Assembly (NCBI GenBank): GCA_030154265.1
Contig: JASKKH010000008.1
Location: forward strand, 1-64,000
Reading direction: 5' to 3'
Length of the DNA: 64,000 nt
Source: Clostridia bacterium
Lineage (GTDB): Bacteria > Bacillota > DSM-521 > Neomoorellales > Neomoorellaceae
Part shown: positions 1-64,000 of the stretch, piece by piece
How positions within the stretch are numbered: position 1 is the stretch's first letter
Layout of the letters: every line of letters begins with the position of its first letter
The notes under the pieces: generated by a model
The model's database searches: none
Told to the model about the DNA's origin: nothing
Seen by the model: the letters and a program-made list of their open reading frames with translations, nothing else
Translations under genes and position numbers: made by a program

Positions 1-108
1 ATAAAAGAATGCCAGGAAACAGGTAATGTAGCCTTAGTAGCTCGTAGGCATGAAATATCACCTAATACTATACATACCTGGCTAAATAAACTTCGCAAAG
101 CGGTATAA
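1..108 (+). CDS. Transposase N-terminal HTH protein, C-terminal end only (cut by window edge)
   Basis: An open frame runs from the first base to a TAA at 106-108 and encodes about 35 residues. They read like the end of an HTH_Tnp_1 (IS3 OrfA-like) DNA-binding domain: a VARRHEISPNTIHTWLNK helix-turn-helix core followed by a short basic tail. The start lies outside the window. No OrfB-type catalytic frame follows in the next 220 bases, so this may be a solo or decayed copy. The family call rests on one short motif. Confidence 0.55.
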   Translation: MKECQETGNVALVARRHEISPNTIHTWLNKLRKAV

Positions 109-311
109 ACTATTTAGTACCTGAGCAATTTTATATTAATTTTATGAGTAACCGTATTTCCGGCAGACAATTGATTGCATAGGCAAGTCTTAAAAAGTTT
201 GTATTCTTTTGTAGTTTTAAGTTTTAAGTGGATATTCTCCTATTTTAGGGGGGGCAGGCCGTTTTCTTCCTTCGTACATGAGAACATATACATTTCTTCC
301 CAAAAGCCCTT

Positions 312-334
312 AAAGCCTTGCATGGCAAGGCTTT
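312..334 (-). terminator. Possible terminator of rlmD
   Basis: A 10-bp perfect inverted repeat (AAAGCCTTGC with a 3-base loop and GCAAGGCTTT) overlaps the rlmD stop codon. The base run after it on the minus strand is only weakly T-rich, so termination efficiency is uncertain. Confidence 0.45.
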
Positions 335-1616
335 AAAGGCTGTGTATTCTTTTGAGCGATACTACGCACTCCACATGATGTGTATACGGAAACATATCAA
401 CAGGTTGTACTTTTGCAGGTACATAACCGTTTTCGCTTAAGTATGAAACATCCCTGGCTAAAGTTGCCGGATTGCAAGATACATAAACCACTCGAATAGG
501 TTTCATTTTTTCAACTGCTTTTAATACCCTACGATCACAACCGGCCCTTGGCGGGTCAAGAACAATTACCTGGGGTTTGTACCCTTTTTCTGCAAGACGG
601 GGTAATAAGACCTCAGCTTGACCTGTATGAAACTCAATATTATCAATATCATTTAAAACAACATTTCGCCCGGCATCTTTTATAGCTTGCGCCACTACCT
701 CAACCCCGGTGACTTTCTTTGCCTTGCAACTTAGCCACATAGCAATAGACCCGCTGCCGCAGTAGGCATCTAAAACCTCTTCTTCACCTTCCAGTTCCGC
801 ATACTCTTTCACCTGGTTATAAAGAACCTCTGTATGAACTGTATTAACCTGAAAAAAGGTATCAGGTGATATATGAAAAGTAAAATTCCCTAACTTTTCT
901 ATTAAATAATCTCTACCTATTAGGGTTACTAATGATTTCTTTTTATCTTCAAATCCAGCAACTACACTGACTAAACTCGAAAAATGATTTTTTAATTCTT
1001 TGGCCAGTCTTTTCCCTTCAGTCCATCCCTGCTCTACCTCTAAGAACACTAAAACTTCTCCTGTTTTTAAACCCTGTCTTAAAGTAACATGCTTTAAACC
1101 TGGAGATAAATTGGGTAACAGCTCATTTATAAACCGGGCGACTTCTAACATCAGTGAAGGTAAAAGTGAACAATTAGCTAAGGGGTTTACTTCATGACTT
1201 CCCGGCTGGTAAAAACCTAATTGACCTTTACTTACATGTAGTCGAACCTTATTACGATATCTCCATGGATTAGTCATTCCTAAGACCGGTAAAACTTCAA
1301 TATCAGAAAAGCCGCCTATGCGTTTAAAAGCATCAATGACCTTTTGCTGCTTCCATTTAAGCTGTTCATTATAACTTAAATGCTGTAGCTGGCAGCCACC
1401 ACAAGAACCCTCACTGCAAGAAGGTGCTACTCGGTCCGGGGAAGCAACTTCTATTTCCAAAAGACGACCCAAGGCATATTTCTTTTTATCAACCAATAAT
1501 TCGATTCTTACCTGTTCTCCAACCAGGGCCCCAGGAACAAAAACAACCTTACCATTATTTAAACGGCCAACGCCAGCCCCTTCATGGTTTAAACCTGTAA
1601 TATTTATAACTTCCAT
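333..1616 (-). CDS. rlmD: 23S rRNA (uracil-C5)-methyltransferase, RlmD/RumA family
   Basis: SAM-dependent enzyme that methylates C5 of a 23S rRNA uridine. From the ATG at 1616 it has 427 residues. The N-terminal ~58 residues fit a TRAM RNA-binding domain. A [4Fe-4S] Cys cluster follows at residues 67, 72 and 75 (CSEGSCGGC), with a further Cys in the NPLANCSLL segment. The C-terminal half is a Rossmann methyltransferase with DAYCGSGS, the DPPRAG motif and the VSCNP motif holding the catalytic Cys. The frame is open a further 19 codons upstream, but the ATG at 1616 is preferred because it sits 2 bases after the stop of the CPBP gene and gives the usual family N-terminus; translation is probably coupled. 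RlmD and RlmCD cannot be separated by eye. Confidence 0.88.
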   Translation of the reverse strand: MEVINITGLNHEGAGVGRLNNGKVVFVPGALVGEQVRIELLVDKKKYALGRLLEIEVASPDRVAPSCSEGSCGGCQLQHLSYNEQLKWKQQKVIDAFKRIGGFSDIEVLPVLGMTNPWRYRNKVRLHVSKGQLGFYQPGSHEVNPLANCSLLPSLMLEVARFINELLPNLSPGLKHVTLRQGLKTGEVLVFLEVEQGWTEGKRLAKELKNHFSSLVSVVAGFEDKKKSLVTLIGRDYLIEKLGNFTFHISPDTFFQVNTVHTEVLYNQVKEYAELEGEEEVLDAYCGSGSIAMWLSCKAKKVTGVEVVAQAIKDAGRNVVLNDIDNIEFHTGQAEVLLPRLAEKGYKPQVIVLDPPRAGCDRRVLKAVEKMKPIRVVYVSCNPATLARDVSYLSENGYVPAKVQPVDMFPYTHHVECVVSLKRIHSL

Positions 1617-1618
1617 AT

Positions 1619-2320
1619 TTAAAACCACTTTAATGAAAAATGTACTAATAAAAGTAACATTATTGAATTCCATGTAGCATGAGCTATTATCGAGGTTAGG
1701 ATATTACCTGTTTTATTGTAAAGATAGGCAAGACCTATACCCCCGATAGCCAGAGGTATAAAACGTAATAAATCAAAATGAAGTAAAGAAAAAAATATGC
1801 TACTACCTGTTATACCGACAAGTAAACCGAAACGTTTTTTTAATGCAGGAAAAAGAAAACCCCTAAAATAAACCTCTTCAGTCAGTGGTGCTATGACAAC
1901 TCCTATCAAAAATGGAATAATAAGATCCTTGGGATGTTTGGCTTTAACAATTAAATCTGTAAATGGTTGTGGAGCAGGATCAGGTAAAAATGATTGGATA
2001 ATCCCACCAATTAAAATAACTGATGTAAAAAGAAACAGACCGCCTCCTACTCCCCAATTAACAACCCTTTCTAAATCGTTAAAGCTAAAACCTAATACTT
2101 CAAAACCTAAACCTCTTTTAATACGTAAGAAATAATGCAACAGCCCAAAAACAGCAACTGCCTGGGCAATACTTACTAATAAGTATCGATAACTTAAGGG
2201 TAAACTGGTACCATATAAACTTATTAAAATGCCTGATCCATACCCGGCTATTATTAAACCTAATAAAACTAAAAAACTTTCCCCTAAGCGCCAGGGTATC
2301 TTTCCGGTTTCCCCTTCCAC
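1619..2320 (-). CDS. CPBP family intramembrane glutamic endopeptidase
   Basis: Membrane protein of 233 residues with about seven hydrophobic segments. The CPBP (Abi/Rce1-like) signature is clear: the EEVYFRG motif carries the paired catalytic glutamates and the Arg, followed by a FSLLHFD helix and a SIIAHATWN helix supplying the metal- or substrate-facing histidines. Such proteins cleave membrane or prenylated substrates or process peptides; the substrate here is unknown. The start follows a good AGAGGTGA ribosome site. The gene lies directly upstream of rlmD with a 2-base gap, which looks like an operon of convenience. Confidence 0.85.
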   Translation of the reverse strand: MEGETGKIPWRLGESFLVLLGLIIAGYGSGILISLYGTSLPLSYRYLLVSIAQAVAVFGLLHYFLRIKRGLGFEVLGFSFNDLERVVNWGVGGGLFLFTSVILIGGIIQSFLPDPAPQPFTDLIVKAKHPKDLIIPFLIGVVIAPLTEEVYFRGFLFPALKKRFGLLVGITGSSIFFSLLHFDLLRFIPLAIGGIGLAYLYNKTGNILTSIIAHATWNSIMLLLLVHFSLKWF

Positions 2321-2575
2321 TTAAAATCACCTCTCTTGTTATTATAAAAAAAATTTCAAAAATATTTTTATTTATTTTACCTCTAACTATACTGACACAA
2401 TTAAACAAAAGAGGTCAACATTAAAAAGTCTTATTTAAAAATTAATTGGACGTTATGCCACTTGTTATACCGCTGTTTTTTATTTCCTCATCTTAACGGC
2501 AATAAACTATACGAAGATGGATATAATAAGCAATGAATCTCAGCATTATTCTACTGGAGAGTGGGGATTTCTAAA

Positions 2576-3217
2576 ATGATTATTTTAATTTCGATATTAT
2601 TCGTCTTGCTAATAGCAGGATTTATTTATTGGCGCTTCCAAGGTAAGAAAACACAGTCCCCAGCAGCAAAACCTTTACCTGCATCACAACCACAAACAGC
2701 ACCAACTCCACAAGAACTACCAAATAAATATGGTAAAGATGAGATTGTTTTAATGGTAAAAGATCCCTATTGGTTATATTCCTATTGGGAAATAAGTGAT
2801 GCCACTATAGAAAATCTAAAACGTCAATATGGCACAAACTGGGATAATTCGCATCCAGTCTTAAGAATTTATGACCTTACAAATCATCCCTATGATTTTT
2901 TAAACGCCCCATTTTTTGAAATAGCCATTACTGATTTAGCTGATAATTGGTATATTAACACCGGCCAACCCAATCGTACCTATTGTATTGATTTAGGAAG
3001 ATGGATTCCAAACCATGGTTTTATAACTATAGCCAGATCAAATATTGTTACAACTCCAGCTGATCAACCTAGTAATGAAATTGATCCTTTATGGCCACCC
3101 GTAGAAGTCTGTTGGGAAGCTGTTTCACGTTATACTACAAATAAAAAATATCCTGGTTCAAGTCCAACTTGTAGCACAACAAGTTGTAGCTCATTTACAC
3201 TTTTTAAAGAAGAATAA
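2576..3217 (+). CDS. DUF4912 membrane-anchored protein
   Basis: The protein has 213 residues from the ATG at 2576. An upstream in-frame GTG at 2561 is less likely because GTGGGG itself sits 9 bases before the ATG as a ribosome site. One N-terminal transmembrane helix (residues ~1-18) is followed by a Pro/Gln/Thr-rich linker and a DUF4912 domain (residues ~50-185) with VKDPYWLYSYWEIS, a YCIDLGRW strand and a WPPVEVCWE strand. The tail is unusually rich in Ser, Thr and Cys (three Cys in the last 18 residues). DUF4912 genes often sit beside GH57 branching enzymes and GT4 synthases, as here, so a role with cell-associated glucan is likely but unproven. Confidence 0.8.
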   Translation: MIILISILFVLLIAGFIYWRFQGKKTQSPAAKPLPASQPQTAPTPQELPNKYGKDEIVLMVKDPYWLYSYWEISDATIENLKRQYGTNWDNSHPVLRIYDLTNHPYDFLNAPFFEIAITDLADNWYINTGQPNRTYCIDLGRWIPNHGFITIARSNIVTTPADQPSNEIDPLWPPVEVCWEAVSRYTTNKKYPGSSPTCSTTSCSSFTLFKEE

Positions 3218-3220
3218 CGG

Positions 3221-3250
3221 CGAACCTTATAAAATATAAGGTTCGTTTAT
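3221..3250 (+). terminator. Rho-independent terminator after the DUF4912 gene
   Basis: The inverted repeat CGAACCTTAT/ATAAGGTTCG is followed by TTTATT. It lies between the DUF4912 and GH57 genes, so it may act as a partial attenuator within the cluster rather than a hard stop. Confidence 0.65.
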
Positions 3251-3287
3251 TCCCTTTAATACTCAAAAAGAAAGGATAATTAATAAT

Positions 3288-4883
3288 ATGCCTCCAGGTT
3301 ATGTTGCAATTGTTCTTCACGCTCATTTACCTTATGTCCGTGATCCTGAAGATAACTTTTCCATAGCTGAAAAGTGGTATCACGAAGCAGTAACAGAAAC
3401 TTATATTCCTTTAATCCATGTTTGTCAACGTTTAAATCGGGATAATGTGCCCTATAAAATAACTATTTCGTTAAGTCCACCTTTGACATCTATGATGGCT
3501 GATCCTGTTATCCAAGAACATTATTATGATTACTTAACAAGATTACGTGAACTAGCTGCTAAAGAGATTTGGCGTACTAAGAATGATCCTCGTTTCCACA
3601 TAATTGCCCGTATGTACCAAGATATATTTGAAAATACTTATCGTACTTACGAAGCATATAATTGGAATTTAATAAAGGCTTTTAAGGAATTACAGGACAG
3701 CGGCAAGGTCGAATTAATTACCTGTGGTACAACTCATGGCTTCTTACCTCTAATTGGAATACATCGCGAGGTAGCCCGAGCTCAGATTGAGGTTGCTGTT
3801 AATAATCACCGGCGACTTTTTGGTAAACCCCCATCAGGTCTATGGTTACCCGAATGCGCATATAACCCTGGTGATGATGCTATATTAAAGGATTATGGGA
3901 TTAAATACTTTTTTGTAGATGCCCATGGTTTGTTATATGCTAATCCCCGTCCAAGATACAGTATTTTTGCCCCAGTTTATACTCCTTCAGGAGTAGCTGT
4001 CTTTGGGCGTGATTTAGAATCCTCCGAACAGGTTTGGAGTGCTGATGAGGGCTACCCAGGGGACGTTGATTACAGGGAATTTTACCGAGACATTGGACAT
4101 GAACTGGATTATGATTACATTAAAAATTACATCCATCCTTCAGGTATACGCCTTGACACAGGAATGAAATATTACCGCATTACCGGAAAATCGCAGTATA
4201 AAGAACCCTATGTCCCTGACTGGGCTTCTTCTAAGGCTAATACACATGCAGGTAACTTTATTTTTAATCGTGAACATCAGATTAAACATTTAAGTGAATA
4301 TATGGATAGACCCCCTGTAATTGTCTGTCCCTATGATGCTGAGTTATTTGGGCATTGGTGGTTTGAAGGACCTCAATGGCTGGAATCCCTATTCCAGCAA
4401 GCAGCCAATTTACCCCATAAACCTTTTGAGTTTATTACTCCTAAAGAATACTTAGAGATTTTCCCAAATAATCAACCTTCTACCCCTTGTATGTCAACCT
4501 GGGGAGCTAACGGTTACAATGAAGTTTGGCTGGATAACTCTAATGATTGGATATATAGACACTTGCACCATGCAGCTCAAGAAATGATTAATCTAGCCAA
4601 TAAATATCCCAGTGCTGAAGGAATTTTATTAAGAGCTTTAAATCAAGCTGCCAGAGAATTACTTGTGGCCCAAAGCAGTGACTGGGCGTTTATCATGAAA
4701 ACAGGAACAATGGTTGATTATGCTGTAACAAGGACAAAACAACACTTATCAAACTTTTGGGATATAAAACATTATATAGATAACAACTCTTTAAATGATA
4801 ATAGCGAAAAAATAAAAGACCTTGAAGACAAAAATAATATCTTTTCAGATATTAATTACCGCATTTTTGCTAGTGCAAGTTAA
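3288..4883 (+). CDS. GH57 family 1,4-alpha-glucan branching enzyme
   Basis: Encodes 531 residues, the usual length of GH57/DUF1957 branching enzymes, which transfer alpha-1,4 glucan chains to alpha-1,6 branch points. Visible motifs: LHAHLPYVR near residue 10 (conserved region 1), the WLPECAYNPG region near 185 carrying the nucleophile Glu, and CPYDAELFGHWWFEGPQWL near 346 carrying the acid/base Asp. The C-terminal helical domain (residues ~400-500) with RELLVAQSSDWAF is typical. The last ~35 residues are polar and Asn/Asp/Lys-rich and look non-essential. A GAAAGGA ribosome site precedes the ATG. Glycogen-type storage is inferred from the neighbouring GT4 synthase and starch-binding module. 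Confidence 0.92.
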   Translation: MPPGYVAIVLHAHLPYVRDPEDNFSIAEKWYHEAVTETYIPLIHVCQRLNRDNVPYKITISLSPPLTSMMADPVIQEHYYDYLTRLRELAAKEIWRTKNDPRFHIIARMYQDIFENTYRTYEAYNWNLIKAFKELQDSGKVELITCGTTHGFLPLIGIHREVARAQIEVAVNNHRRLFGKPPSGLWLPECAYNPGDDAILKDYGIKYFFVDAHGLLYANPRPRYSIFAPVYTPSGVAVFGRDLESSEQVWSADEGYPGDVDYREFYRDIGHELDYDYIKNYIHPSGIRLDTGMKYYRITGKSQYKEPYVPDWASSKANTHAGNFIFNREHQIKHLSEYMDRPPVIVCPYDAELFGHWWFEGPQWLESLFQQAANLPHKPFEFITPKEYLEIFPNNQPSTPCMSTWGANGYNEVWLDNSNDWIYRHLHHAAQEMINLANKYPSAEGILLRALNQAARELLVAQSSDWAFIMKTGTMVDYAVTRTKQHLSNFWDIKHYIDNNSLNDNSEKIKDLEDKNNIFSDINYRIFASAS

Positions 4884-4926
4884 TCAAGTTTTATAAACTA
4901 TAGCAACGATGTTACTATAGGGGTCA

Positions 4927-4962
4927 GGCTGTTGACAAAGTAGTAGGTCAACAGCCTTTTTT
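4927..4962 (+). terminator. Strong Rho-independent terminator after the GH57 gene
   Basis: A perfect 10-bp stem GGCTGTTGAC/GTCAACAGCC with a 10-base loop runs straight into TTTTTT. It ends the rightward DUF4912-GH57 transcript. Confidence 0.9.
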
Positions 4963-5047
4963 AATAAAATAGCGTCATTAATAGTTAATCCCGTACCACT
5001 TTTACAGTGATACGGGATGTTTTTGGGGAATACCCTTTTGGGACAGC
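4957..5047. repeat. MITE-like dispersed repeat, partial copy A
   Basis: This stretch is recognisably homologous to the minus strand of 33804-33910: both contain TTA..GCGTCAT or ACGTCAT, then a GTACCACTTTT block, then TATACGGGAT or GATACGGGAT, and both end in a CCCTTTTGGG block. Copy A ends in TTTTGGGACAGCC, the inverted-terminal sequence seen at the far end of copy B. It seems to lack the outer third and an internal ~18 bases present in copy B. No coding capacity is visible. Confidence 0.6.
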
Positions 5048-5091
5048 CTCTAAACTCGCTGCTCAAATTTTAACACTTAAAGGCCGAATCT

Positions 5092-7527
5092 TTAAACCTT
5101 TTCCCCATTAACCAATTGTTTAAGTCGCTCTTCGTAAAAACTTGCCAGTTCTTCAGCAATTTCTTCAGAAAAAGCTTCACTGTAAATATGATAATTGGGG
5201 GTTTCTCCATCAGGTAACACTAAAGTCCAACCTTTATCATTAGCCACCTGAACACCGTCTAAAAGCTCTATTTGTTGAGATGATTCTTCATTAATCAGAG
5301 TACGCATAACCCTTCCTTTAGCTTCCCAAGGACAGCAAACGACACGTGTAGCTGTATATATATTCGGTAGTTCCGGTAACACCTGATTAAGGTGTTTTTC
5401 CTGGGTTGCCAGCCACTGTAGAATTTGCAAGAGAGCAGCTATAGAGTCTGATTGTAGAAATAGCTGTTTATTATCCATTGCTTCCTGATAAATTCCAGGG
5501 TGGTTTTTTACTCTTTTTACCTCTTTCCCCATACGGTTTACCACAATATCTATCGCCCTTGAAGCCATTACGGGAGCAACAAGGTTATTTGCTTTATTAT
5601 TTAATTCCAAATATACACGTGCTAACAAGGCAGCCTGTTGACCGGTAGTCAGTCTATTCCCATCTCGAGTAAATAGAATTAAATCTTCAGCATTTAGATC
5701 AACGGCTACTCCTAAATCGGCGTCGTATCTTTTTATCTCTGTTGCAAAAAAGGTTAAGTCTTTCTTAATTGAAGACCAATTCTTCTCTGGATCAAAATCT
5801 AAACGAATAACATCTACACCAGCTTGCTGTAAAACCTGACCAATCAGGTTTGAAACATTTCCTTGACCACCCAGGGCCACTTTTAGTTTCCATTTTTGTA
5901 GTGCATCATTTGTAAGGGTTGATAGTAACCAGTCACGGTAAGCATCTGTTAAAGCTCCAAAATTAATACTGGGATAAAGTTCTCTTATTTGGCGACCATC
6001 CTCACGCCAATAAAGATTTTCAATCTTCCTTACTGCTCCCGGTGTTAGATCACGGCCTTGGTCATTAACAAAATGTAACCAAACCTTTTTGGGATTAACA
6101 GGATCCTGCTTTATATGGCATCCACCAGCTAATTCTAATGAACGTACAGCAAAACGGTGGACAGGAGTTAATAACTCACCCAAATAAGCTACTCTAATTC
6201 CTGCAGCTATCAAACCGACAGCTATAGCCTTATGAAGTATTTCGCCAACCCCACCAGGAAAAGTACTAATACCAACCATATCCCCCGGCTTTAGAGTTGC
6301 TCCAAAAGCAGAACCTAAACGAGTTACCTGTGTTGGCGTTAAGTCCCCATCTATATATCCTGGAGATTGACTACCAACAAATAAGGGGCGAACCGTGCCA
6401 CGACCCCAAATAACGCTTTCAGCAACCACCGTATCCTGGCCTAAACACTTTTCAGGCCATATTTTGACATCTGACCGAATTTCTGCCTTGGCATCAATCT
6501 GACTACCATCACCAATAACAGCACCTTCAAAAGCCTGAACCCGCTTTTTAAGGCTTGAACGACTGCATACCACTGCTCCACGCAGTGAAGATTCTGCACC
6601 AACAGAGACATTATCCCAGGTAATGGACCTTTTGATACTGGCACCTTCCTCAACCCGAGTAAATGGCCCAAGAATTGAATAAGGCCCCACTACAGCCCTG
6701 GGTCCAATTCGGCAGAAATCTCCTAATAAGGCAGGACCTTTAATCTGGGCAGTGGGATCAACTTCTACCCCTTCGCCCATTATTATTCCGTTATTATTCT
6801 CACCATGAATTTTTACTTTTACTTTACCACTCAATATATCTTCTTGAGCCTGTCGATACTGGGTAAGGTTGCCGATATCACACCAGTAACCGGATACTGT
6901 TACCCCATATAGAGGCTTTCTATCCTCTAATAAACGGGGAAAAAGCTCTTTACTAAAATCAAATTGTTCCCCCTCAGGTACCAAATCTAATACCTCTGGT
7001 TCAAGGATATATATGCCCGTATTTACCTGATCACTAAACACCTCTCCCCAGCTAGGCTTTTCTAAAAAGGAACGAATGCTTTTATCTTGATTAGTGATAA
7101 CCACCCCATACTCCAAGGGATTATCGACTGTTGTAAGTACTAATGTGGCTAAAGCTCCATGTTCTTTATGCCAACGTATAGCCGGACGCAAATCAAAATC
7201 TGTTAGGGCGTCGCCGCTAACCACAATAAAAGTTTCATCTAAGAAAGAACCTGCATTTTTAACACTGCCTGCAGTACCCAGGGGTTTATCCTCAATAAAA
7301 TAGTTTAGGTTGACGCCAAAGTCACTACCATCGCCAAAATACTCTTCTATCATACCTGGTAAGTACTGCAGAGTTACCCCTATGTTTTTAATATCTAAAT
7401 CTCTTAGGAGGTCAATACAGTATTCCATTACAGGCCGGTTAGCAACCGGTACTAACGGTTTTGGACGTTTACAAGTCAGGGGTCGAAGCCTTGAACCTTG
7501 TCCCCCAGCCATGATAATCGCTTTCAT
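5092..7527 (-). CDS. Mannose-1-phosphate guanylyltransferase / phosphomannomutase-like fusion
   Basis: An 811-residue two-enzyme fusion. Residues ~1-235 are a nucleotidyltransferase with the GGQGSRLRPLT loop, the KP..P repeats and the metal-binding VVSGDALTD. Residues ~250-375 form a left-handed beta-helix hexapeptide region. Residues ~385-811 align with an alpha-D-phosphohexomutase fold, but its landmarks are degenerate: the phosphoserine loop reads GISTFPGGVGE instead of a TASHNP-type motif, and a GGCHIKQDP stretch takes the place of other conserved loops. Nucleotide-sugar synthesis (GDP-mannose or similar) is therefore well supported for the N-terminus and doubtful for the mutase half. It lies convergent with the GH57 gene. 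An AGGAGG site precedes the ATG. Confidence 0.85.
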   Translation of the reverse strand: MKAIIMAGGQGSRLRPLTCKRPKPLVPVANRPVMEYCIDLLRDLDIKNIGVTLQYLPGMIEEYFGDGSDFGVNLNYFIEDKPLGTAGSVKNAGSFLDETFIVVSGDALTDFDLRPAIRWHKEHGALATLVLTTVDNPLEYGVVITNQDKSIRSFLEKPSWGEVFSDQVNTGIYILEPEVLDLVPEGEQFDFSKELFPRLLEDRKPLYGVTVSGYWCDIGNLTQYRQAQEDILSGKVKVKIHGENNNGIIMGEGVEVDPTAQIKGPALLGDFCRIGPRAVVGPYSILGPFTRVEEGASIKRSITWDNVSVGAESSLRGAVVCSRSSLKKRVQAFEGAVIGDGSQIDAKAEIRSDVKIWPEKCLGQDTVVAESVIWGRGTVRPLFVGSQSPGYIDGDLTPTQVTRLGSAFGATLKPGDMVGISTFPGGVGEILHKAIAVGLIAAGIRVAYLGELLTPVHRFAVRSLELAGGCHIKQDPVNPKKVWLHFVNDQGRDLTPGAVRKIENLYWREDGRQIRELYPSINFGALTDAYRDWLLSTLTNDALQKWKLKVALGGQGNVSNLIGQVLQQAGVDVIRLDFDPEKNWSSIKKDLTFFATEIKRYDADLGVAVDLNAEDLILFTRDGNRLTTGQQAALLARVYLELNNKANNLVAPVMASRAIDIVVNRMGKEVKRVKNHPGIYQEAMDNKQLFLQSDSIAALLQILQWLATQEKHLNQVLPELPNIYTATRVVCCPWEAKGRVMRTLINEESSQQIELLDGVQVANDKGWTLVLPDGETPNYHIYSEAFSEEIAEELASFYEERLKQLVNGEKV

Positions 7528-7708
7528 TATTTACCTCCTGCATCCATAATTTAAAACTTTTTCTTCAGGATGCAGTATTCCCCTTAAGGCTGTTTCCTAC
7601 ACAAAAACCTAAAAGGATGTGTAACCATTAAAAAGACGGGACTTTATAGCCCTGCAATGAGATATATCAGAGAAGAGTTTTCTAACTTTAATCTGGCAAC
7701 AGGCTAAA

Positions 7709-8221
7709 TCAAAATCTAACTTGGATGTTTTCCTTTAATATACTAGCTTCCCTCTTGACGCGGGAAAGCCTGCCCACCCGCTGAAGTGCTTTACGCCGTT
7801 CTGCCCAGCGTTCTTTATGCCACCTTACCTGGCGGCCATCAAAGAACACTTTATTGGACAGGACGGCCAGCTTGACGATGCCGAAATCAACCCCGATTAC
7901 GCCGCCCGGCTCGTTTAAGCTCGTCTCATAGACCAAAGATATAGCAACATACCACTCGCCATCTTTACCCTGCTAAATCTCCATGGAACCCTGACGGCAG
8001 GAATCTCCCGCCAGGTCCTGGAACCTTCTGGCGTGATAGTCTGATATGGCAAGCAGCACGGCTATCTGGCTTCTGCCGGAGGAAACGGGAAACTTGACAA
8101 CCCACGTTCCAGAAGGAAGCTGATGGAAGGAGTATTTATATAGACGGCTCCAAATGAGAAAGGTTCCAAAATATGTGAGAAAAAGACCACCCTGGAGAAC
8201 ACCAGAATGGTCTTTTTGCAA
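7709..8221 (-). pseudogene. Decayed TnpB (IS200/IS605 OrfB-like) gene
   Basis: Two open stretches (8221-7976 and 7972-7709) lie in the same frame, separated by a single TAG at 7973-7975. Translated through the stop, the join reads as a TnpB middle region: a WVVKFPVSSG strand, then GKDGEWYVAISLVYE, then IGVDFGIVKLAVLS, which carries the first catalytic RuvC Asp. The frame ends shortly afterwards (KENIQVRF), so the later catalytic Glu and Asp and the zinc ribbon are missing. The N-terminus also does not look intact. Local base composition is GC-richer than the neighbours, consistent with transfer. No hairpin ends or partner TnpA were recognised. Confidence 0.75.
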
Positions 8222-8235
8222 TCCTTTTGCTCTTA

Positions 8236-9585
8236 TTATTCTTGGTTTATTTCCTCTCTTCCCCGGCTTTGATTTACCAAAGCAGCCCGGCGTCGGGCTA
8301 AATCATAACGCCCTGACAAAGGCGTATCCGGTCTATCAAAATGTTCTTCAACTAACGGCGCAAACTGCCTAAGCCTGTCAATTATAGAAGGTCGGGCTGG
8401 CCAGGAAGTGCGTCGATATTGATTATAAACCTCTTGATATAGTTCACTAGTCTTCCGGGCAATTTTTGTCCAATCATATTCCTCTCTTACCAATTTACCG
8501 GCATTTGCCCTTAACTTCTTTGCTAACGACTCATCATGTAAAACTGCTAAAATATTATCGGCTAAAGAGCCAACATTGCCAGGAAATACCCGCATCCCAT
8601 CGATACCATGGGTAATAATTTCAGCTAATCCACCTGTTTCACTGGCAACTACAGGTGTCCCAGCTGCCATAGCTTCAAGAGCTACTATACCAAATGGTTC
8701 GTAAAGACTGGGGAAAACAGCTACACTTGCGGCTCGATAAAGTTGGTTGCGAGTATGGTCATCGATATAGCCCGCAAAACATACTTTATGACCTATACCT
8801 AACTCCCCTGCTCTATTCTTAAGTTGCCCTTCCATGGGCCCTTTACCAGCTATCACCAGTTTAGCTTCTGGGCATTTTTCCAGAATTTCTGGCATTGCTT
8901 CTAACAGTACCTGTACTCCCTTTTCTACTACCAGACGACCGACAAAGAAAATTATTTTTTCATGAGATGTAGCAAAGCATTTGCGAACCTGGGGGTCAAC
9001 ACTAGTTACCCGAAACTTTTTAGTATATACCCCATTAGGTATGATATTAATTTTGTCAGGTGGTAATTGAAATAATCCCTGAACTTCTTGACGCATATGT
9101 TGGCTACATACTATAACCTTCCAAGACTCATAAGTAAGCCACCATTCAACACTATTAATATAACGCTGCATCTCATTATATAGACCACTATTACGCCCGG
9201 CTTCTGTAGCATGGATTGTTGCAACTAAAGGTAATCTATAAGCATGCTTTAGAGCCCGAGCCGTGACAGCTGCTAACCAGTCATGAGCATGGATAATATG
9301 AAAAGGCCCATATTTACGCATAATAATTACCGCTTGTTCTATGAATCGAGCATTTAACTGCAATACCCAAGTAATAAAATCAGGGGTATGAATGGGGTAT
9401 GGTTCTACTCGATGGACAATTACACCATTTTCTCTTCTTTCAGAAGCCCCTCCAGACTGACCAATAGTTAAGACATGAACTTCATGACGAGCAGCTGCTA
9501 AAGAAATTGCCAAATCTTCCACATGGCGAGCCAAGCCGCCGACATTTTTAGGAGGATATTCCCAGGAAAGCATTAAAATACGCAT
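8236..9585 (-). CDS. GT4 family glycosyltransferase, glycogen-synthase-like
   Basis: Encodes 449 residues with a two-Rossmann GT-B fold. The N-terminus MRILMLSWEYPPKNVGGLAR holds the GG loop that binds the nucleotide-sugar phosphate; FFVGRLVVEKG starts the second domain; EPFGIVALE at residues ~295-303 is the E-x7-E donor-binding motif. The C-terminal ~45 residues are Arg-rich and lie outside the catalytic fold. Proteins of this type, next to GH57 and DUF4912 genes, are annotated as glycogen synthases or as other alpha-glucosyltransferases; the acceptor is not visible in sequence. The TnpB relic lies immediately downstream, 14 bases from the stop. Confidence 0.88.
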   Translation of the reverse strand: MRILMLSWEYPPKNVGGLARHVEDLAISLAAARHEVHVLTIGQSGGASERRENGVIVHRVEPYPIHTPDFITWVLQLNARFIEQAVIIMRKYGPFHIIHAHDWLAAVTARALKHAYRLPLVATIHATEAGRNSGLYNEMQRYINSVEWWLTYESWKVIVCSQHMRQEVQGLFQLPPDKINIIPNGVYTKKFRVTSVDPQVRKCFATSHEKIIFFVGRLVVEKGVQVLLEAMPEILEKCPEAKLVIAGKGPMEGQLKNRAGELGIGHKVCFAGYIDDHTRNQLYRAASVAVFPSLYEPFGIVALEAMAAGTPVVASETGGLAEIITHGIDGMRVFPGNVGSLADNILAVLHDESLAKKLRANAGKLVREEYDWTKIARKTSELYQEVYNQYRRTSWPARPSIIDRLRQFAPLVEEHFDRPDTPLSGRYDLARRRAALVNQSRGREEINQE

Positions 9586-9945
9586 AACCCGTCACCTTTT
9601 CGAAAGTTTTTTACTTTCTTAGTTTGGCAGGCTCGACCATTCTTATACCCAAAATTAAAGCTGTTAAAATCACCAGATCCTCTGCCTGAACACCTGGCCG
9701 TTATCATACTTCACTCTAATTACATATGTATAAGAATAAACGGCATCAGTTTGCCAGTTAACATTAAAAAAGGTATGCTATGTAATACTCATATGCCTCA
9801 AATCTCTCACGAAGCCACCGTTGCTTGTCTCGGTGGTAGTTCACAGATTGAAAGATAGTACAATACTGCTATATATTATTACTGCATATTTTAATTTAAG
9901 GAAATTAACCATAAATACATAGTGATTTTTATGGAGGTACCTGGT
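9586..9945. other. 360-base divergent intergenic region with a small coding remnant
   Basis: It separates the leftward GT4 gene from rightward galT. Near 9802-9836 there is a CCACCG/CGGTGG hairpin without a T run. On the minus strand from 9762 to 9670 a 30-codon frame reads VNWQTDAVYSYTYVIRVKY and onward to a TGA, a beta-strand-rich pattern interrupted upstream by stops; it looks like the leftover end of a lost gene, but I cannot name it. The galT promoter is at the right end. Confidence 0.35.
9848..9877 (+). promoter_or_regulatory. Candidate sigma-A promoter of galT
   Basis: TTGAAA at 9848-9853 and TATATT at 9872-9877 are separated by 18 bases (17 to the overlapping ATATAT). It lies about 70 bases before the galT start, in an AT-rich stretch. 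Confidence 0.55.
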
Positions 9946-10941
9946 ATGCCCGAATTACGCCAAGACCCAGTAAGTAAAAATTGGATAATAATAGCTACTG
10001 AAAGAGCCAAACGACCTTCAAGTTTTAAGTCTATTCAGGAAGGAAAAAATAGCAGTAGTAATTGTCCCTTTTGTCCAGGTCACGAAACAGAAACCCCCTC
10101 TGAAGTCCTATGTTTTAGAGATAAAGATACTAAACCAAATACTCCGGGCTGGCAAGTCCGGGTAGTTCCAAATAAATACGCGGCCCTGTCTCCTGAAGCT
10201 GAAGTCTCTACAAATAAAGATAACTTCTTCCATTCCATGAATGGTATGGGTGTCCATGAAGTCATTATCGAAGGACCGGAACATGATAAGTTTTTTAGTG
10301 AACTTAAACATGAACATGCTACACTTATTCTCAAAGCATGGCAACAACGCCATAGACAATTACAACAAAATAAAAATTTAAAATACATTCAGATTTTCAA
10401 AAACCATGGTAAGGCAGCCGGGGCTTCCCTCGAACACCCTCACAGCCAACTTATTGCTACACCTTTGATACCAACTTCGACCCAGATGGAAATTGAAAGG
10501 TTAAAAAGTTACCATGATGAGAATAACAGTTGCCTAATTTGTGATTTATTAATTAAAGAATTAGAAGCAGGATTTCGGATTATAACCATCAACAAAGATT
10601 TTATAGCTTTTTGCCCCTTTGCTTCCCGTTTTCCAATGGAAACATGGATAGTACCCCAACAACATCAAGCTAGCTTTAATGAATGTAAAGAAGAACAACT
10701 CGAGATGTTAGCAGCGACCCTACAGGATATACTAGGCAGGCTCAGGCAAATAGCTGATGATCCTCCTTTTAATCTTGTTCTATACACTGCCCCTTTACAA
10801 CAAAAAGAACAATTATACCACTGGCACTTTAAGTTATTACCCAGATTATCTATCGTTGCAGGGTTTGAGTTAGGTACAGGAATTCATATTAATCCTACTC
10901 CCCCGGAAATTGCTGCCCAATACTTTAATAAGAATGAATAA
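9946..10941 (+). CDS. galT: Galactose-1-phosphate uridylyltransferase
   Basis: Encodes 331 residues from the ATG at 9946. This start is chosen over an in-frame start 24 bases upstream because GGAGG lies 8 bases before it and the protein then begins PELRQDPVSKNWIIIA as in the family. It exchanges UMP between UDP-glucose and galactose-1-phosphate (Leloir pathway). The CPFC motif near residue 40 and later Cys/His residues are the metal site; HPHSQ near residue 165 contains the nucleophilic His that becomes uridylylated. Neither galK nor galE is nearby, so it may instead serve nucleotide-sugar supply for the polysaccharide cluster around it. Confidence 0.92.
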   Translation: MPELRQDPVSKNWIIIATERAKRPSSFKSIQEGKNSSSNCPFCPGHETETPSEVLCFRDKDTKPNTPGWQVRVVPNKYAALSPEAEVSTNKDNFFHSMNGMGVHEVIIEGPEHDKFFSELKHEHATLILKAWQQRHRQLQQNKNLKYIQIFKNHGKAAGASLEHPHSQLIATPLIPTSTQMEIERLKSYHDENNSCLICDLLIKELEAGFRIITINKDFIAFCPFASRFPMETWIVPQQHQASFNECKEEQLEMLAATLQDILGRLRQIADDPPFNLVLYTAPLQQKEQLYHWHFKLLPRLSIVAGFELGTGIHINPTPPEIAAQYFNKNE

Positions 10942-10946
10942 AAAAC

Positions 10947-10976
10947 AAACCCTTCGCCATAATTGGTGAAGGGTTT
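10947..10976 (-). terminator. Terminator between galT and the CBM gene
   Basis: AAACCCTTCGCC pairs with GGTGAAGGGTTT (one wobble). On the minus strand it is followed by GTTTTTTATT, which ends the leftward CBM gene; on the plus strand the T run is weak but the hairpin could also stop galT. Confidence 0.75.
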
Positions 10977-10982
10977 AAAATT

Positions 10983-11360
10983 TTATTGACCGCCGTTATG
11001 AATTTCAAAACTCCAATTAATGCCACCATTATTGTCCCAGTTATTGGCACTGTCTTTAAAACAGATATTTAAACGACTAGCATCTTCAATCTTAATGTTT
11101 TTGACCCAACCGTAACCGGTACGTTCCATACGGTGATCATAAACGTTTTGCCAGTTATTGGAGCTACCATAACCGGTACGCATCCATACCTGGTCAGCGC
11201 CCGATTTATCAAGTAATCCATAGTAAAGAACAGTTACTTCTTCTCCAGAAGTAATAGGTACAGGATCTACTACAACCCCACCAGGATATTCAGCAGCTCG
11301 CATTTCTTGTAACCGCGTTCTATTGTCACTAATAAAGCGACTACGGTTTTTATCACCCAA
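10983..11360 (-). CDS. Stand-alone carbohydrate-binding module, CBM25/CBM53-like
   Basis: Encodes 125 residues from a TTG start; GGAGG lies 9 bases upstream. There is no signal peptide and no catalytic domain. After a ~28-residue basic lead, the remainder follows the starch-binding CBM25/53 pattern: an EEVTVLYYGLL strand, Trp and Tyr residues in WMRTGYGSSNNWQNVYDHRM, a LNICFKDSANNWDNN turn and a final INWSFEI strand. Aromatic residues at these positions bind alpha-glucan. Being cytoplasmic and beside glucan-building enzymes, it may tether proteins to storage granules. That function is inferred; the fold call is by motif only. Confidence 0.65.
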   Translation of the reverse strand: MGDKNRSRFISDNRTRLQEMRAAEYPGGVVVDPVPITSGEEVTVLYYGLLDKSGADQVWMRTGYGSSNNWQNVYDHRMERTGYGWVKNIKIEDASRLNICFKDSANNWDNNGGINWSFEIHNGGQ

Positions 11361-11443
11361 AGTTTTTTACCTCCCTAAGAAGTTTTTAAATTATTTTTCC
11401 CCAGGGAGTTAGTTTACTATTCAGATTAAGCCCGCACTTTTGT

Positions 11444-12598
11444 TTAGGCTAAGCCAGCGTTTTTCATTGTCTCTATGTTTTTCTTATAATCTTCATAAAT
11501 ATGGACTAACTCTTTATCAAAGAGAGGACGTTTAAGCTCTACAGCCATTGATCTAACTTCTGATAAAATACCTTGTGCATCCTCTTCTGAAAGTTTAATT
11601 CCATATTCAGCAAATTTTGCTTTAATTGAAGCAGTACCAGAGTGTTTACCGATTACAATCTGACGTTCCAAGCCTACTTCTTCAGGTGTTATAACTTCAT
11701 AAGTGCGAGGATCTTTTAAAGCCCCGTCAGCATGTATACCTGACTCATGAGCAAACATGTTGGTACCTACAATTGCTTTCCAACTGGGCAGGTCACGTCC
11801 TGCTGCTAATGATACATATCTAGCTAAATCTAAGAATTGTTTTGTATCATAATTGAGATCTATGTTGTGTAGGTATTTTAAGGCCATAACTACTTCTTCC
11901 AGTGCAGCATTACCTGCACGTTCACCCAATCCTACAACTGTTACCCCAGCCCATGTGGCTCCAGCACGGATACCGGCTAAGGTATTAGCAGTAGCTAGAC
12001 CAAAGTCGTTATGCATATGCAACTCTACATCAATACCTACTGTATCTATAAGCCATTTGATTTTATCATAAACACTAAAGGGATCTAAGATACCTATTGT
12101 ATCACAAAAACGCAAACGGTCAGCACCAGCATTCTTGGCTGCTTCAGCAAACTGGATTAAATAGTCGGGATCTGTACGACTGGCATCTTCAGCGTTGACA
12201 GATACATAAAGGTTATGTTTCTTAGCAAATTCACATGCCTTAGACATTGCTTCAATAACCTTCTCACGGGTGCTATTTAACTTATTTTTAATATGAATAT
12301 CAGAGGTTGATATTGAAATAGCTACAGCATCACAACCGCAATCAATAGAATGCTGGATATCACTAATTACTGCCCGGTTCCAGCCCATAATGCTAGCATT
12401 TAAACCTGCATCGACAATATCCTTAATGGCTTTCTTTTCATCGCCACCCATTACTGGTATACCAACTTCAATCTGATCAACCCCGATGGCATCCAGCATT
12501 TTAGCAATACGTATTTTTTCACTGTTAGCAAAAACTACGCCCGCTGTTTGCTCACCATCCCGTAATGTTGTATCGACAATTTTAATTTTTCTGGTCAT
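11444..12598 (-). CDS. nifV: Homocitrate synthase-like (NifV/LeuA superfamily) enzyme
   Basis: Encodes 384 residues from the ATG at 12598, which has AAAGGAG 7 bases upstream; the frame is open 31 codons further but that extension is not family-like. DRE-TIM motif VDTTLRDGEQ near residue 6, the metal-binding HMHNDFG and the GLGERAGNAALEEV signature place it among acetyl-CoA-condensing enzymes. It lacks the LeuA C-terminal regulatory domain, which fits NifV-type homocitrate synthase. No nif genes are nearby, so it could instead be an Re-citrate synthase, as in some anaerobic Clostridia, or a related condensing enzyme. Substrate assignment is therefore open. Confidence 0.72.
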   Translation of the reverse strand: MTRKIKIVDTTLRDGEQTAGVVFANSEKIRIAKMLDAIGVDQIEVGIPVMGGDEKKAIKDIVDAGLNASIMGWNRAVISDIQHSIDCGCDAVAISISTSDIHIKNKLNSTREKVIEAMSKACEFAKKHNLYVSVNAEDASRTDPDYLIQFAEAAKNAGADRLRFCDTIGILDPFSVYDKIKWLIDTVGIDVELHMHNDFGLATANTLAGIRAGATWAGVTVVGLGERAGNAALEEVVMALKYLHNIDLNYDTKQFLDLARYVSLAAGRDLPSWKAIVGTNMFAHESGIHADGALKDPRTYEVITPEEVGLERQIVIGKHSGTASIKAKFAEYGIKLSEEDAQGILSEVRSMAVELKRPLFDKELVHIYEDYKKNIETMKNAGLA

Positions 12599-12723
12599 GC
12601 TTTCACTCCTTTGAACATTTTCGTTTGGGCATATCCCTAATATATTCTTTATAAAATAATAAATTTCCTGCCAAAGAATATAATTCGTCATAAAATATTA
12701 AAATTCCTTCTTGCTAGCTTATA

Positions 12724-13557
12724 TTATAAATTATTCCTTTTTCCGTTTAACCAATTTTTACTAGCATATTTATTTTTTAACTCTTTAAGAAAGGTAATTT
12801 CCTCTTCACTCAGTTCTCCGGGCACAAACTCTATACCATATACTTTAGTAAAGGCCTCTTTAATTTTTAACTTAACCTGCCTGGCTTCCACTTTGACACC
12901 TAAAATTTCTTCCAAACCGCAAGCTTGTTTATAGAATTTTGACTTAAGATACTCGCGTAATTTTTCTGAAGGCATTTTCAGGACACTAAAAAAATCTTCT
13001 ACATTTAGAGAAATTATAATGGAGCCATGCTGAAGTACAACACCGCCTTTTCGCGTCTGAGCACTACCAACAAGCTTACGGCTATTACAAGTTATTTCGT
13101 ACCAGGATGGTGCATCAAAACAAGCAGTAGTTGTATGTCTGTTTAAATTTCCTTTGCGCCCGGAAACGATCTCCGCTGGTACTCCCAGTTCCTTTAATCC
13201 CTCGACTAAAGCAGTAGATAACCGCAAGTAGGAAGAACGCACACCTCCTGTCATTAGAGGATGGTCTTCTCTTGCGACTATACTATAAGTAACTTCATTA
13301 TCATGGAAAACAGCACGTCCGCCTGTTATACGCCGGACTAATCCAAAACCTCTTTCTTGTACAGCTTCAACATCAATTTCCTTATGAACATCCTGAAAAT
13401 ATCCTAAAGATATTGTTGGTGGTGTCCAGCCGTAAAATCGTAAAGTAGGTAGCATTTTACCTTTTTGATGTTTTAGAAGAATGGCCTCATCTATGGCCAT
13501 ATTGGTATACGGATCGGATTTGCCTGTATCTAAGAGTCGCCAAGTTTCCGTTGACAT
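12724..13557 (-). CDS. lipM: Octanoyltransferase LipM (lipoate-protein ligase family)
   Basis: Encodes 277 residues of the BPL/LplA fold. LRFYGWTPPTISLGYFQ and RRITGGRAVFHDNEVTYS are the acyl-binding motifs. A Cys at residue 146 (TTACFDAPS) matches the acyl-enzyme Cys of LipM, which moves octanoate from acyl-carrier protein to GcvH; ligases lack it. The gene is directly downstream of gcvH, its expected acceptor. A weak terminator lies between the two, followed by a TATAATATATTATAA stretch that may be a separate promoter. LipL or LplA alternatives are less likely because of the Cys position. Confidence 0.8.
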   Translation of the reverse strand: MSTETWRLLDTGKSDPYTNMAIDEAILLKHQKGKMLPTLRFYGWTPPTISLGYFQDVHKEIDVEAVQERGFGLVRRITGGRAVFHDNEVTYSIVAREDHPLMTGGVRSSYLRLSTALVEGLKELGVPAEIVSGRKGNLNRHTTTACFDAPSWYEITCNSRKLVGSAQTRKGGVVLQHGSIIISLNVEDFFSVLKMPSEKLREYLKSKFYKQACGLEEILGVKVEARQVKLKIKEAFTKVYGIEFVPGELSEEEITFLKELKNKYASKNWLNGKRNNL

Positions 13558-13593
13558 ATTTAAGCCTCCAGAAAACCTTATAATATATTATAA

Positions 13594-13616
13594 CAAAAGC
13601 CAGCAAATCCTGGCTT
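13594..13616 (-). terminator. Weak terminator/attenuator between gcvH and lipM
   Basis: AAGCCAG/CTGGCTT stem with a 5-base loop followed by TTTGTT on the minus strand. The short stem and broken T run suggest partial termination. Confidence 0.5.
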
Positions 13617-13656
13617 GCCGGCTTAAATATAAATTTATTTATTTTATTTTCCTTGC

Positions 13657-14052
13657 TTATTCTTCCCCCTTTTCCTCCTTAACTAGTTGCAGGTATTGGA
13701 AAGCATTCATCAGGTCATTAACCTCATCCTGATTATCCATCTCTACTTCTAATAACCATCCCTTATTATAGGGGTCATTATTAACATCCTGTGGTTCATC
13801 CAGGATGGCTTCATTCACACTAACCACTTTTCCGCTAACAGGAGCATAAATATCAGAAGCTGACTTGATAGACTCAATAACACCTAAAACATCGCCAGCT
13901 GATAGCGTGTCACCAACCTGGGGTAGCTCCACAAAGACAATATCGCCTAAAGACTCCTGTGCATAATCAGTAATACCCACACGAACAACATTACCTTTAA
14001 CTTCTACCCATTCATGCTCTTTGCTATAATATAGATTTTCCGGAACGTTCAT
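13657..14052 (-). CDS. gcvH: Glycine cleavage system H protein
   Basis: Encodes 131 residues, the usual length. Lys63 within ESIKSASDIYAPVSG is the lipoylation site; DIVFVELPQVGD and the GWLLEVEM C-terminal strand are standard. GcvH shuttles the aminomethyl group in glycine cleavage and is also the entry point for lipoate in Firmicutes. Here no gcvP is in the window and the upstream gcvT is destroyed, so this copy may survive for lipoyl relay with LipM rather than for glycine oxidation. That is inference; other gcv genes could lie elsewhere. A GGAGG site precedes the ATG. Confidence 0.93.
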   Translation of the reverse strand: MNVPENLYYSKEHEWVEVKGNVVRVGITDYAQESLGDIVFVELPQVGDTLSAGDVLGVIESIKSASDIYAPVSGKVVSVNEAILDEPQDVNNDPYNKGWLLEVEMDNQDEVNDLMNAFQYLQLVKEEKGEE

Positions 14053-14065
14053 CTTTTTATCCTCC

Positions 14066-14353
14066 TTATTTTTTCTTTGAACGTCGATAAAAAGGAAAAC
14101 CCTCCACTTTTACCCTACTTGAACGGCCGCAGATATTAACCTCCAATTCTGTCCCAATTTGACTTATGCCTGTTTTACAAGACATAAATTAACATTTTAA
14201 AGAAACAGAGCTGCCTCTAATCGAAGGGTACTGATTATGTTCCTCAATAATACCTGAATACTGAATAGGCATCAACCATCCACCAACCTCAGCCATTTTA
14301 CTCCCTAAAGCTACGTGTTCTTCATAAAGAGGCGTTTTTTTCAAATCAGTCAT
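14066..14353 (-). pseudogene. gcvT: gcvT remnant: aminomethyltransferase with its middle deleted
   Basis: The minus strand has AGAGGTGA then ATG at 14353, and reads [20 protein letters not shown] with a [17 protein letters not shown] continuation: the intact start of a GcvT. After about 41 residues similarity ends, and a TAA stops the frame at 14191-14189 (54 residues). In the same frame beyond the stop, the last ~33 residues read GISQIGTELEVNICGRSS and then FPFYRRSKK to a TAA at 14066, the normal end of a GcvT, 13 bases before gcvH. A normal GcvT has about 365 residues, so roughly 290 are missing. This is a gene with a large internal deletion, not two small genes. Confidence 0.85.
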
Positions 14354-14387
14354 CTATATTCACCTCTTTCCAACTTTATGCCCTGAC

Positions 14388-14420
14388 AAAAAAAGCCCTC
14401 ACCATTTAAAATAGTAAGGG
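14388..14420 (-). terminator. Terminator of the sdaAB-sdaAA operon
   Basis: CCCTTAC/GTGAGGG stem (one G-T pair) followed by CTTTTTTT on the minus strand, 28 bases past the sdaAA stop. Confidence 0.75.
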
Positions 14421-14447
14421 TCTCTCTTCTTTTATATATAATTTAAA

Positions 14448-15335
14448 CTAAAGATTTTCTAATTTATCCTTAATTAACTTCTTGGCTGAGGGGCAACCTG
14501 CTAAACCGCCAATTCCTGTTTCTCTTAACGAGGGTGGCATAACACGCCCAACTTCAACCATAGCAGTAATAATCTCATCAAAAGGAATATAACAACAAAT
14601 ACCTGCTAAAGCAATATCAGCCGCTGCTAGAGCATGGGCAGCACATATGGCGTTACGGTTGACGCATGGTATTTCGACCAAACCGCCAACTGGATCGCAA
14701 ACTAATCCCAGAAGGCCTTGAAGGGCTATTCCTGAAGCGACAGCTGCCTGTTTGGCTTCTCCTCCTATTATTTCTACTGCCGCTGCAGCAGCCATAGCAG
14801 TGGCAACTCCACATTCCGCTTGACAACCCAAGGCTGCCCCGGATAAATTGGCTTGTCGAGCTGTAATCATCCCAATGCCCGCTGCCGTAAACAATCCTTT
14901 AACTAACTTCTCTTCTTCAAGGTTTTTTTCAGCCTCTAAAGCAAATAATACTCCGGGTAAGATACCACAAGAACCTGCCGTAGGAGCAGCTACCACTCTA
15001 CCCATAGCAGCATTAACCTCAGCCACTGCCATTGCAATAGCACTGGCACGTGCACTTGTTGTCCCAGAAACACTAAGGCCGGCCAAACGTCTTTCTTCTA
15101 AACGTTTGCCGCCACCCCCAACCAGGCCAGTAGGTGAACAAATATCTTCATTTATTCCTTTATCAGCTGCCTCACGCATAATCTGGAGCCTTTTTGCCAT
15201 AACATCATAAATTTCTTTTTCGGATTTTCCTTCTTCTTCTGCCTGAAAACGCATAACAACATCAGCAATTGTTTTTACTTCTTCATTTACTAAGGAAAGG
15301 AGTTCAGACATACTGTTAAATTTATATGGGTTCAA
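14448..15335 (-). CDS. sdaAA: L-serine dehydratase, iron-sulfur-dependent, alpha subunit
   Basis: Encodes up to 295 residues. Together with SdaAB it deaminates L-serine to pyruvate and ammonia using an oxygen-labile [4Fe-4S] cluster. The PTAGSCGILPGVL motif and the scattered Cys residues (QAECGVA, VCDPVGG, PCVNRNA, GCPSA) supply cluster ligands. The reported start is a TTG overlapping the sdaAB stop by 14 bases; an ATG at 15311 (MSELLSLV) is an alternative. The overlap implies coupled translation with sdaAB. Next to gcv relics it may reflect a former glycine/serine module. Confidence 0.9.
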   Translation of the reverse strand: MNPYKFNSMSELLSLVNEEVKTIADVVMRFQAEEEGKSEKEIYDVMAKRLQIMREAADKGINEDICSPTGLVGGGGKRLEERRLAGLSVSGTTSARASAIAMAVAEVNAAMGRVVAAPTAGSCGILPGVLFALEAEKNLEEEKLVKGLFTAAGIGMITARQANLSGAALGCQAECGVATAMAAAAAVEIIGGEAKQAAVASGIALQGLLGLVCDPVGGLVEIPCVNRNAICAAHALAAADIALAGICCYIPFDEIITAMVEVGRVMPPSLRETGIGGLAGCPSAKKLIKDKLENL

Positions 15336-15981
15336 TCTGAATCACCCTTTCCATCATTGGTAAGGCTTTTATAGCTGTAACTAATCCTTGGGAAACTATT
15401 TGGTCGGTTTCAGCAACCATTAATGCTTGGGCTCCAGCTGCCGTCCGTGAAACCCGCATATGAGCAATATTAACTCCAGCACTTGCTAACAATGCGGTTA
15501 CTGCAGCAACAACCCCTGGACGATCTGGATAGGCTGCCACTATTGTTGGTAAATCTCCTGACAATTCAACATCAAAAGAGTCGATTTTTTTAACTACCAC
15601 ATGTCCCCCACCTACAGAACAAGCTAAAACCTCAACTTCTTGATTTTTACCCTTTAATTTAATTAGAGCTGAATTAGGATGAACTTCTCCTAAGTCCTTT
15701 GTCTTAAAAATTATTTCCAATCCTTTACCAGAGGCTATTTTGAGAGCCTCCCGTACTCTTTCATCATCAACATTTAAACTAAGAAGGCCAGCTACTAAAG
15801 CCCGATCGGTACCATGCCCACGATATGTACTGGCGAACGAACCATGTAACAAAATTTCACACTTTAAAGGTTGTTCGCCTAAAATGGCCCGAGCCAGACG
15901 GCCAATGCGTACAGCGCCAGCCGTATGAGAACTGGATGGACCAATCATCACTGGGCCAATGATGTCAAAGGCATCCGTCAT
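15322..15981 (-). CDS. sdaAB: L-serine dehydratase, iron-sulfur-dependent, beta subunit
   Basis: Encodes 219 residues. The N-terminal ~140 residues contain the GPSSSHTAGAVRIGR serine-binding segment and the HGSFASTYRGHGTDRALV motif typical of the beta chain. Residues ~145-219 are an ACT domain (RPGVVAAVTALLASAGVNI), a likely allosteric site. It is the first gene of the two-gene operon with sdaAA. An AAGGAGC site lies before the ATG. No specific operator was recognised in the AT-rich upstream gap. Confidence 0.92.
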   Translation of the reverse strand: MTDAFDIIGPVMIGPSSSHTAGAVRIGRLARAILGEQPLKCEILLHGSFASTYRGHGTDRALVAGLLSLNVDDERVREALKIASGKGLEIIFKTKDLGEVHPNSALIKLKGKNQEVEVLACSVGGGHVVVKKIDSFDVELSGDLPTIVAAYPDRPGVVAAVTALLASAGVNIAHMRVSRTAAGAQALMVAETDQIVSQGLVTAIKALPMMERVIQIEPI

Positions 15982-16076
15982 ATTTCATTGCTCCTTATTA
16001 TTATAACTCCTTAATTATAAATAACTTATTAATTTATATTTATTACATTCCAGTTAATTACTATTTTTAAATTAAC

Positions 16077-17012
16077 TTACCTTTCTTCCCGATTATAAGG
16101 AATACCCAAAGCACCTGGTGCTCCTATGCGTTGTATCACAGTGCGTCTAGTAGAAATAATTAAGACAATGATAGTAAGAATGTAGGGTAACATCTTTAAG
16201 AAGAAGGAAGGTATGGTAACTGCAGTTGCCGCCTGTAAACTATAAGCTAAAGTATCTACACCACCAAAAAGATACGAACCCAGCAAAGCTTTAAATGGAT
16301 CCCAAACAGCAAAAATCACCAAAGCAACGGCAATCCAACCACGGCCAGCCGTCATATTCTCCAGCCAAGTTGGAGCATAAACTAATGAAAGATAGGCTCC
16401 TCCAGCCCCTGCTAACATTCCACCGAGGATAACATAAAAATAACGCAATGCAAAAACATTAACACCCATGGCATCGGCAGCCGCCGGATTTTCACCGATA
16501 GCTCGTAAATTTAAACCTGGTCGAGTATGGTAAAAATAATACCATAAGAAAGGTGTAAGTATATAAGTCAGGTAAATTAAGGGATCATGTTTAAAAAATA
16601 TAGTTCCCAATATCGGTATTTGGGAAAGTCCAGGTATGACAAAAGTTTTAAAGGTAACAGGTAAAGGTATGCCAATATACGCCTTGCCTAAGAAGCCACT
16701 TAACCCCGTACCAAAAATAGTTAAAGCTAAACCAGTTACTACCTGGTTAGCCCTTAAACTTATAGTTAAAAAGGCAAAAACAGAAGCTACGGCACCAGAA
16801 GCTAATAAGGCCATAAAAAAACCAAACCATGGATTTTTAGTAAGGAAAGCTACTATAAATCCTGTTACTGCCCCCACCAGCATCATACCTTCAACTCCAA
16901 GGTTCAATACACCGGCACGTTCAGCCAGGATTTCTCCTAAAGCAGCATAAAGAATAGGGGTTCCAGCTGTGACAGCTGCTGCTAACGTAGCAATCCATAT
17001 ACTATTTTCCAT
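16077..17012 (-). CDS. nupQ: Nucleoside-type ABC transporter permease (NupQ-like)
   Basis: Encodes 311 residues with about eight to ten transmembrane helices, in the BPD_transp_2 branch used with BMP-family binding proteins. GEILAERAGVLNLGVEGMML near the N-terminus and the EAA-like ATPase-contact segment with ENPAAADAMGVNVFALRY are family hallmarks. With NupP and NupO it would import nucleosides such as guanosine; the exact substrate is inferred from family. It overlaps nupP by 11 bases, so translation is coupled. It is the last gene of the operon. Confidence 0.85.
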   Translation of the reverse strand: MENSIWIATLAAAVTAGTPILYAALGEILAERAGVLNLGVEGMMLVGAVTGFIVAFLTKNPWFGFFMALLASGAVASVFAFLTISLRANQVVTGLALTIFGTGLSGFLGKAYIGIPLPVTFKTFVIPGLSQIPILGTIFFKHDPLIYLTYILTPFLWYYFYHTRPGLNLRAIGENPAAADAMGVNVFALRYFYVILGGMLAGAGGAYLSLVYAPTWLENMTAGRGWIAVALVIFAVWDPFKALLGSYLFGGVDTLAYSLQAATAVTIPSFFLKMLPYILTIIVLIISTRRTVIQRIGAPGALGIPYNREER

Positions 17013-18102
17013 TTACATCCCCCACTTTAGGCCCAAATCTTATACGGTAATAGGTTAATAACTCTCCACCTAAAAGAAAGAAAAGGATGGCTCCCTGAAG
17101 CATGGAAACAGTGGCTGCCGGAACACCAGATATTTGGACACTATAGCCTCCTACAATAAGTGCCCCAAAAAAGAAAGAGACCAATATAATCATAAATGGA
17201 TGAAGTTTCGCCAACCAAGCAACAATAATTGCAGTATACCCGTAGCCCGGAGAAATACCATGCTGTAACCGGTGAGCAATACCAGCTACCTCGCTCATGC
17301 CCGCTAACCCGGCCAAAGCACCACTTAAAAACATAACTAACATAATATTACGTTTAATATTAATGCCAGCATAATGGGCTGCCCTGGCACTTTCACCAAT
17401 AACCCGGATTTCATACCCCCAACGTGTATGCCAAAGTATAACAGCTAAAACCAATGCACTTACCAGAGCAAAAATAAGTCCCAAATGTACACGTGTACCA
17501 AAAATAGTTGGTAAGGTTGCCGCTTCACTAAAGGAGGCAGTTAGTGGAAAATTAAATCCCTCCGGGTCTTTCCAAGGACCATAAACAAGATAATCCACCC
17601 AAAAAATAGCGACATAATTTAACATTAAGGTCGTGATAACTTCATTTACTTCCCACTTAGCCCGGAAAAAGGCTGGAATTAACGCCCATAGACCTCCCAT
17701 CAAACAACCGGCAAAAAACATGGCTGGTAGCATAATATAAGCCGGTAGCTGGGGAAAAGTGAGGGCTACCCAACTGGCACCAAATGCCCCCATGTATAGT
17801 TGTCCCTCTGCACCAATATTCCATAGAAGCATTCTAAAAGCTACTGAAATACCTAATCCAGCCAACATTAAAGGAACTGCTTTAACAATAGTTTCCGATA
17901 TTCCATACCTGGAACCAAAAGCACCGTTAAACATTTTTTCATAAACCTTCAACGGTTCAAAACCTGTAGCACTTAAAAAGAAAGCCCCAATTATTAAAGC
18001 CAGAATTACTGATACTACCGGAACTATAACAGACATGATCCGAGATGGTTGAAGTCGTTTTTCCCATCTAATAAAGGATCTGGTGGCACTAGATACAGCC
18101 AT
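17002..18102 (-). CDS. nupP: Nucleoside-type ABC transporter permease (NupP-like)
   Basis: Encodes 366 residues. A ~25-residue cytoplasmic lead precedes about nine membrane helices of the BPD_transp_2 family; LLWNIGAEGQLYMGAFGA and the coupling-loop segment GESARAAHYAGINIKR are characteristic. It pairs with the following NupQ-like permease, forming the heterodimeric channel of BMP-type nucleoside importers. Its start overlaps the last base of the ATPase gene stop, so the three genes form one translational unit. Confidence 0.86.
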   Translation of the reverse strand: MAVSSATRSFIRWEKRLQPSRIMSVIVPVVSVILALIIGAFFLSATGFEPLKVYEKMFNGAFGSRYGISETIVKAVPLMLAGLGISVAFRMLLWNIGAEGQLYMGAFGASWVALTFPQLPAYIMLPAMFFAGCLMGGLWALIPAFFRAKWEVNEVITTLMLNYVAIFWVDYLVYGPWKDPEGFNFPLTASFSEAATLPTIFGTRVHLGLIFALVSALVLAVILWHTRWGYEIRVIGESARAAHYAGINIKRNIMLVMFLSGALAGLAGMSEVAGIAHRLQHGISPGYGYTAIIVAWLAKLHPFMIILVSFFFGALIVGGYSVQISGVPAATVSMLQGAILFFLLGGELLTYYRIRFGPKVGDVNGK

Positions 18103-19619
18103 CAGGCACCGACCCCCATTCTCTTAACTCCAGCCATCATCATGCCTAAATCTTCAACACCAGCATTTTTCGTATCCATCAATCCCATCAACTTACCTTC
18201 ATACATAACAGCAATACGATCTGATAAACGGAAAATCTCTTCAAGGTCTTCTGATATCAAAAGAATTGCCATACCTTTAGATCTTTGTTCTAAAAGAAGG
18301 CGGTAAACAGTCTCTGTAGCACCAACATCCAGACCTCGAGTAGGGTAAACAGCTACCAAAACACTCGGCTTTGCAGAAATTTCTCTTGCTAACAATAGTT
18401 TTTGTAAATTACCACCTGACATCATTTTAACTGGTGCATCTAATTCAGCCATTTTAACATCAAAACTTTCTACCAATTTCCTTGCCCATAAACGGACAGC
18501 TCGATTATTAATTAAGGTCTTACCCCAACGAGGACGTCGGTATTCTTTTAAAATGAGGTTATCAACGGCTCCTAAATTTGGTACTAAACCGGTTCCCAAA
18601 CGATCCTCTGGAACATAACCTATACCAGCATTAATAACTTCTAAGGGATTCCCTTTTACTAATTTCTTCCCTTCAACAGTAATAGTTCCCTTTTGATAGG
18701 TTCTTAAGCCGGCAATAGCCTCAGCTAATTCTCGTTGACCGTTTCCAGCCACCCCGGCAATACCCAGAATTTCTCCACTCGTAACTGAAAGTGAAATGCC
18801 TTTGACTGCAGGCAGTCCTTTATCATTTAAAACCTCTAAATTCTTAATTTCTAAAGCATTATCACCTTTTTTTGCCTTGGGCTTATCCATTATCCCTGCT
18901 AACTCTCGACCAACCATTAACCTGGCAAGTTCTTCTTCATTAGTCTCACTCTTTTCAACAGTTGCTACCGTCTTTCCAGCCCGCAGTATCGTAATGGTAT
19001 CAGCCGCTTCCATAACCTCTTGCATTTTATGGGTAATAAATATAACAGCACAGCCCCGGACAGCCATCTGTTTTAAAGTAAGATATAAATCCCTGGCCTC
19101 TTGGGGAGTTAATACCGCTGTTGGTTCATCCAGAATTAATACCTTTGCTTGGCGGTACAACAACTTTATAATTTCTACTCTTTGCTGCTCCCCTACCGAC
19201 AGTTGCCATATACGTGCTTTAGGGTCTACTTCTAACCCATAGTCATTAGAAATATCCTCTATCTCCTGGGCCAGTTTATTCAGGTTAAGCCTTAGGCCTC
19301 CCTTAAGCCCCAAAGCCACATTTTCAGTAACTGTAAATGGTGCAACCAACCGAAAATGCTGGTGAACCATGCCAATACCTGATGTAATCGCATCGCGGGG
19401 TGAACGAAAATTAACTTTACGACCATCAATATATATTTCACCCTTATCCGGTCGATAAAGCCCGGTAAGAATACTCATCAAAGTACTCTTACCAGCCCCA
19501 TTCTCACCCAATAAGGCGTGAACTTCACCGGCATGAACGACTAAGTTAACATCATCGTTAGCAACTACACCCGGAAAGCTCTTACTAATTCCCTTCATTT
19601 CAACTAATGGTGTTTGCAT
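18102..19619 (-). CDS. nupO: Nucleoside-type ABC transporter ATPase with two nucleotide-binding domains (NupO-like)
   Basis: Encodes 505 residues from the ATG at 19619, preceded by GGGGGAC; an upstream Tyr-rich in-frame extension of 21 codons is rejected. The first domain has Walker A GENGAGKST, the SVGEQQRVEI signature and Walker B VLILDEPTAVL. The second domain has a degenerate P-loop (GVAGNGQREL) and a SGGNLQKLLLAREI signature, the normal asymmetry of sugar/nucleoside-type double ATPases. It energises the NupP/NupQ channel. The binding protein gene that should feed it, just upstream, is truncated. Confidence 0.9.
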   Translation of the reverse strand: MQTPLVEMKGISKSFPGVVANDDVNLVVHAGEVHALLGENGAGKSTLMSILTGLYRPDKGEIYIDGRKVNFRSPRDAITSGIGMVHQHFRLVAPFTVTENVALGLKGGLRLNLNKLAQEIEDISNDYGLEVDPKARIWQLSVGEQQRVEIIKLLYRQAKVLILDEPTAVLTPQEARDLYLTLKQMAVRGCAVIFITHKMQEVMEAADTITILRAGKTVATVEKSETNEEELARLMVGRELAGIMDKPKAKKGDNALEIKNLEVLNDKGLPAVKGISLSVTSGEILGIAGVAGNGQRELAEAIAGLRTYQKGTITVEGKKLVKGNPLEVINAGIGYVPEDRLGTGLVPNLGAVDNLILKEYRRPRWGKTLINNRAVRLWARKLVESFDVKMAELDAPVKMMSGGNLQKLLLAREISAKPSVLVAVYPTRGLDVGATETVYRLLLEQRSKGMAILLISEDLEEIFRLSDRIAVMYEGKLMGLMDTKNAGVEDLGMMMAGVKRMGVGA

Positions 19620-19737
19620 CAAAATGTCCCCCTGGCAGGCTAACAAAATAGGGTAATATCTATAATATCTATAATAACACAATTCGATAATATTTCGATA
19701 AAATTAACATAAGTCCTTCATAAAATCTTTTAATCTA

Positions 19738-19766
19738 CAAAAAAGCCGTGGTTTTCACACCACGGC
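19738..19766 (-). terminator. Intra-operon terminator between the BMP gene and nupO
   Basis: GCCGTGG/CCACGGC stem with an 8-base loop, then TTTTTTG on the minus strand. Such partial terminators let binding protein exceed membrane components. With the BMP gene broken, it now separates nupO from the trkA promoter. Confidence 0.8.
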
Positions 19767-19787
19767 TTAACAAACTTATCTTAAAAC

Positions 19788-20309
19788 CTATTGAGGAATT
19801 TCACCTTCTACCCCTTCGACAAACCAGTTAATACCTAAGACTTCCTCATGGCTCAATCTCTCGCCTTCCTTAACCCTAAGGTTTCCTTCTTGGTCCTTAA
19901 TAGGTCCTTGGAAGACAAAGAACTTGCCATCAATAATTTCTTGTTTCTTTTCGTTTACTAAATCGCGAACTTCCTGAGGAACTTTATCGTTAAATGGTGC
20001 CAGGTCAACGATACCGTCTTTCATTCTGCCATAGTACTGTTCGGGTTTCCAGGTTCCGTTTTTAACAGCTTTAACTGTTTCGACGTAGTAGGGGCCCCAG
20101 TTCCAAATAGGTGAAGTTAGAGAAGCTTCAGGGGCGAATTCGCGCATATCGGTGTTATAACCGATTGCATAAGCCCCTCTCTCCTGTGCAGCCTGTTGAG
20201 GTCCAGGAGTATCCTGGTGCTGAGCAATAACGTCGGCACCAGCATCTAACAGACTTAGAGCAGCTTGTTTTTCAGTTGCCGGGTCATACCAGGTATTGGT
20301 CCAAACAAC
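19788..20309 (-). pseudogene. BMP-family nucleoside-binding lipoprotein, C-terminal half only
   Basis: From about 20309 to the TAA at 19788 the minus strand encodes the C-terminal half of a BMP/Med/PnrA-type substrate-binding protein: VVWTNTWYDPATEKQAALSL, then GADVIAQHQDTPGPQQAAQE, WNWGPYYVETVKAV and a C-terminal GINWFVEGVEG. The N-terminal half, with its signal peptide, lipobox Cys and first lobe, is absent. The sequence just upstream belongs to trkA in another frame. The only in-frame start is inside that junction and has no ribosome site, so this is most likely not expressed as a working protein. Confidence 0.85.
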
Positions 20310-20460
20310 TAGCACACACAATCTGAACATCTAATTTATCTTCTATTGCAGCAATTCTATCCGGATTTTGTTCAATGATTAAGACATCATGTCCACTATA
20401 TGAAAGAATTTCGGATAGTTTGAATCCTACTTTGCCAGCACCAATTACCACTATACGCAT
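20284..20460 (-). pseudogene. trkA: trkA fragment: N-terminal NAD-binding piece of a K+ uptake regulator
   Basis: From the ATG at 20460, with AGGAG 8 bases upstream, the frame encodes MRIVVIGAGKVGFKLSEILS and then a GHDVLIIEQNPDRIAAIED stretch: the GxGxxG dinucleotide fold of TrkA/KtrA-type RCK proteins. After LDVQIVCA (about residue 50) homology stops and eight unrelated residues (the BMP gene read in the wrong frame) lead to a TGA at 20284. A full TrkA has about 450 residues. The promoter and ribosome site seem intact, so a ~58-residue peptide could still be made. Confidence 0.82.
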
Positions 20461-20644
20461 AAACGGCACTCCTTTAAAAAGCAAAAATAAAAAACAGAAA
20501 TTCCGTCTGGATTAATACACAAATACGACATAAAGGTATAAATTCCTGCTTTACTAATTGCATCTAAATTCACACTAAAATTAAAGGTAATAGTTTAGTG
20601 ATTATAGAAATAAAAGACCATCCTTTCAGGAAAGGAGACTGAAC

Positions 20645-21823
20645 ATGTTTGAAAATCTACTAGCCAAAAAAATGAATAATCTTGGTACAGAGACTGCTTT
20701 TAAGGTTCTAGCTAAAGCTAAAGAGCTGGAAGCCCAAGGAAAAGAAATTATTCACCTGGAAATCGGAGAACCTGACTTTAACACACCTGAAAATATAGTC
20801 AAGGCCGGAATCAAGGCTTTAAAAGAAGGTTACACCCATTATACCCCGGCACCGGGTTTGCCAGAAGTCAGGGAAGCCATCGCCTCGTATGCCACCAGGC
20901 AAAAAGGGGTTAAATATACTCCAGAAGAAGTGGTTATTGTTCCCGGTGGTAAACCGATTATGTTTTTTTCTCTGCTTGCCCTTATAAACCCCGGAAATGA
21001 AGTTATTTATCCTAACCCTGGTTTTCCTATTTATGAATCCCTCATTAATTTTTTGGGAGGTAAAGCAGTTCCAATTCCCTTAAAAGAAGAAAACGACTTT
21101 CGGTTAGATACTAAAGAGTTAGCAACTCTTATCTCTCCTAAAACAAAACTATTAATACTTAATTCTCCTGCTAACCCCACAGGTGGGTTACTTACAGACG
21201 ATGATATAAATGAAATAGCCGATCTGGTTAGAGGTAAAAACATCATTGTCCTGGCCGATGAAATATACGATCGCATTATTTATGATGAAACCAAACCGGT
21301 TTCCATTGCCTCCATGCCTGGTATGAAGGAATGGACAATTATTTTAGATGGGTTTTCTAAAACCTATGCTATGACCGGTTGGCGTTTAGGTTACGGTCTA
21401 ATGCATAGAGACTTAGCAGAACGTATTGGGCAATTAATGGTAAATTCTAATTCCTGTACCGCTGCATTCACACAGAAAGCTGGCCAAGCAGCTTTAACGG
21501 GGCCACAGGATAGTGTCGAAGCCATGGTAGCTGAATTCAAAAAACGTCGTGATTTTATAGTTGAAGGCCTTAATAATATTCCAGGAATAACCTGTAAAAC
21601 ACCCAAAGGTTCTTTTTATGTATTCCCAAATATAAAAGAATTAGGGATATCCAGCGATACATTAGAAACAATTCTGCTGGAAAAAGCTGGCGTTGCTGTT
21701 TTAAGCGGCACTTCCTTTGGTCGTTATGGCGAAGGCTACCTCCGTCTTTCCTATGCTAATTCAATGGAAAACATTGAAAAGGCCTTGGAAAAAATCAATT
21801 ATGCTATCAATCATATCCTGTAA
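20645..21823 (+). CDS. Class I/II pyridoxal-phosphate aminotransferase (aspartate aminotransferase-like)
   Basis: Encodes 392 residues. The SKTYAMTGWRLGYG block near residues 237-250 holds the PLP-binding Lys; NSPANPTGG near 180 and ADEIYDRI near 204 supply Asn, Asp and Tyr cofactor contacts; the final Arg of YLRLSYANS binds the substrate carboxylate. It belongs to the AspC/AlaT/PatA-like fold type I group; substrate preference cannot be read off. It is probably not HisC, whose motifs differ, although the his operon here has no hisC. GGAAAGGAG lies upstream of the ATG. It is transcribed divergently from the trkA fragment. Confidence 0.88.
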   Translation: MFENLLAKKMNNLGTETAFKVLAKAKELEAQGKEIIHLEIGEPDFNTPENIVKAGIKALKEGYTHYTPAPGLPEVREAIASYATRQKGVKYTPEEVVIVPGGKPIMFFSLLALINPGNEVIYPNPGFPIYESLINFLGGKAVPIPLKEENDFRLDTKELATLISPKTKLLILNSPANPTGGLLTDDDINEIADLVRGKNIIVLADEIYDRIIYDETKPVSIASMPGMKEWTIILDGFSKTYAMTGWRLGYGLMHRDLAERIGQLMVNSNSCTAAFTQKAGQAALTGPQDSVEAMVAEFKKRRDFIVEGLNNIPGITCKTPKGSFYVFPNIKELGISSDTLETILLEKAGVAVLSGTSFGRYGEGYLRLSYANSMENIEKALEKINYAINHIL

Positions 21824-21848
21824 TTTTTGGGACCAACACAACCGCAAA

Positions 21849-21939
21849 AAAACCTCCATCTTCTTTTTACATAAAAACACCCTTAAAAAACAAAAATATC
21901 TAAGTGAAGTTCAAAACTAGAAAATAAGGTGGAGGTTTT
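21849..21939 (+). promoter_or_regulatory. Complementary arms that could mask the ribosome site of the UbiA gene
   Basis: AAAACCTCCA at 21849-21858 is perfectly complementary over 10 bases to TGGAGGTTTT at 21930-21939, which contains the GGAGG ribosome site 7 bases before the ATG at 21943. Pairing across the 71-base loop would hide the site. No recognised aptamer lies in the loop. The hairpin could equally act as a late 3' structure of the aminotransferase transcript. Confidence 0.4.
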
Positions 21940-21942
21940 CAG

Positions 21943-22851
21943 ATGAGTTTACTAGAAACTTCTAGTCAGTCAGGAGTACTATCATACTTATACTTCTGGC
22001 GCTACCTTTTTTTGAGTATGCGCCCAAAACAATGGATAAAAAATGCTTTTATCTTTGCCCCTATACTTTTTTCTGGCAACCTCCTCAATATACAACTTTT
22101 AATACGAACTACCGAAGTTTTTGTCATTTTTTGTTTCCTTTCTGGTGGAACATATCTAATTAACGATTTTGTGGACAGAGAAAAAGACCAGTATCATCCA
22201 CGGAAAAAGTACCGGCCTATAGCTGCCGGGCTATTATCACCTGTTCTTGCAGTAACAGCAGCCTCAGTTATTTTAGCAAGCAGTATTTTTTTAGCTTTTG
22301 TGTTAAGTTGGAAAATTGGATTTATAAGTCTAGCCTATATGATACAAACAATTATCTACTCTTTTTATTTGAAACAGATGGTTCTTGTTGATGTCTTCGT
22401 TATTGCCCTAGGTTTTGTCTTAAGAACCGCAGCAGGTGCAGCAGCTATTATGGTACCCATTTCGGTGTGGTTATTGATTGCTATTTCTCTTTTATCCCTT
22501 TTTATTGCACTTTGTAAGAGACGCCATGAAATAGTTATTCTAGATAATGCTACTGCTCACCGCGGTATTCTATCTGAGTATTCACTCGTTCTACTGGACC
22601 AATTAATAGCTACTGTAACTTCAGCAACTGTAGTTGTTTACGCCATTTATACCTTCGTGGGTGCTGCCAGCCCTCAACTAATATATACTGTTCCTTTGGT
22701 ACTATTTGGTATTTGCCGTTACCTATACCTTACCTATAGACAGCAAGATAGTGGTGAACCGGAAAGCTTAATTGTTAAAGATAAACCTTTAGCAGTCACA
22801 ATTCTTCTATGGTCAGTAATTTGTATTGCCATACTTTACTCCCCATGGTAA
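21943..22851 (+). CDS. UbiA-family prenyltransferase, decaprenyl-phosphate phosphoribosyltransferase-like
   Basis: Encodes 302 residues with about nine membrane helices. The YLINDFVDREKDQYHPRKKY segment has the NDxxD-x3-D metal-diphosphate motif in the HP-K-RPIAAG form, and RPKQWIKN precedes the first helix; both are typical of the branch containing decaprenyl-phosphate 5-phosphoribose synthase, which couples PRPP to polyprenyl phosphate. The second Asp-rich loop is weak, as in that branch. The alternative is another UbiA aromatic prenyltransferase. No arabinan or DprE-like genes are nearby. Its 3' end overlaps the convergent pgpA gene by 16 bases. Confidence 0.75.
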   Translation: MSLLETSSQSGVLSYLYFWRYLFLSMRPKQWIKNAFIFAPILFSGNLLNIQLLIRTTEVFVIFCFLSGGTYLINDFVDREKDQYHPRKKYRPIAAGLLSPVLAVTAASVILASSIFLAFVLSWKIGFISLAYMIQTIIYSFYLKQMVLVDVFVIALGFVLRTAAGAAAIMVPISVWLLIAISLLSLFIALCKRRHEIVILDNATAHRGILSEYSLVLLDQLIATVTSATVVVYAIYTFVGAASPQLIYTVPLVLFGICRYLYLTYRQQDSGEPESLIVKDKPLAVTILLWSVICIAILYSPW

Positions 22852-23354
22852 GTATTTTTAAGGAGCCCATCACGCTCCCGATGAGCGAGTCTAGAACAAG
22901 CTGCCGCAACTATAGCCGCTACTAAATCATCAAGAAAAGTATTAACTTTTTCCGTCTTTTTCTCATTAACCTTACCAATAATCCCGGGTTTAACCTTATC
23001 CAAGTAACCGAAATTAGTAAAACCGATAGAACCATATATATTGACAATACTTAAAGCCAGTATTTCATCAATACCATACAAGCTGTCGTCTATTTTTAAC
23101 ATATCAGCTAAAGGCTCGCTAATTAAACCCTTTTCAGCCAGTTCATCTAAAGAAATACCCGTAAAAACAGCATTTTGGACTTCCCTTTTTTCTAAAACGC
23201 TCTCAACACAATCACGGCAGTCTATAATAGATAGATTTGTTATATATTTTTTCTGTACTTCATATACCAAGTAAGTAATATCCTCTAATGTTACTCCGCG
23301 CCTTTTTAACCAATCGACTGCTACCTTTTTTAGATTGTTTTCAGCATTATCCAA
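22836..23354 (-). CDS. pgpA: Phosphatidylglycerophosphatase A-like protein (YutG family)
   Basis: Encodes about 172 residues, chosen from a TTG at 23354 that has GGGGGA 9 bases upstream; a second TTG at 23372 is also in frame. It follows the soluble Firmicute PgpA/YutG form: an N-terminal helical region with GVTLEDITYLVYEVQ, then ESVLEKREVQNAVFTG and a C-terminal GYLDKVKPGIIGKVNEK and FLDDLVAAIVAAACSR block. The family dephosphorylates phosphatidylglycerophosphate. The C-terminal acidic residues that bind metal are present. Convergent overlap with the UbiA gene may produce antisense interference. Confidence 0.75.
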   Translation of the reverse strand: MDNAENNLKKVAVDWLKRRGVTLEDITYLVYEVQKKYITNLSIIDCRDCVESVLEKREVQNAVFTGISLDELAEKGLISEPLADMLKIDDSLYGIDEILALSIVNIYGSIGFTNFGYLDKVKPGIIGKVNEKKTEKVNTFLDDLVAAIVAAACSRLAHRERDGLLKNTYHGE

Positions 23355-23753
23355 TTTTGTAAAATCCCCCAATCAATTATATAAACATATCTTAGATATG
23401 TTTATTCAAACAATACAAAAAACTGCTAATAAAAAACGCATAAATCTTAAACAATAATAGACCAAGTTTTTTTAATAAGACCAATTTAGCATAGAGATAG
23501 CTTAAAATATCTGTAAAAAATTACAAAAAAGCCTGTTATCGCAAAGATAAGGGTACAGGCTTTTTTTAACAGAAAAACTTCTGGAAAACAGGCTTTATAC
23601 CCAAAGGAATTCCTTTGTCCCAATTTAAATGCAAAAAAAAAGGATATTGGCTTTTATGTCTAAACCCAACCATCCTCTAATCAACATCTAATTAATTTTA
23701 TAAAATCCCCTAATATAAACAAGTAAGTACAAAGTCTTTAATATTTTTTAATA
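23355..23753. other. 400-base intergenic region between pgpA and the XRE-cupin gene
   Basis: It holds the XRE gene terminator (23525-23567) and a short perfect palindrome CAAAGGAATTCCTTTG near 23602-23617 followed by an A run. The remainder is very AT-rich and I see no coding frame or named element. Confidence 0.5.
23525..23567. terminator. Bidirectional terminator downstream of the XRE-cupin gene
   Basis: GCCTGT/ACAGGC stem with an inner TTATC/GATAA stem, flanked by AAAAAA on the left and TTTTTTT on the right, so it can act on either strand. On the minus strand it lies past the XRE-cupin gene stop. Confidence 0.75.
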
Positions 23754-24290
23754 TTAAAATTCTGGGGGAGTAATAGCCGCTATAAAGATAAGTTCCTCTT
23801 CACCTGCATTCCAAAGCTTATGAGGAATATTAGAGTAGAAATAAATACTATCACCTGTCTCTACCCGATAGATTTCTCCGCCAACATCAACCTCCATAAC
23901 ACCCTTAAGAACAACAATACATTCTTCTCCCGGGTGTGTTAAATACTCTTCACTATTAATTGCTCCTGGTTCCAAATGGCACATGATAACTTCCATGTTT
24001 CGGTTTAAATCCGGAGACAATAATTCATAGGTTACATGTGATTGTGGAAAACGTAGAACTTTACGCTGTTCCTTTTTGACCACAGGACTATGTTTCTCAG
24101 GGTCAAGCAAAAAGTAAAAAATAGGAACTTCCATAGCATCAGCAATTTTCTTTAAAGAAGTTATTGAAGGATCAGCTAAATCGCGTTCAACCTGACTTAA
24201 AAAACTAGAGGTTAATGACGTCTTTTCTGATAAATCTTTAAGACTCATCCCACGTTCCCGGCGTAATTCACGAATTTTCTTTCCAAGCAC
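23754..24290 (-). CDS. XRE-family transcriptional regulator with a C-terminal cupin
   Basis: Encodes 178 residues from a GTG at 24290, chosen because AGGAGG lies 7 bases upstream; an earlier in-frame start would place that site inside the gene. Residues ~2-60 are an HTH_XRE domain (IRELRRERGMSLKDLSEKTS, then LTSSFLSQVER and PSITSLKKIADAM). Residues ~95-178 are a cupin with HLEPGAINSEEYLTHPGEE, a GDSIYFYSNIPHKLWN motif and a metal-site His pair. This architecture (PuuR-like) senses a small molecule in the cupin; the ligand is unknown. It stands alone between terminators. Confidence 0.85.
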   Translation of the reverse strand: MLGKKIRELRRERGMSLKDLSEKTSLTSSFLSQVERDLADPSITSLKKIADAMEVPIFYFLLDPEKHSPVVKKEQRKVLRFPQSHVTYELLSPDLNRNMEVIMCHLEPGAINSEEYLTHPGEECIVVLKGVMEVDVGGEIYRVETGDSIYFYSNIPHKLWNAGEEELIFIAAITPPEF

Positions 24291-24602
24291 CTTATAACCT
24301 CCTAACACTTGAGGCAAATATATTTATAATAAATAGACAATTTATATTGCAGATATAAAGTACGAGTTGCACTTAAAGCCATTAAAATTTATTGTGTATA
24401 TTTCAACATAATTAATCCCTTTCCCTTCTAATCTATAAAAATGTTTATAAATTTCTAATATAAAAAATTGCCTGACCATAATACATCTATAAAAAAAACG
24501 GATAGGCTCCGCAGACACTACAGAGGCTATCCGTCATTTTTTGCTTATATAATTATCAATTATAATTATCAATTTAACCTAATATATACTTTTTAAACAG
24601 AC
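24291..24602. other. 312-base intergenic region between the XRE-cupin gene and ppaX
   Basis: It contains the gat-ppaX operon terminator and otherwise AT-rich sequence with no recognisable gene or operator. The promoter for the XRE gene presumably lies in its left half. Confidence 0.5.
24491..24544 (-). terminator. Terminator of the gatCAB-ppaX operon
   Basis: A 12-bp stem (ACGGATAGGCTC/GAGGCTATCCGT, one G-G mismatch) followed by TTTTTTTT on the minus strand; the right side also has CATTTTTT so it may be bidirectional. Confidence 0.78.
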
Positions 24603-25244
24603 CTATTTTTTTAAACAAAAATCCGTAAACTCCTTCATACTATTTACCACGACATCAGGATTAGATGCCAGTACTTTTTCCCAGGTAATTTTACTCCAGC
24701 CAGCAGCTACACTGGTAACCCCGGCTGCCTTTGCGGCTAATATATCATGGGGGCTGTCACCAATCATTACCGCTTCATGGGGATAAAGTTTTAATAATTG
24801 TAATGCATACATAACCGGTTCAGGACCAGGCTTATGTTTTTTAACATCTTCGACGGCAACAACAACCGGAAAGTATTTTTCTAAATTAAATAATTTTAAA
24901 GCATAAAAAGTTGTTTTCCTCATGCGCGAAGTAACTATAGCAAACTTTATTCCAGCCTTATCAAGTTCCTGTAATCCTTCAAGTATACCCGGGCAAAGTT
25001 TTGTCAAATCATCAAAGTGTTCTTCACTGTAACGTCGATAAACAGCCATAGCCGCATCCACTTCTTTTTCTTCTACAAAAACCTCTATGGCCTGCCGTAA
25101 AGGCATTCCAAAGTATGGATAAACCTCCTCCGGAGTCACTTCCCTGTTCAAGTAGGGTTTCAGGGTATACTGAAAAGATTTTATTACAAGATCGGTTGTA
25201 TCTACAATAGTACCATCAAAGTCAAATAACACACCAGAAAACAA
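24603..25244 (-). CDS. ppaX: HAD-superfamily pyrophosphatase PpaX-like
   Basis: Encodes 213 residues from a TTG start (AAGGAGG 10 bases upstream). The HAD motifs are complete: FDFDGTIVDT with the nucleophile Asp near residue 8, VTSRM (motif II) near 105, the Lys of KHKPGPEP, and MIGDSPHDILAA (motif IV). The cap-domain length fits PpaX, the pyrophosphatase handling pyrophosphate from HPr(Ser-P) dephosphorylation, or a phosphoglycolate-type phosphatase. It lies 15 bases after gatB and is probably cotranscribed. Confidence 0.78.
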   Translation of the reverse strand: MFSGVLFDFDGTIVDTTDLVIKSFQYTLKPYLNREVTPEEVYPYFGMPLRQAIEVFVEEKEVDAAMAVYRRYSEEHFDDLTKLCPGILEGLQELDKAGIKFAIVTSRMRKTTFYALKLFNLEKYFPVVVAVEDVKKHKPGPEPVMYALQLLKLYPHEAVMIGDSPHDILAAKAAGVTSVAAGWSKITWEKVLASNPDVVVNSMKEFTDFCLKK

Positions 25245-25259
25245 ATAACAAAATCCTCC

Positions 25260-26690
25260 TTAAAGCTGTTCCTTCAACAACTTATTTACAAGGCCTGGAT
25301 TAGCCTTTCCTTTAGTAGCTTTCATTACCTGGCCCACCAGAAACCCTAAAGCTTTATCCTTACCGTTACGATAGTCTTCTACTACTTTAGGGTTAGCGGA
25401 TATAACCTCATTAACAATTTTCCCTAAAGCATCAGCATCGCTTATTTGAACCAAACCTTTTTCTTCAACAACCTGGCGGGCTTTTTTACCTGTTTTAAAC
25501 ATTTCTTCGAGTACCTGTTTCGCTATTTTACCGCTAATTGTTCCTTCTTTTTGTAACTGTAATAAATCTGCTAATTGTTCTGGTGGAACAGGCGAATTTT
25601 GAGGTTCAAGGTTATTTGCATTTAGTAAACGTGAAAAATCGCCCATTATCCAATTACTAACAACTTTAGCATCAGGAAATTTCGCTACTACCTGATCAAA
25701 GTATTCTGCTAAGTCACGAGAACTAGTGATTACCTGAGCATCATATTGGGGAAGACCGTAGGTATTAATTAAACGCTGAGAACGTTCATCAGGTAACTCC
25801 GGAAGGCTCTTTCTAACCCTTTCAATCCATTCATTATCAACTTCAATAGGTACTAAATCGGGTTCGGGGAAATAACGGTAATCATGAGCCTCTTCTTTGG
25901 TACGCATGACTGTAGTAATGCCACGACTTTCATCCCAAGACATGGTAGCTTGTTGTATTTTCCCACCGTCTTCTAAAACAGAAATTTGCCTTTCAATTTC
26001 ATATTCCAGGGCACGTTGTAAGGCACGGAAGGAATTCATATTTTTTACTTCCGTCTTGGTTCCTAAGGTTTTACTACCACGCGGACGTACCGATACATTG
26101 GCGTCGCAGCGTAAAGACCCTTCCTCCATCTTACAATCTGATACACCAAGGTACAGAAGAATTGACCGAAGTTTTTCCATATAAGCACGAGCTTCTGACG
26201 GCAAACGCATATCCGGTTCTGATACAATTTCTAATAACGGAACCCCTGCCCGGTTATAGTCCACCAAGGAATAACCTCCCCCAGGACCATCTACGTGGAC
26301 TAGTTTACCTGCATCTTCTTCCATATGTACCCGGGTAATACCTATTCGTTTTTCTTCACCATCAACATTTATCTTTAGGTAGCCATTATTTGCCAGGGGT
26401 AAATCATATTGAGATGTCTGAAAGTTTTTAGGCAAATCGGGATAGTAGTAGTTTTTACGGTCATATTTACAGAAAGGAGCTATCTGACAGTTTAATGCCA
26501 AACCTGTCATTATCCCGAACTCTATTACCTGGCGATTTATTACCGGCAATACCCCAGGCATCCCTAAACAAACAGGGCAAACATGGGTATTGGGTTCAGC
26601 ACCAAAAGATGTAGTACATGCGCAAAAAGCCTTGGAATTTGTTTTTAGCTCAACATGAACTTCCAGACCTATAACTGCTTCATAATCCAC
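25260..26690 (-). CDS. gatB: Asp-tRNA(Asn)/Glu-tRNA(Gln) amidotransferase subunit B
   Basis: Encodes 476 residues, the standard length. The kinase-like domain (residues 1-290) has GLEVHVEL at the N-terminus, the zinc-site CACT and CPVCLGMPG cysteines and [10 protein letters not shown]. The C-terminal helical and YqeY domains (residues ~330-476) bind tRNA (VSNWIMGD, then [17 protein letters not shown]). It phosphorylates mischarged Glu/Asp-tRNA for amidation by ammonia from GatA. Its ATG follows the gatA stop directly. Confidence 0.96.
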
Positions 26691-28154
26691 TTATGCCACC
26701 CCCAAATCCGGACGTTGCCGGTGGTAATCAGTATTTTGCTCAAAAGCATACGCTGCTTGTAACAAAGTAGTTTCATCAAAGGGCTTGCCAATCAACTGTA
26801 AACCTATAGGTAGTCCCTGGCTAAAACCGCAGGGTAAAGATATTGCCGGTAAGCCTGCCATGTTAATGGGGATGGTGCATAGGTCAGAAAGATACATTGC
26901 TAAAGGATCCCCAGCTTTTTCTCCTAATTTAAAAGCAACAGTGGGTGAAGTTGGTGTTGCTAAAACATCATACCTTTTAAAGGCCTCATCAAAATCCTTG
27001 CGAATCAAAGTACGTACCTTTAAGGCTTTTAAATAATAAGCATCATAATAACCGGAACTTAATGCATAAGTCCCGAGCATAATCCGCCGTTTTACCTCGG
27101 GGCCAAAACCTTCACTCCGGGTATTCATATACATTTCAACTATATCCTTACCAGGTACCCGCAAACCGTAACTAACACCGTCATAACGAGCAAGGTTAGA
27201 AGAAGCTTCAGCTGTAGCCACTAGATAATAGGCCGGTAATGCGTACTCCGTATGTGGAAGAGAGGTTTCTTCACAAATAGCCCCTAATTCCTCAAATTTA
27301 GCAATGGCCTTACGGACACTTTCTTCTACCTCCGGTTCCATCCCCTCAGCAAAATATTCTTTAGGTATTCCTATTTTTAAACCCTTTATTTCCGCTTTTA
27401 AAGCCTCCTGATAATCAGGTACAGGTAAATCAGCTGAAGTTGAATCATGGGCATCATGCCCAGCAATAGCTTTTTGTACTAAAGCACAATCAGTTACATC
27501 TTTGGTTATAGGGCCAATTTGATCTAAAGAAGAAGCAAATGCTATTAAACCATATCGAGAAACCCTGCCATAGGTAGGTTTCATACCTACTACTCCACAA
27601 AAAGAAGCCGGCTGACGAATAGAACCACCCGTATCAGAACCCAGTGAATAGAATGCTTCCCCGGCAGCAACAGCCGCAACAGCCCCACCACTGGATCCAC
27701 CAGGAACTCGGTCGTAATCCCAGGGATTATGAGTAGGAAAGAAACTTGAATTTTCATTAGAAGAACCCATGGCAAATTCATCCATGTTAAGTTTTCCCAA
27801 CATAACTGACCCGGCATCTTTAAGATTACGAACAACAGTAGCATCGTACGGTGGTACCCAATCAGCAAGAATGCGTGAAGAACAGGTTGTCCTAATTCCT
27901 TCCGTACATATGTTGTCTTTTAAGGCCATAGGCACTCCAGCTAAAGGCCCTAATTCTTCTCCTTTAGCACGAGCCTCGTCAATAGCTTTGGCTTGCTCTA
28001 AAGCCTTTTCAGCAGTTCGAGTAACATATGCCTGTACCCGGTTTTCTACAGCTTCTATCCGGTCTATTATTGCTGTTGTTACTTCAACGGAGCTGACTTC
28101 ACCTTTTGCCAATAGTTTACTAAGCTCACTAACTGTTAAGTTATGTAATTCCAT
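26691..28154 (-). CDS. gatA: Asp-tRNA(Asn)/Glu-tRNA(Gln) amidotransferase subunit A
   Basis: Encodes 487 residues of the amidase-signature family. The catalytic Lys is in [14 protein letters not shown] (near residue 76), the cis-Ser and nucleophile Ser in the [15 protein letters not shown] and [14 protein letters not shown] motifs. It releases ammonia from glutamine or asparagine and channels it to GatB. It is the middle gene of gatC-gatA-gatB, with 12 bases to gatC and none to gatB. Confidence 0.97.
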
Positions 28155-28166
28155 CTCTCAAACCTC

Positions 28167-28454
28167 CTACCCGACTACCCGTGGTACTTTGAATTGCCCT
28201 TCACTTGCCTCCGGAGCCCCAGCTAATGCCTTTTCCTTGGCCAGGCCTGGGCGCTCAACATCTTCACGGAAAACATTTCGTAAAGGTAGTACATGAGCAG
28301 TAGGTTCTACATTTCCAGTATCAAGGGTGTCTAATTTATCCATATATCCTAAAATTGCATTAAGCTGTTCAGTATAAGCCTCCATTTCTTCAGAAGAAAG
28401 CTTCAGACGGGCCAATAAAGCCACATGTTCTACTTCATTTTTAGTGATTGCCAT
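28167..28454 (-). CDS. gatC: Asp-tRNA(Asn)/Glu-tRNA(Gln) amidotransferase subunit C
   Basis: Encodes 95 residues, the usual size. EVEHVALLARLKLSSEEMEA and the TAHVLPLRNVFREDV block are the helical and extended regions that wrap GatA to GatB. It is the first gene of the gat operon. A 90-base gap separates it from the small membrane gene upstream. Confidence 0.95.
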   Translation of the reverse strand: MAITKNEVEHVALLARLKLSSEEMEAYTEQLNAILGYMDKLDTLDTGNVEPTAHVLPLRNVFREDVERPGLAKEKALAGAPEASEGQFKVPRVVG

Positions 28455-28544
28455 AATACTTAACCACCTTTATTTGGGCTATTTTCTGCCTAATTATAGC
28501 AAAAGGGCCTATCAAGAGCAAGAAAGAAGGAAATTTAGGAAAAA

Positions 28545-28745
28545 TTAATGAACACTTGTTCCACCAAAAAGTATACCCGAAATAATTAAAATTCTGAATG
28601 CTTGCCAATATGTTATCTGTTTTAAGTTAAAAACCTGAGGCATTGTAATATTCCACAACCATTGTAGAAGACCAGTAACTATAAAAATCAACGCAATAAA
28701 CAAGAAGGAAAAACTAACTACTCCTCCAAAAGGAAAGCCCATCAT
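28545..28745 (-). CDS. Small conserved-type membrane protein, unknown function
   Basis: Encodes 66 residues with a strong GGGAGGGGG site before two adjacent ATG codons. Residues ~8-30 form a transmembrane helix; a second hydrophobic stretch at ~48-62 follows the motif TYWQAFRILIISGILFGG. The W-x-x-x-MPQVF segment and the YWQA...ILFGG ending recur in small uncharacterised bacterial membrane proteins as I recall them. It lies between ligA and gatC on the same strand. No function is assigned. Confidence 0.65.
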   Translation of the reverse strand: MMGFPFGGVVSFSFLFIALIFIVTGLLQWLWNITMPQVFNLKQITYWQAFRILIISGILFGGTSVH

Positions 28746-28800
28746 TCAAAATACCCCCTCCCATGTTTACTTAAAGCTGTTCCTCAATTAAAGAATATAT

Positions 28801-30888
<2,088 letters not shown>

Positions 30889-30898
30889 TTATAATACC

Positions 30899-33058
30899 TC
30901 ATACCTTTTTAATTGGTGCATAACGTACTGCCAACTGTTTAATGCCTCGTCCCGGAAAAGCAACACCAATAACTGTATCTTCCCCTTCACCACTGACTTT
31001 AACAATAACACCCAAACCCCAACTGGAATGTTCGACCTTGTCTCCTAACTGCCAGGTCAATTGTTTTTTACTGTTATGATCGATTTGCTTTTCCTGGCTA
31101 TCTTTTGACCCAAACTGAATAGTTGGTGTTATATTCCTACCCTCTTCTTCAATCAAATCGGGTGGTACTTCAGCCAAAAATCGAGAAGGAGGATTACTTG
31201 TACTGGAACCATAAAGAGTCCGGGTCTGTGCATTAGTGAAATAAAGAACCTCCATGGCACGAGTCATGGCCACATAACACAAACGCCTTTCTTCTTCCAT
31301 TTCCAATGGGTCCTCAAGTGAACGGAAATGGGGGAATATTCCTTCCTCCATGGCAACCTGGAAAACAATTGGAAACTCTAGCCCCTTGGCTGTATGAATA
31401 GTCATCAATGCTACATTACTACCACCAGTATAAGTATCACTATCAGCCACCAGGGCAACCTGTGCTAAAAATTCACCCAGGTTAGGTTCTTCAGTACTAC
31501 GGTCATAATTCATGGTAACAGTCCTTAATTCCCTTATATTTTCTAACCTAACCTGATTTTCCGGTGTATTTTCTGCCTCAAGTTCTGCCTGGTAACCTGT
31601 TTCTCTTAAAATAGTTGTCATTATTTCCGTTACAGTTAATTTTTCCTGTTGTTGCCTTAAGTTATCCAATAGTTCAGTTAAACCTTTTATTGATATTTTG
31701 GCTCTGGCAGAAATACCATCAACTTGTTCTACTTGCCTAAGGCTTTCATACAAACCCATGGCATTAGTCGCCGCAAAAGCCTGTAGCCGAGTCAAGGTCA
31801 TACCACCAATACCACGCCTGGGTACATTTATAATCCTTAATAAACTAATAGTATCATCAGGATTTGCAATAACCCTTAAATAGGCCAATATATCTTTAAT
31901 CTCTTTACGTTGATAAAATTTTAAACCACCTATGATTTGATAAGGAATACCTGCCTGCATAAAAGCTTCTTCCAAAGCTCTGGATTGGGCATGGGTACGA
32001 TAAAGAACAGCAAAATCACTGAAAGGCCTTTTCTCTTCTTGATTTCTACGATAAATCTCATCAGCAACAAATCTAGCCTCATCTCGTTCATCAAGAGCTC
32101 GATAATAATGAATTAATTCACCAGCCTTCCGCTTTGTCCAGAGACTTTTCTCTTTACGTCCTTGATTATGTTGTATTACAAAATTGGCAGCCTGGAGTAT
32201 GGGCTGTGTTGAACGATAGTTTTCCTCAAGCAAAATTACCCGGGCGTTAGGATAGTCTTCTTCAAAAGCTAAAATGTTGCCAATATCAGCACCACGCCAA
32301 CCGTATATACCCTGATCCGGATCTCCTACAACACACAGGTTTTCCCCATCTCCCGCCACAAGACGTACCAAAGCATACTGGGCATGGTTAGTATCCTGAT
32401 ATTCGTCTATCAAAATATGTTTCCAAAGCTGTTGATAGTATCTTAAAACAGATGGATTATTCTGCCATAATATTACCGTTTTCATTATTAAATCATCAAA
32501 GTCCATTGCATTAGATTCCTGAAGCTTGTCCTGATAGCGCCGGTAAACCTCTCCTTGTTGTTGTTCCCGGTAAGTAGCAGCCCCATCCAGGAAGTGTTCC
32601 GGTGTCTGTAAAGCATTTTTTGCGTTACTAATAACATTAGCAAGTACACGGGGAGGGTATTTTTTATCGTCTAGATTTAACTCCTTTAATACTTCTTTAA
32701 TAACAACCTGTTGGTCATCGGTATCATATATAGCAAAATTAGGCCGATAGCCCAGCAAATGTGCGTCTTTTCTTAAAATGCGAACACAAGCAGCATGGAA
32801 AGTACTAACCCAAATTCCCTGGGCAGACTTACCTACTAGTCCTTGTAATCGTTCCTTCATTTCCTGAGCTGCTTTATTGGTAAATGTAACTGCTAGAATA
32901 TTTTCCGCAGCCACCCCTTCTTCTATTAATGAAGCAACTCGATAGGTTAAAACCCTGGTCTTACCACTACCAGCACCTGCCAAAACCAATAAAGGGGTTC
33001 CCCGATGCTTGACAGCTTTTTGTTGTTGTTCATTAAGTAAAGATATGTAATCAACCAA
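30899..33058 (-). CDS. pcrA: ATP-dependent DNA helicase PcrA/UvrD
   Basis: Encodes about 719 residues. The start is placed at a TTG at 33058, which has AGGAG 10 bases upstream and gives VDYISLLNEQQQKAV; a GTG 9 bases earlier is too close to the ribosome site. All SF1A motifs are present: AGAGSGKTRVLTYR (Walker A), ILIDEYQDTN (Walker B), VGDPDQGIYGWRGAD, LEENYRS, MTIHTAKGLEF and CYVAMTRA. The C-terminal ~55 residues with WQLGDKVEHSSWGLGVIV form the Tudor-like RNA-polymerase-contact domain of PcrA. Confidence 0.96.
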   Translation of the reverse strand: MVDYISLLNEQQQKAVKHRGTPLLVLAGAGSGKTRVLTYRVASLIEEGVAAENILAVTFTNKAAQEMKERLQGLVGKSAQGIWVSTFHAACVRILRKDAHLLGYRPNFAIYDTDDQQVVIKEVLKELNLDDKKYPPRVLANVISNAKNALQTPEHFLDGAATYREQQQGEVYRRYQDKLQESNAMDFDDLIMKTVILWQNNPSVLRYYQQLWKHILIDEYQDTNHAQYALVRLVAGDGENLCVVGDPDQGIYGWRGADIGNILAFEEDYPNARVILLEENYRSTQPILQAANFVIQHNQGRKEKSLWTKRKAGELIHYYRALDERDEARFVADEIYRRNQEEKRPFSDFAVLYRTHAQSRALEEAFMQAGIPYQIIGGLKFYQRKEIKDILAYLRVIANPDDTISLLRIINVPRRGIGGMTLTRLQAFAATNAMGLYESLRQVEQVDGISARAKISIKGLTELLDNLRQQQEKLTVTEIMTTILRETGYQAELEAENTPENQVRLENIRELRTVTMNYDRSTEEPNLGEFLAQVALVADSDTYTGGSNVALMTIHTAKGLEFPIVFQVAMEEGIFPHFRSLEDPLEMEEERRLCYVAMTRAMEVLYFTNAQTRTLYGSSTSNPPSRFLAEVPPDLIEEEGRNITPTIQFGSKDSQEKQIDHNSKKQLTWQLGDKVEHSSWGLGVIVKVSGEGEDTVIGVAFPGRGIKQLAVRYAPIKKV

Positions 33059-33134
33059 TAATCTCACACTCCTAAGTCCTAGTTATATTCTCCTCTGTTC
33101 TGGAAAAAACCTGCCTAAGTTTTTACCTGTGTTT

Positions 33135-33164
33135 TTTACCATAAAAATAGAAACTGCATATAAT
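33135..33164 (+). promoter_or_regulatory. Candidate promoter for the 114-residue hypothetical gene
   Basis: TTTACC at 33135-33140 and a perfect TATAAT at 33159-33164, 18 bases apart, 31 bases before the start codon. The -35 box is weak. Confidence 0.45.
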
Positions 33165-33194
33165 GCATCAAGTTTAAAAAAGAGGTGAATATAG

Positions 33195-33539
33195 ATGACT
33201 CCTAATTATAACAACCCAAATTTTAAAATAGATTTACCCTCAAAGGAATTAATGAGAAAAGAAATTATGAATGGCAATCTAAATATTTTCATACAAGAAC
33301 TTCATGATTTTATTAAAAAAATGCGGGATTTTCTTGACTATTTAGAAACAGGTACTAAAGTAACTAATAATATTGTCCTTATAACTAAAAATGTGCTAAC
33401 ACAAGAAAGAAATCTCTTTCAAAATAGTGAAAAGAGTTTAGAAAACATTTCTCCGGAATTAATGTTAAACCTTTTGGATACCCAAGAATTCCAAAACCTG
33501 GCTGGTCATATATTAGCCCAAATACTAAAACATAAATGA
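33195..33539 (+). CDS. Hypothetical helical protein
   Basis: Encodes 114 residues preceded by AGAGGTGA 7 bases upstream and a TATAAT box. It is not recognised. The sequence is soluble and mostly helical, with a central amphipathic stretch (NLNIFIQELHDFIKKMRDFL, then DYLETG) and a final LLDTQEFQNLAGHILAQIL helix. The N-terminus is Asn-rich. No Cys is present. Single gene; its end is only 12 bases from the stop of a decayed frame on the other strand. A spore or small-regulator role is possible but not supported by motif. Confidence 0.6.
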   Translation: MTPNYNNPNFKIDLPSKELMRKEIMNGNLNIFIQELHDFIKKMRDFLDYLETGTKVTNNIVLITKNVLTQERNLFQNSEKSLENISPELMLNLLDTQEFQNLAGHILAQILKHK

Positions 33540-33551
33540 TTTTTTATTTTT

Positions 33552-33710
33552 TTACTTTAAAGCCAAATCAGCTCTTACAAGACCACTGCCTTGTTGTTCT
33601 CTAGTTAAGTTCTTCAATTTTTCAGCAGTAACCTTGATTCGATTTAATACCTACTTTTTTCTAAATGGAGGTCTATTAAATAAAACGATTTTTCGTTTTA
33701 ATAATCCCAT
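33552..33710 (-). pseudogene. Small amber-interrupted reading frame, unknown
   Basis: GGAGG lies 9 bases before an ATG at 33710. The frame reads MGLLKRKIVLFNRPPFRKK, meets a TAG at 33653-33651, then continues in frame as VLNRIKVTAEKLKNLTREQQ and ends ADLALK at a TAA at 33554. The second half looks like genuine coding (helical, charged). It is either a small gene with a nonsense mutation or a 19-residue peptide followed by chance. No family recognised. Confidence 0.35.
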
Positions 33711-33803
33711 ATTAATATTCCTCCAAGCTTTCATCCATATTTTACTAATCCATATTATGTTAATCAGCATTGCTTTGTTACTTTAATCCATCTAAAAATA
33801 AAA

Positions 33804-33954
33804 ATGGGTTGCCCAAAAGGGTATAAATAGTTTGATTTAATCCCAAAAAAATATCCCGTATAACTACAAAAGTGGTACGGGGTAAACTACTTATGACGTA
33901 ATTTTAATGCTAAGTAGGGCTGAAAATTTCGGAAAAAAATTTGGGACAGCCCCA
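33804..33954. repeat. MITE-like dispersed repeat, fuller copy B
   Basis: About 150 bases bounded by imperfect inverted ends: GGGTTGCCCAAAA on the left and TTTGGGACAGCCCC on the right. Internally there is a CCCGTATAACTACAAAAG/GTACGGG fold. Its minus strand matches copy A at 4957-5047 over most of that length. No coding frame. Ends of the GGGGCTGTCCCAAA type occur on several IS families, so this is probably an internally deleted, non-autonomous element. Confidence 0.6.
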
Positions 33955-34034
33955 ATTTGTATATATGATAAAATATAAATACCATGCTTTAGCAAACCTA
34001 TAAAATATTATTACAAGGAAAGAAATTTTGGGTT

Positions 34035-34520
34035 ATGAAACTTTACTATGATTTTTATCGATCTCAAATAGGGACTATCTATATATGCCTCAGTTCGCAA
34101 GGTGTACATAAAGTATCAATAACCGAAGAAGACTGGTACAAATATAGACAAAAAAATAATAAATTAATTAGAAACACTGATTTTTGCCGAGAAGCTATTA
34201 AAGAAATTCATGAGTACTTTATAGGAAAACGGCAAAAATTTAGTATTCCCTTATACATAGAAGGAACCACTTTTCAAAAAAAAGTGTGGCATCAACTACA
34301 GTCCATTCCTTATGGCGAAATCCGAAGCTATTCTCAAATTGCTATCGCTATAGGCAAACCACATGGACAAAGGGCTGTAGGCCAGGCAAACAGAGCTAAC
34401 CCTTTACCTATTTTTATTCCTTGTCATAGAGTAATTGGTCAAAACGGTAGTCTAATTGGATATGCAGGTACAAAAATTGATATTCAAAGATACCTGCTTC
34501 AATTAGAAGGTTATTTATAA
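34035..34520 (+). CDS. ogt: Methylated-DNA--protein-cysteine methyltransferase
   Basis: Encodes 161 residues, a single-domain O6-alkylguanine-DNA alkyltransferase. The suicide Cys is in IFIPCHRVIGQNGSL (near residue 131); FQKKVWHQLQSIPYGEIRSY and the RAVGQANRANPLP DNA-binding helix precede it. It removes alkyl groups from O6-guanine and is consumed. It follows the MITE-like repeat by 80 bases, and a hairpin terminator closes it. Ogt and the C-terminal half of Ada look alike, but no Ada N-terminal domain is present. Confidence 0.93.
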   Translation: MKLYYDFYRSQIGTIYICLSSQGVHKVSITEEDWYKYRQKNNKLIRNTDFCREAIKEIHEYFIGKRQKFSIPLYIEGTTFQKKVWHQLQSIPYGEIRSYSQIAIAIGKPHGQRAVGQANRANPLPIFIPCHRVIGQNGSLIGYAGTKIDIQRYLLQLEGYL

Positions 34521-34531
34521 ATATAAACACA

Positions 34532-34563
34532 AAGAGAGAGCGTATTTATAAAGGCTCTCTCTT
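34532..34563. terminator. Terminator between ogt and the CotF-like gene
   Basis: AAGAGAGAGC/GCTCTCTCTT, a 10-bp perfect stem with a 12-base loop, between convergent genes. The T run is weak on both sides. Confidence 0.6.
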
Positions 34564-34603
34564 ATTTAATAACAGACAACTCTATTACTAAAGGTTATAA
34601 ATT

Positions 34604-35173
34604 TTATTGATATTGGAAGTTCATTCCTTGAGTATTAGCTGTAGTATAGGTATTCATCATTGTATTAGTAGTCATTTCTTTCATTGTGGGTACCTGATAA
34701 TAACCTTTTTGGTTCATATACTGCCAAACCTCATAGGCTTGCTCTGAGCAGTTAATAGCACCCTGCTGAATCATTCTACGCATTTCCGGATCTGCACACT
34801 CTAAAGCAGCCATCATACGTAGTGAAGCTGAAGCTTTATGGCAACCTAGCATTCCGCTTGCAATATCCCGGTCATCTAATTCGTTTGCTGAAGTATTAGG
34901 AGCATTTGAACCGGGGTTATCCAGCCCATAGATGGGTGCACTATTTTTTGGTGTACGATAAGGTACTGCTTTATGCATACCACGCTTATTCATAGCCTGA
35001 ACAATATTGTTGTATTCCTGGGTTGTAAATTGAATTTGTTTATCTAAGATTTGGCGTAGTTGAGGATCTCTTGTATGCTGACGGTAAAGCTGAAATTGGT
35101 TAATACCATCAATAGTATCGGTTAAAACTTCATGGATCTCCATGATTTCATGGGCTCCAAATTGTGCGGTCAT
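34604..35173 (-). CDS. CotF-family spore coat protein
   Basis: Encodes 189 residues. Residues ~5-65 (GAHEIMEIHEVLTDTIDGIN, then QFQLYRQH) and ~100-150 (DRDIASGMLGCHKASASLRM, then ECADPEMRRMI) form paired four-helix-bundle halves of the ferritin-like CotF fold. The C-terminus is rich in Met, Thr, Asn, Tyr and Gln (MTTNTMMNTYTTANTQGMN), a coat-protein-like tail. It fits an endospore former and would be mother-cell expressed. GGAGG-type site before the ATG. Flanked by terminators on both sides, so monocistronic. Confidence 0.8.
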   Translation of the reverse strand: MTAQFGAHEIMEIHEVLTDTIDGINQFQLYRQHTRDPQLRQILDKQIQFTTQEYNNIVQAMNKRGMHKAVPYRTPKNSAPIYGLDNPGSNAPNTSANELDDRDIASGMLGCHKASASLRMMAALECADPEMRRMIQQGAINCSEQAYEVWQYMNQKGYYQVPTMKEMTTNTMMNTYTTANTQGMNFQYQ

Positions 35174-35365
35174 ATGAGTTCCTCCTTTAATTTGTTTGGC
35201 ATATACCCGAAATAGATTGTTTCCTATTTAGGTCAAAAATATGTAGTATTAAAGGTCATTTTAGACTACGAATAGAATTTTGTTTTTAGGGTAAAGTATA
35301 AATAATCACAGTAACCTACTTAACCTTATTCGCATAGTTTAATCTAGAAGGTTGAGTTTAAGGTG

Positions 35366-35433
35366 AAAACCCCGACCCAACCGGGGTTTTAATATAAAGG
35401 CCCTGGGTTTTGATTAAAAACCCAGGGCTTTTT
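35366..35433. terminator. Two tandem terminator hairpins downstream of the 110-residue gene
   Basis: AAAACCCCG/CGGGGTTTT (35366-35390) and AAGCCCTGGG-type stem (35397-35429) with TTTTT at 35429-35433. Both stems have A/T flanks suited to termination in either direction. Confidence 0.75.
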
Positions 35434-35457
35434 AAATTTATTATGCTTATAAAAAAT

Positions 35458-35790
35458 TTATTTGGATTTTTTCCAATCATTTATAAACTGTTCAAGTTCT
35501 GGTGGCACGGATTGACCGCTTTCGTTTAACATTCCTTTAAACATTTCTGATAATTGCTCTTTTGTATCCTCACTGAAATTTTTACTAATTTCACTAATCA
35601 TGTTAGCCATATCTTCTTTATTACTTGTAAACATATTCCCTAAATCAAAACCAGTCTGACCCAACATTTCTTGTAGAACTTTCATATTCTCAGGCGATAT
35701 GCCCAATTCTTCAAGAACCTCTGCTGAAGATTTTCCATTGGCAACAGCTTCTTGTAAACGTTGGCGTAAGGCATCAAGATCGATACTCAA
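35458..35790 (-). CDS. Hypothetical acidic helical protein
   Basis: Encodes 110 residues and is not recognised. It is acidic and predicted wholly helical: LDALRQRLQEAVANGKSSAE, then VLEELGISPENMKVLQEMLG, a DLGNMFTSNKEDMANMI stretch and a C-terminal PPELEQFINDWKKSK. It has many Met and no Cys. The ribosome site AAGAGGTGA is good. It sits between the chemoreceptor and the coat gene and has its own terminators, so a separate transcript is likely. No function is proposed. Confidence 0.6.
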   Translation of the reverse strand: MSIDLDALRQRLQEAVANGKSSAEVLEELGISPENMKVLQEMLGQTGFDLGNMFTSNKEDMANMISEISKNFSEDTKEQLSEMFKGMLNESGQSVPPELEQFINDWKKSK

Positions 35791-35876
35791 TTGGCTTCAC
35801 CTCTTAAAATAAAATTTAAGCCTCGATCATTATATGCCTCACCATTCCTTTTTGTGCTTTTTTAAAAAATAATTTA

Positions 35877-37529
35877 TTAAGCTGGCGCTACATTCGCAGC
35901 CATTACTCCAACAATCTCCCCACTTTCATTTTTTATAGGAACAGATACAGTTATTGCCACGCGATTGGTAGACTGGGTCACATAGGGTTCACTGGAGTAA
36001 CGTTCGCCATTAATAGCAGTCTGAAACCAAGGACGAAAAGACCAGTTGGTAACTTTAGAAGTCGGATAACTGTAAAGAGCCTCTCCATCGGGAAGGGTAA
36101 CAAACAGAGTCTTAAATATAGCTGTTTCCTTAAAGGCTTTATCCATCACTTTAGATACAGAAGTTTTATTCATACTTATAATTTCAGGCATAGCAGCTAA
36201 CCTTTGTAACTTCTCAAAACTCTCATTAATAATTTTTTGTTTTTCACTATCACTCCAACCATCTTTTGTAAAATCATTTGCCATTTTATAGAATTCTTCA
36301 GCCATAGTTCTAAATTTATTGGCATTCTTATCCAGTAAAGACATGGCTGCCTTCTGTTCCTGAGTAGCTGCAGATACCTCTTCAATGCTAGCAGCTGTCT
36401 CCTGAGTTACCGTTGCCATCCGACTGGTAGCCTCATCTACCTCTTTAACCCTGGCCAGTTGATCTTGAGCCTCTTTATTTATAATTTTCATATCCTCAAC
36501 AAGTTTGTTTAATACCTTTTGAACAGACTCAGAATTCTTTTTGACCTGGATACCACGCTCAAGGTTGTTCTCAACTAACTCTACGTTCTTATCAACCTGA
36601 GCAGCAGCCTGACGTGCTTCAATACTAATACTTTGAGCTAAAGAAGTTATATTATTAGCAGCTTCAGCCGATTGTTCAGCCAATTTTCTAACCTCTACAG
36701 CTACAACAGCAAAGCCTCGTCCTTGATCCCCAGCACGAGCCGCTTCAATTGCCGCATTTAATGCCAAGAGATTAGTCTGGTCAGCAATACCTGTAACAAC
36801 TTGAACCATGTTGTTAATTTGCTCCATCTTGGCTTCTAATTGCCGCATACTTTCAGCTGCTTCCTTATTAGAAATTGCACCTTCTTCAATTTCCCGCAGT
36901 AATTGATCAAGCAAGTCCTGGCCTTTCTGTTTCTTTTTCTGAGTTTCTGCAGCCATTTTTGCCCCTGAATTAGCCTGCTTCGCAATTTCTTCCGCTAACT
37001 TTTGCAAACTACCTACACTATCGGATACTTTTTGGACAGCACCGGCCTGGTCATCTGCACCACTAGCAATCTCCTGCATAGCCGTAGTTACTTCTGCTAG
37101 ATTCTGTTGGGTAGCCTGAGTGTTATCATGAGATACCTGAGCATGACAATTTAGTTCATCAGAAGTACGCTGCATGTACCCAACTATACGGTAAAAACTA
37201 TCCAATACAGCATTCAACGGTTTTGCAAAAGCTTCATCAAATTTTGCCCCAGCTAGAGTTCTTTCAGCATTCACAGGGTCAGTTTCCGCAAGCATATTTA
37301 AAAATGTAAAGACACGTGTTAGAGGTTTAATCCATTTTATATAAAAAAAGAAAAGGGTAGCTACAATTAAAATTACAGCTATTACTCCGGCTATAATGGC
37401 AGGTAATATTAATACCTTCAAGCTAATACCCTTATTTAAAACCAAAATGGTACCAATAAAACTCGGAGCTATTGCTATAAGCAGCAATAAAATAAACGAT
37501 ATAATTCTTGTTCCTAAATCAACTATCAA
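35877..37529 (-). CDS. Methyl-accepting chemotaxis protein with C-terminal Cache sensor
   Basis: Encodes 550 residues. Two transmembrane helices lie at ~8-30 and ~38-66 with almost no extracytoplasmic loop between them; a short HAMP-like stretch follows. The coiled-coil signalling domain occupies ~125-400, with the hairpin tip around residue 256 ([20 protein letters not shown]). Beyond it, residues ~430-550 match the membrane-distal part of a Cache/PDC sensor: [34 protein letters not shown] and [20 protein letters not shown]. In ordinary receptors Cache precedes the first signalling helix and is outside the cell; here it follows the signalling domain and should be cytoplasmic. Confidence 0.85.
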
Positions 37530-37675
37530 ATATCCTTCCCCCTAAAATGTTATGACCATTTCCCTTCCTATAAGATTGTTTTTTATACAGTTACTTCCAT
37601 ATTTTAGTTTATCTCATTATACAATATAAATCAAATATACAAAATAATACGAAAGTATTAAAAAGTTAATGATAT

Positions 37676-37728
37676 TAAAAAAAGCTTTCCCAGGGATTAA
37701 ATCATCTATTTAACCCTTTTGGGAAAGC
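37676..37728 (-). terminator. Terminator of the his operon
   Basis: GCTTTCCC/GGGAAAGC outer stem, with inner GGGTTAAAT/ATTTAATCCC pairing, followed by TTTTTTTAA on the minus strand, 27 bases past the hisIE stop. Confidence 0.8.
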
Positions 37729-37754
37729 CCCTATGATAATTAAACTTTTAAGGT

Positions 37755-38489
37755 TTACCGCCTTGCTGATAGTTCACCAGCTAAGTCATTTGGTGTCAAA
37801 CCGTGATAGGCTAATAAAACCAATGTATGGTAATACAAATCAGCCATCTCATAAATTAATTCACGCTGACTGTCATTTTTTGAAGCTATAATGGTTTCTG
37901 CTGCCTCTTCACCAATTTTCTTAAGTATTTTATCAAGACCGTTATTAAACAGATAGGTGGTATAAGATCCTTCCGGTCTGTCTTTTTGGCGTTGTTTAAT
38001 TACCTCAAAAACTTCATCCAGAATACTTGTTAAATTCCTTGAACCTTGGACACTCTTTTCCCCATCATTTATTTCATGATTATTTGTTTCACTTAAAGAT
38101 GTTTCTTTATCTGTCTTTTTATCTAACTTTTCTTTGACAGGTTGCTTCGGAGTGCTTACCTGCAGAGATAAAGGATTATGAAAACAGGAAAATTCCCCTT
38201 CGTGGCAAGCAACGCCTACTTGCTGCACTTTAAATAATAGGGCATCAGCATCACAATCATAACTAGCATCTACAACATACTGGCGGTGACCTGAAGTAGC
38301 CCCTTTATGCCAAAGTTCTTGACGACTACGACTATAGAACCAGGTTTCACCTGTGGCTAAAGTACGCAAAAGTGACTCCCTATTCATATATGCCAGCATT
38401 AAAACCTCACCACTGGCTGCATCCTGGATAATTGCTGGAATTAGCCCGTCAGCATTAAAACGAATTTCTTCAGGTATTTTTACACCCAT
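37755..38489 (-). CDS. hisIE: Bifunctional phosphoribosyl-AMP cyclohydrolase / phosphoribosyl-ATP pyrophosphatase
   Basis: Encodes 244 residues catalysing steps 2 and 3 of histidine synthesis. Residues ~1-115 are the HisI cyclohydrolase, with [11 protein letters not shown], the metal-binding [12 protein letters not shown] and the CHEGEFSCF cysteines. Residues ~155-244 are the HisE pyrophosphatase, with the [11 protein letters not shown] acidic motif. A polar Lys/Glu/Asn linker of ~35 residues joins them and is longer than usual. It is the last gene of the operon. GGAGG lies 7 bases before the ATG. Confidence 0.95.
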
Positions 38490-38541
38490 AATAAATCCTC
38501 CGCTTATAGCTCTTTGTTTCTTTATTATACAACTGTTGTTA

Positions 38542-39318
38542 TTAGTTATTAGCCTCTTCTACCAGACGTACAGGAATACCTTTACCAGCCAGGTAATCTT
38601 TAGCTTGTTTTATTGTATAATTTCCAAAATGGAAGATAGAGGCCGCCAGCACAGCGTCAGCCTGTCCAACTGTCAAACCCTCATATAAGTGCTCTAGGTT
38701 TCCTACACCACCAGAGGCAATAACCGGCACACTAACAGCCTGGCTGACTGCCGCTGTTAGTTCAAGGTCATAACCGTCTTTAGTACCGTCACAATCCATA
38801 CTAGTTAATAAAATCTCTCCAGCTCCCAGTTCTACAACCTGTTTGGCCCAGTCCAAGACATCTTTTCCTGTAGACTTTCGACCACCATGGGTATACACTT
38901 CCCATTTACCTGAACCGGAACGGCGTGCATCGATGGCTACTACTACACATTGGCTGCCAAAACGCTGAGCTGCCGCGGAGATTAGTTCTGGATTTTGGAC
39001 AGCAGCCGTATTTAAGGAGACCTTATCAGCACCTGCTGCCAGCATTTGACGAATATCCTCCACTGTTCTTAAACCTCCGCCTACAGTAAAGGGTATAAAT
39101 ACTTCTTCAGCTGTGCGCCGAGCAACATCCAGCATAATAGCCCGTCCTTCTGCAGAAGCTGAAATATCTAAAAAGACCAGCTCATCAGCCCCAGAACGAT
39201 CATAAACTGCTGCCAGTTCCACCGGGTCACCAGCATCCCTTAAGTTTAAAAACTTTGTACCCTTTACTACTCGCCCGTTGTCGACATCCAGGCAAGGTAT
39301 TATTCTCTTAGTTAGCAA
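38542..39318 (-). CDS. hisF: Imidazole glycerol phosphate synthase cyclase subunit
   Basis: Encodes 258 residues of a (beta/alpha)8 barrel. [16 protein letters not shown] carries the catalytic Asp near residue 11, and the second Asp is in [15 protein letters not shown] near residue 130; two phosphate loops (GGGLRT and ASGGVG) are clear. With HisH it forms IGP and AICAR, so it feeds the purine pathway encoded 10 kb away. The TTG start overlaps the hisA stop; GGAGG is 10 bases upstream. Confidence 0.96.
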
Positions 39319-40052
39319 GACTTAACATCCTCCCCGGTTACTGCCAGAGCCTCTTCCAATGTAAAGTTACCATTATAAAGAGACTTACCTAAAATGGCTC
39401 CTTCTACACCTTCGGGTTCTAGTTCTTGTAAAGCCCGTAGGTCATCAAGATTGGCAATACCACCAGAGGCAATTACTTTTATCCCAATAGATTTAGCTAG
39501 TTCCCTTATAGCCTCAATGTTTGGCCCTTTTAAGGTTCCATCACGACTAATATCGGTAAAAACAACTCTCTTAACTCCCAAATCAACCATCTTTTTAGCA
39601 AACTCAATTGTCCCCTGAGCTACTGTTGCTGCCCAGCCCTCAACTGCTATCTCACCATCACGACTATCAAGACCTATGACTATGGCTTCACCAAACTGTT
39701 CAACAGCTTTGGCAACTAATTCCGGATTAGTTATGGCCATGGTTCCCAACACAACCCTTGAAGCCCCAGCTTCCAGTAATTCTTCTAAAGTTTCTATACT
39801 ACGAATGCCGCCTCCAACCTGAACGGAAACTTTAGAGGCCCTTATTATATCTTTAATAACTTCCATATTACGGGGCCGACCGGCAAAGGCTCCATCGAGG
39901 TCAACTACATGTAACCAAGAAGCCCCACGTTGGACCCAATCACAGGCTACCGCAACCGGATCAGTTGAATAGACAGTTTCAGCATCAAGTCGCCCCTGGT
40001 AAAGACGTACACAACGCCCCTCCCTTAAATCAATGGCAGGAAGAATTCTCAT
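39312..40052 (-). CDS. hisA: ProFAR isomerase
   Basis: Encodes 246 residues. The half-barrel duplication with HisF is visible: [17 protein letters not shown] with catalytic Asp near residue 8, GGGIRS and SGGIAN phosphate loops, and [14 protein letters not shown] with the second Asp near 129. It performs the Amadori isomerisation of ProFAR. Its start overlaps hisH by an ATGA and its end overlaps hisF. Confidence 0.96.
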
Positions 40053-40681
40053 TTACTTACCAGCTCCCCAAAGTTTTTTAAGACCTTAAGCCCCCAGCTA
40101 CTACTCTTTTCCGGATGAAACTGAACCCCAAAAAGATTTCCTTGCTGAACACTTACAGTGAAATTCAATCCATATTCAGTTTCACCAGTTATAACTGACT
40201 CATCCTGAGATTCAACGTAATATGAATGGACAAAATAAAAATCTGTCCCATCGGGTATTCCCTTGAAAAGACCGCCAGACCGTCTTATTTTTACTTGGTT
40301 CCAACCCATATGAGGTACCTTTAGCCCAGCAGGTAAACGTTTTACTGTACCTGAAATAAGATTTAAACCTTCTGTTGTCTTACCACCTTCAGAACTATTA
40401 CTAAAAAGAAGTTGCATACCTAAACAAATACCTAAAAAAGGTTTATCTAATCTAGCTACTTCTTTAATTGCTTCCACCAAACTCTTTTGTTTTATAATGG
40501 CCATTGCATCAGAAAAAGCCCCTACCCCCGGAAGGATAACCCCAGGAGCTTTAACTATTACTTCAGGGTCTTGAGTTATTTCTGCAGGATAACCCAGTTT
40601 GGCTAAAGCCTTTTGAACACTTAACAAATTACCCATTTCATAATTAATAATAGCTATTGGCCGCAACTTTCTATCCTCCAT
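40049..40681 (-). CDS. hisH: Imidazole glycerol phosphate synthase glutaminase subunit
   Basis: Encodes 210 residues, a class I glutamine amidotransferase. The nucleophile Cys is in FLGICLGMQLLF (near residue 82) and the His-Glu pair in FGVQFHPEKSS near residue 190. It supplies ammonia to HisF. The overlap with hisA implies coupled translation. About 70 bases separate it from hisB, the only sizeable gap in the operon. Confidence 0.95.
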   Translation of the reverse strand: MEDRKLRPIAIINYEMGNLLSVQKALAKLGYPAEITQDPEVIVKAPGVILPGVGAFSDAMAIIKQKSLVEAIKEVARLDKPFLGICLGMQLLFSNSSEGGKTTEGLNLISGTVKRLPAGLKVPHMGWNQVKIRRSGGLFKGIPDGTDFYFVHSYYVESQDESVITGETEYGLNFTVSVQQGNLFGVQFHPEKSSSWGLKVLKNFGELVSK

Positions 40682-40750
40682 AAATGACTACATAGTTATT
40701 TTTGAAAAGCCTGGATTATATATATTTTAAAAATAAATCCACAAATAAAT

Positions 40751-41341
40751 TTATAAAGTCCCCTTGGTAGATGGAATTTCCCCTTTAAGCCGCGGGTCAA
40801 GAGTAACCGCATGCCTAATAGAACGACCTAAAGCTTTAAAAAGAGCTTCAGCCACATGATGGTTATTATGACCTGCTAACTGTTTTACATGGAGATTTAA
40901 ACCGCTATTGTTAACCAATGCCCGTAAAAACTCTTCAATTAACTCCGTTTCTAAATTACCTATCCGACTTGGAGTAAGGTTTAATCCGTAGGCTAAGTAA
41001 GGTCGACCACTAAAATCAAGGACCACTTGAACCAAAGCATCGTCCATGGGTATCAAGGCATTACCATAACGGTTTATTCCGGCTTTATCATTCAAGGCCT
41101 GGCTAAGAGCCTGTCCCAGACAGATACCTATGTCTTCAACAGTATGATGATTGTCTACCTCCAAATCACCTTCAGCCCATATTTGTAAATCCATTAAACC
41201 GTGACGAGCCAATTGCGCTAATAGATGGTCAAAGAAGGCAATACCGCTGCTACCTTCCCAGGTGCCAGTACCATCCAAGTCGAGCTTAATATGAATTTGT
41301 GTTTCTTGGGTTATCCTTTTGATAGTTCCTTGCCTGCCCAT
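40751..41341 (-). CDS. hisB: Imidazoleglycerol-phosphate dehydratase
   Basis: Encodes 196 residues, the monofunctional bacterial length (no phosphatase domain). FFDHLLAQLARHG, DNHHTVEDIGICLG and GHNNHHVAEALFKALG are the paired His/Glu manganese-site motifs. It dehydrates IGP to imidazole-acetol phosphate. Its ATG follows the hisD stop with no gap. Confidence 0.96.
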   Translation of the reverse strand: MGRQGTIKRITQETQIHIKLDLDGTGTWEGSSGIAFFDHLLAQLARHGLMDLQIWAEGDLEVDNHHTVEDIGICLGQALSQALNDKAGINRYGNALIPMDDALVQVVLDFSGRPYLAYGLNLTPSRIGNLETELIEEFLRALVNNSGLNLHVKQLAGHNNHHVAEALFKALGRSIRHAVTLDPRLKGEIPSTKGTL

Positions 41342-42631
41342 TTATTGGTCTTCTCCTTCTAACCGCAAGTCAATAGCACGGGCATGGGCTTCAAGGCCTT
41401 CTGCTCTAGCTAAGGTCGCAATATGTTGTCCATCTTGCTTTAGTCTATTGGCACTGGCAGCTATAAGGCTACTTTTCTTGACAAAAGTATCGACACTTAG
41501 AGGTGAATAGAACCTGGCTGTACCCCCGGTGGGTAAAACGTGACTGGGACCGGCCCAGTAATCACCTAAAGGTTCGGAACTATATGATCCCAAGAATATT
41601 GCCCCAGCGTTTTCTACTTGTCCTAACCACCGCCAGGGATCTTCCACATATAATTCCAAATGTTCGGGGGCTAAAGCATTAGTTAATTCTAAAGCTTCCT
41701 CCATACTGACTACCACTACAGCAGCCCCGTATTCTTGTAGGGAACGAAATGCAATCTCCCGCCTGGGTAGTTTTTCCAGTTGAGACTCAACTTCTGAAGC
41801 CACTGCCTCAGCCAATTCAGCTGATGGTGTAATTAAAACCGCTCCAGCCAAAGGATCGTGTTCAGCCTGTGAAAGAAGGTCAGCTGCTACCCAATCCGGA
41901 CGCGCAGAAGCATCTGCAACAACCACAATTTCACTGGGCCCAGCCAGCATATCGATATCTACTTGGCCGTATACTTCCTTTTTAGCCAGAGTAACATATA
42001 TATTACCTGGTCCAGCAATCTTATCTACAGGAGCCACTTCTTCAGTACCATAGGCTAAAGCGGCTATAGCCTGGGCTCCTCCCATTTTATAAATCTCTTG
42101 AACCCCAGACTCAACAGCCGCTACTAAAAGAAGTGGTGGTAATGTCCCATCCCGTCCCGGGGGTGTTACCATAACCATTTCTTTTACTCCGGCAACCTTA
42201 GCCGGTACTGCCGTCATTAAAACCGAAGAAGGATAGGCTGCTGTACCACCGGGTACATATAAACCAACCCTCCGTAAAGGCCGGCATATCTGCCCTAAAA
42301 CCGTACCATCCGGTTCCGTTTCCATCCAAGAACCACGAGGTTGGTTAAGATGATAAGCTTCTATGTTTTTTTTAGCTTTTTTTATAGCTTCTATAAGCTT
42401 CTGGTTAACTAACTCATAAGCTTTCTCAATTTCTTCAGGTGTAACCCTAAATCCCTTTTCTTTTAGGTTCACACCATCCAGCTCCTCAGTGTAACTTTCA
42501 ACTGCTGCCTGCCCTTTATCACGAACATTTTTAATGATTTCTCGTACTCTTACAGCAACTTCTTCCTGGGCAAGCAAGCGACCACTCCAGCGACGTCTTA
42601 TCTCCTTAGCATCAAGAATTGGTAACATCAT
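41342..42631 (-). CDS. hisD: Histidinol dehydrogenase
   Basis: Encodes about 430 residues from one of two adjacent ATGs at 42631 and 42628; an earlier in-frame start at 42649 would lie before the GGGGTG ribosome site. VPGGTAAYPSSVLM, the DMLAGPSEIVVVADASA stretch, catalytic AEHDPLAG and NHVLPTG-type SHVLPTGGTARF near residue 375 are present. It oxidises histidinol to histidine in two NAD steps. It overlaps hisG by about 20 bases. Confidence 0.95.
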   Translation of the reverse strand: MMLPILDAKEIRRRWSGRLLAQEEVAVRVREIIKNVRDKGQAAVESYTEELDGVNLKEKGFRVTPEEIEKAYELVNQKLIEAIKKAKKNIEAYHLNQPRGSWMETEPDGTVLGQICRPLRRVGLYVPGGTAAYPSSVLMTAVPAKVAGVKEMVMVTPPGRDGTLPPLLLVAAVESGVQEIYKMGGAQAIAALAYGTEEVAPVDKIAGPGNIYVTLAKKEVYGQVDIDMLAGPSEIVVVADASARPDWVAADLLSQAEHDPLAGAVLITPSAELAEAVASEVESQLEKLPRREIAFRSLQEYGAAVVVVSMEEALELTNALAPEHLELYVEDPWRWLGQVENAGAIFLGSYSSEPLGDYWAGPSHVLPTGGTARFYSPLSVDTFVKKSSLIAASANRLKQDGQHIATLARAEGLEAHARAIDLRLEGEDQ

Positions 42632-43286
42632 TTTCACCCCATTGTCCAACTGCCTGTTTTATTGCTTCTACTACCGGCAATAGACGTTGATAATTAAATC
42701 GGAAACTTACCCGGTTAGCTATTAACCTGGCAGTTGATGAAAATATAGACGCAACTTCAACCAAATCGTTTTCCTTCAATGTACGCCCTGTTGAAACTAT
42801 ATCAACTATTAAATCGGCCAATCCTACCTGAGGGGCCAGTTCAATATTACCATGAAGCTTTACTACCTCAATCGACACCCCCTTCTCCCGGAAAAAGGCC
42901 GTTGCTACCCGGGGAAACTTAGTAGCTACTCTATAGCTATTAGCCATTAAAGTTTCTAAAGACTGATTTACCTCTTCCCAACGTTGTCTTGGAGCTGCAA
43001 CCACAAACCGGCAGTAACCAAATCCTAAATCGACCAGTTCAAAAACATCCGTTTCAGCCTCTACCAAGGTGTCTTTACCAACTATGCCTAAATCAGCAGC
43101 ACCATACTCTGCATATGTAGGTACATCCGTAGGCCGACAAATAAGGTAACGTACCCCTTCTTCAGGAAAAGAAAAAGATAATTGCCGGGCTTCAGTTTCC
43201 ACCCCTTCTACCGGTAGTCCGGCCCTTTCTAACAACTGCAAAGCTTCTTTACCCATCCTGCCTTTGGGTAATGCCAAAGTTATCAC
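42612..43286 (-). CDS. hisG: ATP phosphoribosyltransferase, short form
   Basis: Encodes 224 residues from a GTG at 43286, chosen because the family begins ITLALPKGRMGKEAL and a GGTGG lies just upstream; the frame is open 20 codons further. It condenses ATP and PRPP, the committed step of histidine synthesis. DLGIVGKDTLVE and the PRPP loop DIVSTGRTLKEN are visible. The short form has no C-terminal regulatory domain and needs HisZ, encoded immediately upstream. Confidence 0.94.
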   Translation of the reverse strand: MITLALPKGRMGKEALQLLERAGLPVEGVETEARQLSFSFPEEGVRYLICRPTDVPTYAEYGAADLGIVGKDTLVEAETDVFELVDLGFGYCRFVVAAPRQRWEEVNQSLETLMANSYRVATKFPRVATAFFREKGVSIEVVKLHGNIELAPQVGLADLIVDIVSTGRTLKENDLVEVASIFSSTARLIANRVSFRFNYQRLLPVVEAIKQAVGQWGENDVTNS

Positions 43287-43333
43287 ATAAACCACCACCT
43301 TGGTTTTAACTAAATCAACTATTAACCATTTGT

Positions 43334-44500
43334 CTATTCTAGCCAAATTAGATTTAAGCCTCGTTTTTCAGCCTGACCTGCTGCCTCTTCCCGAGTTTTA
43401 CTCTGATTATCAAAAACCACAACTGATTCTGACTGACGTATTTCCTGGGCTTTTTTTAACACAGCAGCAACGTCAGAGCCCGCAACCAAATAGCCCTTAT
43501 CCTGTTTTTTTGAAAGACTCCCTTTTAGAGCTAGTAACAATCGTTCTAACCCTACGGCAAAACCTGTAGCAGGGCAGGGATAACCAAACTGAGCTAATAA
43601 ATCATTATAACGGCCACCACCACATACGGGAGCCCCTAAGCCTGATACATAACCTTCAAAAACAACCCCTGTATAATAATCAAAGTCCCTTAAGATACCC
43701 AAATCAATGAAAAGCCATTGTTCCAGTCCATAGGCTACTAAAGCTTGCCATACCTGCTCCAAATCAGCTAAAGGTTTCGCTGCTCCTGTGCCACTAAAAC
43801 ATTCCTGAGCTTCCCTCAGGGCTTCAGCTCCACCGTGTAAACGGGATAGTAATTCCAACTGTTTTCGTCTTATCCCAGTCAACTTATATTCCTCAGAAAG
43901 CCGTTCTAAGAGAACCAGGTCCTTCTTAGCCAATGCCTCTTTAATCTTAGCTAAATCCTCCGGAGTCAGTTCTAAGTCATTTAATACTCCTTTAGTGACA
44001 GCAACCTGACCCAGTCCTAAGCGGAAATCTTTTAATCCGACTTTAATAAGGGTTTCTACAGCTAAAGCAATAATCTCTACATCAGCTGCTACCCCATCAG
44101 CACCGATAAGCTCAACACCAGCTTGGTGAAATTCCCGTTGACGGCCAGCATGAGGTTCTTCATAACGAAAAACGTTAGCCCTGTAGCATAAACGTAACGG
44201 TAACGGCTCACGACGTAATGAGGTTACAACCAACCGGGCAATGGGTGCAGTCATCTCCGGACGTAAAGCCAAAACCCGTCCTTGCCGGTCAATAAATTTA
44301 AAAAGGACATCGTCACTTCCCGCTGGAGAACCTGCCTTAAACGTTTCGGCAAATTCAAAAGTCGGGGTCATAAGTTCTTGATAACCCCAACTATAAAAGA
44401 AGTCGGTAAGTTTTTGTTCTAATTGCCTTATAGCAGTCGTTTCCATAGGCAATACATCACGAACACCGACAGGTACTTGCAAATTAATATTTTTATTCAT
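43334..44500 (-). CDS. hisZ: ATP phosphoribosyltransferase regulatory subunit
   Basis: Encodes 388 residues of a histidyl-tRNA synthetase paralogue lacking the anticodon domain. Motif 2 (FRYEEPHAGRQREFHQAGVE) and motif 3 (GFAVGLERLLLAL) are retained, and GVRDVLPMET starts the protein. It forms the hetero-octamer with short HisG and confers histidine feedback. First gene of the his operon, with its own promoter and operator-like repeat upstream. Confidence 0.93.
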   Translation of the reverse strand: MNKNINLQVPVGVRDVLPMETTAIRQLEQKLTDFFYSWGYQELMTPTFEFAETFKAGSPAGSDDVLFKFIDRQGRVLALRPEMTAPIARLVVTSLRREPLPLRLCYRANVFRYEEPHAGRQREFHQAGVELIGADGVAADVEIIALAVETLIKVGLKDFRLGLGQVAVTKGVLNDLELTPEDLAKIKEALAKKDLVLLERLSEEYKLTGIRRKQLELLSRLHGGAEALREAQECFSGTGAAKPLADLEQVWQALVAYGLEQWLFIDLGILRDFDYYTGVVFEGYVSGLGAPVCGGGRYNDLLAQFGYPCPATGFAVGLERLLLALKGSLSKKQDKGYLVAGSDVAAVLKKAQEIRQSESVVVFDNQSKTREEAAGQAEKRGLNLIWLE

Positions 44501-44515
44501 ATTATCACACCATCA

Positions 44516-44566
44516 CTTTAATACGTTAATACGCTAAAGTATATAGCAACATCTATCCTTTAGCAA
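44516..44566 (-). promoter_or_regulatory. hisZ promoter with overlapping operator-like repeat
   Basis: On the minus strand TTGCTA (44566-44561) and TATACT (44543-44538) are exactly 17 bases apart. From 44539 to 44516, overlapping the -10 and the start point, lies a 24-base element with mirrored ends CTTTA...TAAAG and two TATTAACG/TATTAA-type units in tandem. Its ends resemble the repeat before the yerC gene, so it is a candidate binding site for that regulator. Confidence 0.6.
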
Positions 44567-44650
44567 AAGTCATTTATGCTTCTTAATACTCATTTACTCA
44601 AGCAAAAGGACTTTTAGCTCAGGTAAGCTTTAAATCCCTTGCATTTCAAG

Positions 44651-44938
44651 TTAATACTTCAGGCGACTAAGTACAATATTGTATCCTTCGGAACCATGAT
44701 TCAAGAAACGCTTAACCCTGCTTATAGTAGCTGTACTGGCACCAGTAGCCTCAGTAATAGCAGTATAAGTAACACCTTGACGTAAAAGTTTAGCAACTGC
44801 CAGGCGCTGGGCCATAGCTTTAATTTCACCAGTAGTACACAAATCCTCAAAAAAGCAGTAACACTCCTCGATATTTTCCAGGGCTAACACAGCCCTGAAG
44901 AGTTCGTCAACCTGCGGGTCGCGTAATTTATTAGCCAT
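44651..44938 (-). CDS. TrpR-family regulator YerC/YecD, candidate histidine regulator HisR
   Basis: Encodes 95 residues of the Trp repressor superfamily: six-helix pattern with DELFRAVLALENIEECYCFF, then FEDLCTTGEIKAMAQRLAVA and the helix-turn-helix TYTAITEATGASTATISRVKR. Proteins of this type beside his genes in Firmicutes have been proposed to repress them when histidine is plentiful. Here it lies 150 bases upstream of hisZ on the same strand, with repeat elements before both. The ligand is not readable from sequence. Confidence 0.85.
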   Translation of the reverse strand: MANKLRDPQVDELFRAVLALENIEECYCFFEDLCTTGEIKAMAQRLAVAKLLRQGVTYTAITEATGASTATISRVKRFLNHGSEGYNIVLSRLKY

Positions 44939-44959
44939 AGACCTCTTCCTCCAAGGTAT

Positions 44960-44989
44960 CTTACTGTACTAATCTTTACTGTACTAAAG
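44960..44989 (-). promoter_or_regulatory. Direct-repeat operator upstream of yerC
   Basis: The 12-mer TTAGTACAGTAA occurs twice on the minus strand, at 44987-44976 and 44972-44961, spaced 15 bases start to start and preceded by CTT. The AGTAC core resembles the half-sites used by Trp repressors. It lies 22 bases before the yerC start, so autoregulation is likely. Confidence 0.6.
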
Positions 44990-45218
44990 TTTTTATTTTA
45001 TTTTTCGCCAATGTTTAAACTTTTTCCTTTATTAAATCCAATTTCCCTTCCCCAAAAAATAGCCATTTCCATTTAATTCATAAGTATACCAATACAAACT
45101 TCTTACCTTATAAAGCTCCTCATGCCGGTACAAAACTCTACCAGTTTTATTCTAAAATGTATTTTTTAATAATCACTGTTAATAATATGCATGTATATTT
45201 TTTTCTGGAGGGTTATTA

Positions 45219-47039
45219 ATGGACTCTCAAAAGCAAAAAGGTTTTTTAAGTCAATTAAGAAACATCTTAACCTATAGACCTCCTAAGCAAAATGCCTTTG
45301 TCTTACCGGAACTTGAAGACGAAGGTAATGAAGGTAATAGTGAAAAAACTAATAAAGGTGATATTGGGGATAAAAGTAATAGTGACAAAAATAATAAGAA
45401 TGAGAGTAGTAGTGTTCAGAGTAAGAAGTCTAAAAAAAATACAAAAAAGCCGATAAGGGCCAGTGAATGGAAACAAATTAAAAGTGAAGATAAAGAAACA
45501 AAAGATAAAATATCTGCAAATATTAATGTAAATCTAAAAGTTATAAAAGAAAAGTTTCATGTACCTGAAAATATCGATGTGATTATCAGGGAATTTAAAT
45601 TGGCTCAAAAAGTTAATGCCTTCATCGTTTTTATTGATGGTATGGTAAATAATGAAGTTATTAATAATTTTATACTCAGGCAGTTGTTAAACCCTTTACA
45701 GTTTAATGGCTATACCAGCGGTTGTATCAATCAATATGTAAGGGAACACGTTCTGGCAGTAGGCCAGACTAAAGTTATTGATAAATACAGTGATGTTGTT
45801 AAACAGGTATTAACGGGAGTTACTGTTCTTTTTATAGACGGTTGCAACAATTGTTTGGCAATTGAGACCCGTGGTTATGAAAAAAGAAATATTGGTAATC
45901 CCGTAACAGAAAATGTTGTGCGCGGCTCTCAAGAGGCATTCACTGAAAATACCAAAACCAGTATTGTTCAGATCCGCAGGTTAATTAAAAATGAAGACCT
46001 TATCCATGAAACTATAGCTATTAATTCAACAGATAACCCTATGGCTTCCATTATGTATATAAAGGGCATTGTTAACCCCAAAGTTGTAGAAGAAGTTAAA
46101 AGAAGGATTAAAAGTATTAAGACTGATCTTATCCTGGGTGAGGGTATACTTGCCCAATTTATAGAAGACCGTCCTTTTATGTTGTTCCCTCAGGTATTAG
46201 CAACGGAACGACCCGATCGGGCTGCCTCCCATATTTTAGAAGGTAAAGTTTTAATCTTTTCGGAAGGATCACCTTTTGCCCTAATTGTCCCGGTTAATTT
46301 TCTGGCATTGTTACATTCACCTGAAGATAGCTCCCTTAGGTGGCAATTAGGGAGCTTTTTACGCCTTATTCGTCTGACCGGTCTTCTTATTGCCTTATTT
46401 ATTCCAAGTTTATATGTCGCTATAACTAATTACCACCATGAAATGTTACCAACAGAATTATTACTAGCCATTACTAGTTCTCGTGAAAACATACCCTTCC
46501 CAACTATTGTTGAAGCACTATTAATGGAAGTATCATTTGAATTTATTCGTGAAGCTGGAATTAGGATGCCGGGCCTAATTGGATCAACCCTTGGTATCAT
46601 AGGAGCATTAATCCTCGGCCAGGCTGCCGTTGAAGCAAACATAGTCAGTCCAATCATGATAATTATCGTCTCGATTACGGGTTTAGGTAATTTTACAATA
46701 CCTAACTATTCTCTTGCTTTTGGGATAAGATTACTTCGTTTCTTCTTTATCTGTATGGCTGGTATCTCAGGTTTTTTAGGTATATCAATAGGTTTTATAA
46801 TTATAATTGCTCTATCTACCAGCATGAAAAGTTTTGGTGTTCCCTTTATGTCCCCTGGCTGGCCACGGACTAAAAAAAGCGCAGATTCTATTATCAGATA
46901 TCCACTGTGGAAACAAGAAAAAAGACCTGATGCAATAAATTCTTTGCACAGGCAAAGACAACCCCAAGTTTCAAGAGGTTGGGTAGTAGATAGTAACCCT
47001 AATAATAAAGGAGGTAATAAAAATGATTCAGGAAGGTAA
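45219..47039 (+). CDS. gerKA: Spore germinant receptor A subunit (GerA/GerKA family)
   Basis: Encodes 606 residues. The first ~100 are hydrophilic and low complexity (Asn, Lys, Ser, Glu runs), longer than in many family members. Two cytosolic soluble subdomains follow (residues ~105-370: FVIFIDGMVNNEVINNFILR-like strands, FIDGCNNCLAIETRGYEKRN, IAQ-type RRLIKNEDLIHETI). Four to five membrane helices span ~375-545 with FPTIVEALLMEVSFEFIREAG. It is the first gene of the receptor operon in the inner spore membrane. CTGGAGGG precedes the ATG. Confidence 0.93.
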   Translation: MDSQKQKGFLSQLRNILTYRPPKQNAFVLPELEDEGNEGNSEKTNKGDIGDKSNSDKNNKNESSSVQSKKSKKNTKKPIRASEWKQIKSEDKETKDKISANINVNLKVIKEKFHVPENIDVIIREFKLAQKVNAFIVFIDGMVNNEVINNFILRQLLNPLQFNGYTSGCINQYVREHVLAVGQTKVIDKYSDVVKQVLTGVTVLFIDGCNNCLAIETRGYEKRNIGNPVTENVVRGSQEAFTENTKTSIVQIRRLIKNEDLIHETIAINSTDNPMASIMYIKGIVNPKVVEEVKRRIKSIKTDLILGEGILAQFIEDRPFMLFPQVLATERPDRAASHILEGKVLIFSEGSPFALIVPVNFLALLHSPEDSSLRWQLGSFLRLIRLTGLLIALFIPSLYVAITNYHHEMLPTELLLAITSSRENIPFPTIVEALLMEVSFEFIREAGIRMPGLIGSTLGIIGALILGQAAVEANIVSPIMIIIVSITGLGNFTIPNYSLAFGIRLLRFFFICMAGISGFLGISIGFIIIIALSTSMKSFGVPFMSPGWPRTKKSADSIIRYPLWKQEKRPDAINSLHRQRQPQVSRGWVVDSNPNNKGGNKNDSGR

Positions 47040-48123
47040 AATCGGAGTCTTTGAAGCAAGCTCCCTGGTCATTTTTATGGTCGCCTCAAAAGCTCTGTTT
47101 GGTGCAGTTCGAGAACTTGTAGAAGCCACGGGGCCAAGTGCGTGGTACACCACTATAATCTCTGGTATTACAGCTTTAATTGGTTTTTGGATTATCATCC
47201 GTTTAATGCAAAGGTTTCCAGGTCAGGAACTTGTATCAATTCTTAAAACGGTGTACGGCAGGATAACAGGCAGCCTCATTGCCCTGATTATCTGTTTCCT
47301 TTACATTTATAACGCTGCCTCTTTTACCAGGGAATTTACGGAAGCAGTTAAAGTATTTGAATACCCTTTAACCCCTCCCAGTTTCATAATGATTCTTATT
47401 CTTTTAGCGGTAATTGTTTTACTATATTACGGTTTGGAAACCACCGCCAGAACCACCAGCTTTTTTACCTGGCCCCTGATTGTTGGAATGATATCTATTT
47501 TTTTTCTTGGACTGCCTTTAGGTAAGCTAACTAACCTCTACCCTCTTTTGGGCCACGGGCTTGACAGAACAATAATTACCGGTTTACTAAGAAGTTCTGT
47601 ATATGGTGAGGTCATAGGGCTTACTATCATCTTAAATGCTCTTCAAGGAATAGAAAACTTCAAAAAGGCCGGTAAACATGGGATTATAATATCTATTATA
47701 ATCATATCTTTAAGTTTATTCATTTACAGCCTTATTTTCCCTTATTCTGTAAGTGTTGAGAATACCATACCACTACTAACATTGACTCGGATAATAGAAT
47801 ACGGCAGGTTTTTCCAACGCTTTGAATCAATTTATATTTTTATATGGTCTGTAGCAGCAACATTAACAACGGCTATAAACTTGTATTTAGCCTTAAGTAT
47901 ATATTGTAAAACCTTTAGAATTAATGACCATAGAGTATTAGTCTTACCTTTATGTATTTTACTTTTCAGTATAGCAATTATCCCTAAAGATATTGTTACT
48001 ATCACTTCAATTTATGTACATTATTTAAGACAATATGGGTGGATTATTTTTATCGGTTTACCCCTTTTAACCCTTATAGTAGCGGCAGTCCGAGGTAAAA
48101 AAGGTGAATCAGCTAATGCGTAA
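47023..48123 (+). CDS. gerKB: Spore germinant receptor B subunit (GerB/GerKB family)
   Basis: Encodes 366 residues with ten predicted membrane helices of the APC amino-acid transporter-like fold. The start overlaps gerKA by 17 bases and has AAAGGAGG upstream. This subunit is thought to bind the germinant directly. Family cues are ASSLVIFMVASKALFGAVRE at the N-terminus, the YYGLETTART loop and the FQRFESIYIFIWSVA helix. The germinant (amino acid or sugar) cannot be predicted. Confidence 0.93.
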   Translation: MIQEGKIGVFEASSLVIFMVASKALFGAVRELVEATGPSAWYTTIISGITALIGFWIIIRLMQRFPGQELVSILKTVYGRITGSLIALIICFLYIYNAASFTREFTEAVKVFEYPLTPPSFIMILILLAVIVLLYYGLETTARTTSFFTWPLIVGMISIFFLGLPLGKLTNLYPLLGHGLDRTIITGLLRSSVYGEVIGLTIILNALQGIENFKKAGKHGIIISIIIISLSLFIYSLIFPYSVSVENTIPLLTLTRIIEYGRFFQRFESIYIFIWSVAATLTTAINLYLALSIYCKTFRINDHRVLVLPLCILLFSIAIIPKDIVTITSIYVHYLRQYGWIIFIGLPLLTLIVAAVRGKKGESANA

Positions 48124-49393
48124 ACTTATTATGGTTTTAATTTTATTAACAGTTATAGCCAGCTGTACCTCAGGTTGTTATGACCAAAGGGAAGTTGATG
48201 AAATGGCCTATGTAATGGCAATGGGCTTTGACAAAGGTACAACTGAAAAATTACGCTTGACCCTGCAAATAATCACCTTCAGGAATCAAGAGGGTGGAGA
48301 ACAAGGTGGGAGACAAAGAGGAGGACAAGGTGGGGGACAAACTGATCAGATTACAGTTGAATGTTCTGCTCTTTTTGATGGCATCAACTTGGCTAATACT
48401 ATCCTTTCAAGACAAATAAACCTGATGCACGCCAAACATATAGTTATTTCAGAAGAACTCGCTCGCAATGGTGATGTTGAAAAATATATCTCCGCTGTTA
48501 TACGTTACCGTCAAATAAGAAGGATAATGAATTTTATAGTAACCAAAGGTAAAGCAGAAGACTTTCTTAAAGAAAATCAACCTTTCATTGGCAATGACCC
48601 ACCTAAAGATATGCAATTACTTAAAAAACAAAGTGCCTATACCAGTTATATTCCTGAAGTTAAGCTTTTTGACTTCTATAATAATGTTAAGTCAACCATG
48701 ATAGATCCTATAGCTATCTTAGCTGGCGTTAACCCCGAAGGAAACCTGGCTGCCGGAAATCTAACAGAAGAATCACTTCAAAGCGGGCAGTACCTGGCAG
48801 GAAAAATACCCCGAGAAGGTGGAACAAAAAAGGAATACTTTGGAGCCGCAGTTTTCCGTGGGGCCAAGATGGTAGGAGAGATTGATGGTAATGGCGTCAA
48901 AATGTATAAAATGGTTCATGGTCTATTTGAAAGAGGATACTTTATCATCAATGACCCATTAGCTCCTGACTACGTAATATCACTGGATGTCCGCCAGAGT
49001 AGAAAACCTTCAATTGAGGTTAAGGTTACAGGTAACGAGCCAAAGATTAATGTTGAAATCTTCCTGGAAGGCGAAATCCTTGCCATTCAAAGTAGAATAA
49101 ACTATGAGGACCCAAAGCAATCACATATTTTGGAAACGACGTTTGAAAAAATAATTAAAGAACACCTGGATAGCCTTATAAAAACCTGTCAACAAGATTT
49201 TAAAGCCGATATCTTCGGTTTTGGTAGATATGCTGCCTTTAGTTTTCCAACTATTGAATCATGGGAAGAATATAACTGGAAAGAAAAATTTCCTGAGGGT
49301 AAGGTTAGTACTAAAGTCAATTTCGTTATAAGGAGAACCGGTATGATAACCAAATCTTCACCTATTGTACCACCGATAGGAGATGTCCAATGA
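48116..49393 (+). CDS. gerKC: Spore germinant receptor C subunit lipoprotein (GerC/GerKC family)
   Basis: Encodes 425 residues from the ATG at 48116 (AAGGTGA 8 bases upstream), overlapping gerKB by 8 bases. A lipoprotein signal peptide ends near SGCYDQREVDEMA, where the Cys would be lipidated. Three soluble domains follow. A Gly/Gln-rich insert at residues ~62-78 (GGEQGGRQRGGQGGGQ) interrupts the first domain and is unusual. Domain 3 has the HLDSLIKTCQQDFKADIFGF helix common to the family. Confidence 0.92.
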   Translation: MRKLIMVLILLTVIASCTSGCYDQREVDEMAYVMAMGFDKGTTEKLRLTLQIITFRNQEGGEQGGRQRGGQGGGQTDQITVECSALFDGINLANTILSRQINLMHAKHIVISEELARNGDVEKYISAVIRYRQIRRIMNFIVTKGKAEDFLKENQPFIGNDPPKDMQLLKKQSAYTSYIPEVKLFDFYNNVKSTMIDPIAILAGVNPEGNLAAGNLTEESLQSGQYLAGKIPREGGTKKEYFGAAVFRGAKMVGEIDGNGVKMYKMVHGLFERGYFIINDPLAPDYVISLDVRQSRKPSIEVKVTGNEPKINVEIFLEGEILAIQSRINYEDPKQSHILETTFEKIIKEHLDSLIKTCQQDFKADIFGFGRYAAFSFPTIESWEEYNWKEKFPEGKVSTKVNFVIRRTGMITKSSPIVPPIGDVQ

Positions 49394-49566
49394 AATACTC
49401 AACTTTTATAATCATTTTTATAGCCGCTTATCGGATTATAACCTATGCCTTATATGAATGGAAAAATAATAATGTTTTAGCTTTCGCCGGAGCAATTTTT
49501 ATGGCCCTATTATCTATAATTGTACCTGTTATAGTTATGTTGACAATCGATAAATTAAGCTATTAA
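49390..49566 (+). CDS. Small two-helix membrane protein of the germinant receptor operon (D-type subunit)
   Basis: A 58-residue frame begins at an ATG sharing four bases (ATGA) with the gerKC stop, so translation is coupled. It reads MKYSTFIIIFIAAYRIITYA, a short polar turn (LYEWKNNNV), then a second hydrophobic helix (FAGAIFMALLSIIVPVIVML) and a charged end. Size, two helices and fourth position match the small D proteins reported in some Bacillus germinant-receptor operons. Sequence similarity to those was not tested. A strong terminator follows 14 bases later. Confidence 0.75.
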   Translation: MKYSTFIIIFIAAYRIITYALYEWKNNNVLAFAGAIFMALLSIIVPVIVMLTIDKLSY

Positions 49567-49576
49567 AAGGTTCTAA

Positions 49577-49610
49577 AAAACCTCGGTCTTTAAAAAACCG
49601 AGGTTTTTTT
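49577..49610. terminator. Bidirectional terminator between the ger and pur operons
   Basis: AACCTCGGT/ACCGAGGTT stem with a 9-base loop, flanked by AAAAAA on the left and TTTTTTT on the right; ends gerKABC-D on the plus strand and the purine operon on the minus strand. Confidence 0.88.
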
Positions 49611-49692
49611 CATAGAAAACTATTTTAGCTTTCTAATATTAAATTAAACTACTTTGAAGTGCTCTACTATAATACTTAATCGTAAACCATCC

Positions 49693-50949
49693 TTAAAGCG
49701 CCTTATGCCCTATATCGGTACGATACTGCTTTCCTTTAAAATCTACAGTTTCTACGCCGGCATAGGCTTTTTCTAATGCCGCCTTCAAGTTTTCTCCCCG
49801 AGCTGTGATACATAGCACTCGGCCACCAGCTGTGACCATTTGCCCTTTCTTCAGGGAAGTTCCGGCATGAAATGCTTCTACTCCCGAAGGTAAGGAGTCT
49901 AAGCCAGAAATAGGCTCACCTTTGGTATAAGAACCTGGATATCCGGCTGAAGCAAGGACTACTCCGGCTGCAGACCCCGGATACCATTCTAATTCTATTT
50001 CAGCTAGTTGACCATTAATGGTGGCCTCCATAATATCTACCAAATCACTTTTCAGGAGCATCATTAAAGGCTGGGTTTCCGGATCGCCAAAGCGACAGTT
50101 AAATTCAAGCACCTTTGGTCCATCTGATGTCAGCATTAAACCGGCATAAAGAACTCCTTGGTATGGGTATCCGGCTTCTGCCATAGCCTTGATAGTAGGT
50201 TCAAGGATTTTTTCGACAACCTGTTTTGACACTTCCGAAGTATAAAACGGTACTGGAGCATAAGCACCCATACCACCGGTATTGGGACCGGTGTCTCCTT
50301 CCCCTACTCGTTTGTGATCTTGAGAAGGTAAAAGGGGAAGAACTGTCTTGCCATCACAAAAAGCCAGTATACTTACTTCTTGCCCTTTTAGAAACTCCTC
50401 TATAACAACCTTATGCCCAGCATTACCAAATTTGCCAGCAAACATTGTTTTAACAGCGTCTTTTGCTTCATCTAAATTCGATGCAACCACTACCCCTTTA
50501 CCGGCTGCCAGGCCGTCAGCCTTAATAACCATTGGACCTGGGTATTTCCCGAGATATGCTAACGCTGACTCTTCATCATCAAAAGTTGCATAATCCGCAG
50601 TAGGTACGCCTGCTTTACGCATCAAGTCTTTGGCAAAAATCTTACTTCCTTCTAGCCGGGCTGCCGCCTTTGAAGGACCAAATACAGGTAGATTTGCCTC
50701 CTTAAAAGCATCAACAATACCTGCTACTAACGGGGCTTCTGGCCCTACTACAGTAAGGTCTATACCTGTATGACGAGCAAAATTTACTAACTCATTAATA
50801 TTATCAGGTTCTATAGGCACACAAGTTGCCAGTTTTGCTATACCGGCATTACCGGGAGCGCAGTAAATCTCCTTTACCTTTGGACTCTGAGATATTTTCC
50901 AGACCAAAGCATGCTCCCTGCCCCCACTACCAACTATCAATATACGCAA
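49693..50949 (-). CDS. purD: Phosphoribosylamine--glycine ligase
   Basis: Encodes 418 residues of the ATP-grasp fold. GSGGREHALVWKI at the N-terminus, GPEAPLVAGI, the ATP-binding IKADGLAAGKGVVVA, and LEFNCRFGDPETQ with metal ligands are canonical. Catalyses step 2 of purine synthesis. It is the last gene of the operon, 39 bases after purH. Confidence 0.96.
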   Translation of the reverse strand: MRILIVGSGGREHALVWKISQSPKVKEIYCAPGNAGIAKLATCVPIEPDNINELVNFARHTGIDLTVVGPEAPLVAGIVDAFKEANLPVFGPSKAAARLEGSKIFAKDLMRKAGVPTADYATFDDEESALAYLGKYPGPMVIKADGLAAGKGVVVASNLDEAKDAVKTMFAGKFGNAGHKVVIEEFLKGQEVSILAFCDGKTVLPLLPSQDHKRVGEGDTGPNTGGMGAYAPVPFYTSEVSKQVVEKILEPTIKAMAEAGYPYQGVLYAGLMLTSDGPKVLEFNCRFGDPETQPLMMLLKSDLVDIMEATINGQLAEIELEWYPGSAAGVVLASAGYPGSYTKGEPISGLDSLPSGVEAFHAGTSLKKGQMVTAGGRVLCITARGENLKAALEKAYAGVETVDFKGKQYRTDIGHKAL

Positions 50950-50987
50950 CTTAAAACCCCTCCGAATAGGAATTTAACTAATATCCA

Positions 50988-52535
50988 TTAGTGGCGGAAA
51001 TGACGGACACCGGTAAAGACCATAGTAATTCCTGCATCTTTGGCAGCTTTTATAGATTCATCGTCACGGATAGAACCACCAGGTTGGATAATAGCCTTTA
51101 CTCCTGCTTTAGCTGCTAATTTCACAGTGTCACCAAAGGGGAAGAATGCATCAGAAGCAAGGACCGCACCTTTAGCTTTATCTCCGGCTTGTTCTAAAGC
51201 AATGCGAGCTGCTCCTACTCTGTTCATCTGTCCGGCACCTATGCCTAAGGTAACTCCGTCCTTAGCTAACACAATAGCATTGGATTTGACATGTTTTACT
51301 ACCTGCCAGGCAAAAAGCAAATCATCTAACTCTTCTTCCCCAGGTTCACTGCCAGAAACAGTTTTAAGTTCTTTAGTATCAATTACATGTCGATCGGGTT
51401 CTTGGACTAAGAAACCTCCGCTTATTGGCTTTAAGATATAATCTTTGGTATCTTCATTATCTAAATCTTCGCCAGCAGCTAAAAGACGTAAGTTCGCTTT
51501 TTCTTTAAGAATATTTAAAGCTTCAGCAGTAAAATCAGGGGCAATTACTGCTTCTAAGAATATTTCCACGAGCTCTTTAGCAACATCCGCGTCAACAACC
51601 CTGTTAAAAGCAACTATACCACCAAAAGCTGAAACAGGATCGGCATCTAAAGCCTTTTTATAAGCCATGACCGGGGTTTCACCACGAGCTACTCCACAAG
51701 GATTGGTATGTTTAATAATTGCCGCAACACATTCCTTAAAGTCTTGGACCAAGTCCCAAGCAGCCTCAAGGTCTACTAAATTATTATAGGAAAGTTCTTT
51801 ACCTTGGAGCTGACGGGCACCTGCCAGACTACCGGGAGGAGTAACGGGGAAACGATAAAAAGCTGCCTTTTGGTGGGGGTTTTCACCATAACGAAGGTCT
51901 TGTACCTTCTCCCCAGTTAAGGTAAAGTCTTTAGGAAAGGCTTCATTTTCATCTTGAATTAGATTTTGCAGGTAAGAAGCAATAGTGGTGTCATATGAAG
52001 CAGTATGGGCAAATGCTTCTGAAGCTAATCGTTTACGAGTATCAATACTCAGTTCACCTTTTTCTTTTAACTCTTTTAAGACTGCTTCATAGTCAGACGG
52101 ATTTACTACAACCGCTACGCTTTCATAGTTTTTAGCTGCAGCACGTACCATAGTAGGTCCGCCAATATCAATATTTTCAATAGCTTCCTCTAGGGTTACA
52201 TCAGGACGGTTAATAGTTTCCCTGAAGGGATAAAGATTAACTATAACCAAATCTATAGGCTTAATATTATGTTCTTCTAATTGTTTTAAATGTTCTGGAG
52301 TCCTTTTAGCCAGGATACCACCGTGAACATTTGGATGAAGGGTTTTTACCCGTCCGTTTAAAATTTCAGGAAAGCCGGTAATACTGGCAACTTCAGTTAC
52401 CTTTAAGCCTGCTTCACTTATAGCACGAGCCGTACCACCGGTAGAAATCAATTCCCAGCCTAGCTCTACTAGACCACGGGCTAATTCTACTAATCCTGTT
52501 TTATCAGAAACGCTTAATAAGGCCCTCCTGGCCAT
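50988..52535 (-). CDS. purH: Bifunctional AICAR formyltransferase / IMP cyclohydrolase
   Basis: Encodes 515 residues. The N-terminal IMP cyclohydrolase domain (residues ~1-195) begins [18 protein letters not shown] with an STGGTA loop; the C-terminal AICAR transformylase (~200-515) has the catalytic KHTNPCGVA motif and [11 protein letters not shown]. It carries out the last two steps to IMP. AICAR also arrives from HisF/HisH, encoded in this window. ATG start; a 41-base gap separates it from purN. Confidence 0.96.
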
Positions 52536-52575
52536 ATGTATAACTCATCTCCTTATGTTTAAATTTATTTATAAA

Positions 52576-53190
52576 CTAGTCAACTCTCACTCGACGGCCT
52601 TCAATTTTTACCCGCCCCTCAGCTATCCACTTAACTACTTTAGGATAAAGTCGATGTTCCTCGACTAGAATTCTTTTTGCTAAAGTTTCTTCTGTATCAT
52701 CTTCAAGAATCGGTACCACTGTCTGAGCAATAATAGGTCCAGAATCCATACCCACATCAACAAAGTGTACAGTACAGCCTGAAAACTTGACTCCATATTC
52801 TAAGGCCTGACGTTGGGCATTAAGTCCAGGAAAAGCGGGCAGCAAGGCTGGGTGGATATTGATGACTCGGTTTTCAAACCTGTCCAATAAGTTATTTGTC
52901 AATAGCCGCATAAAACCGGCTAAAACCACCAGCTCTACTCCTTCTTTTTTTAGAATTGCTGCCAGGGCCTCATCATATGCCTCACGCGTTGGATAAGACT
53001 TTGGATTTAAGAATAGGGTTTTTATTCCCCTTTTTGCAGCCAATTCCAAGGCTCGGGCCTCTTGTTTATCGCTTATGACTATTTTAATAGACGCTGGAAC
53101 CTGGCCAGAATCTATAGCCTCAGCTATAGATTCCATGTTACTGCCACGACCAGAAACCAGTATACCAATTGGTAGAAGTTCGGTAGCCAT
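52576..53190 (-). CDS. purN: Phosphoribosylglycinamide formyltransferase (folate-dependent)
   Basis: Encodes 204 residues. LVSGRGSNMESI, the catalytic Asn-His-Asp set in NIHPALLPAFPG and the VHFVDVGMDSGPIIAQ segment are all present. It uses 10-formyl-THF; no formate-dependent PurT is present here. Position between purM and purH is the usual Firmicute order. Confidence 0.95.
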   Translation of the reverse strand: MATELLPIGILVSGRGSNMESIAEAIDSGQVPASIKIVISDKQEARALELAAKRGIKTLFLNPKSYPTREAYDEALAAILKKEGVELVVLAGFMRLLTNNLLDRFENRVINIHPALLPAFPGLNAQRQALEYGVKFSGCTVHFVDVGMDSGPIIAQTVVPILEDDTEETLAKRILVEEHRLYPKVVKWIAEGRVKIEGRRVRVD

Positions 53191-53232
53191 TTATTTCATT
53201 CCCTTGTATGAGTCTTAATATATAATCCTTAA

Positions 53233-54273
53233 TTATAATTCCGGAGTGAACTCAACCTGCCCCTTACCTGGAATAACTTCACCAACAATATAGACATTCT
53301 CCTCTGTAGTTTTTAGCTTTGCTAAAACCTCATCAACATCTTGGGGGTCGACTATCGCCAGCATACCTAAGCCCATATTGAAGGTCCGGTACATCTCAAA
53401 CTCTGATATCTTGCCTTTTTCCTGGATAAGCCTAAATACACTTGGTATTTGCCATTTATCCCGATAAATTTTTAAATTGCACTCGGGTGGTAAAATACGT
53501 GGTGGGTTTTCAATTAAACCTCCACCAGTAATATGGGAAAGCCCTTTTATTAACCCTTCATTTATGAGTGGTAAAAGACTAGATACGTAAATGCGTGTAG
53601 GCTTCAGTAGTTCTTCACCTAAAGTCCCCTCTAACTCAGGCAGTTCCTGGCTTAAATCATAGCCTTCATTATCGAGTAAAACCTTTCTTACCAAACTGAA
53701 ACCGTTTGAGTGTAAACCGCTAGAAGCGAGGCCTAAGACCACTTGCCCGGTTTTTACTTTACTACCGTCTAATAGTTTATCCCGCTCCACTACACCAACA
53801 GCAAAACCTGCTAAGTCATATTCATTATCTTTATAAAACCCTGGTAATTCAGCTGTTTCTCCCCCGATAAGAGCACAACCTGCCTGGCGGCACCCTGCTG
53901 CCACACCGGCAACGATCTGTTCTACTCTTTGGGGTATCATTTTCCCTACTGCCAGATAATCAAGGAAAAAAAGAGGTTCCGCTCCCTGTACCAAAATATC
54001 ATTGACACACATAGCTACAGCATCAATGCCGATAGTATCATGCTTGTCCATGTTAAAGGCAATCTTTAGCTTGGTACCTACCCCATCAGTCCCGGCTACC
54101 AGTAGTGGCTCACGATACTGCCCCAGGGCAAATAAGCCACCAAAACCGCCTAGATCACCTAAAACACCAGGGCGGAATGTGCTCTTAACATGTTGTTTCA
54201 TAAGTTCGACAGCTTGATTACCCGCTGAAATATTCACCCCGGCGTCAGCATAGGTAATGCCTTCTTTACGCAC
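53233..54273 (-). CDS. purM: Phosphoribosylformylglycinamidine cyclo-ligase
   Basis: Encodes 346 residues of the PurM/PurL ATP-binding superfamily. [20 protein letters not shown], the [10 protein letters not shown] loop, [10 protein letters not shown] and the [11 protein letters not shown] motif are clear, as is the [15 protein letters not shown] segment. It closes the imidazole ring to form AIR, the substrate of PurE. 12 bases separate it from purF. Confidence 0.96.
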
Positions 54274-54285
54274 AATTATTCCCCC

Positions 54286-55689
54286 TTACCCTTCAAGGCT
54301 GTACTTTGTAGCTTCTTCCGGAGAAGGGATTGGTATGGGATAGTTACCAGTAAAACAAGCCGCACAGAAATTCTCGGCATCCCTTTTAACTGATTTGAAA
54401 AGTCCTTCTATACTTAAATAGTGCAGGCTGTCAGCTCCAATATATTGCCGGATTTCTTCCAGAGGATGCTGCGCTGCAATTAGTTCCCCGCGAACACTGG
54501 TATCAATGCCGTAATAACAAGGATATAAAACCGGGGGTGAAGCTACCAGGAAATGGACTTCCTTTACTCCTGCCTGACGTAACATATTGACAATCCTGCG
54601 ACTGGTAGTACCTCTAACAATTGAATCATCGATTATAATTACCCGTTTATTTTTTAGAATCGGCTTAATGGGGTTTAATTTTAGTCGGACACCTAAATCC
54701 CTTAATTCTTGAGTGGGTTGGATAAAAGTTCTACCCACATACCGATTTTTCATCAAGCCTTCTACGAAAGGTAAACCTGCTACCTCAGCATAACCGACTG
54801 CAGCAGCTATACCAGAATCCGGGACCGGAATAACAATATCTGCATCGATCTTAATTTCTCGTGCCAGGTTACAACCTAATTCCCGTCTTACCAGGTTAAC
54901 CGTTTCATCGTCAATAGTACTGTCGGGGCGAGCAAAATAAACATACTCGAAAATACAATGAGCCCTATTGTTAACTTTTGGTCTCTCTATAGACCTTACC
55001 CCTTCACTATCAATAACAATTATTTCTCCGGGTTCAACATCACGTACAAATTCAGCATCAATTGTATCTAACGCGCAAGATTCAGAAGCCAGTACCCAAC
55101 CTTCGCCTAATTTACCTAGACATAAAGGACGAACTCCATGAGGGTCGCGAACACCAATTAATTTATTTTCTGTCATCACAACCAAAGAGTAGGCACCCTT
55201 TAATTCTTCCTGGCAATGACGTAAAGCCTCTTCAATAGGTTCCTGACTGTGCTTGGCAATAAGATTTACTATTATTTCACTGTCAGTTGATGACTGGAAA
55301 ACTGAACCACCAGCACCGAGTTCCTGGCGTAGTTTAGCTGCATTAGTCAGGTTACCATTATGAGCAATAGCCAGCATACCCCTTAGATAGCGAAAAACTA
55401 GAGGTTGAGCATTGACCAAAGAGCTTTCTCCAGTAGTAGAATAGCGTACATGGCCTATAGCAATATCGCCTTTTAAAGTCTGTAGGTTATCATTATTAAA
55501 TACTTCTGCAACCAGGCCCATACCTTTATGGGTATCTATTTTTTGACCATTGGCCACAGCAATCCCCGCACTCTCCTGGCCGCGGTGCTGTAAGGCATAT
55601 AAGCCATAATAGGTAAGGCGGGAAACATCCTTTTCTGGAGCATAAATACCAAAAACCCCGCACTCCTCATGCCATGGTGATTTTTTCAA
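54286..55689 (-). CDS. purF: Amidophosphoribosyltransferase
   Basis: Encodes 467 residues, the committed step consuming PRPP and glutamine. A nine-residue propeptide (MKKSPWHEE) precedes the catalytic Cys of CGVFGIYAP, as in the B. subtilis-type enzyme. The PRPP loop is VIIIDDSIVRGTTSRRI near residue 350. Cys residues in HCIFEYVYF and FCAACFTGNYP fit the oxygen-sensing [4Fe-4S] cluster of that class. The substrate PRPP is also the probable ligand of the operon leader. Confidence 0.96.
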   Translation of the reverse strand: MKKSPWHEECGVFGIYAPEKDVSRLTYYGLYALQHRGQESAGIAVANGQKIDTHKGMGLVAEVFNNDNLQTLKGDIAIGHVRYSTTGESSLVNAQPLVFRYLRGMLAIAHNGNLTNAAKLRQELGAGGSVFQSSTDSEIIVNLIAKHSQEPIEEALRHCQEELKGAYSLVVMTENKLIGVRDPHGVRPLCLGKLGEGWVLASESCALDTIDAEFVRDVEPGEIIVIDSEGVRSIERPKVNNRAHCIFEYVYFARPDSTIDDETVNLVRRELGCNLAREIKIDADIVIPVPDSGIAAAVGYAEVAGLPFVEGLMKNRYVGRTFIQPTQELRDLGVRLKLNPIKPILKNKRVIIIDDSIVRGTTSRRIVNMLRQAGVKEVHFLVASPPVLYPCYYGIDTSVRGELIAAQHPLEEIRQYIGADSLHYLSIEGLFKSVKRDAENFCAACFTGNYPIPIPSPEEATKYSLEG

Positions 55690-55702
55690 AACAGGTCCCT
55701 CC

Positions 55703-57904
55703 TTAACCAGCCATTAGTGCCGGTATACTCTCCCGCCATTTCTTCTCCATTTCCTCAACATCAACATCAAATACCTTATCACCATTTATGCAAACTTCCA
55801 GTGAATCACCACTACAATGACCTATTACTGCTACTGGTACTCCCTTTTCTTTAGCCATATTTAAAACCTTTTCCTTAGCCGCAGGAGGTACTGCTAATAA
55901 TATCCTCGATTGACTTTCACTAAAAAGAAGATAGTCGGGTCTAAGAGAGCTGTCCAGATTAACTCTGGCACCTAATTTCCCTGCTATGGCACTTTCGGCC
56001 AGAGTTATTGCCAATCCCCCTTCAGCACAATCATGAGCTGCTGTTACTAAACCTTCGGCAATGGCTTGCCTTGTCATCTCCTGAACGGCCACTTCTTTTT
56101 CTAAATCCAATTGTGGCGGTTTGCCAGCTACCTGATGGTGAATTACTTCTAGATATTCACTTCCCCCAATTTCGGGTAAAGTTTCTCCTAACAAGATTAA
56201 TACATCATTTTCATTTTGGAAAGCTAAAGAACAACGTTTTTCAATGTCTTTAATTAAACCGACCATACCTACAACCGGGGTAGGATAGACAGCTTTTTCC
56301 TTTATCTCATTGTAAAAGCTGACGTTACCACCAGTGACAGGTGTCTGTAGTGCCTTACATGCCTTGCTCATACCAATTACAGCTTGATAGAATTGCCATG
56401 CCACCTCAGGTTTTTCAGGGTTACCAAAGTTTAAGCAATTAGTTATCCCTAAAGGTTTTACTCCAGTACAAGAAAGGTTGCGTGCAGCTTCAGCCACAGC
56501 AATAGCTCCACCTAGTTCCGGGTCTAGGTAGCAATAACGGCCATTACCGTCTGTAGTTAGACCTAAACCCTTTTTAGTTCCCTTTACCCTGAGAATAGCA
56601 GCATCTCCACCCGGCCCTGCTACCGTATCAGTCCGCACCATGTAATCGTATTGACGGTATATCCACTCTTTACTTGCCAGGTTAGGAGAGGCTAAAAGCT
56701 CTAATAAAACTGCCCCATAATCTTTGGGTTCAGCAAGAGAACTAAAATCTTTTTCCTGTAATTCGTTAAGATAAGCCGGTCGTAAACGCTCACGCTCATA
56801 GACCGGGCATTCATCAGTTAATGCTTTGGCTGGGACCTCGGCAACTAATTCTCCATTGTCTTTAATACGCATAATCCCGTCTGCAGTAACTTTACCAATA
56901 GTTACAGCATCCAGGCCCCAACGCTCACAAATAGCCCTTACCTTTTCCTCAGAACCTTTTTTAGGTACCACTAGCATTCGTTCCTGAGATTCTGAAAGCA
57001 TGACCTCATAGGGTGTCATGCCTTCTTCTCGCCTTGGAACCAAGGCCACATCAATTTCCATACCCGTATTAGCCCTCGATGCCATTTCACAAGAGGAGCT
57101 GGTCAAGCCCGCAGCACCCATATCTTGCATACCGATAATTAAATCTTCTTTTATTATTTCAAGACTGGCCTCAATAAGAAGTTTCTCTCTAAAGGGATCA
57201 CCTACCTGAACTGAAGGCCGGCGTTCCTCAGAATCTTCACTTAACTCTTCAGAAGCAAAAGTTGCTCCATGGATTCCATCACGGCCAGTTTTAGCACCTA
57301 TAACCATAACGCTATTACCAACTCCGCTTGCTGTACCCCTACGAATATCCTTCTGGTTAATAAGTCCTACCGCCATGGCATTAACTAGTGGATTTCCTGC
57401 ATATGAACGGTCAAAATATACCTCTCCAGCTACAGTTGGTAAACCTAAACAGTTACCATAAAAGGAGATGCCTTCTACCACTCCATTCATAATATAGCGG
57501 GTACGAGGGTCATCTAAAGTACCAAACCGTAATGAGTCAAGGAGTGCAATAGGTCTTGCTCCCATGGTAAAAATATCTCTTACAATACCGCCAACACCTG
57601 TGGCAGAGCCTTGGAAAGGTTCAATAGCTGAAGGATGATTATGGCTTTCTATTTTGAAAACTACTGCTTGGCCATCACCTATATCTATAATTCCAGCATT
57701 CTCCCCAGGTCCCTGAAGGACCCAAGGAGCGTCAGTAGGAAACAATTTTAATACTGGACGAGAGTTTTTATAACCACAATGCTCCGACCACATAACCGAA
57801 AACATTCCGACTTCAACGTAATTTGGTTCCCTGCCTAAAATCTCTTTAATTTTTTCATATTCTTCATCGGTAAGTCCCATATTCCGGTAGACCTCAGGTT
57901 CCAT
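55703..57904 (-). CDS. purL: FGAM synthase large subunit (PurL, small type)
   Basis: Encodes 733 residues from the ATG at 57904, which has AGGAGG 8 bases upstream and lies 2 bases after the purQ stop; an upstream in-frame start would overlap pur[16 protein letters not shown] has the catalytic His; [20 protein letters not shown] and DGRDGI-type [14 protein letters not shown] loops follow, with a second pseudo-symmetric half. It requires PurQ and PurS, encoded just upstream. Confidence 0.96.
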
Positions 57905-57906
57905 GC

Positions 57907-58605
57907 CTATTTCCTCCTTTCCCACCACTCAACAATGGAAGCAAAAAGTTCACGGCCAGCAGTACCACCAAGAATGACCTCAGCGCAACGTTCTGGGTGC
58001 GGCATCATTCCTAAAACATTACCCTGTCGGTTAATAATCCCGGCAATGTTACCTACTGACCCATTGGGATTGGCCTCCTTTGTAACCTCTCCCGATGGGT
58101 CACAATAACGGAAAACAATTTGCTTGTTGGCTTCTAATTCTTTAAGTGTATCTTCATCTGCATAATAGTTACCTTCACCATGTGCAATTGGAATACTAAT
58201 GACTTGTCCTTTTTTAAACAGGTTAGTAAAAGGGGTTTCGTCATTTTCAACCCTTAAATTAGTATATTGGCAACGAAACTGTAAACAGTCATTACGCCGC
58301 ATGGCACCAGGTAATAGCCCTGCTTCTAATAGGATTTGAAACCCGTTACATATTCCAAGGACCAGTCCACCGGAATTTGCAAAGTCTATGACTGCTGGCA
58401 TAATCGGTGCAAAGCGTGCAATTGCCCCGCTCCTAAGATAGTCGCCATAGGAAAAACCGCCAGGTAATACCAAACAGTCATAACCCGATACTTCAGTATC
58501 ACCATGCCAGAGATAATCTACAGGTTTACCCAGGACTTCACTAATTACGTGATAAACGTCCTGATCACAGTTTGACCCCGGAAAAACAATAACGCCAAAT
58601 TTCAT
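57907..58605 (-). CDS. purQ: FGAM synthase glutaminase subunit
   Basis: Encodes 232 residues. Class I amidotransferase with [11 protein letters not shown] at the N-terminus, [16 protein letters not shown], nucleophile Cys in [16 protein letters not shown] (near residue 95), and the catalytic His-Glu in [10 protein letters not shown] near residue 208. Starts one base inside the purS stop (TAATG), and is followed 2 bases later by purL. Confidence 0.96.
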
Positions 58606-58856
58606 TATCGTTGTTCCTCCAGTGTATAGCGGTATTTTTCTATTACTGGATTAGCCAATAACCTCCGGCACATTTCATCTACCTTTTCTTCTGCATAACT
58701 TTTATCATCTGTATCTAGTTGGAGTTCAAGATATTTACCGACACGTACTGAAGTAACATCTTTATATCCCATTGCTTTGAGACCATTTCCTACGGCCTCT
58801 CCCTGAGGGTCAAGTACTCCAGGTTTTAAGGTTACATAGATTTTAGCTAATAACAT
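58605..58856 (-). CDS. purS: FGAM synthase PurS subunit
   Basis: Encodes 83 residues, the normal size. [20 protein letters not shown] and LEVDTDDK-type [20 protein letters not shown] are typical. PurS bridges PurL and PurQ in the trimeric complex. A 113-base gap separates it from purC; no element was recognised in it. Confidence 0.94.
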
Positions 58857-58969
58857 ATTACTTATGCCCTCTTTCCATGGGGATTCGTTTGACCTTTTTA
58901 TTTAAGGATCTTTTGAGCCGTCATAAATCCTCAGGTTCCCCTGTATCTACTAAAATGACATTTAACTTT

Positions 58970-59686
58970 TTATTTAAGAATTTTTTGCACCCTGCTTAAA
59001 ACTTCTTCGTAGGCATCTTCTACGCCGCCAAGGTCACGACGGAAACGGTCCTTATCCAATTTCTCTCCACTGGTAATATCCCAGAAGCGACATGTATCAG
59101 GAGAAATTTCATCCGCTAAAATTACCTCGCCATGGTGTAAACCAAACTCAAGCTTAAAGTCTACCAGCGCAATATTTACCTGCTTAAATAAATCTGTCAA
59201 TATGCTATTTATTTTCCAAGCATAATCTTCTATTTTTTTAAGTTGTTCTTCGGTAGCCAGTTCAAGGGCTGCAATATGATACCTGTTAATCATGGGATCG
59301 TGAAGCTCATCTGATTTATAACAAAACTCTAAAATAGTTTTTTTAAGTTTTGTTCCTTCTGGTAATCCTACACGGTCCGCTAAACTTCCAGCTACAATGT
59401 TCCGAGCTATTACTTCAATTGGGATGATTTTTACTGCCTTAACCAGCATTTCGCGAGGGCTTATTTGTTTAATAAAATGGGTAGGAATTCCTTCACTTGC
59501 TAATTTCTTAAAAAGTAAGGCTGATAAAGTGTTGTTAATCTCGCCCTTACGGCAAATTGTCCCTTTTTTAAGTCCATCAAAAGCAGTTGCATCATCTTTG
59601 TATTCCACAAGATATTGATCCGGGTCACTTGTCCGATAAATCTTTTTAGCCTTACCTTCATACAAAAATTCTTTCTTTAATTCCAT
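58970..59686 (-). CDS. purC: SAICAR synthase
   Basis: Encodes 238 residues. [20 protein letters not shown] at the N-terminus, [15 protein letters not shown], the VEVIARN-type [15 protein letters not shown] segment, and LVDFKLEFG followed by [14 protein letters not shown] are characteristic. It couples aspartate to CAIR with ATP. The TTCGG-type ribosome site AGGAGAGCC precedes the ATG. Confidence 0.96.
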
Positions 59687-59709
59687 TTTGGCTCTCCTCC
59701 TTGTTCCCC

Positions 59710-61005
59710 TTATTCTAATCCTGCACGTTTAAAAATGTAATCAACATGACGTACGTAATAATCATAATTAAAGATTTCGTCTACTTCCTCGGGAGTTAAG
59801 TGCTCCATAATATCCTTATCATTTAAAATTAATTCCTTAAAGGGTTGGTGAGTTTTCCAGGACTCAAGAGCATTTCGCTGGACCAGGGTATATGCAGTTT
59901 CCCTTAAAATTCCTTTGTCGACGAGTGCTAATAACAGACGCTGTGAAAATACTAATCCATGCGTACCTTCTAAGTTACGAAGCATATTCTCTGGATAAAC
60001 AGTTAACCCTGCAATTATATCTGTAAATTTAACCAAAATATAGTACATAAGTATAGTACTATCGGGGATAATAACCCTCTCAACTGAAGAGTGGGTAAGA
60101 TCTCTTTCATGCCAGAGAGCTACATTTTCTAATGCTGCCAAGGCATTACCCCTTAAAACCCTGGCTAAGCCTGCCATTCTTTCGGACATCATTGGGTTCC
60201 GTTTATGGGGCATTGCTGAGGAACCTTTTTGCCCTTTTGCGAAGGGCTCTTCTACCTCCAAAATATCGGTACGCTGAAGGTTTCTTATTTCTGTGGCCAT
60301 TTTCTCTATGGAACTACCAATGACCGCCAATGTGGTTAAAAACTGAGCATGGCGATCTCGCTGGATTATTTGGGTGGATACTTTGGCTGGTTTTAATCTT
60401 AAGCGTTTACAGACGTGTTCTTCAACTCGGGGGTCGATATTGGCAAAAGTACCAACGGCACCGGAAATTTTACCTACACTAATCATATCTTTAGCTTGTT
60501 CCAAACGTGTTATATTCCTGTCCATTTCCTCAACCCAAAGAGCCATCTTCAACCCAAAAGTAATAGGTTCAGCATGAACACCGTGAGTACGACCGGTCAT
60601 TATTGTGTATTTGTGTTCCAATGCTTTTTTAACTAATTCTTCGCGTAACTTTTTTAATTTTTCCATAATGAGCTCGGTAGCATCACGCATTTGAACAGCT
60701 AAAGACGTGTCAAGTACGTCAGATGATGTCATACCTAAATGAATATATTTTGATGCATCGCCAACTTTCTCAGCTACTGCTGTTAAGAAAGCTATGACAT
60801 CATGATGGACGGTTTCTTCAATTTCATTAATTCGATCTATCTCAAAATCTGCTTTAGCCTTTATATCAGCCAAGGCTTCTTTAGGAATTTTACCCAACTC
60901 GGCCCAAGCTTCACAAGCAGCTATTTCTATGTTCAACCAGGTGCGGAACTTATGTTCTTGTTCCCATATACGACCTATTTCAGGTAGGGTATAACGTTCA
61001 ATCAT
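59710..61005 (-). CDS. purB: Adenylosuccinate lyase
   Basis: Encodes 431 residues of the fumarase/aspartase superfamily. The signature [12 protein letters not shown] lies near residue 262; [15 protein letters not shown] near 140 contains the catalytic His; [12 protein letters not shown] near 86 is the third conserved block. It acts on SAICAR and on adenylosuccinate, releasing fumarate, which the fumarase at 62-63.5 kb could use. It starts directly after the purE stop. Confidence 0.96.
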
Positions 61006-61530
61006 TTATTTCTTCTCCTCCCTCAAATACCTTTCAACACCTAACTCCTGGAGCTTCGCATCTTTTGCTGCTACGCCACTGGCTAGTTCTTCTTTATAAG
61101 CAGCCAATTTTTCCTGAAGTTCTTTATCACTTGTCCCAATAATTTGGGCAGCTAAAATTGCCGCATTCGCTGCACCGTTGATAGCTACTGTTGCTACTGG
61201 TACACCCTTCGGCATCTGAACCATGGAGTAAAGTGAATCGACCCCCCCAAGGGTAGGTGTTTGAATGGGAACAGCAATGACCGGCAATGTTGTTACAGCT
61301 GCCAGAACCCCTCCTAAATGAGCTGCCCCCCCAGCACCGGCAATGAGTACCTTAATACCTCTGCTAACAGCATTTCGAGCATAGTCCAGGGCTGCATCCG
61401 GCGAACGGTGAGCTGACAAGATTTTTACTTCATATGGTACATTAAATTTTTCAAGCATATTAACAGCTTGTACCATAATCGGTAAATCAGAATCACTTCC
61501 CATTACAATACCTACTTGAACCTGCTTCAT
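61006..61530 (-). CDS. purE: N5-CAIR mutase (PurE)
   Basis: Encodes 174 residues. The N-terminal GIVMGSDSDLPIM loop, catalytic LSAHRSPDAA and the GVDSLYSMVQMPKGVPVATV block resemble class I PurE, which rearranges N5-CAIR. Class I enzymes need PurK, and no purK lies in this window. It is the first gene after the riboswitch leader; GGGGGAG lies 7 bases before the ATG. Confidence 0.93.
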   Translation of the reverse strand: MKQVQVGIVMGSDSDLPIMVQAVNMLEKFNVPYEVKILSAHRSPDAALDYARNAVSRGIKVLIAGAGGAAHLGGVLAAVTTLPVIAVPIQTPTLGGVDSLYSMVQMPKGVPVATVAINGAANAAILAAQIIGTSDKELQEKLAAYKEELASGVAAKDAKLQELGVERYLREEKK

Positions 61531-61595
61531 AATTTAACTCCCCCCAAAAAAATTTTTTTACTTTAGCTTTCTTTATTTATGTACCATTTATACCC

Positions 61596-61649
61596 AAAAA
61601 ACAATAACCCAGGTGGGTAGGTAACAACACTGAAACCTACCCGCCTGGG
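61596..61649 (-). terminator. Leader terminator (expression platform) of the purine operon
   Basis: On the minus strand CCCAGGCGGGTAGGT and ACCTACCCACCTGGG form a ~14-bp stem with a 12-base loop, then TTATTGTTTTTT. The 5' arm overlaps the final GCCCAGGCGGGTA of the PRPP-type aptamer, so folding of the aptamer and of the terminator are mutually exclusive. Confidence 0.9.
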
Positions 61650-61740
61650 CTTTTATCCCTCCGGTGTAGCACATTAATATGTGCCTGTACCACTCGGTCC
61701 TGTCCACAGCATAACTGTGCGGAACCCTGAGGTACACTTT
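61636..61740 (-). promoter_or_regulatory. PRPP-type riboswitch aptamer (ykkC class, subtype 2)
   Basis: The minus strand carries the ykkC-class landmarks in order: AAAGTGTACCTCAGGGTTCC, a GCACAG/CTGTG hairpin, GGACCGAGTGGTACAGG, a GCACAT/ATGTGC hairpin, CTACACCGGAGGGATAAAAG and CCCAGGCGGG. Subtype 2 RNAs of this class bind ppGpp or PRPP; the purine operon downstream and the guanine aptamer in front argue for PRPP. GTACC near 61735-61731 can pair with the GGGTA at its 3' end to form P1. Ligand choice depends on single bases and is inferred. Confidence 0.87.
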
Positions 61741-61742
61741 CA

Positions 61743-61812
61743 GGCTGTAGCCAGGGCAATTTACGGTTGCCCGGTAGATACTTGTGAGCCATATTCCCAC
61801 AATAATACAGTC
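61743..61812 (-). promoter_or_regulatory. Purine riboswitch aptamer, guanine class
   Basis: P1 is CTGTA/TACAG; P2 is TTGTGGG/CTCACAA closing loop AATATGG; J2/3 is TATCTACC; P3 is GGGCAA/TTGCCC closing loop CCGTAAA. Both loops match the kissing loops of the xpt aptamer. J3/1 reads TGGCTAC: the C at the specificity position predicts guanine-type ligands (U would mean adenine). J3/1 is one base longer than usual and has G instead of the common A before the C. Confidence 0.9.
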
Positions 61813-61842
61813 CGCATTACCAAATATTATTTTGTCGAATCC

Positions 61843-61871
61843 ATAATAACAAAAGGAGTATAACCTGTCAA
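61843..61871 (-). promoter_or_regulatory. Sigma-A promoter of the purine operon
   Basis: TTGACA (61871-61866), a 17-base spacer, and TATTAT (61848-61843) on the minus strand. Transcription would start near 61836, about 25 bases before the guanine aptamer. No PurBox (PurR site) was recognised around it. Confidence 0.85.
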
Positions 61872-61952
61872 CAACTTAAATACATTCCCACTCACATTAA
61901 CTCAGGATACCTTTTAAGTTATTTTTAAAATAGTTTGAAAATTTAATTGGTA

Positions 61953-61987
61953 GAAAAAGGCAACACCCGTATCTCAGAATGTTGCCT
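61953..61987 (-). terminator. Terminator of the fumarase operon
   Basis: AGGCAACA/TGTTGCCT stem with a 14-base loop, then TTTTTC on the minus strand, 108 bases past the fumarase beta stop. Confidence 0.78.
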
Positions 61988-62094
61988 AATTATATAGTGG
62001 GAGGAAATTTTTAAGTTAATCACTATATAAGTGTAACTTAGCTCATTTAATCTTCTTATTATATTATAAGCTATAGTTAAGGTATTTTCTACTA

Positions 62095-62634
62095 TTATTT
62101 TTTTAATGCAATGTCATAGGCATTGTTACCTTCACTGTCAATGCCGACAATGACAGGTAGGTCTTCAACTTCAAAACGATAGATAGCCTCACAGCCTAAA
62201 TCTTCGTAGGCCATGCATTCTACTTTCTTAATTTTTGTTGCAAGTAATGCACCTGCGCCACCGACGCCTACAAAGTAGACCGCACCATTTCTCTTAATGG
62301 CTTCAACAACTTCCGGGCTGCGTTGCCCTTTACCAATCATACCAATTAATCCGAATTCGTCTAAAGTTGTAGGAGCATATTTGTCCATACGTCCACTGGT
62401 AGTTGGGCCAGCAGCACCGACTACCTTTCCAGGTTTAGCCGGACAGGGTCCAACATAGTAAATAATTTGACCTTTTAAATCTACAGGCAGCTTCTCACCT
62501 TTACTATGAGCTTCTACCATCCTTTTATGGGCAGCATCTCTAGCAGTATAGATTACACCTGATATGCTAACCTGGTCGCCAACCTTCAACTTTTTAACTT
62601 CTTCAGGACTAATGGGAGTAGTTAGTTTAATCAT
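62095..62634 (-). CDS. fumB: Class I fumarate hydratase, beta subunit (two-subunit type)
   Basis: Encodes 179 residues matching the C-terminal domain of class I fumarases and L-tartrate dehydratase beta chains. VSGVIYTARDAAHKRMVEAH, VGPCPAKPGKVVGAAGPTTS and GRMDKYAP are substrate-binding blocks. With the alpha subunit it hydrates fumarate to malate. It lies 15 bases downstream of the alpha gene. L-tartrate dehydratase is an alternative, but the neighbouring reductase subunit favours fumarase. Gene naming for split class I fumarases varies. Confidence 0.85.
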   Translation of the reverse strand: MIKLTTPISPEEVKKLKVGDQVSISGVIYTARDAAHKRMVEAHSKGEKLPVDLKGQIIYYVGPCPAKPGKVVGAAGPTTSGRMDKYAPTTLDEFGLIGMIGKGQRSPEVVEAIKRNGAVYFVGVGGAGALLATKIKKVECMAYEDLGCEAIYRFEVEDLPVIVGIDSEGNNAYDIALKK

Positions 62635-62649
62635 TGATACCTCACCTCT

Positions 62650-63492
62650 TTAAAGTACTGCTTCAGCATGTCTGGATGCATGACAATTGATGTTTACAGC
62701 TACCGGCAGGGCCCCGATATGGCAAGGGGCAACTTCTACATGGACATCTAAAGCAGTAGTACGTCCGCCTAGACCTTGAGGTCCGAGGCCTATATTGTTT
62801 ACAGCTTCAATTAGCTCTTCTTCTAATTCAGCCACATGAGGAAGTGGATTTTTCTGGCCCAAAGGACGTAGTAAGGCTTTTTTAGCAATATAACCTGCTC
62901 TTTCTAAGTTACCGCCTATCCCTACTCCAACTACTATAGGAGGACAGGGATTGGGACCTGCTGCTTTAACTGACTCCAGAACAAAGTTAACAATACCTTC
63001 TTTACCATCAGCGGGTTTTAACATCTTTAGAGTAGACATGTTCTCAGAACCAGTGCCTTTAGGTGCAACAATAATCTTGAGGTTATCGCCAGGTACAATT
63101 TCTGTATGAATTATAGCTGGGGTATTGTCACCTGTATTTTTACGAAGGAGTGGATCACTAACAACAGATTTTCTTAAATAACCATTGGTGTAACCATTTC
63201 GTACCCCTTCATTAATAGCATCATACAGGTCACCACCAATAAGCCGTACATCTTGACCAAGTTCCAAGAATACAACAGCTACACCTGTATCCTGGCAAAT
63301 TGCTTCACCAGTGTCAGCAGCAAGCTTTGCGTTTTCCTCAAGCATTTTGAGGATATCCTTTGCTAAGGGTGAATTTTCTTTTGAAATGGCGTCATCCATA
63401 ACCTGCCACCAGTCATTACCCAAAGTAGTACAGGCCTTAATACAAAGTTCCTCAACTACTTTTGTAATGTCTTGAACATTGATTTCTTTCAT
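62650..63492 (-). CDS. fumA: Class I fumarate hydratase, alpha subunit (two-subunit type)
   Basis: Encodes 280 residues from the ATG at 63492; the AGGGG site 8 bases upstream overlaps an in-frame GTG at 63501 that is therefore not used. The oxygen-sensitive [4Fe-4S] cluster ligands are Cys in EAICQDTGVAVVF (near residue 60), Cys in NPCPPIVVGVGIGG and a late Cys in HVEVAPCHIGALPVAVNINC. Together with the beta subunit it makes an iron-sulfur fumarase suited to anaerobes. It is 14 bases downstream of the Fe-S reductase gene. Confidence 0.87.
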   Translation of the reverse strand: MKEINVQDITKVVEELCIKACTTLGNDWWQVMDDAISKENSPLAKDILKMLEENAKLAADTGEAICQDTGVAVVFLELGQDVRLIGGDLYDAINEGVRNGYTNGYLRKSVVSDPLLRKNTGDNTPAIIHTEIVPGDNLKIIVAPKGTGSENMSTLKMLKPADGKEGIVNFVLESVKAAGPNPCPPIVVGVGIGGNLERAGYIAKKALLRPLGQKNPLPHVAELEEELIEAVNNIGLGPQGLGGRTTALDVHVEVAPCHIGALPVAVNINCHASRHAEAVL

Positions 63493-63506
63493 TCCGTACA
63501 CCCCTT

Positions 63507-64000
63507 TTATCTTCTACCTTTTTTACCCTTACCGTTACCTCTACCATTAGTTCTTGCACCTTTTACTGTTGGTGCAGGAGCGTCCGGTATATCGGGTCTA
63601 CGATTTTTCGGTAGTGGACCTGCATAATCAGAATATTCTTTACGGCTGCCAAATATGCTGTGCCGTTTTAGCAACTGAATAGCCATGGCCGGGTCAACAC
63701 CCTTCGGACATGCATCAGAGCAAGCACCAGCCATATGACAACGCCATATTCCCTCAAAAGTATCGACAATTTGGAAACGTGCATTACCAGCTCTATCCCT
63801 GGAGTCAGTATTATAGCGGAATGCCTGAGCAAGTGCCTGAGGTCCAAGGAAATTAGTATCGGTAGCCATAGTAGGACATGCCGCAAGACAGCATCCACAT
63901 TTAAGGCAATAGTTAAATTGGAGGTACTGCTCCAACTGGGCTACTGACTGAATATATTCTTTGGTTGGATTAGAAGTAGCCTTCTCTGAAATGATATAAG
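63507..64000 (-). CDS. Succinate dehydrogenase/fumarate reductase iron-sulfur subunit, C-terminal part (runs off the window)
   Basis: The frame is open to the right edge and has no stop or start there, so only the last ~164 residues are visible. It contains the C-terminal ferredoxin-like domain of SdhB/FrdB: CLKCGCCLAACPTM for one cluster and CHMAGACSDACPKGVDP for the [3Fe-4S]/[4Fe-4S] pair. The C-terminus ends in an unusual Gly/Lys/Arg/Asn-rich tail (NGRGNGKGKKGRR). The preceding [2Fe-2S] domain is outside. TfrB-type reductase subunits are an alternative. It is cotranscribed with the fumarase genes. Confidence 0.85.
   Translation of the reverse strand, partial: YIISEKATSNPTKEYIQSVAQLEQYLQFNYCLKCGCCLAACPTMATDTNFLGPQALAQAFRYNTDSRDRAGNARFQIVDTFEGIWRCHMAGACSDACPKGVDPAMAIQLLKRHSIFGSRKEYSDYAGPLPKNRRPDIPDAPAPTVKGARTNGRGNGKGKKGRR

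Follow-up and report, generated by a model that had tools for sequence, protein, structure and literature searches.

The window, a stretch of 64,000 nucleotides from a member of the Neomoorellaceae (Clostridia bacterium, contig JASKKH010000008.1), carries eleven pur genes that all run in one direction, each scoring above the curated cut-off of its family model, and closed by a terminator hairpin.

61530-61006, minus strand: purE (TIGR01162, 205.6 bits)
61005-59710, minus strand: purB (TIGR00928, 567.7 bits)
59686-58970, minus strand: purC (TIGR00081)
58856-58605, minus strand: purS (NF004630)
58605-57907, minus strand: purQ (NF002957)
57928-55703, minus strand: purL (NF002290)
55689-54286, minus strand: purF (TIGR01134)
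54273-53233, minus strand: purM (TIGR00878)
53190-52576, minus strand: purN (TIGR00639)
52535-50988, minus strand: purH (NF002049)
50949-49693, minus strand: purD (TIGR00877, 563.4 bits)
49614-49574, minus strand: operon-closing terminator hairpin (AAAAAACCTCGG...CCGAGGTTTTTT), read directly, 3' of purD

Neighboring genes overlap or are separated by 0 to 42 bases, except for a gap of 113 bases between purC and purS. At this gap (58990-58857, minus strand) lies a diverged second copy of the last purC codons (CAAAAAATTCTTAAATAAAAAGTTAAA and CAAAAGATCCTTAAATAAAAAGGTCAAA, roughly 70 bases from each other), which looks like a duplication of the purC 3' end. The purF product catalyzes the first committed step of the pathway and consumes PRPP. 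Converging on the purine operon is a spore-germination operon of three genes, of GerXA, permease, and Ger(x)C type (45219-49393, plus strand).

The purE leader holds, in order on the minus strand, a promoter, a Purine aptamer, a ykkC aptamer, and a single terminator, followed by purE itself.

61871-61843, minus strand: promoter-like site TTGACA-17-TATTAT with extended -10 TG (11 of 12 consensus matches)
61830-61728, minus strand: Purine-class aptamer, guanine type (RF00167, 69.3 bits, E 4e-10, gathering threshold 37)
61814-61806, minus strand: 5' strand of guanine aptamer P1, CGGACUGUA (forms 8 pairs with 61749-61741, interrupted by a single A.C mismatch)
61749-61741, minus strand: shared strand UACAGCCUG, forming the 3' side of guanine P1 as well as the outer portion of the PRPP P0 5' strand
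61745-61627, minus strand: putative PRPP aptamer (ykkC subtype 2b) with P0 (own PRPP model R1, 108 bits, E 2e-29)
61742-61640, minus strand: ykkC-fold aptamer, Rfam match Guanidine-I (RF00442, 63.3 bits, E 7e-9, cut-off 63)
61651-61596, minus strand: intrinsic terminator, 5' arm AGCCCAGGCGGGUAGGU (61651-61635), 3' arm ACCUACCCACCUGGGUU (61622-61606), U-rich tail to 61596
61635-61630, minus strand: P0 3' strand UUUCAG, extending to UUUCAGUGUUGU, located at the terminator loop

The original prediction had named the same four elements in this place, order, and strand, and had made the 5' arm of the terminator part of the second aptamer; both points are borne out, the arm including the P3 letters of the PRPP aptamer and adjoining its P0 letters. 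The terminator stem consists of 14 pairs and one C.A mismatch, and no terminator was found in the leader between the two aptamers. These had been described as lying a few bases apart. They do adjoin, with no separation at all: the guanine P1 3' strand (61749-61741) continues straight into the PRPP 5' tail, and the aptamers touch. The two P1 stems are 4-6 nt apart, depending on where guanine P1 ends; in tandem guanine-PRPP riboswitches as a class, about 5-7 nt separate the P1 stems and a single terminator overlaps the PRPP aptamer. The promoter is the top site among 28 promoter-like sites in a 13-kb scan, with 30 (30.1) expected from shuffled sequence, and the leader folds much more stably than shuffled sequences, its energy having a z of -5.5 against them.

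The predicted purine aptamer was recovered in a covariance search, the three-helix purine fold scoring above the Rfam cut-off of RF00167 (69.3 vs. 37 bits). A cytosine at position 74 characterizes the guanine class of these aptamers, the adenine class having U there. C74 is found at 61750 and U51 is intact, and the mismatch in P1 falls at the sixth pair. Judged by these letters, the first aptamer is a guanine aptamer.

Assignment of the second aptamer is less direct. At gathering thresholds exactly two Rfam families are found in the whole 64-kb window, Purine and Guanidine-I, both in the leader, and a permissive rescan of the window gave no further credible family. Because no PRPP family model appeared in the Rfam scans of the window, the name Guanidine-I is uninformative on the ligand, and because RF00442 is a guanidine model the match lies only 0.3 bits above its cut-off. 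A PRPP covariance model was therefore built from 16 G96 PRPP sequences outside the window's family, with G96 invariant in all 16; the window scores 108 bits with it, A96 ppGpp-like relatives 72-92, and three guanidine-I-type controls 36-42.

The specificity residues, numbered as in the Thermoanaerobacter mathranii structure paper with conserved blocks as the reference points for counting, are U49 at 61692, G96 at 61645, and G104-G105 at 61637-61636. Residue 49 is A in guanidine-I aptamers and a pyrimidine in PRPP and ppGpp aptamers, while residue 96 is G in PRPP aptamers and A, C, U, or missing in ppGpp aptamers (PMC6031431). Relatives were collected from roughly 400 genomes belonging to the phylum and, by pattern scan, from the genome collection, and their ykkC cores extracted; among the 138 whose 3' core could be read, G96 occurs in 131 and A96 in seven. 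Within the short flanking stretches available, a pur gene lies downstream of 63 of 94 G96 singlets, 15 of 37 tandems, and none of the seven A96 relatives. That the second aptamer might instead sense ppGpp or guanidine, with the gate linking guanine either to the stringent response or to stress from guanidine, draws on Guanidine-I being its sole Rfam match and on the finding that the single change G96A converts an aptamer for PRPP into one for ppGpp (PMC6031431). This is very improbable: G96 and U49 are as in PRPP aptamers, the PRPP model scores 108 bits on the window and 41.5 on the guanidine-I control L033, a purine operon lies downstream, and P0, which guanidine-I aptamers lack, is present. 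Guanidine-I identity was accordingly rejected on G96, U49, P0, and the model scores, and ppGpp as ligand on G96 and gene context. Identity as a PRPP-type aptamer, as originally proposed, rather than one for guanidine or ppGpp, is supported by U49, G96, P0, and the 108-bit score.

The ykkC core of the window has an extra, family-specific C near P1a (61745-61720; CUCAGGG for CUAGGG, CUCAGGGUUCC for CUAGGGUUCC). The same C occurs in L039, L041, L044-L048, L051, L053, L054, L057, L058, L162, L163, and L167; L168 has U at this position, and L039 is the one genome outside the window's family with the extra C.

The 5' tail of the PRPP aptamer can pair either with the guanine aptamer or with its own 3' end. 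The P0 helix, CUGAAA/UUUCAG, is extendable to 11 pairs with one bulge, the 5' strand ACAGC-CUGAAA pairing with UUUCAG-u-GUUGU (61635-61624), and seven letters are paired in both guanine P1 and PRPP P0. For one RNA, P0 and guanine P1 were predicted to be mutually exclusive (Knappenberger et al., 2018; PMC6031431), and a 2022 review still gives the structural detail of this exclusion as not established. Among 36 tandems, in which 16 distinct versions of the shared strand occur, its partner strands in P1 (5') and in P0 (3') both vary along with it, as in CUGUA/UACAG with UUUCAGuGUUG, CUCGUA/UACGAG with UUUCaCUCG, and CACGUA/UACGUG with UUUCaCACG. Over these 36 tandems, shared strands form on average 8.5 P0 pairs with their own partner and 6.6 with a swapped one; the corresponding means for P1 are 6.9 and 4.7. 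In a permutation test none of 5000 permutations reached the own-partner value for P1 or for P0 (p = 2e-4 each, the 16 distinct strands not being fully independent lineages). This co-variation supports mutual exclusivity of guanine P1 and PRPP P0.

A co-transcriptional mechanism may be proposed on this basis. Transcription would start at the 61871-61843 promoter, and the guanine aptamer would be the first to fold. While the PRPP aptamer is being made, its 5' tail would be able to form P0 with the 3' end of the aptamer, the same tail serving as the 3' strand of guanine P1. Bound guanine would hold P1, blocking P0 and weakening the PRPP aptamer, so that its 3' half is free to form the terminator (OFF). 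Bound PRPP would hold P0 and P3, occupying the 5' arm and loop of the terminator (ON), even with guanine present. With neither ligand, P0 would be favored and the operon mostly ON, as suggested by computed energies, which are model values that leave out tertiary contacts and ligand binding: for the pre-terminator transcript, -69.5 kcal/mol for the P0 state vs. -65.1 for the guanine-P1 state, and for the finished transcript, -98.9 kcal/mol for the terminator state vs. -80.6 for the PRPP state. With P0 favored before the terminator 3' arm is made and the terminator favored in the finished RNA, the choice must fall during transcription.

The tandem of Bacillus megaterium is an IMPLY gate (PMC5912903): genes are switched off only by guanine at low PRPP, and when both ligands are abundant PRPP prevails. 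A model in which P0 and read-through are the default, guanine shifts the balance to P1 and termination, and PRPP locks P0 would fit this published output. The purE leader is most probably a guanine-PRPP tandem that works like the published IMPLY riboswitch, acting by transcription termination on the eleven-gene purE-purD operon (probability about 0.92). On the observed side this reading is based on the elements, family scores, specificity letters, shared strand, co-variation, and operon; that the ligands bind, which way each response runs, and that PRPP overrides guanine would follow by analogy to the B. megaterium and T. mathranii work. The original prediction was supported as to guanine and PRPP aptamers, a shared terminator, and the operon, and erred in its logic: PRPP turning genes on unless guanine is abundant is the reverse of the IMPLY gate of the B. 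megaterium RNA (PMC5912903). The gate so described, NOT guanine AND PRPP, with PRPP effective only at low guanine, is suggested by the order OFF then ON, and guanine P1, transcribed before P0, could trap the RNA kinetically. It is nonetheless a distinctly unlikely arrangement, since a tested tandem with the same architecture is IMPLY, PRPP overriding guanine (PMC5912903), and P0 here is long (11 pairs) and about 4 kcal/mol better than P1 before the terminator is made.

Gene order and the lack of internal signals suggest that the entire purE-purD operon would be under the IMPLY gate. Control of only part of it, with an internal promoter in, for example, the purC region driving the later genes, has in its favor a 10/12 promoter-like site inside purC (59200-59171) and the 113-base gap between purC and purS. 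It is rather unlikely, promoter-like sites being no commoner than in shuffled sequence (28 vs. 30.1) and the remaining gaps being 0 to 42 bases or overlaps. No PurR of the Bacillus subtilis type over the curated cut-off was found in the genome; the best PurR-like protein scores 66 bits, where the cut-off is 258.7, and aligns only with approximately positions 81-234 of the 268-position profile. A loose PurBox pattern (two mismatches) gave 43 matches vs. 49 by chance. PurR control was rejected, PurBox matches being not above chance and no PurR-like protein lying near the cut-off. No second copy of the guanine or the PRPP aptamer was found in the genome either.

Purine genes are the usual targets of tandem guanine-PRPP riboswitches, of which 127 were listed in 2018 (PMC5912903) and 192 by 2022 (PMC9481103). 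The closest studied counterpart is the B. megaterium codA tandem (Sherlock et al., 2018; PMC5912903), in which a guanine aptamer is likewise followed directly by a PRPP aptamer and one terminator. The window differs in lineage, in having purE as first gene with the whole pathway behind it, and in the extra C of its ykkC core. Its shared strand is of ACAG type, the CGAG type being common among the relatives examined. The T. mathranii PRPP aptamer (PDB 6CK5; PMC6031431) shares P0, G96, a pyrimidine at 49, and the predicted P0/guanine P1 exclusion. The Guanidine-I riboswitch (ykkC subtype 1, RF00442) has the same scaffold, and the window lies just above its Rfam cut-off; it has A at the position of U49 and no P0, and with the PRPP model three guanidine-I-type controls score no higher than 36-42 bits. 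The window tandem is a complete, well-supported example of a class published in 2018, with no new mechanism.

The window's family contains 11 tandems, all with the ACAGCCUGAAA shared strand and with purE next, and purB follows purE in all whose examined stretch reaches that far. Other genera of the family have three singlets (L163, L167, and L168) and one hairpin locus, L041 (G001). In a PurE tree the family's tandem carriers group as a single clade (100/98) next to the singlet genera; because the position of the root is uncertain, either a single gain of the guanine half or losses in the sister genera could account for this. At L041, upstream of 1501, the PRPP aptamer and purE-purB are preceded by a plain hairpin (GCAGUUGGCC...GGCAACUGC) where the guanine aptamer would be. 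The 3' strand of this hairpin, GCAGUUG...CAACUGC, lies within the P0 strand, which it occupies more than in all 60 shuffles. It may be suggested, tentatively and at less than even odds, that the guanine half is an exchangeable competitor helix, the L041 hairpin opposing P0 ligand-free and the guanine aptamer being the ligand-controlled version.

A general rule of a competitor hairpin in every singlet PRPP leader was not supported by the shuffle test, such hairpins standing out only in some lineages: over all singlet PRPP leaders there was no excess (mean occupancy 0.55 vs. 0.49 shuffled), and six of 88, a set that includes a few undetected tandems, had P0-strand occupancy at p <= 0.05. The singlets L104, L116, L137, L140, L036, L084, and L102, of family f14 where the genome is listed, have a short hairpin in two parts (CUCGU...CGGG...CCCG...ACGAG or CUUCGUAGGUUCCGGG...) whose end lies in the P0 strand; this hairpin could be a shrunken guanine aptamer. 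In L004, L006, L010, L013, L021, L022, L024, L027, L031, and L032 an A+U hairpin (CGUUAAAA...UUUUAACG) lies directly 5' of the PRPP aptamer and overlaps P0; it is not above chance in the shuffle test. These are bacterial MAGs, mostly labeled Syntrophomonadaceae, with L006 labeled Desulfovibrio.

In this organism, then, an RNA gate with two inputs would control a complete purine pathway encoded in one operon, and the genome has no PurR over the curated cut-off. The value of the window tandem lies in the co-variation result and in its natural guanine-blind relative. Where exclusion had been predicted for one RNA, co-variation makes the exclusive-helix model a pattern shared by 16 distinct strands, and the sister locus L041 with its hairpin may serve as a natural guanine-blind control for it.
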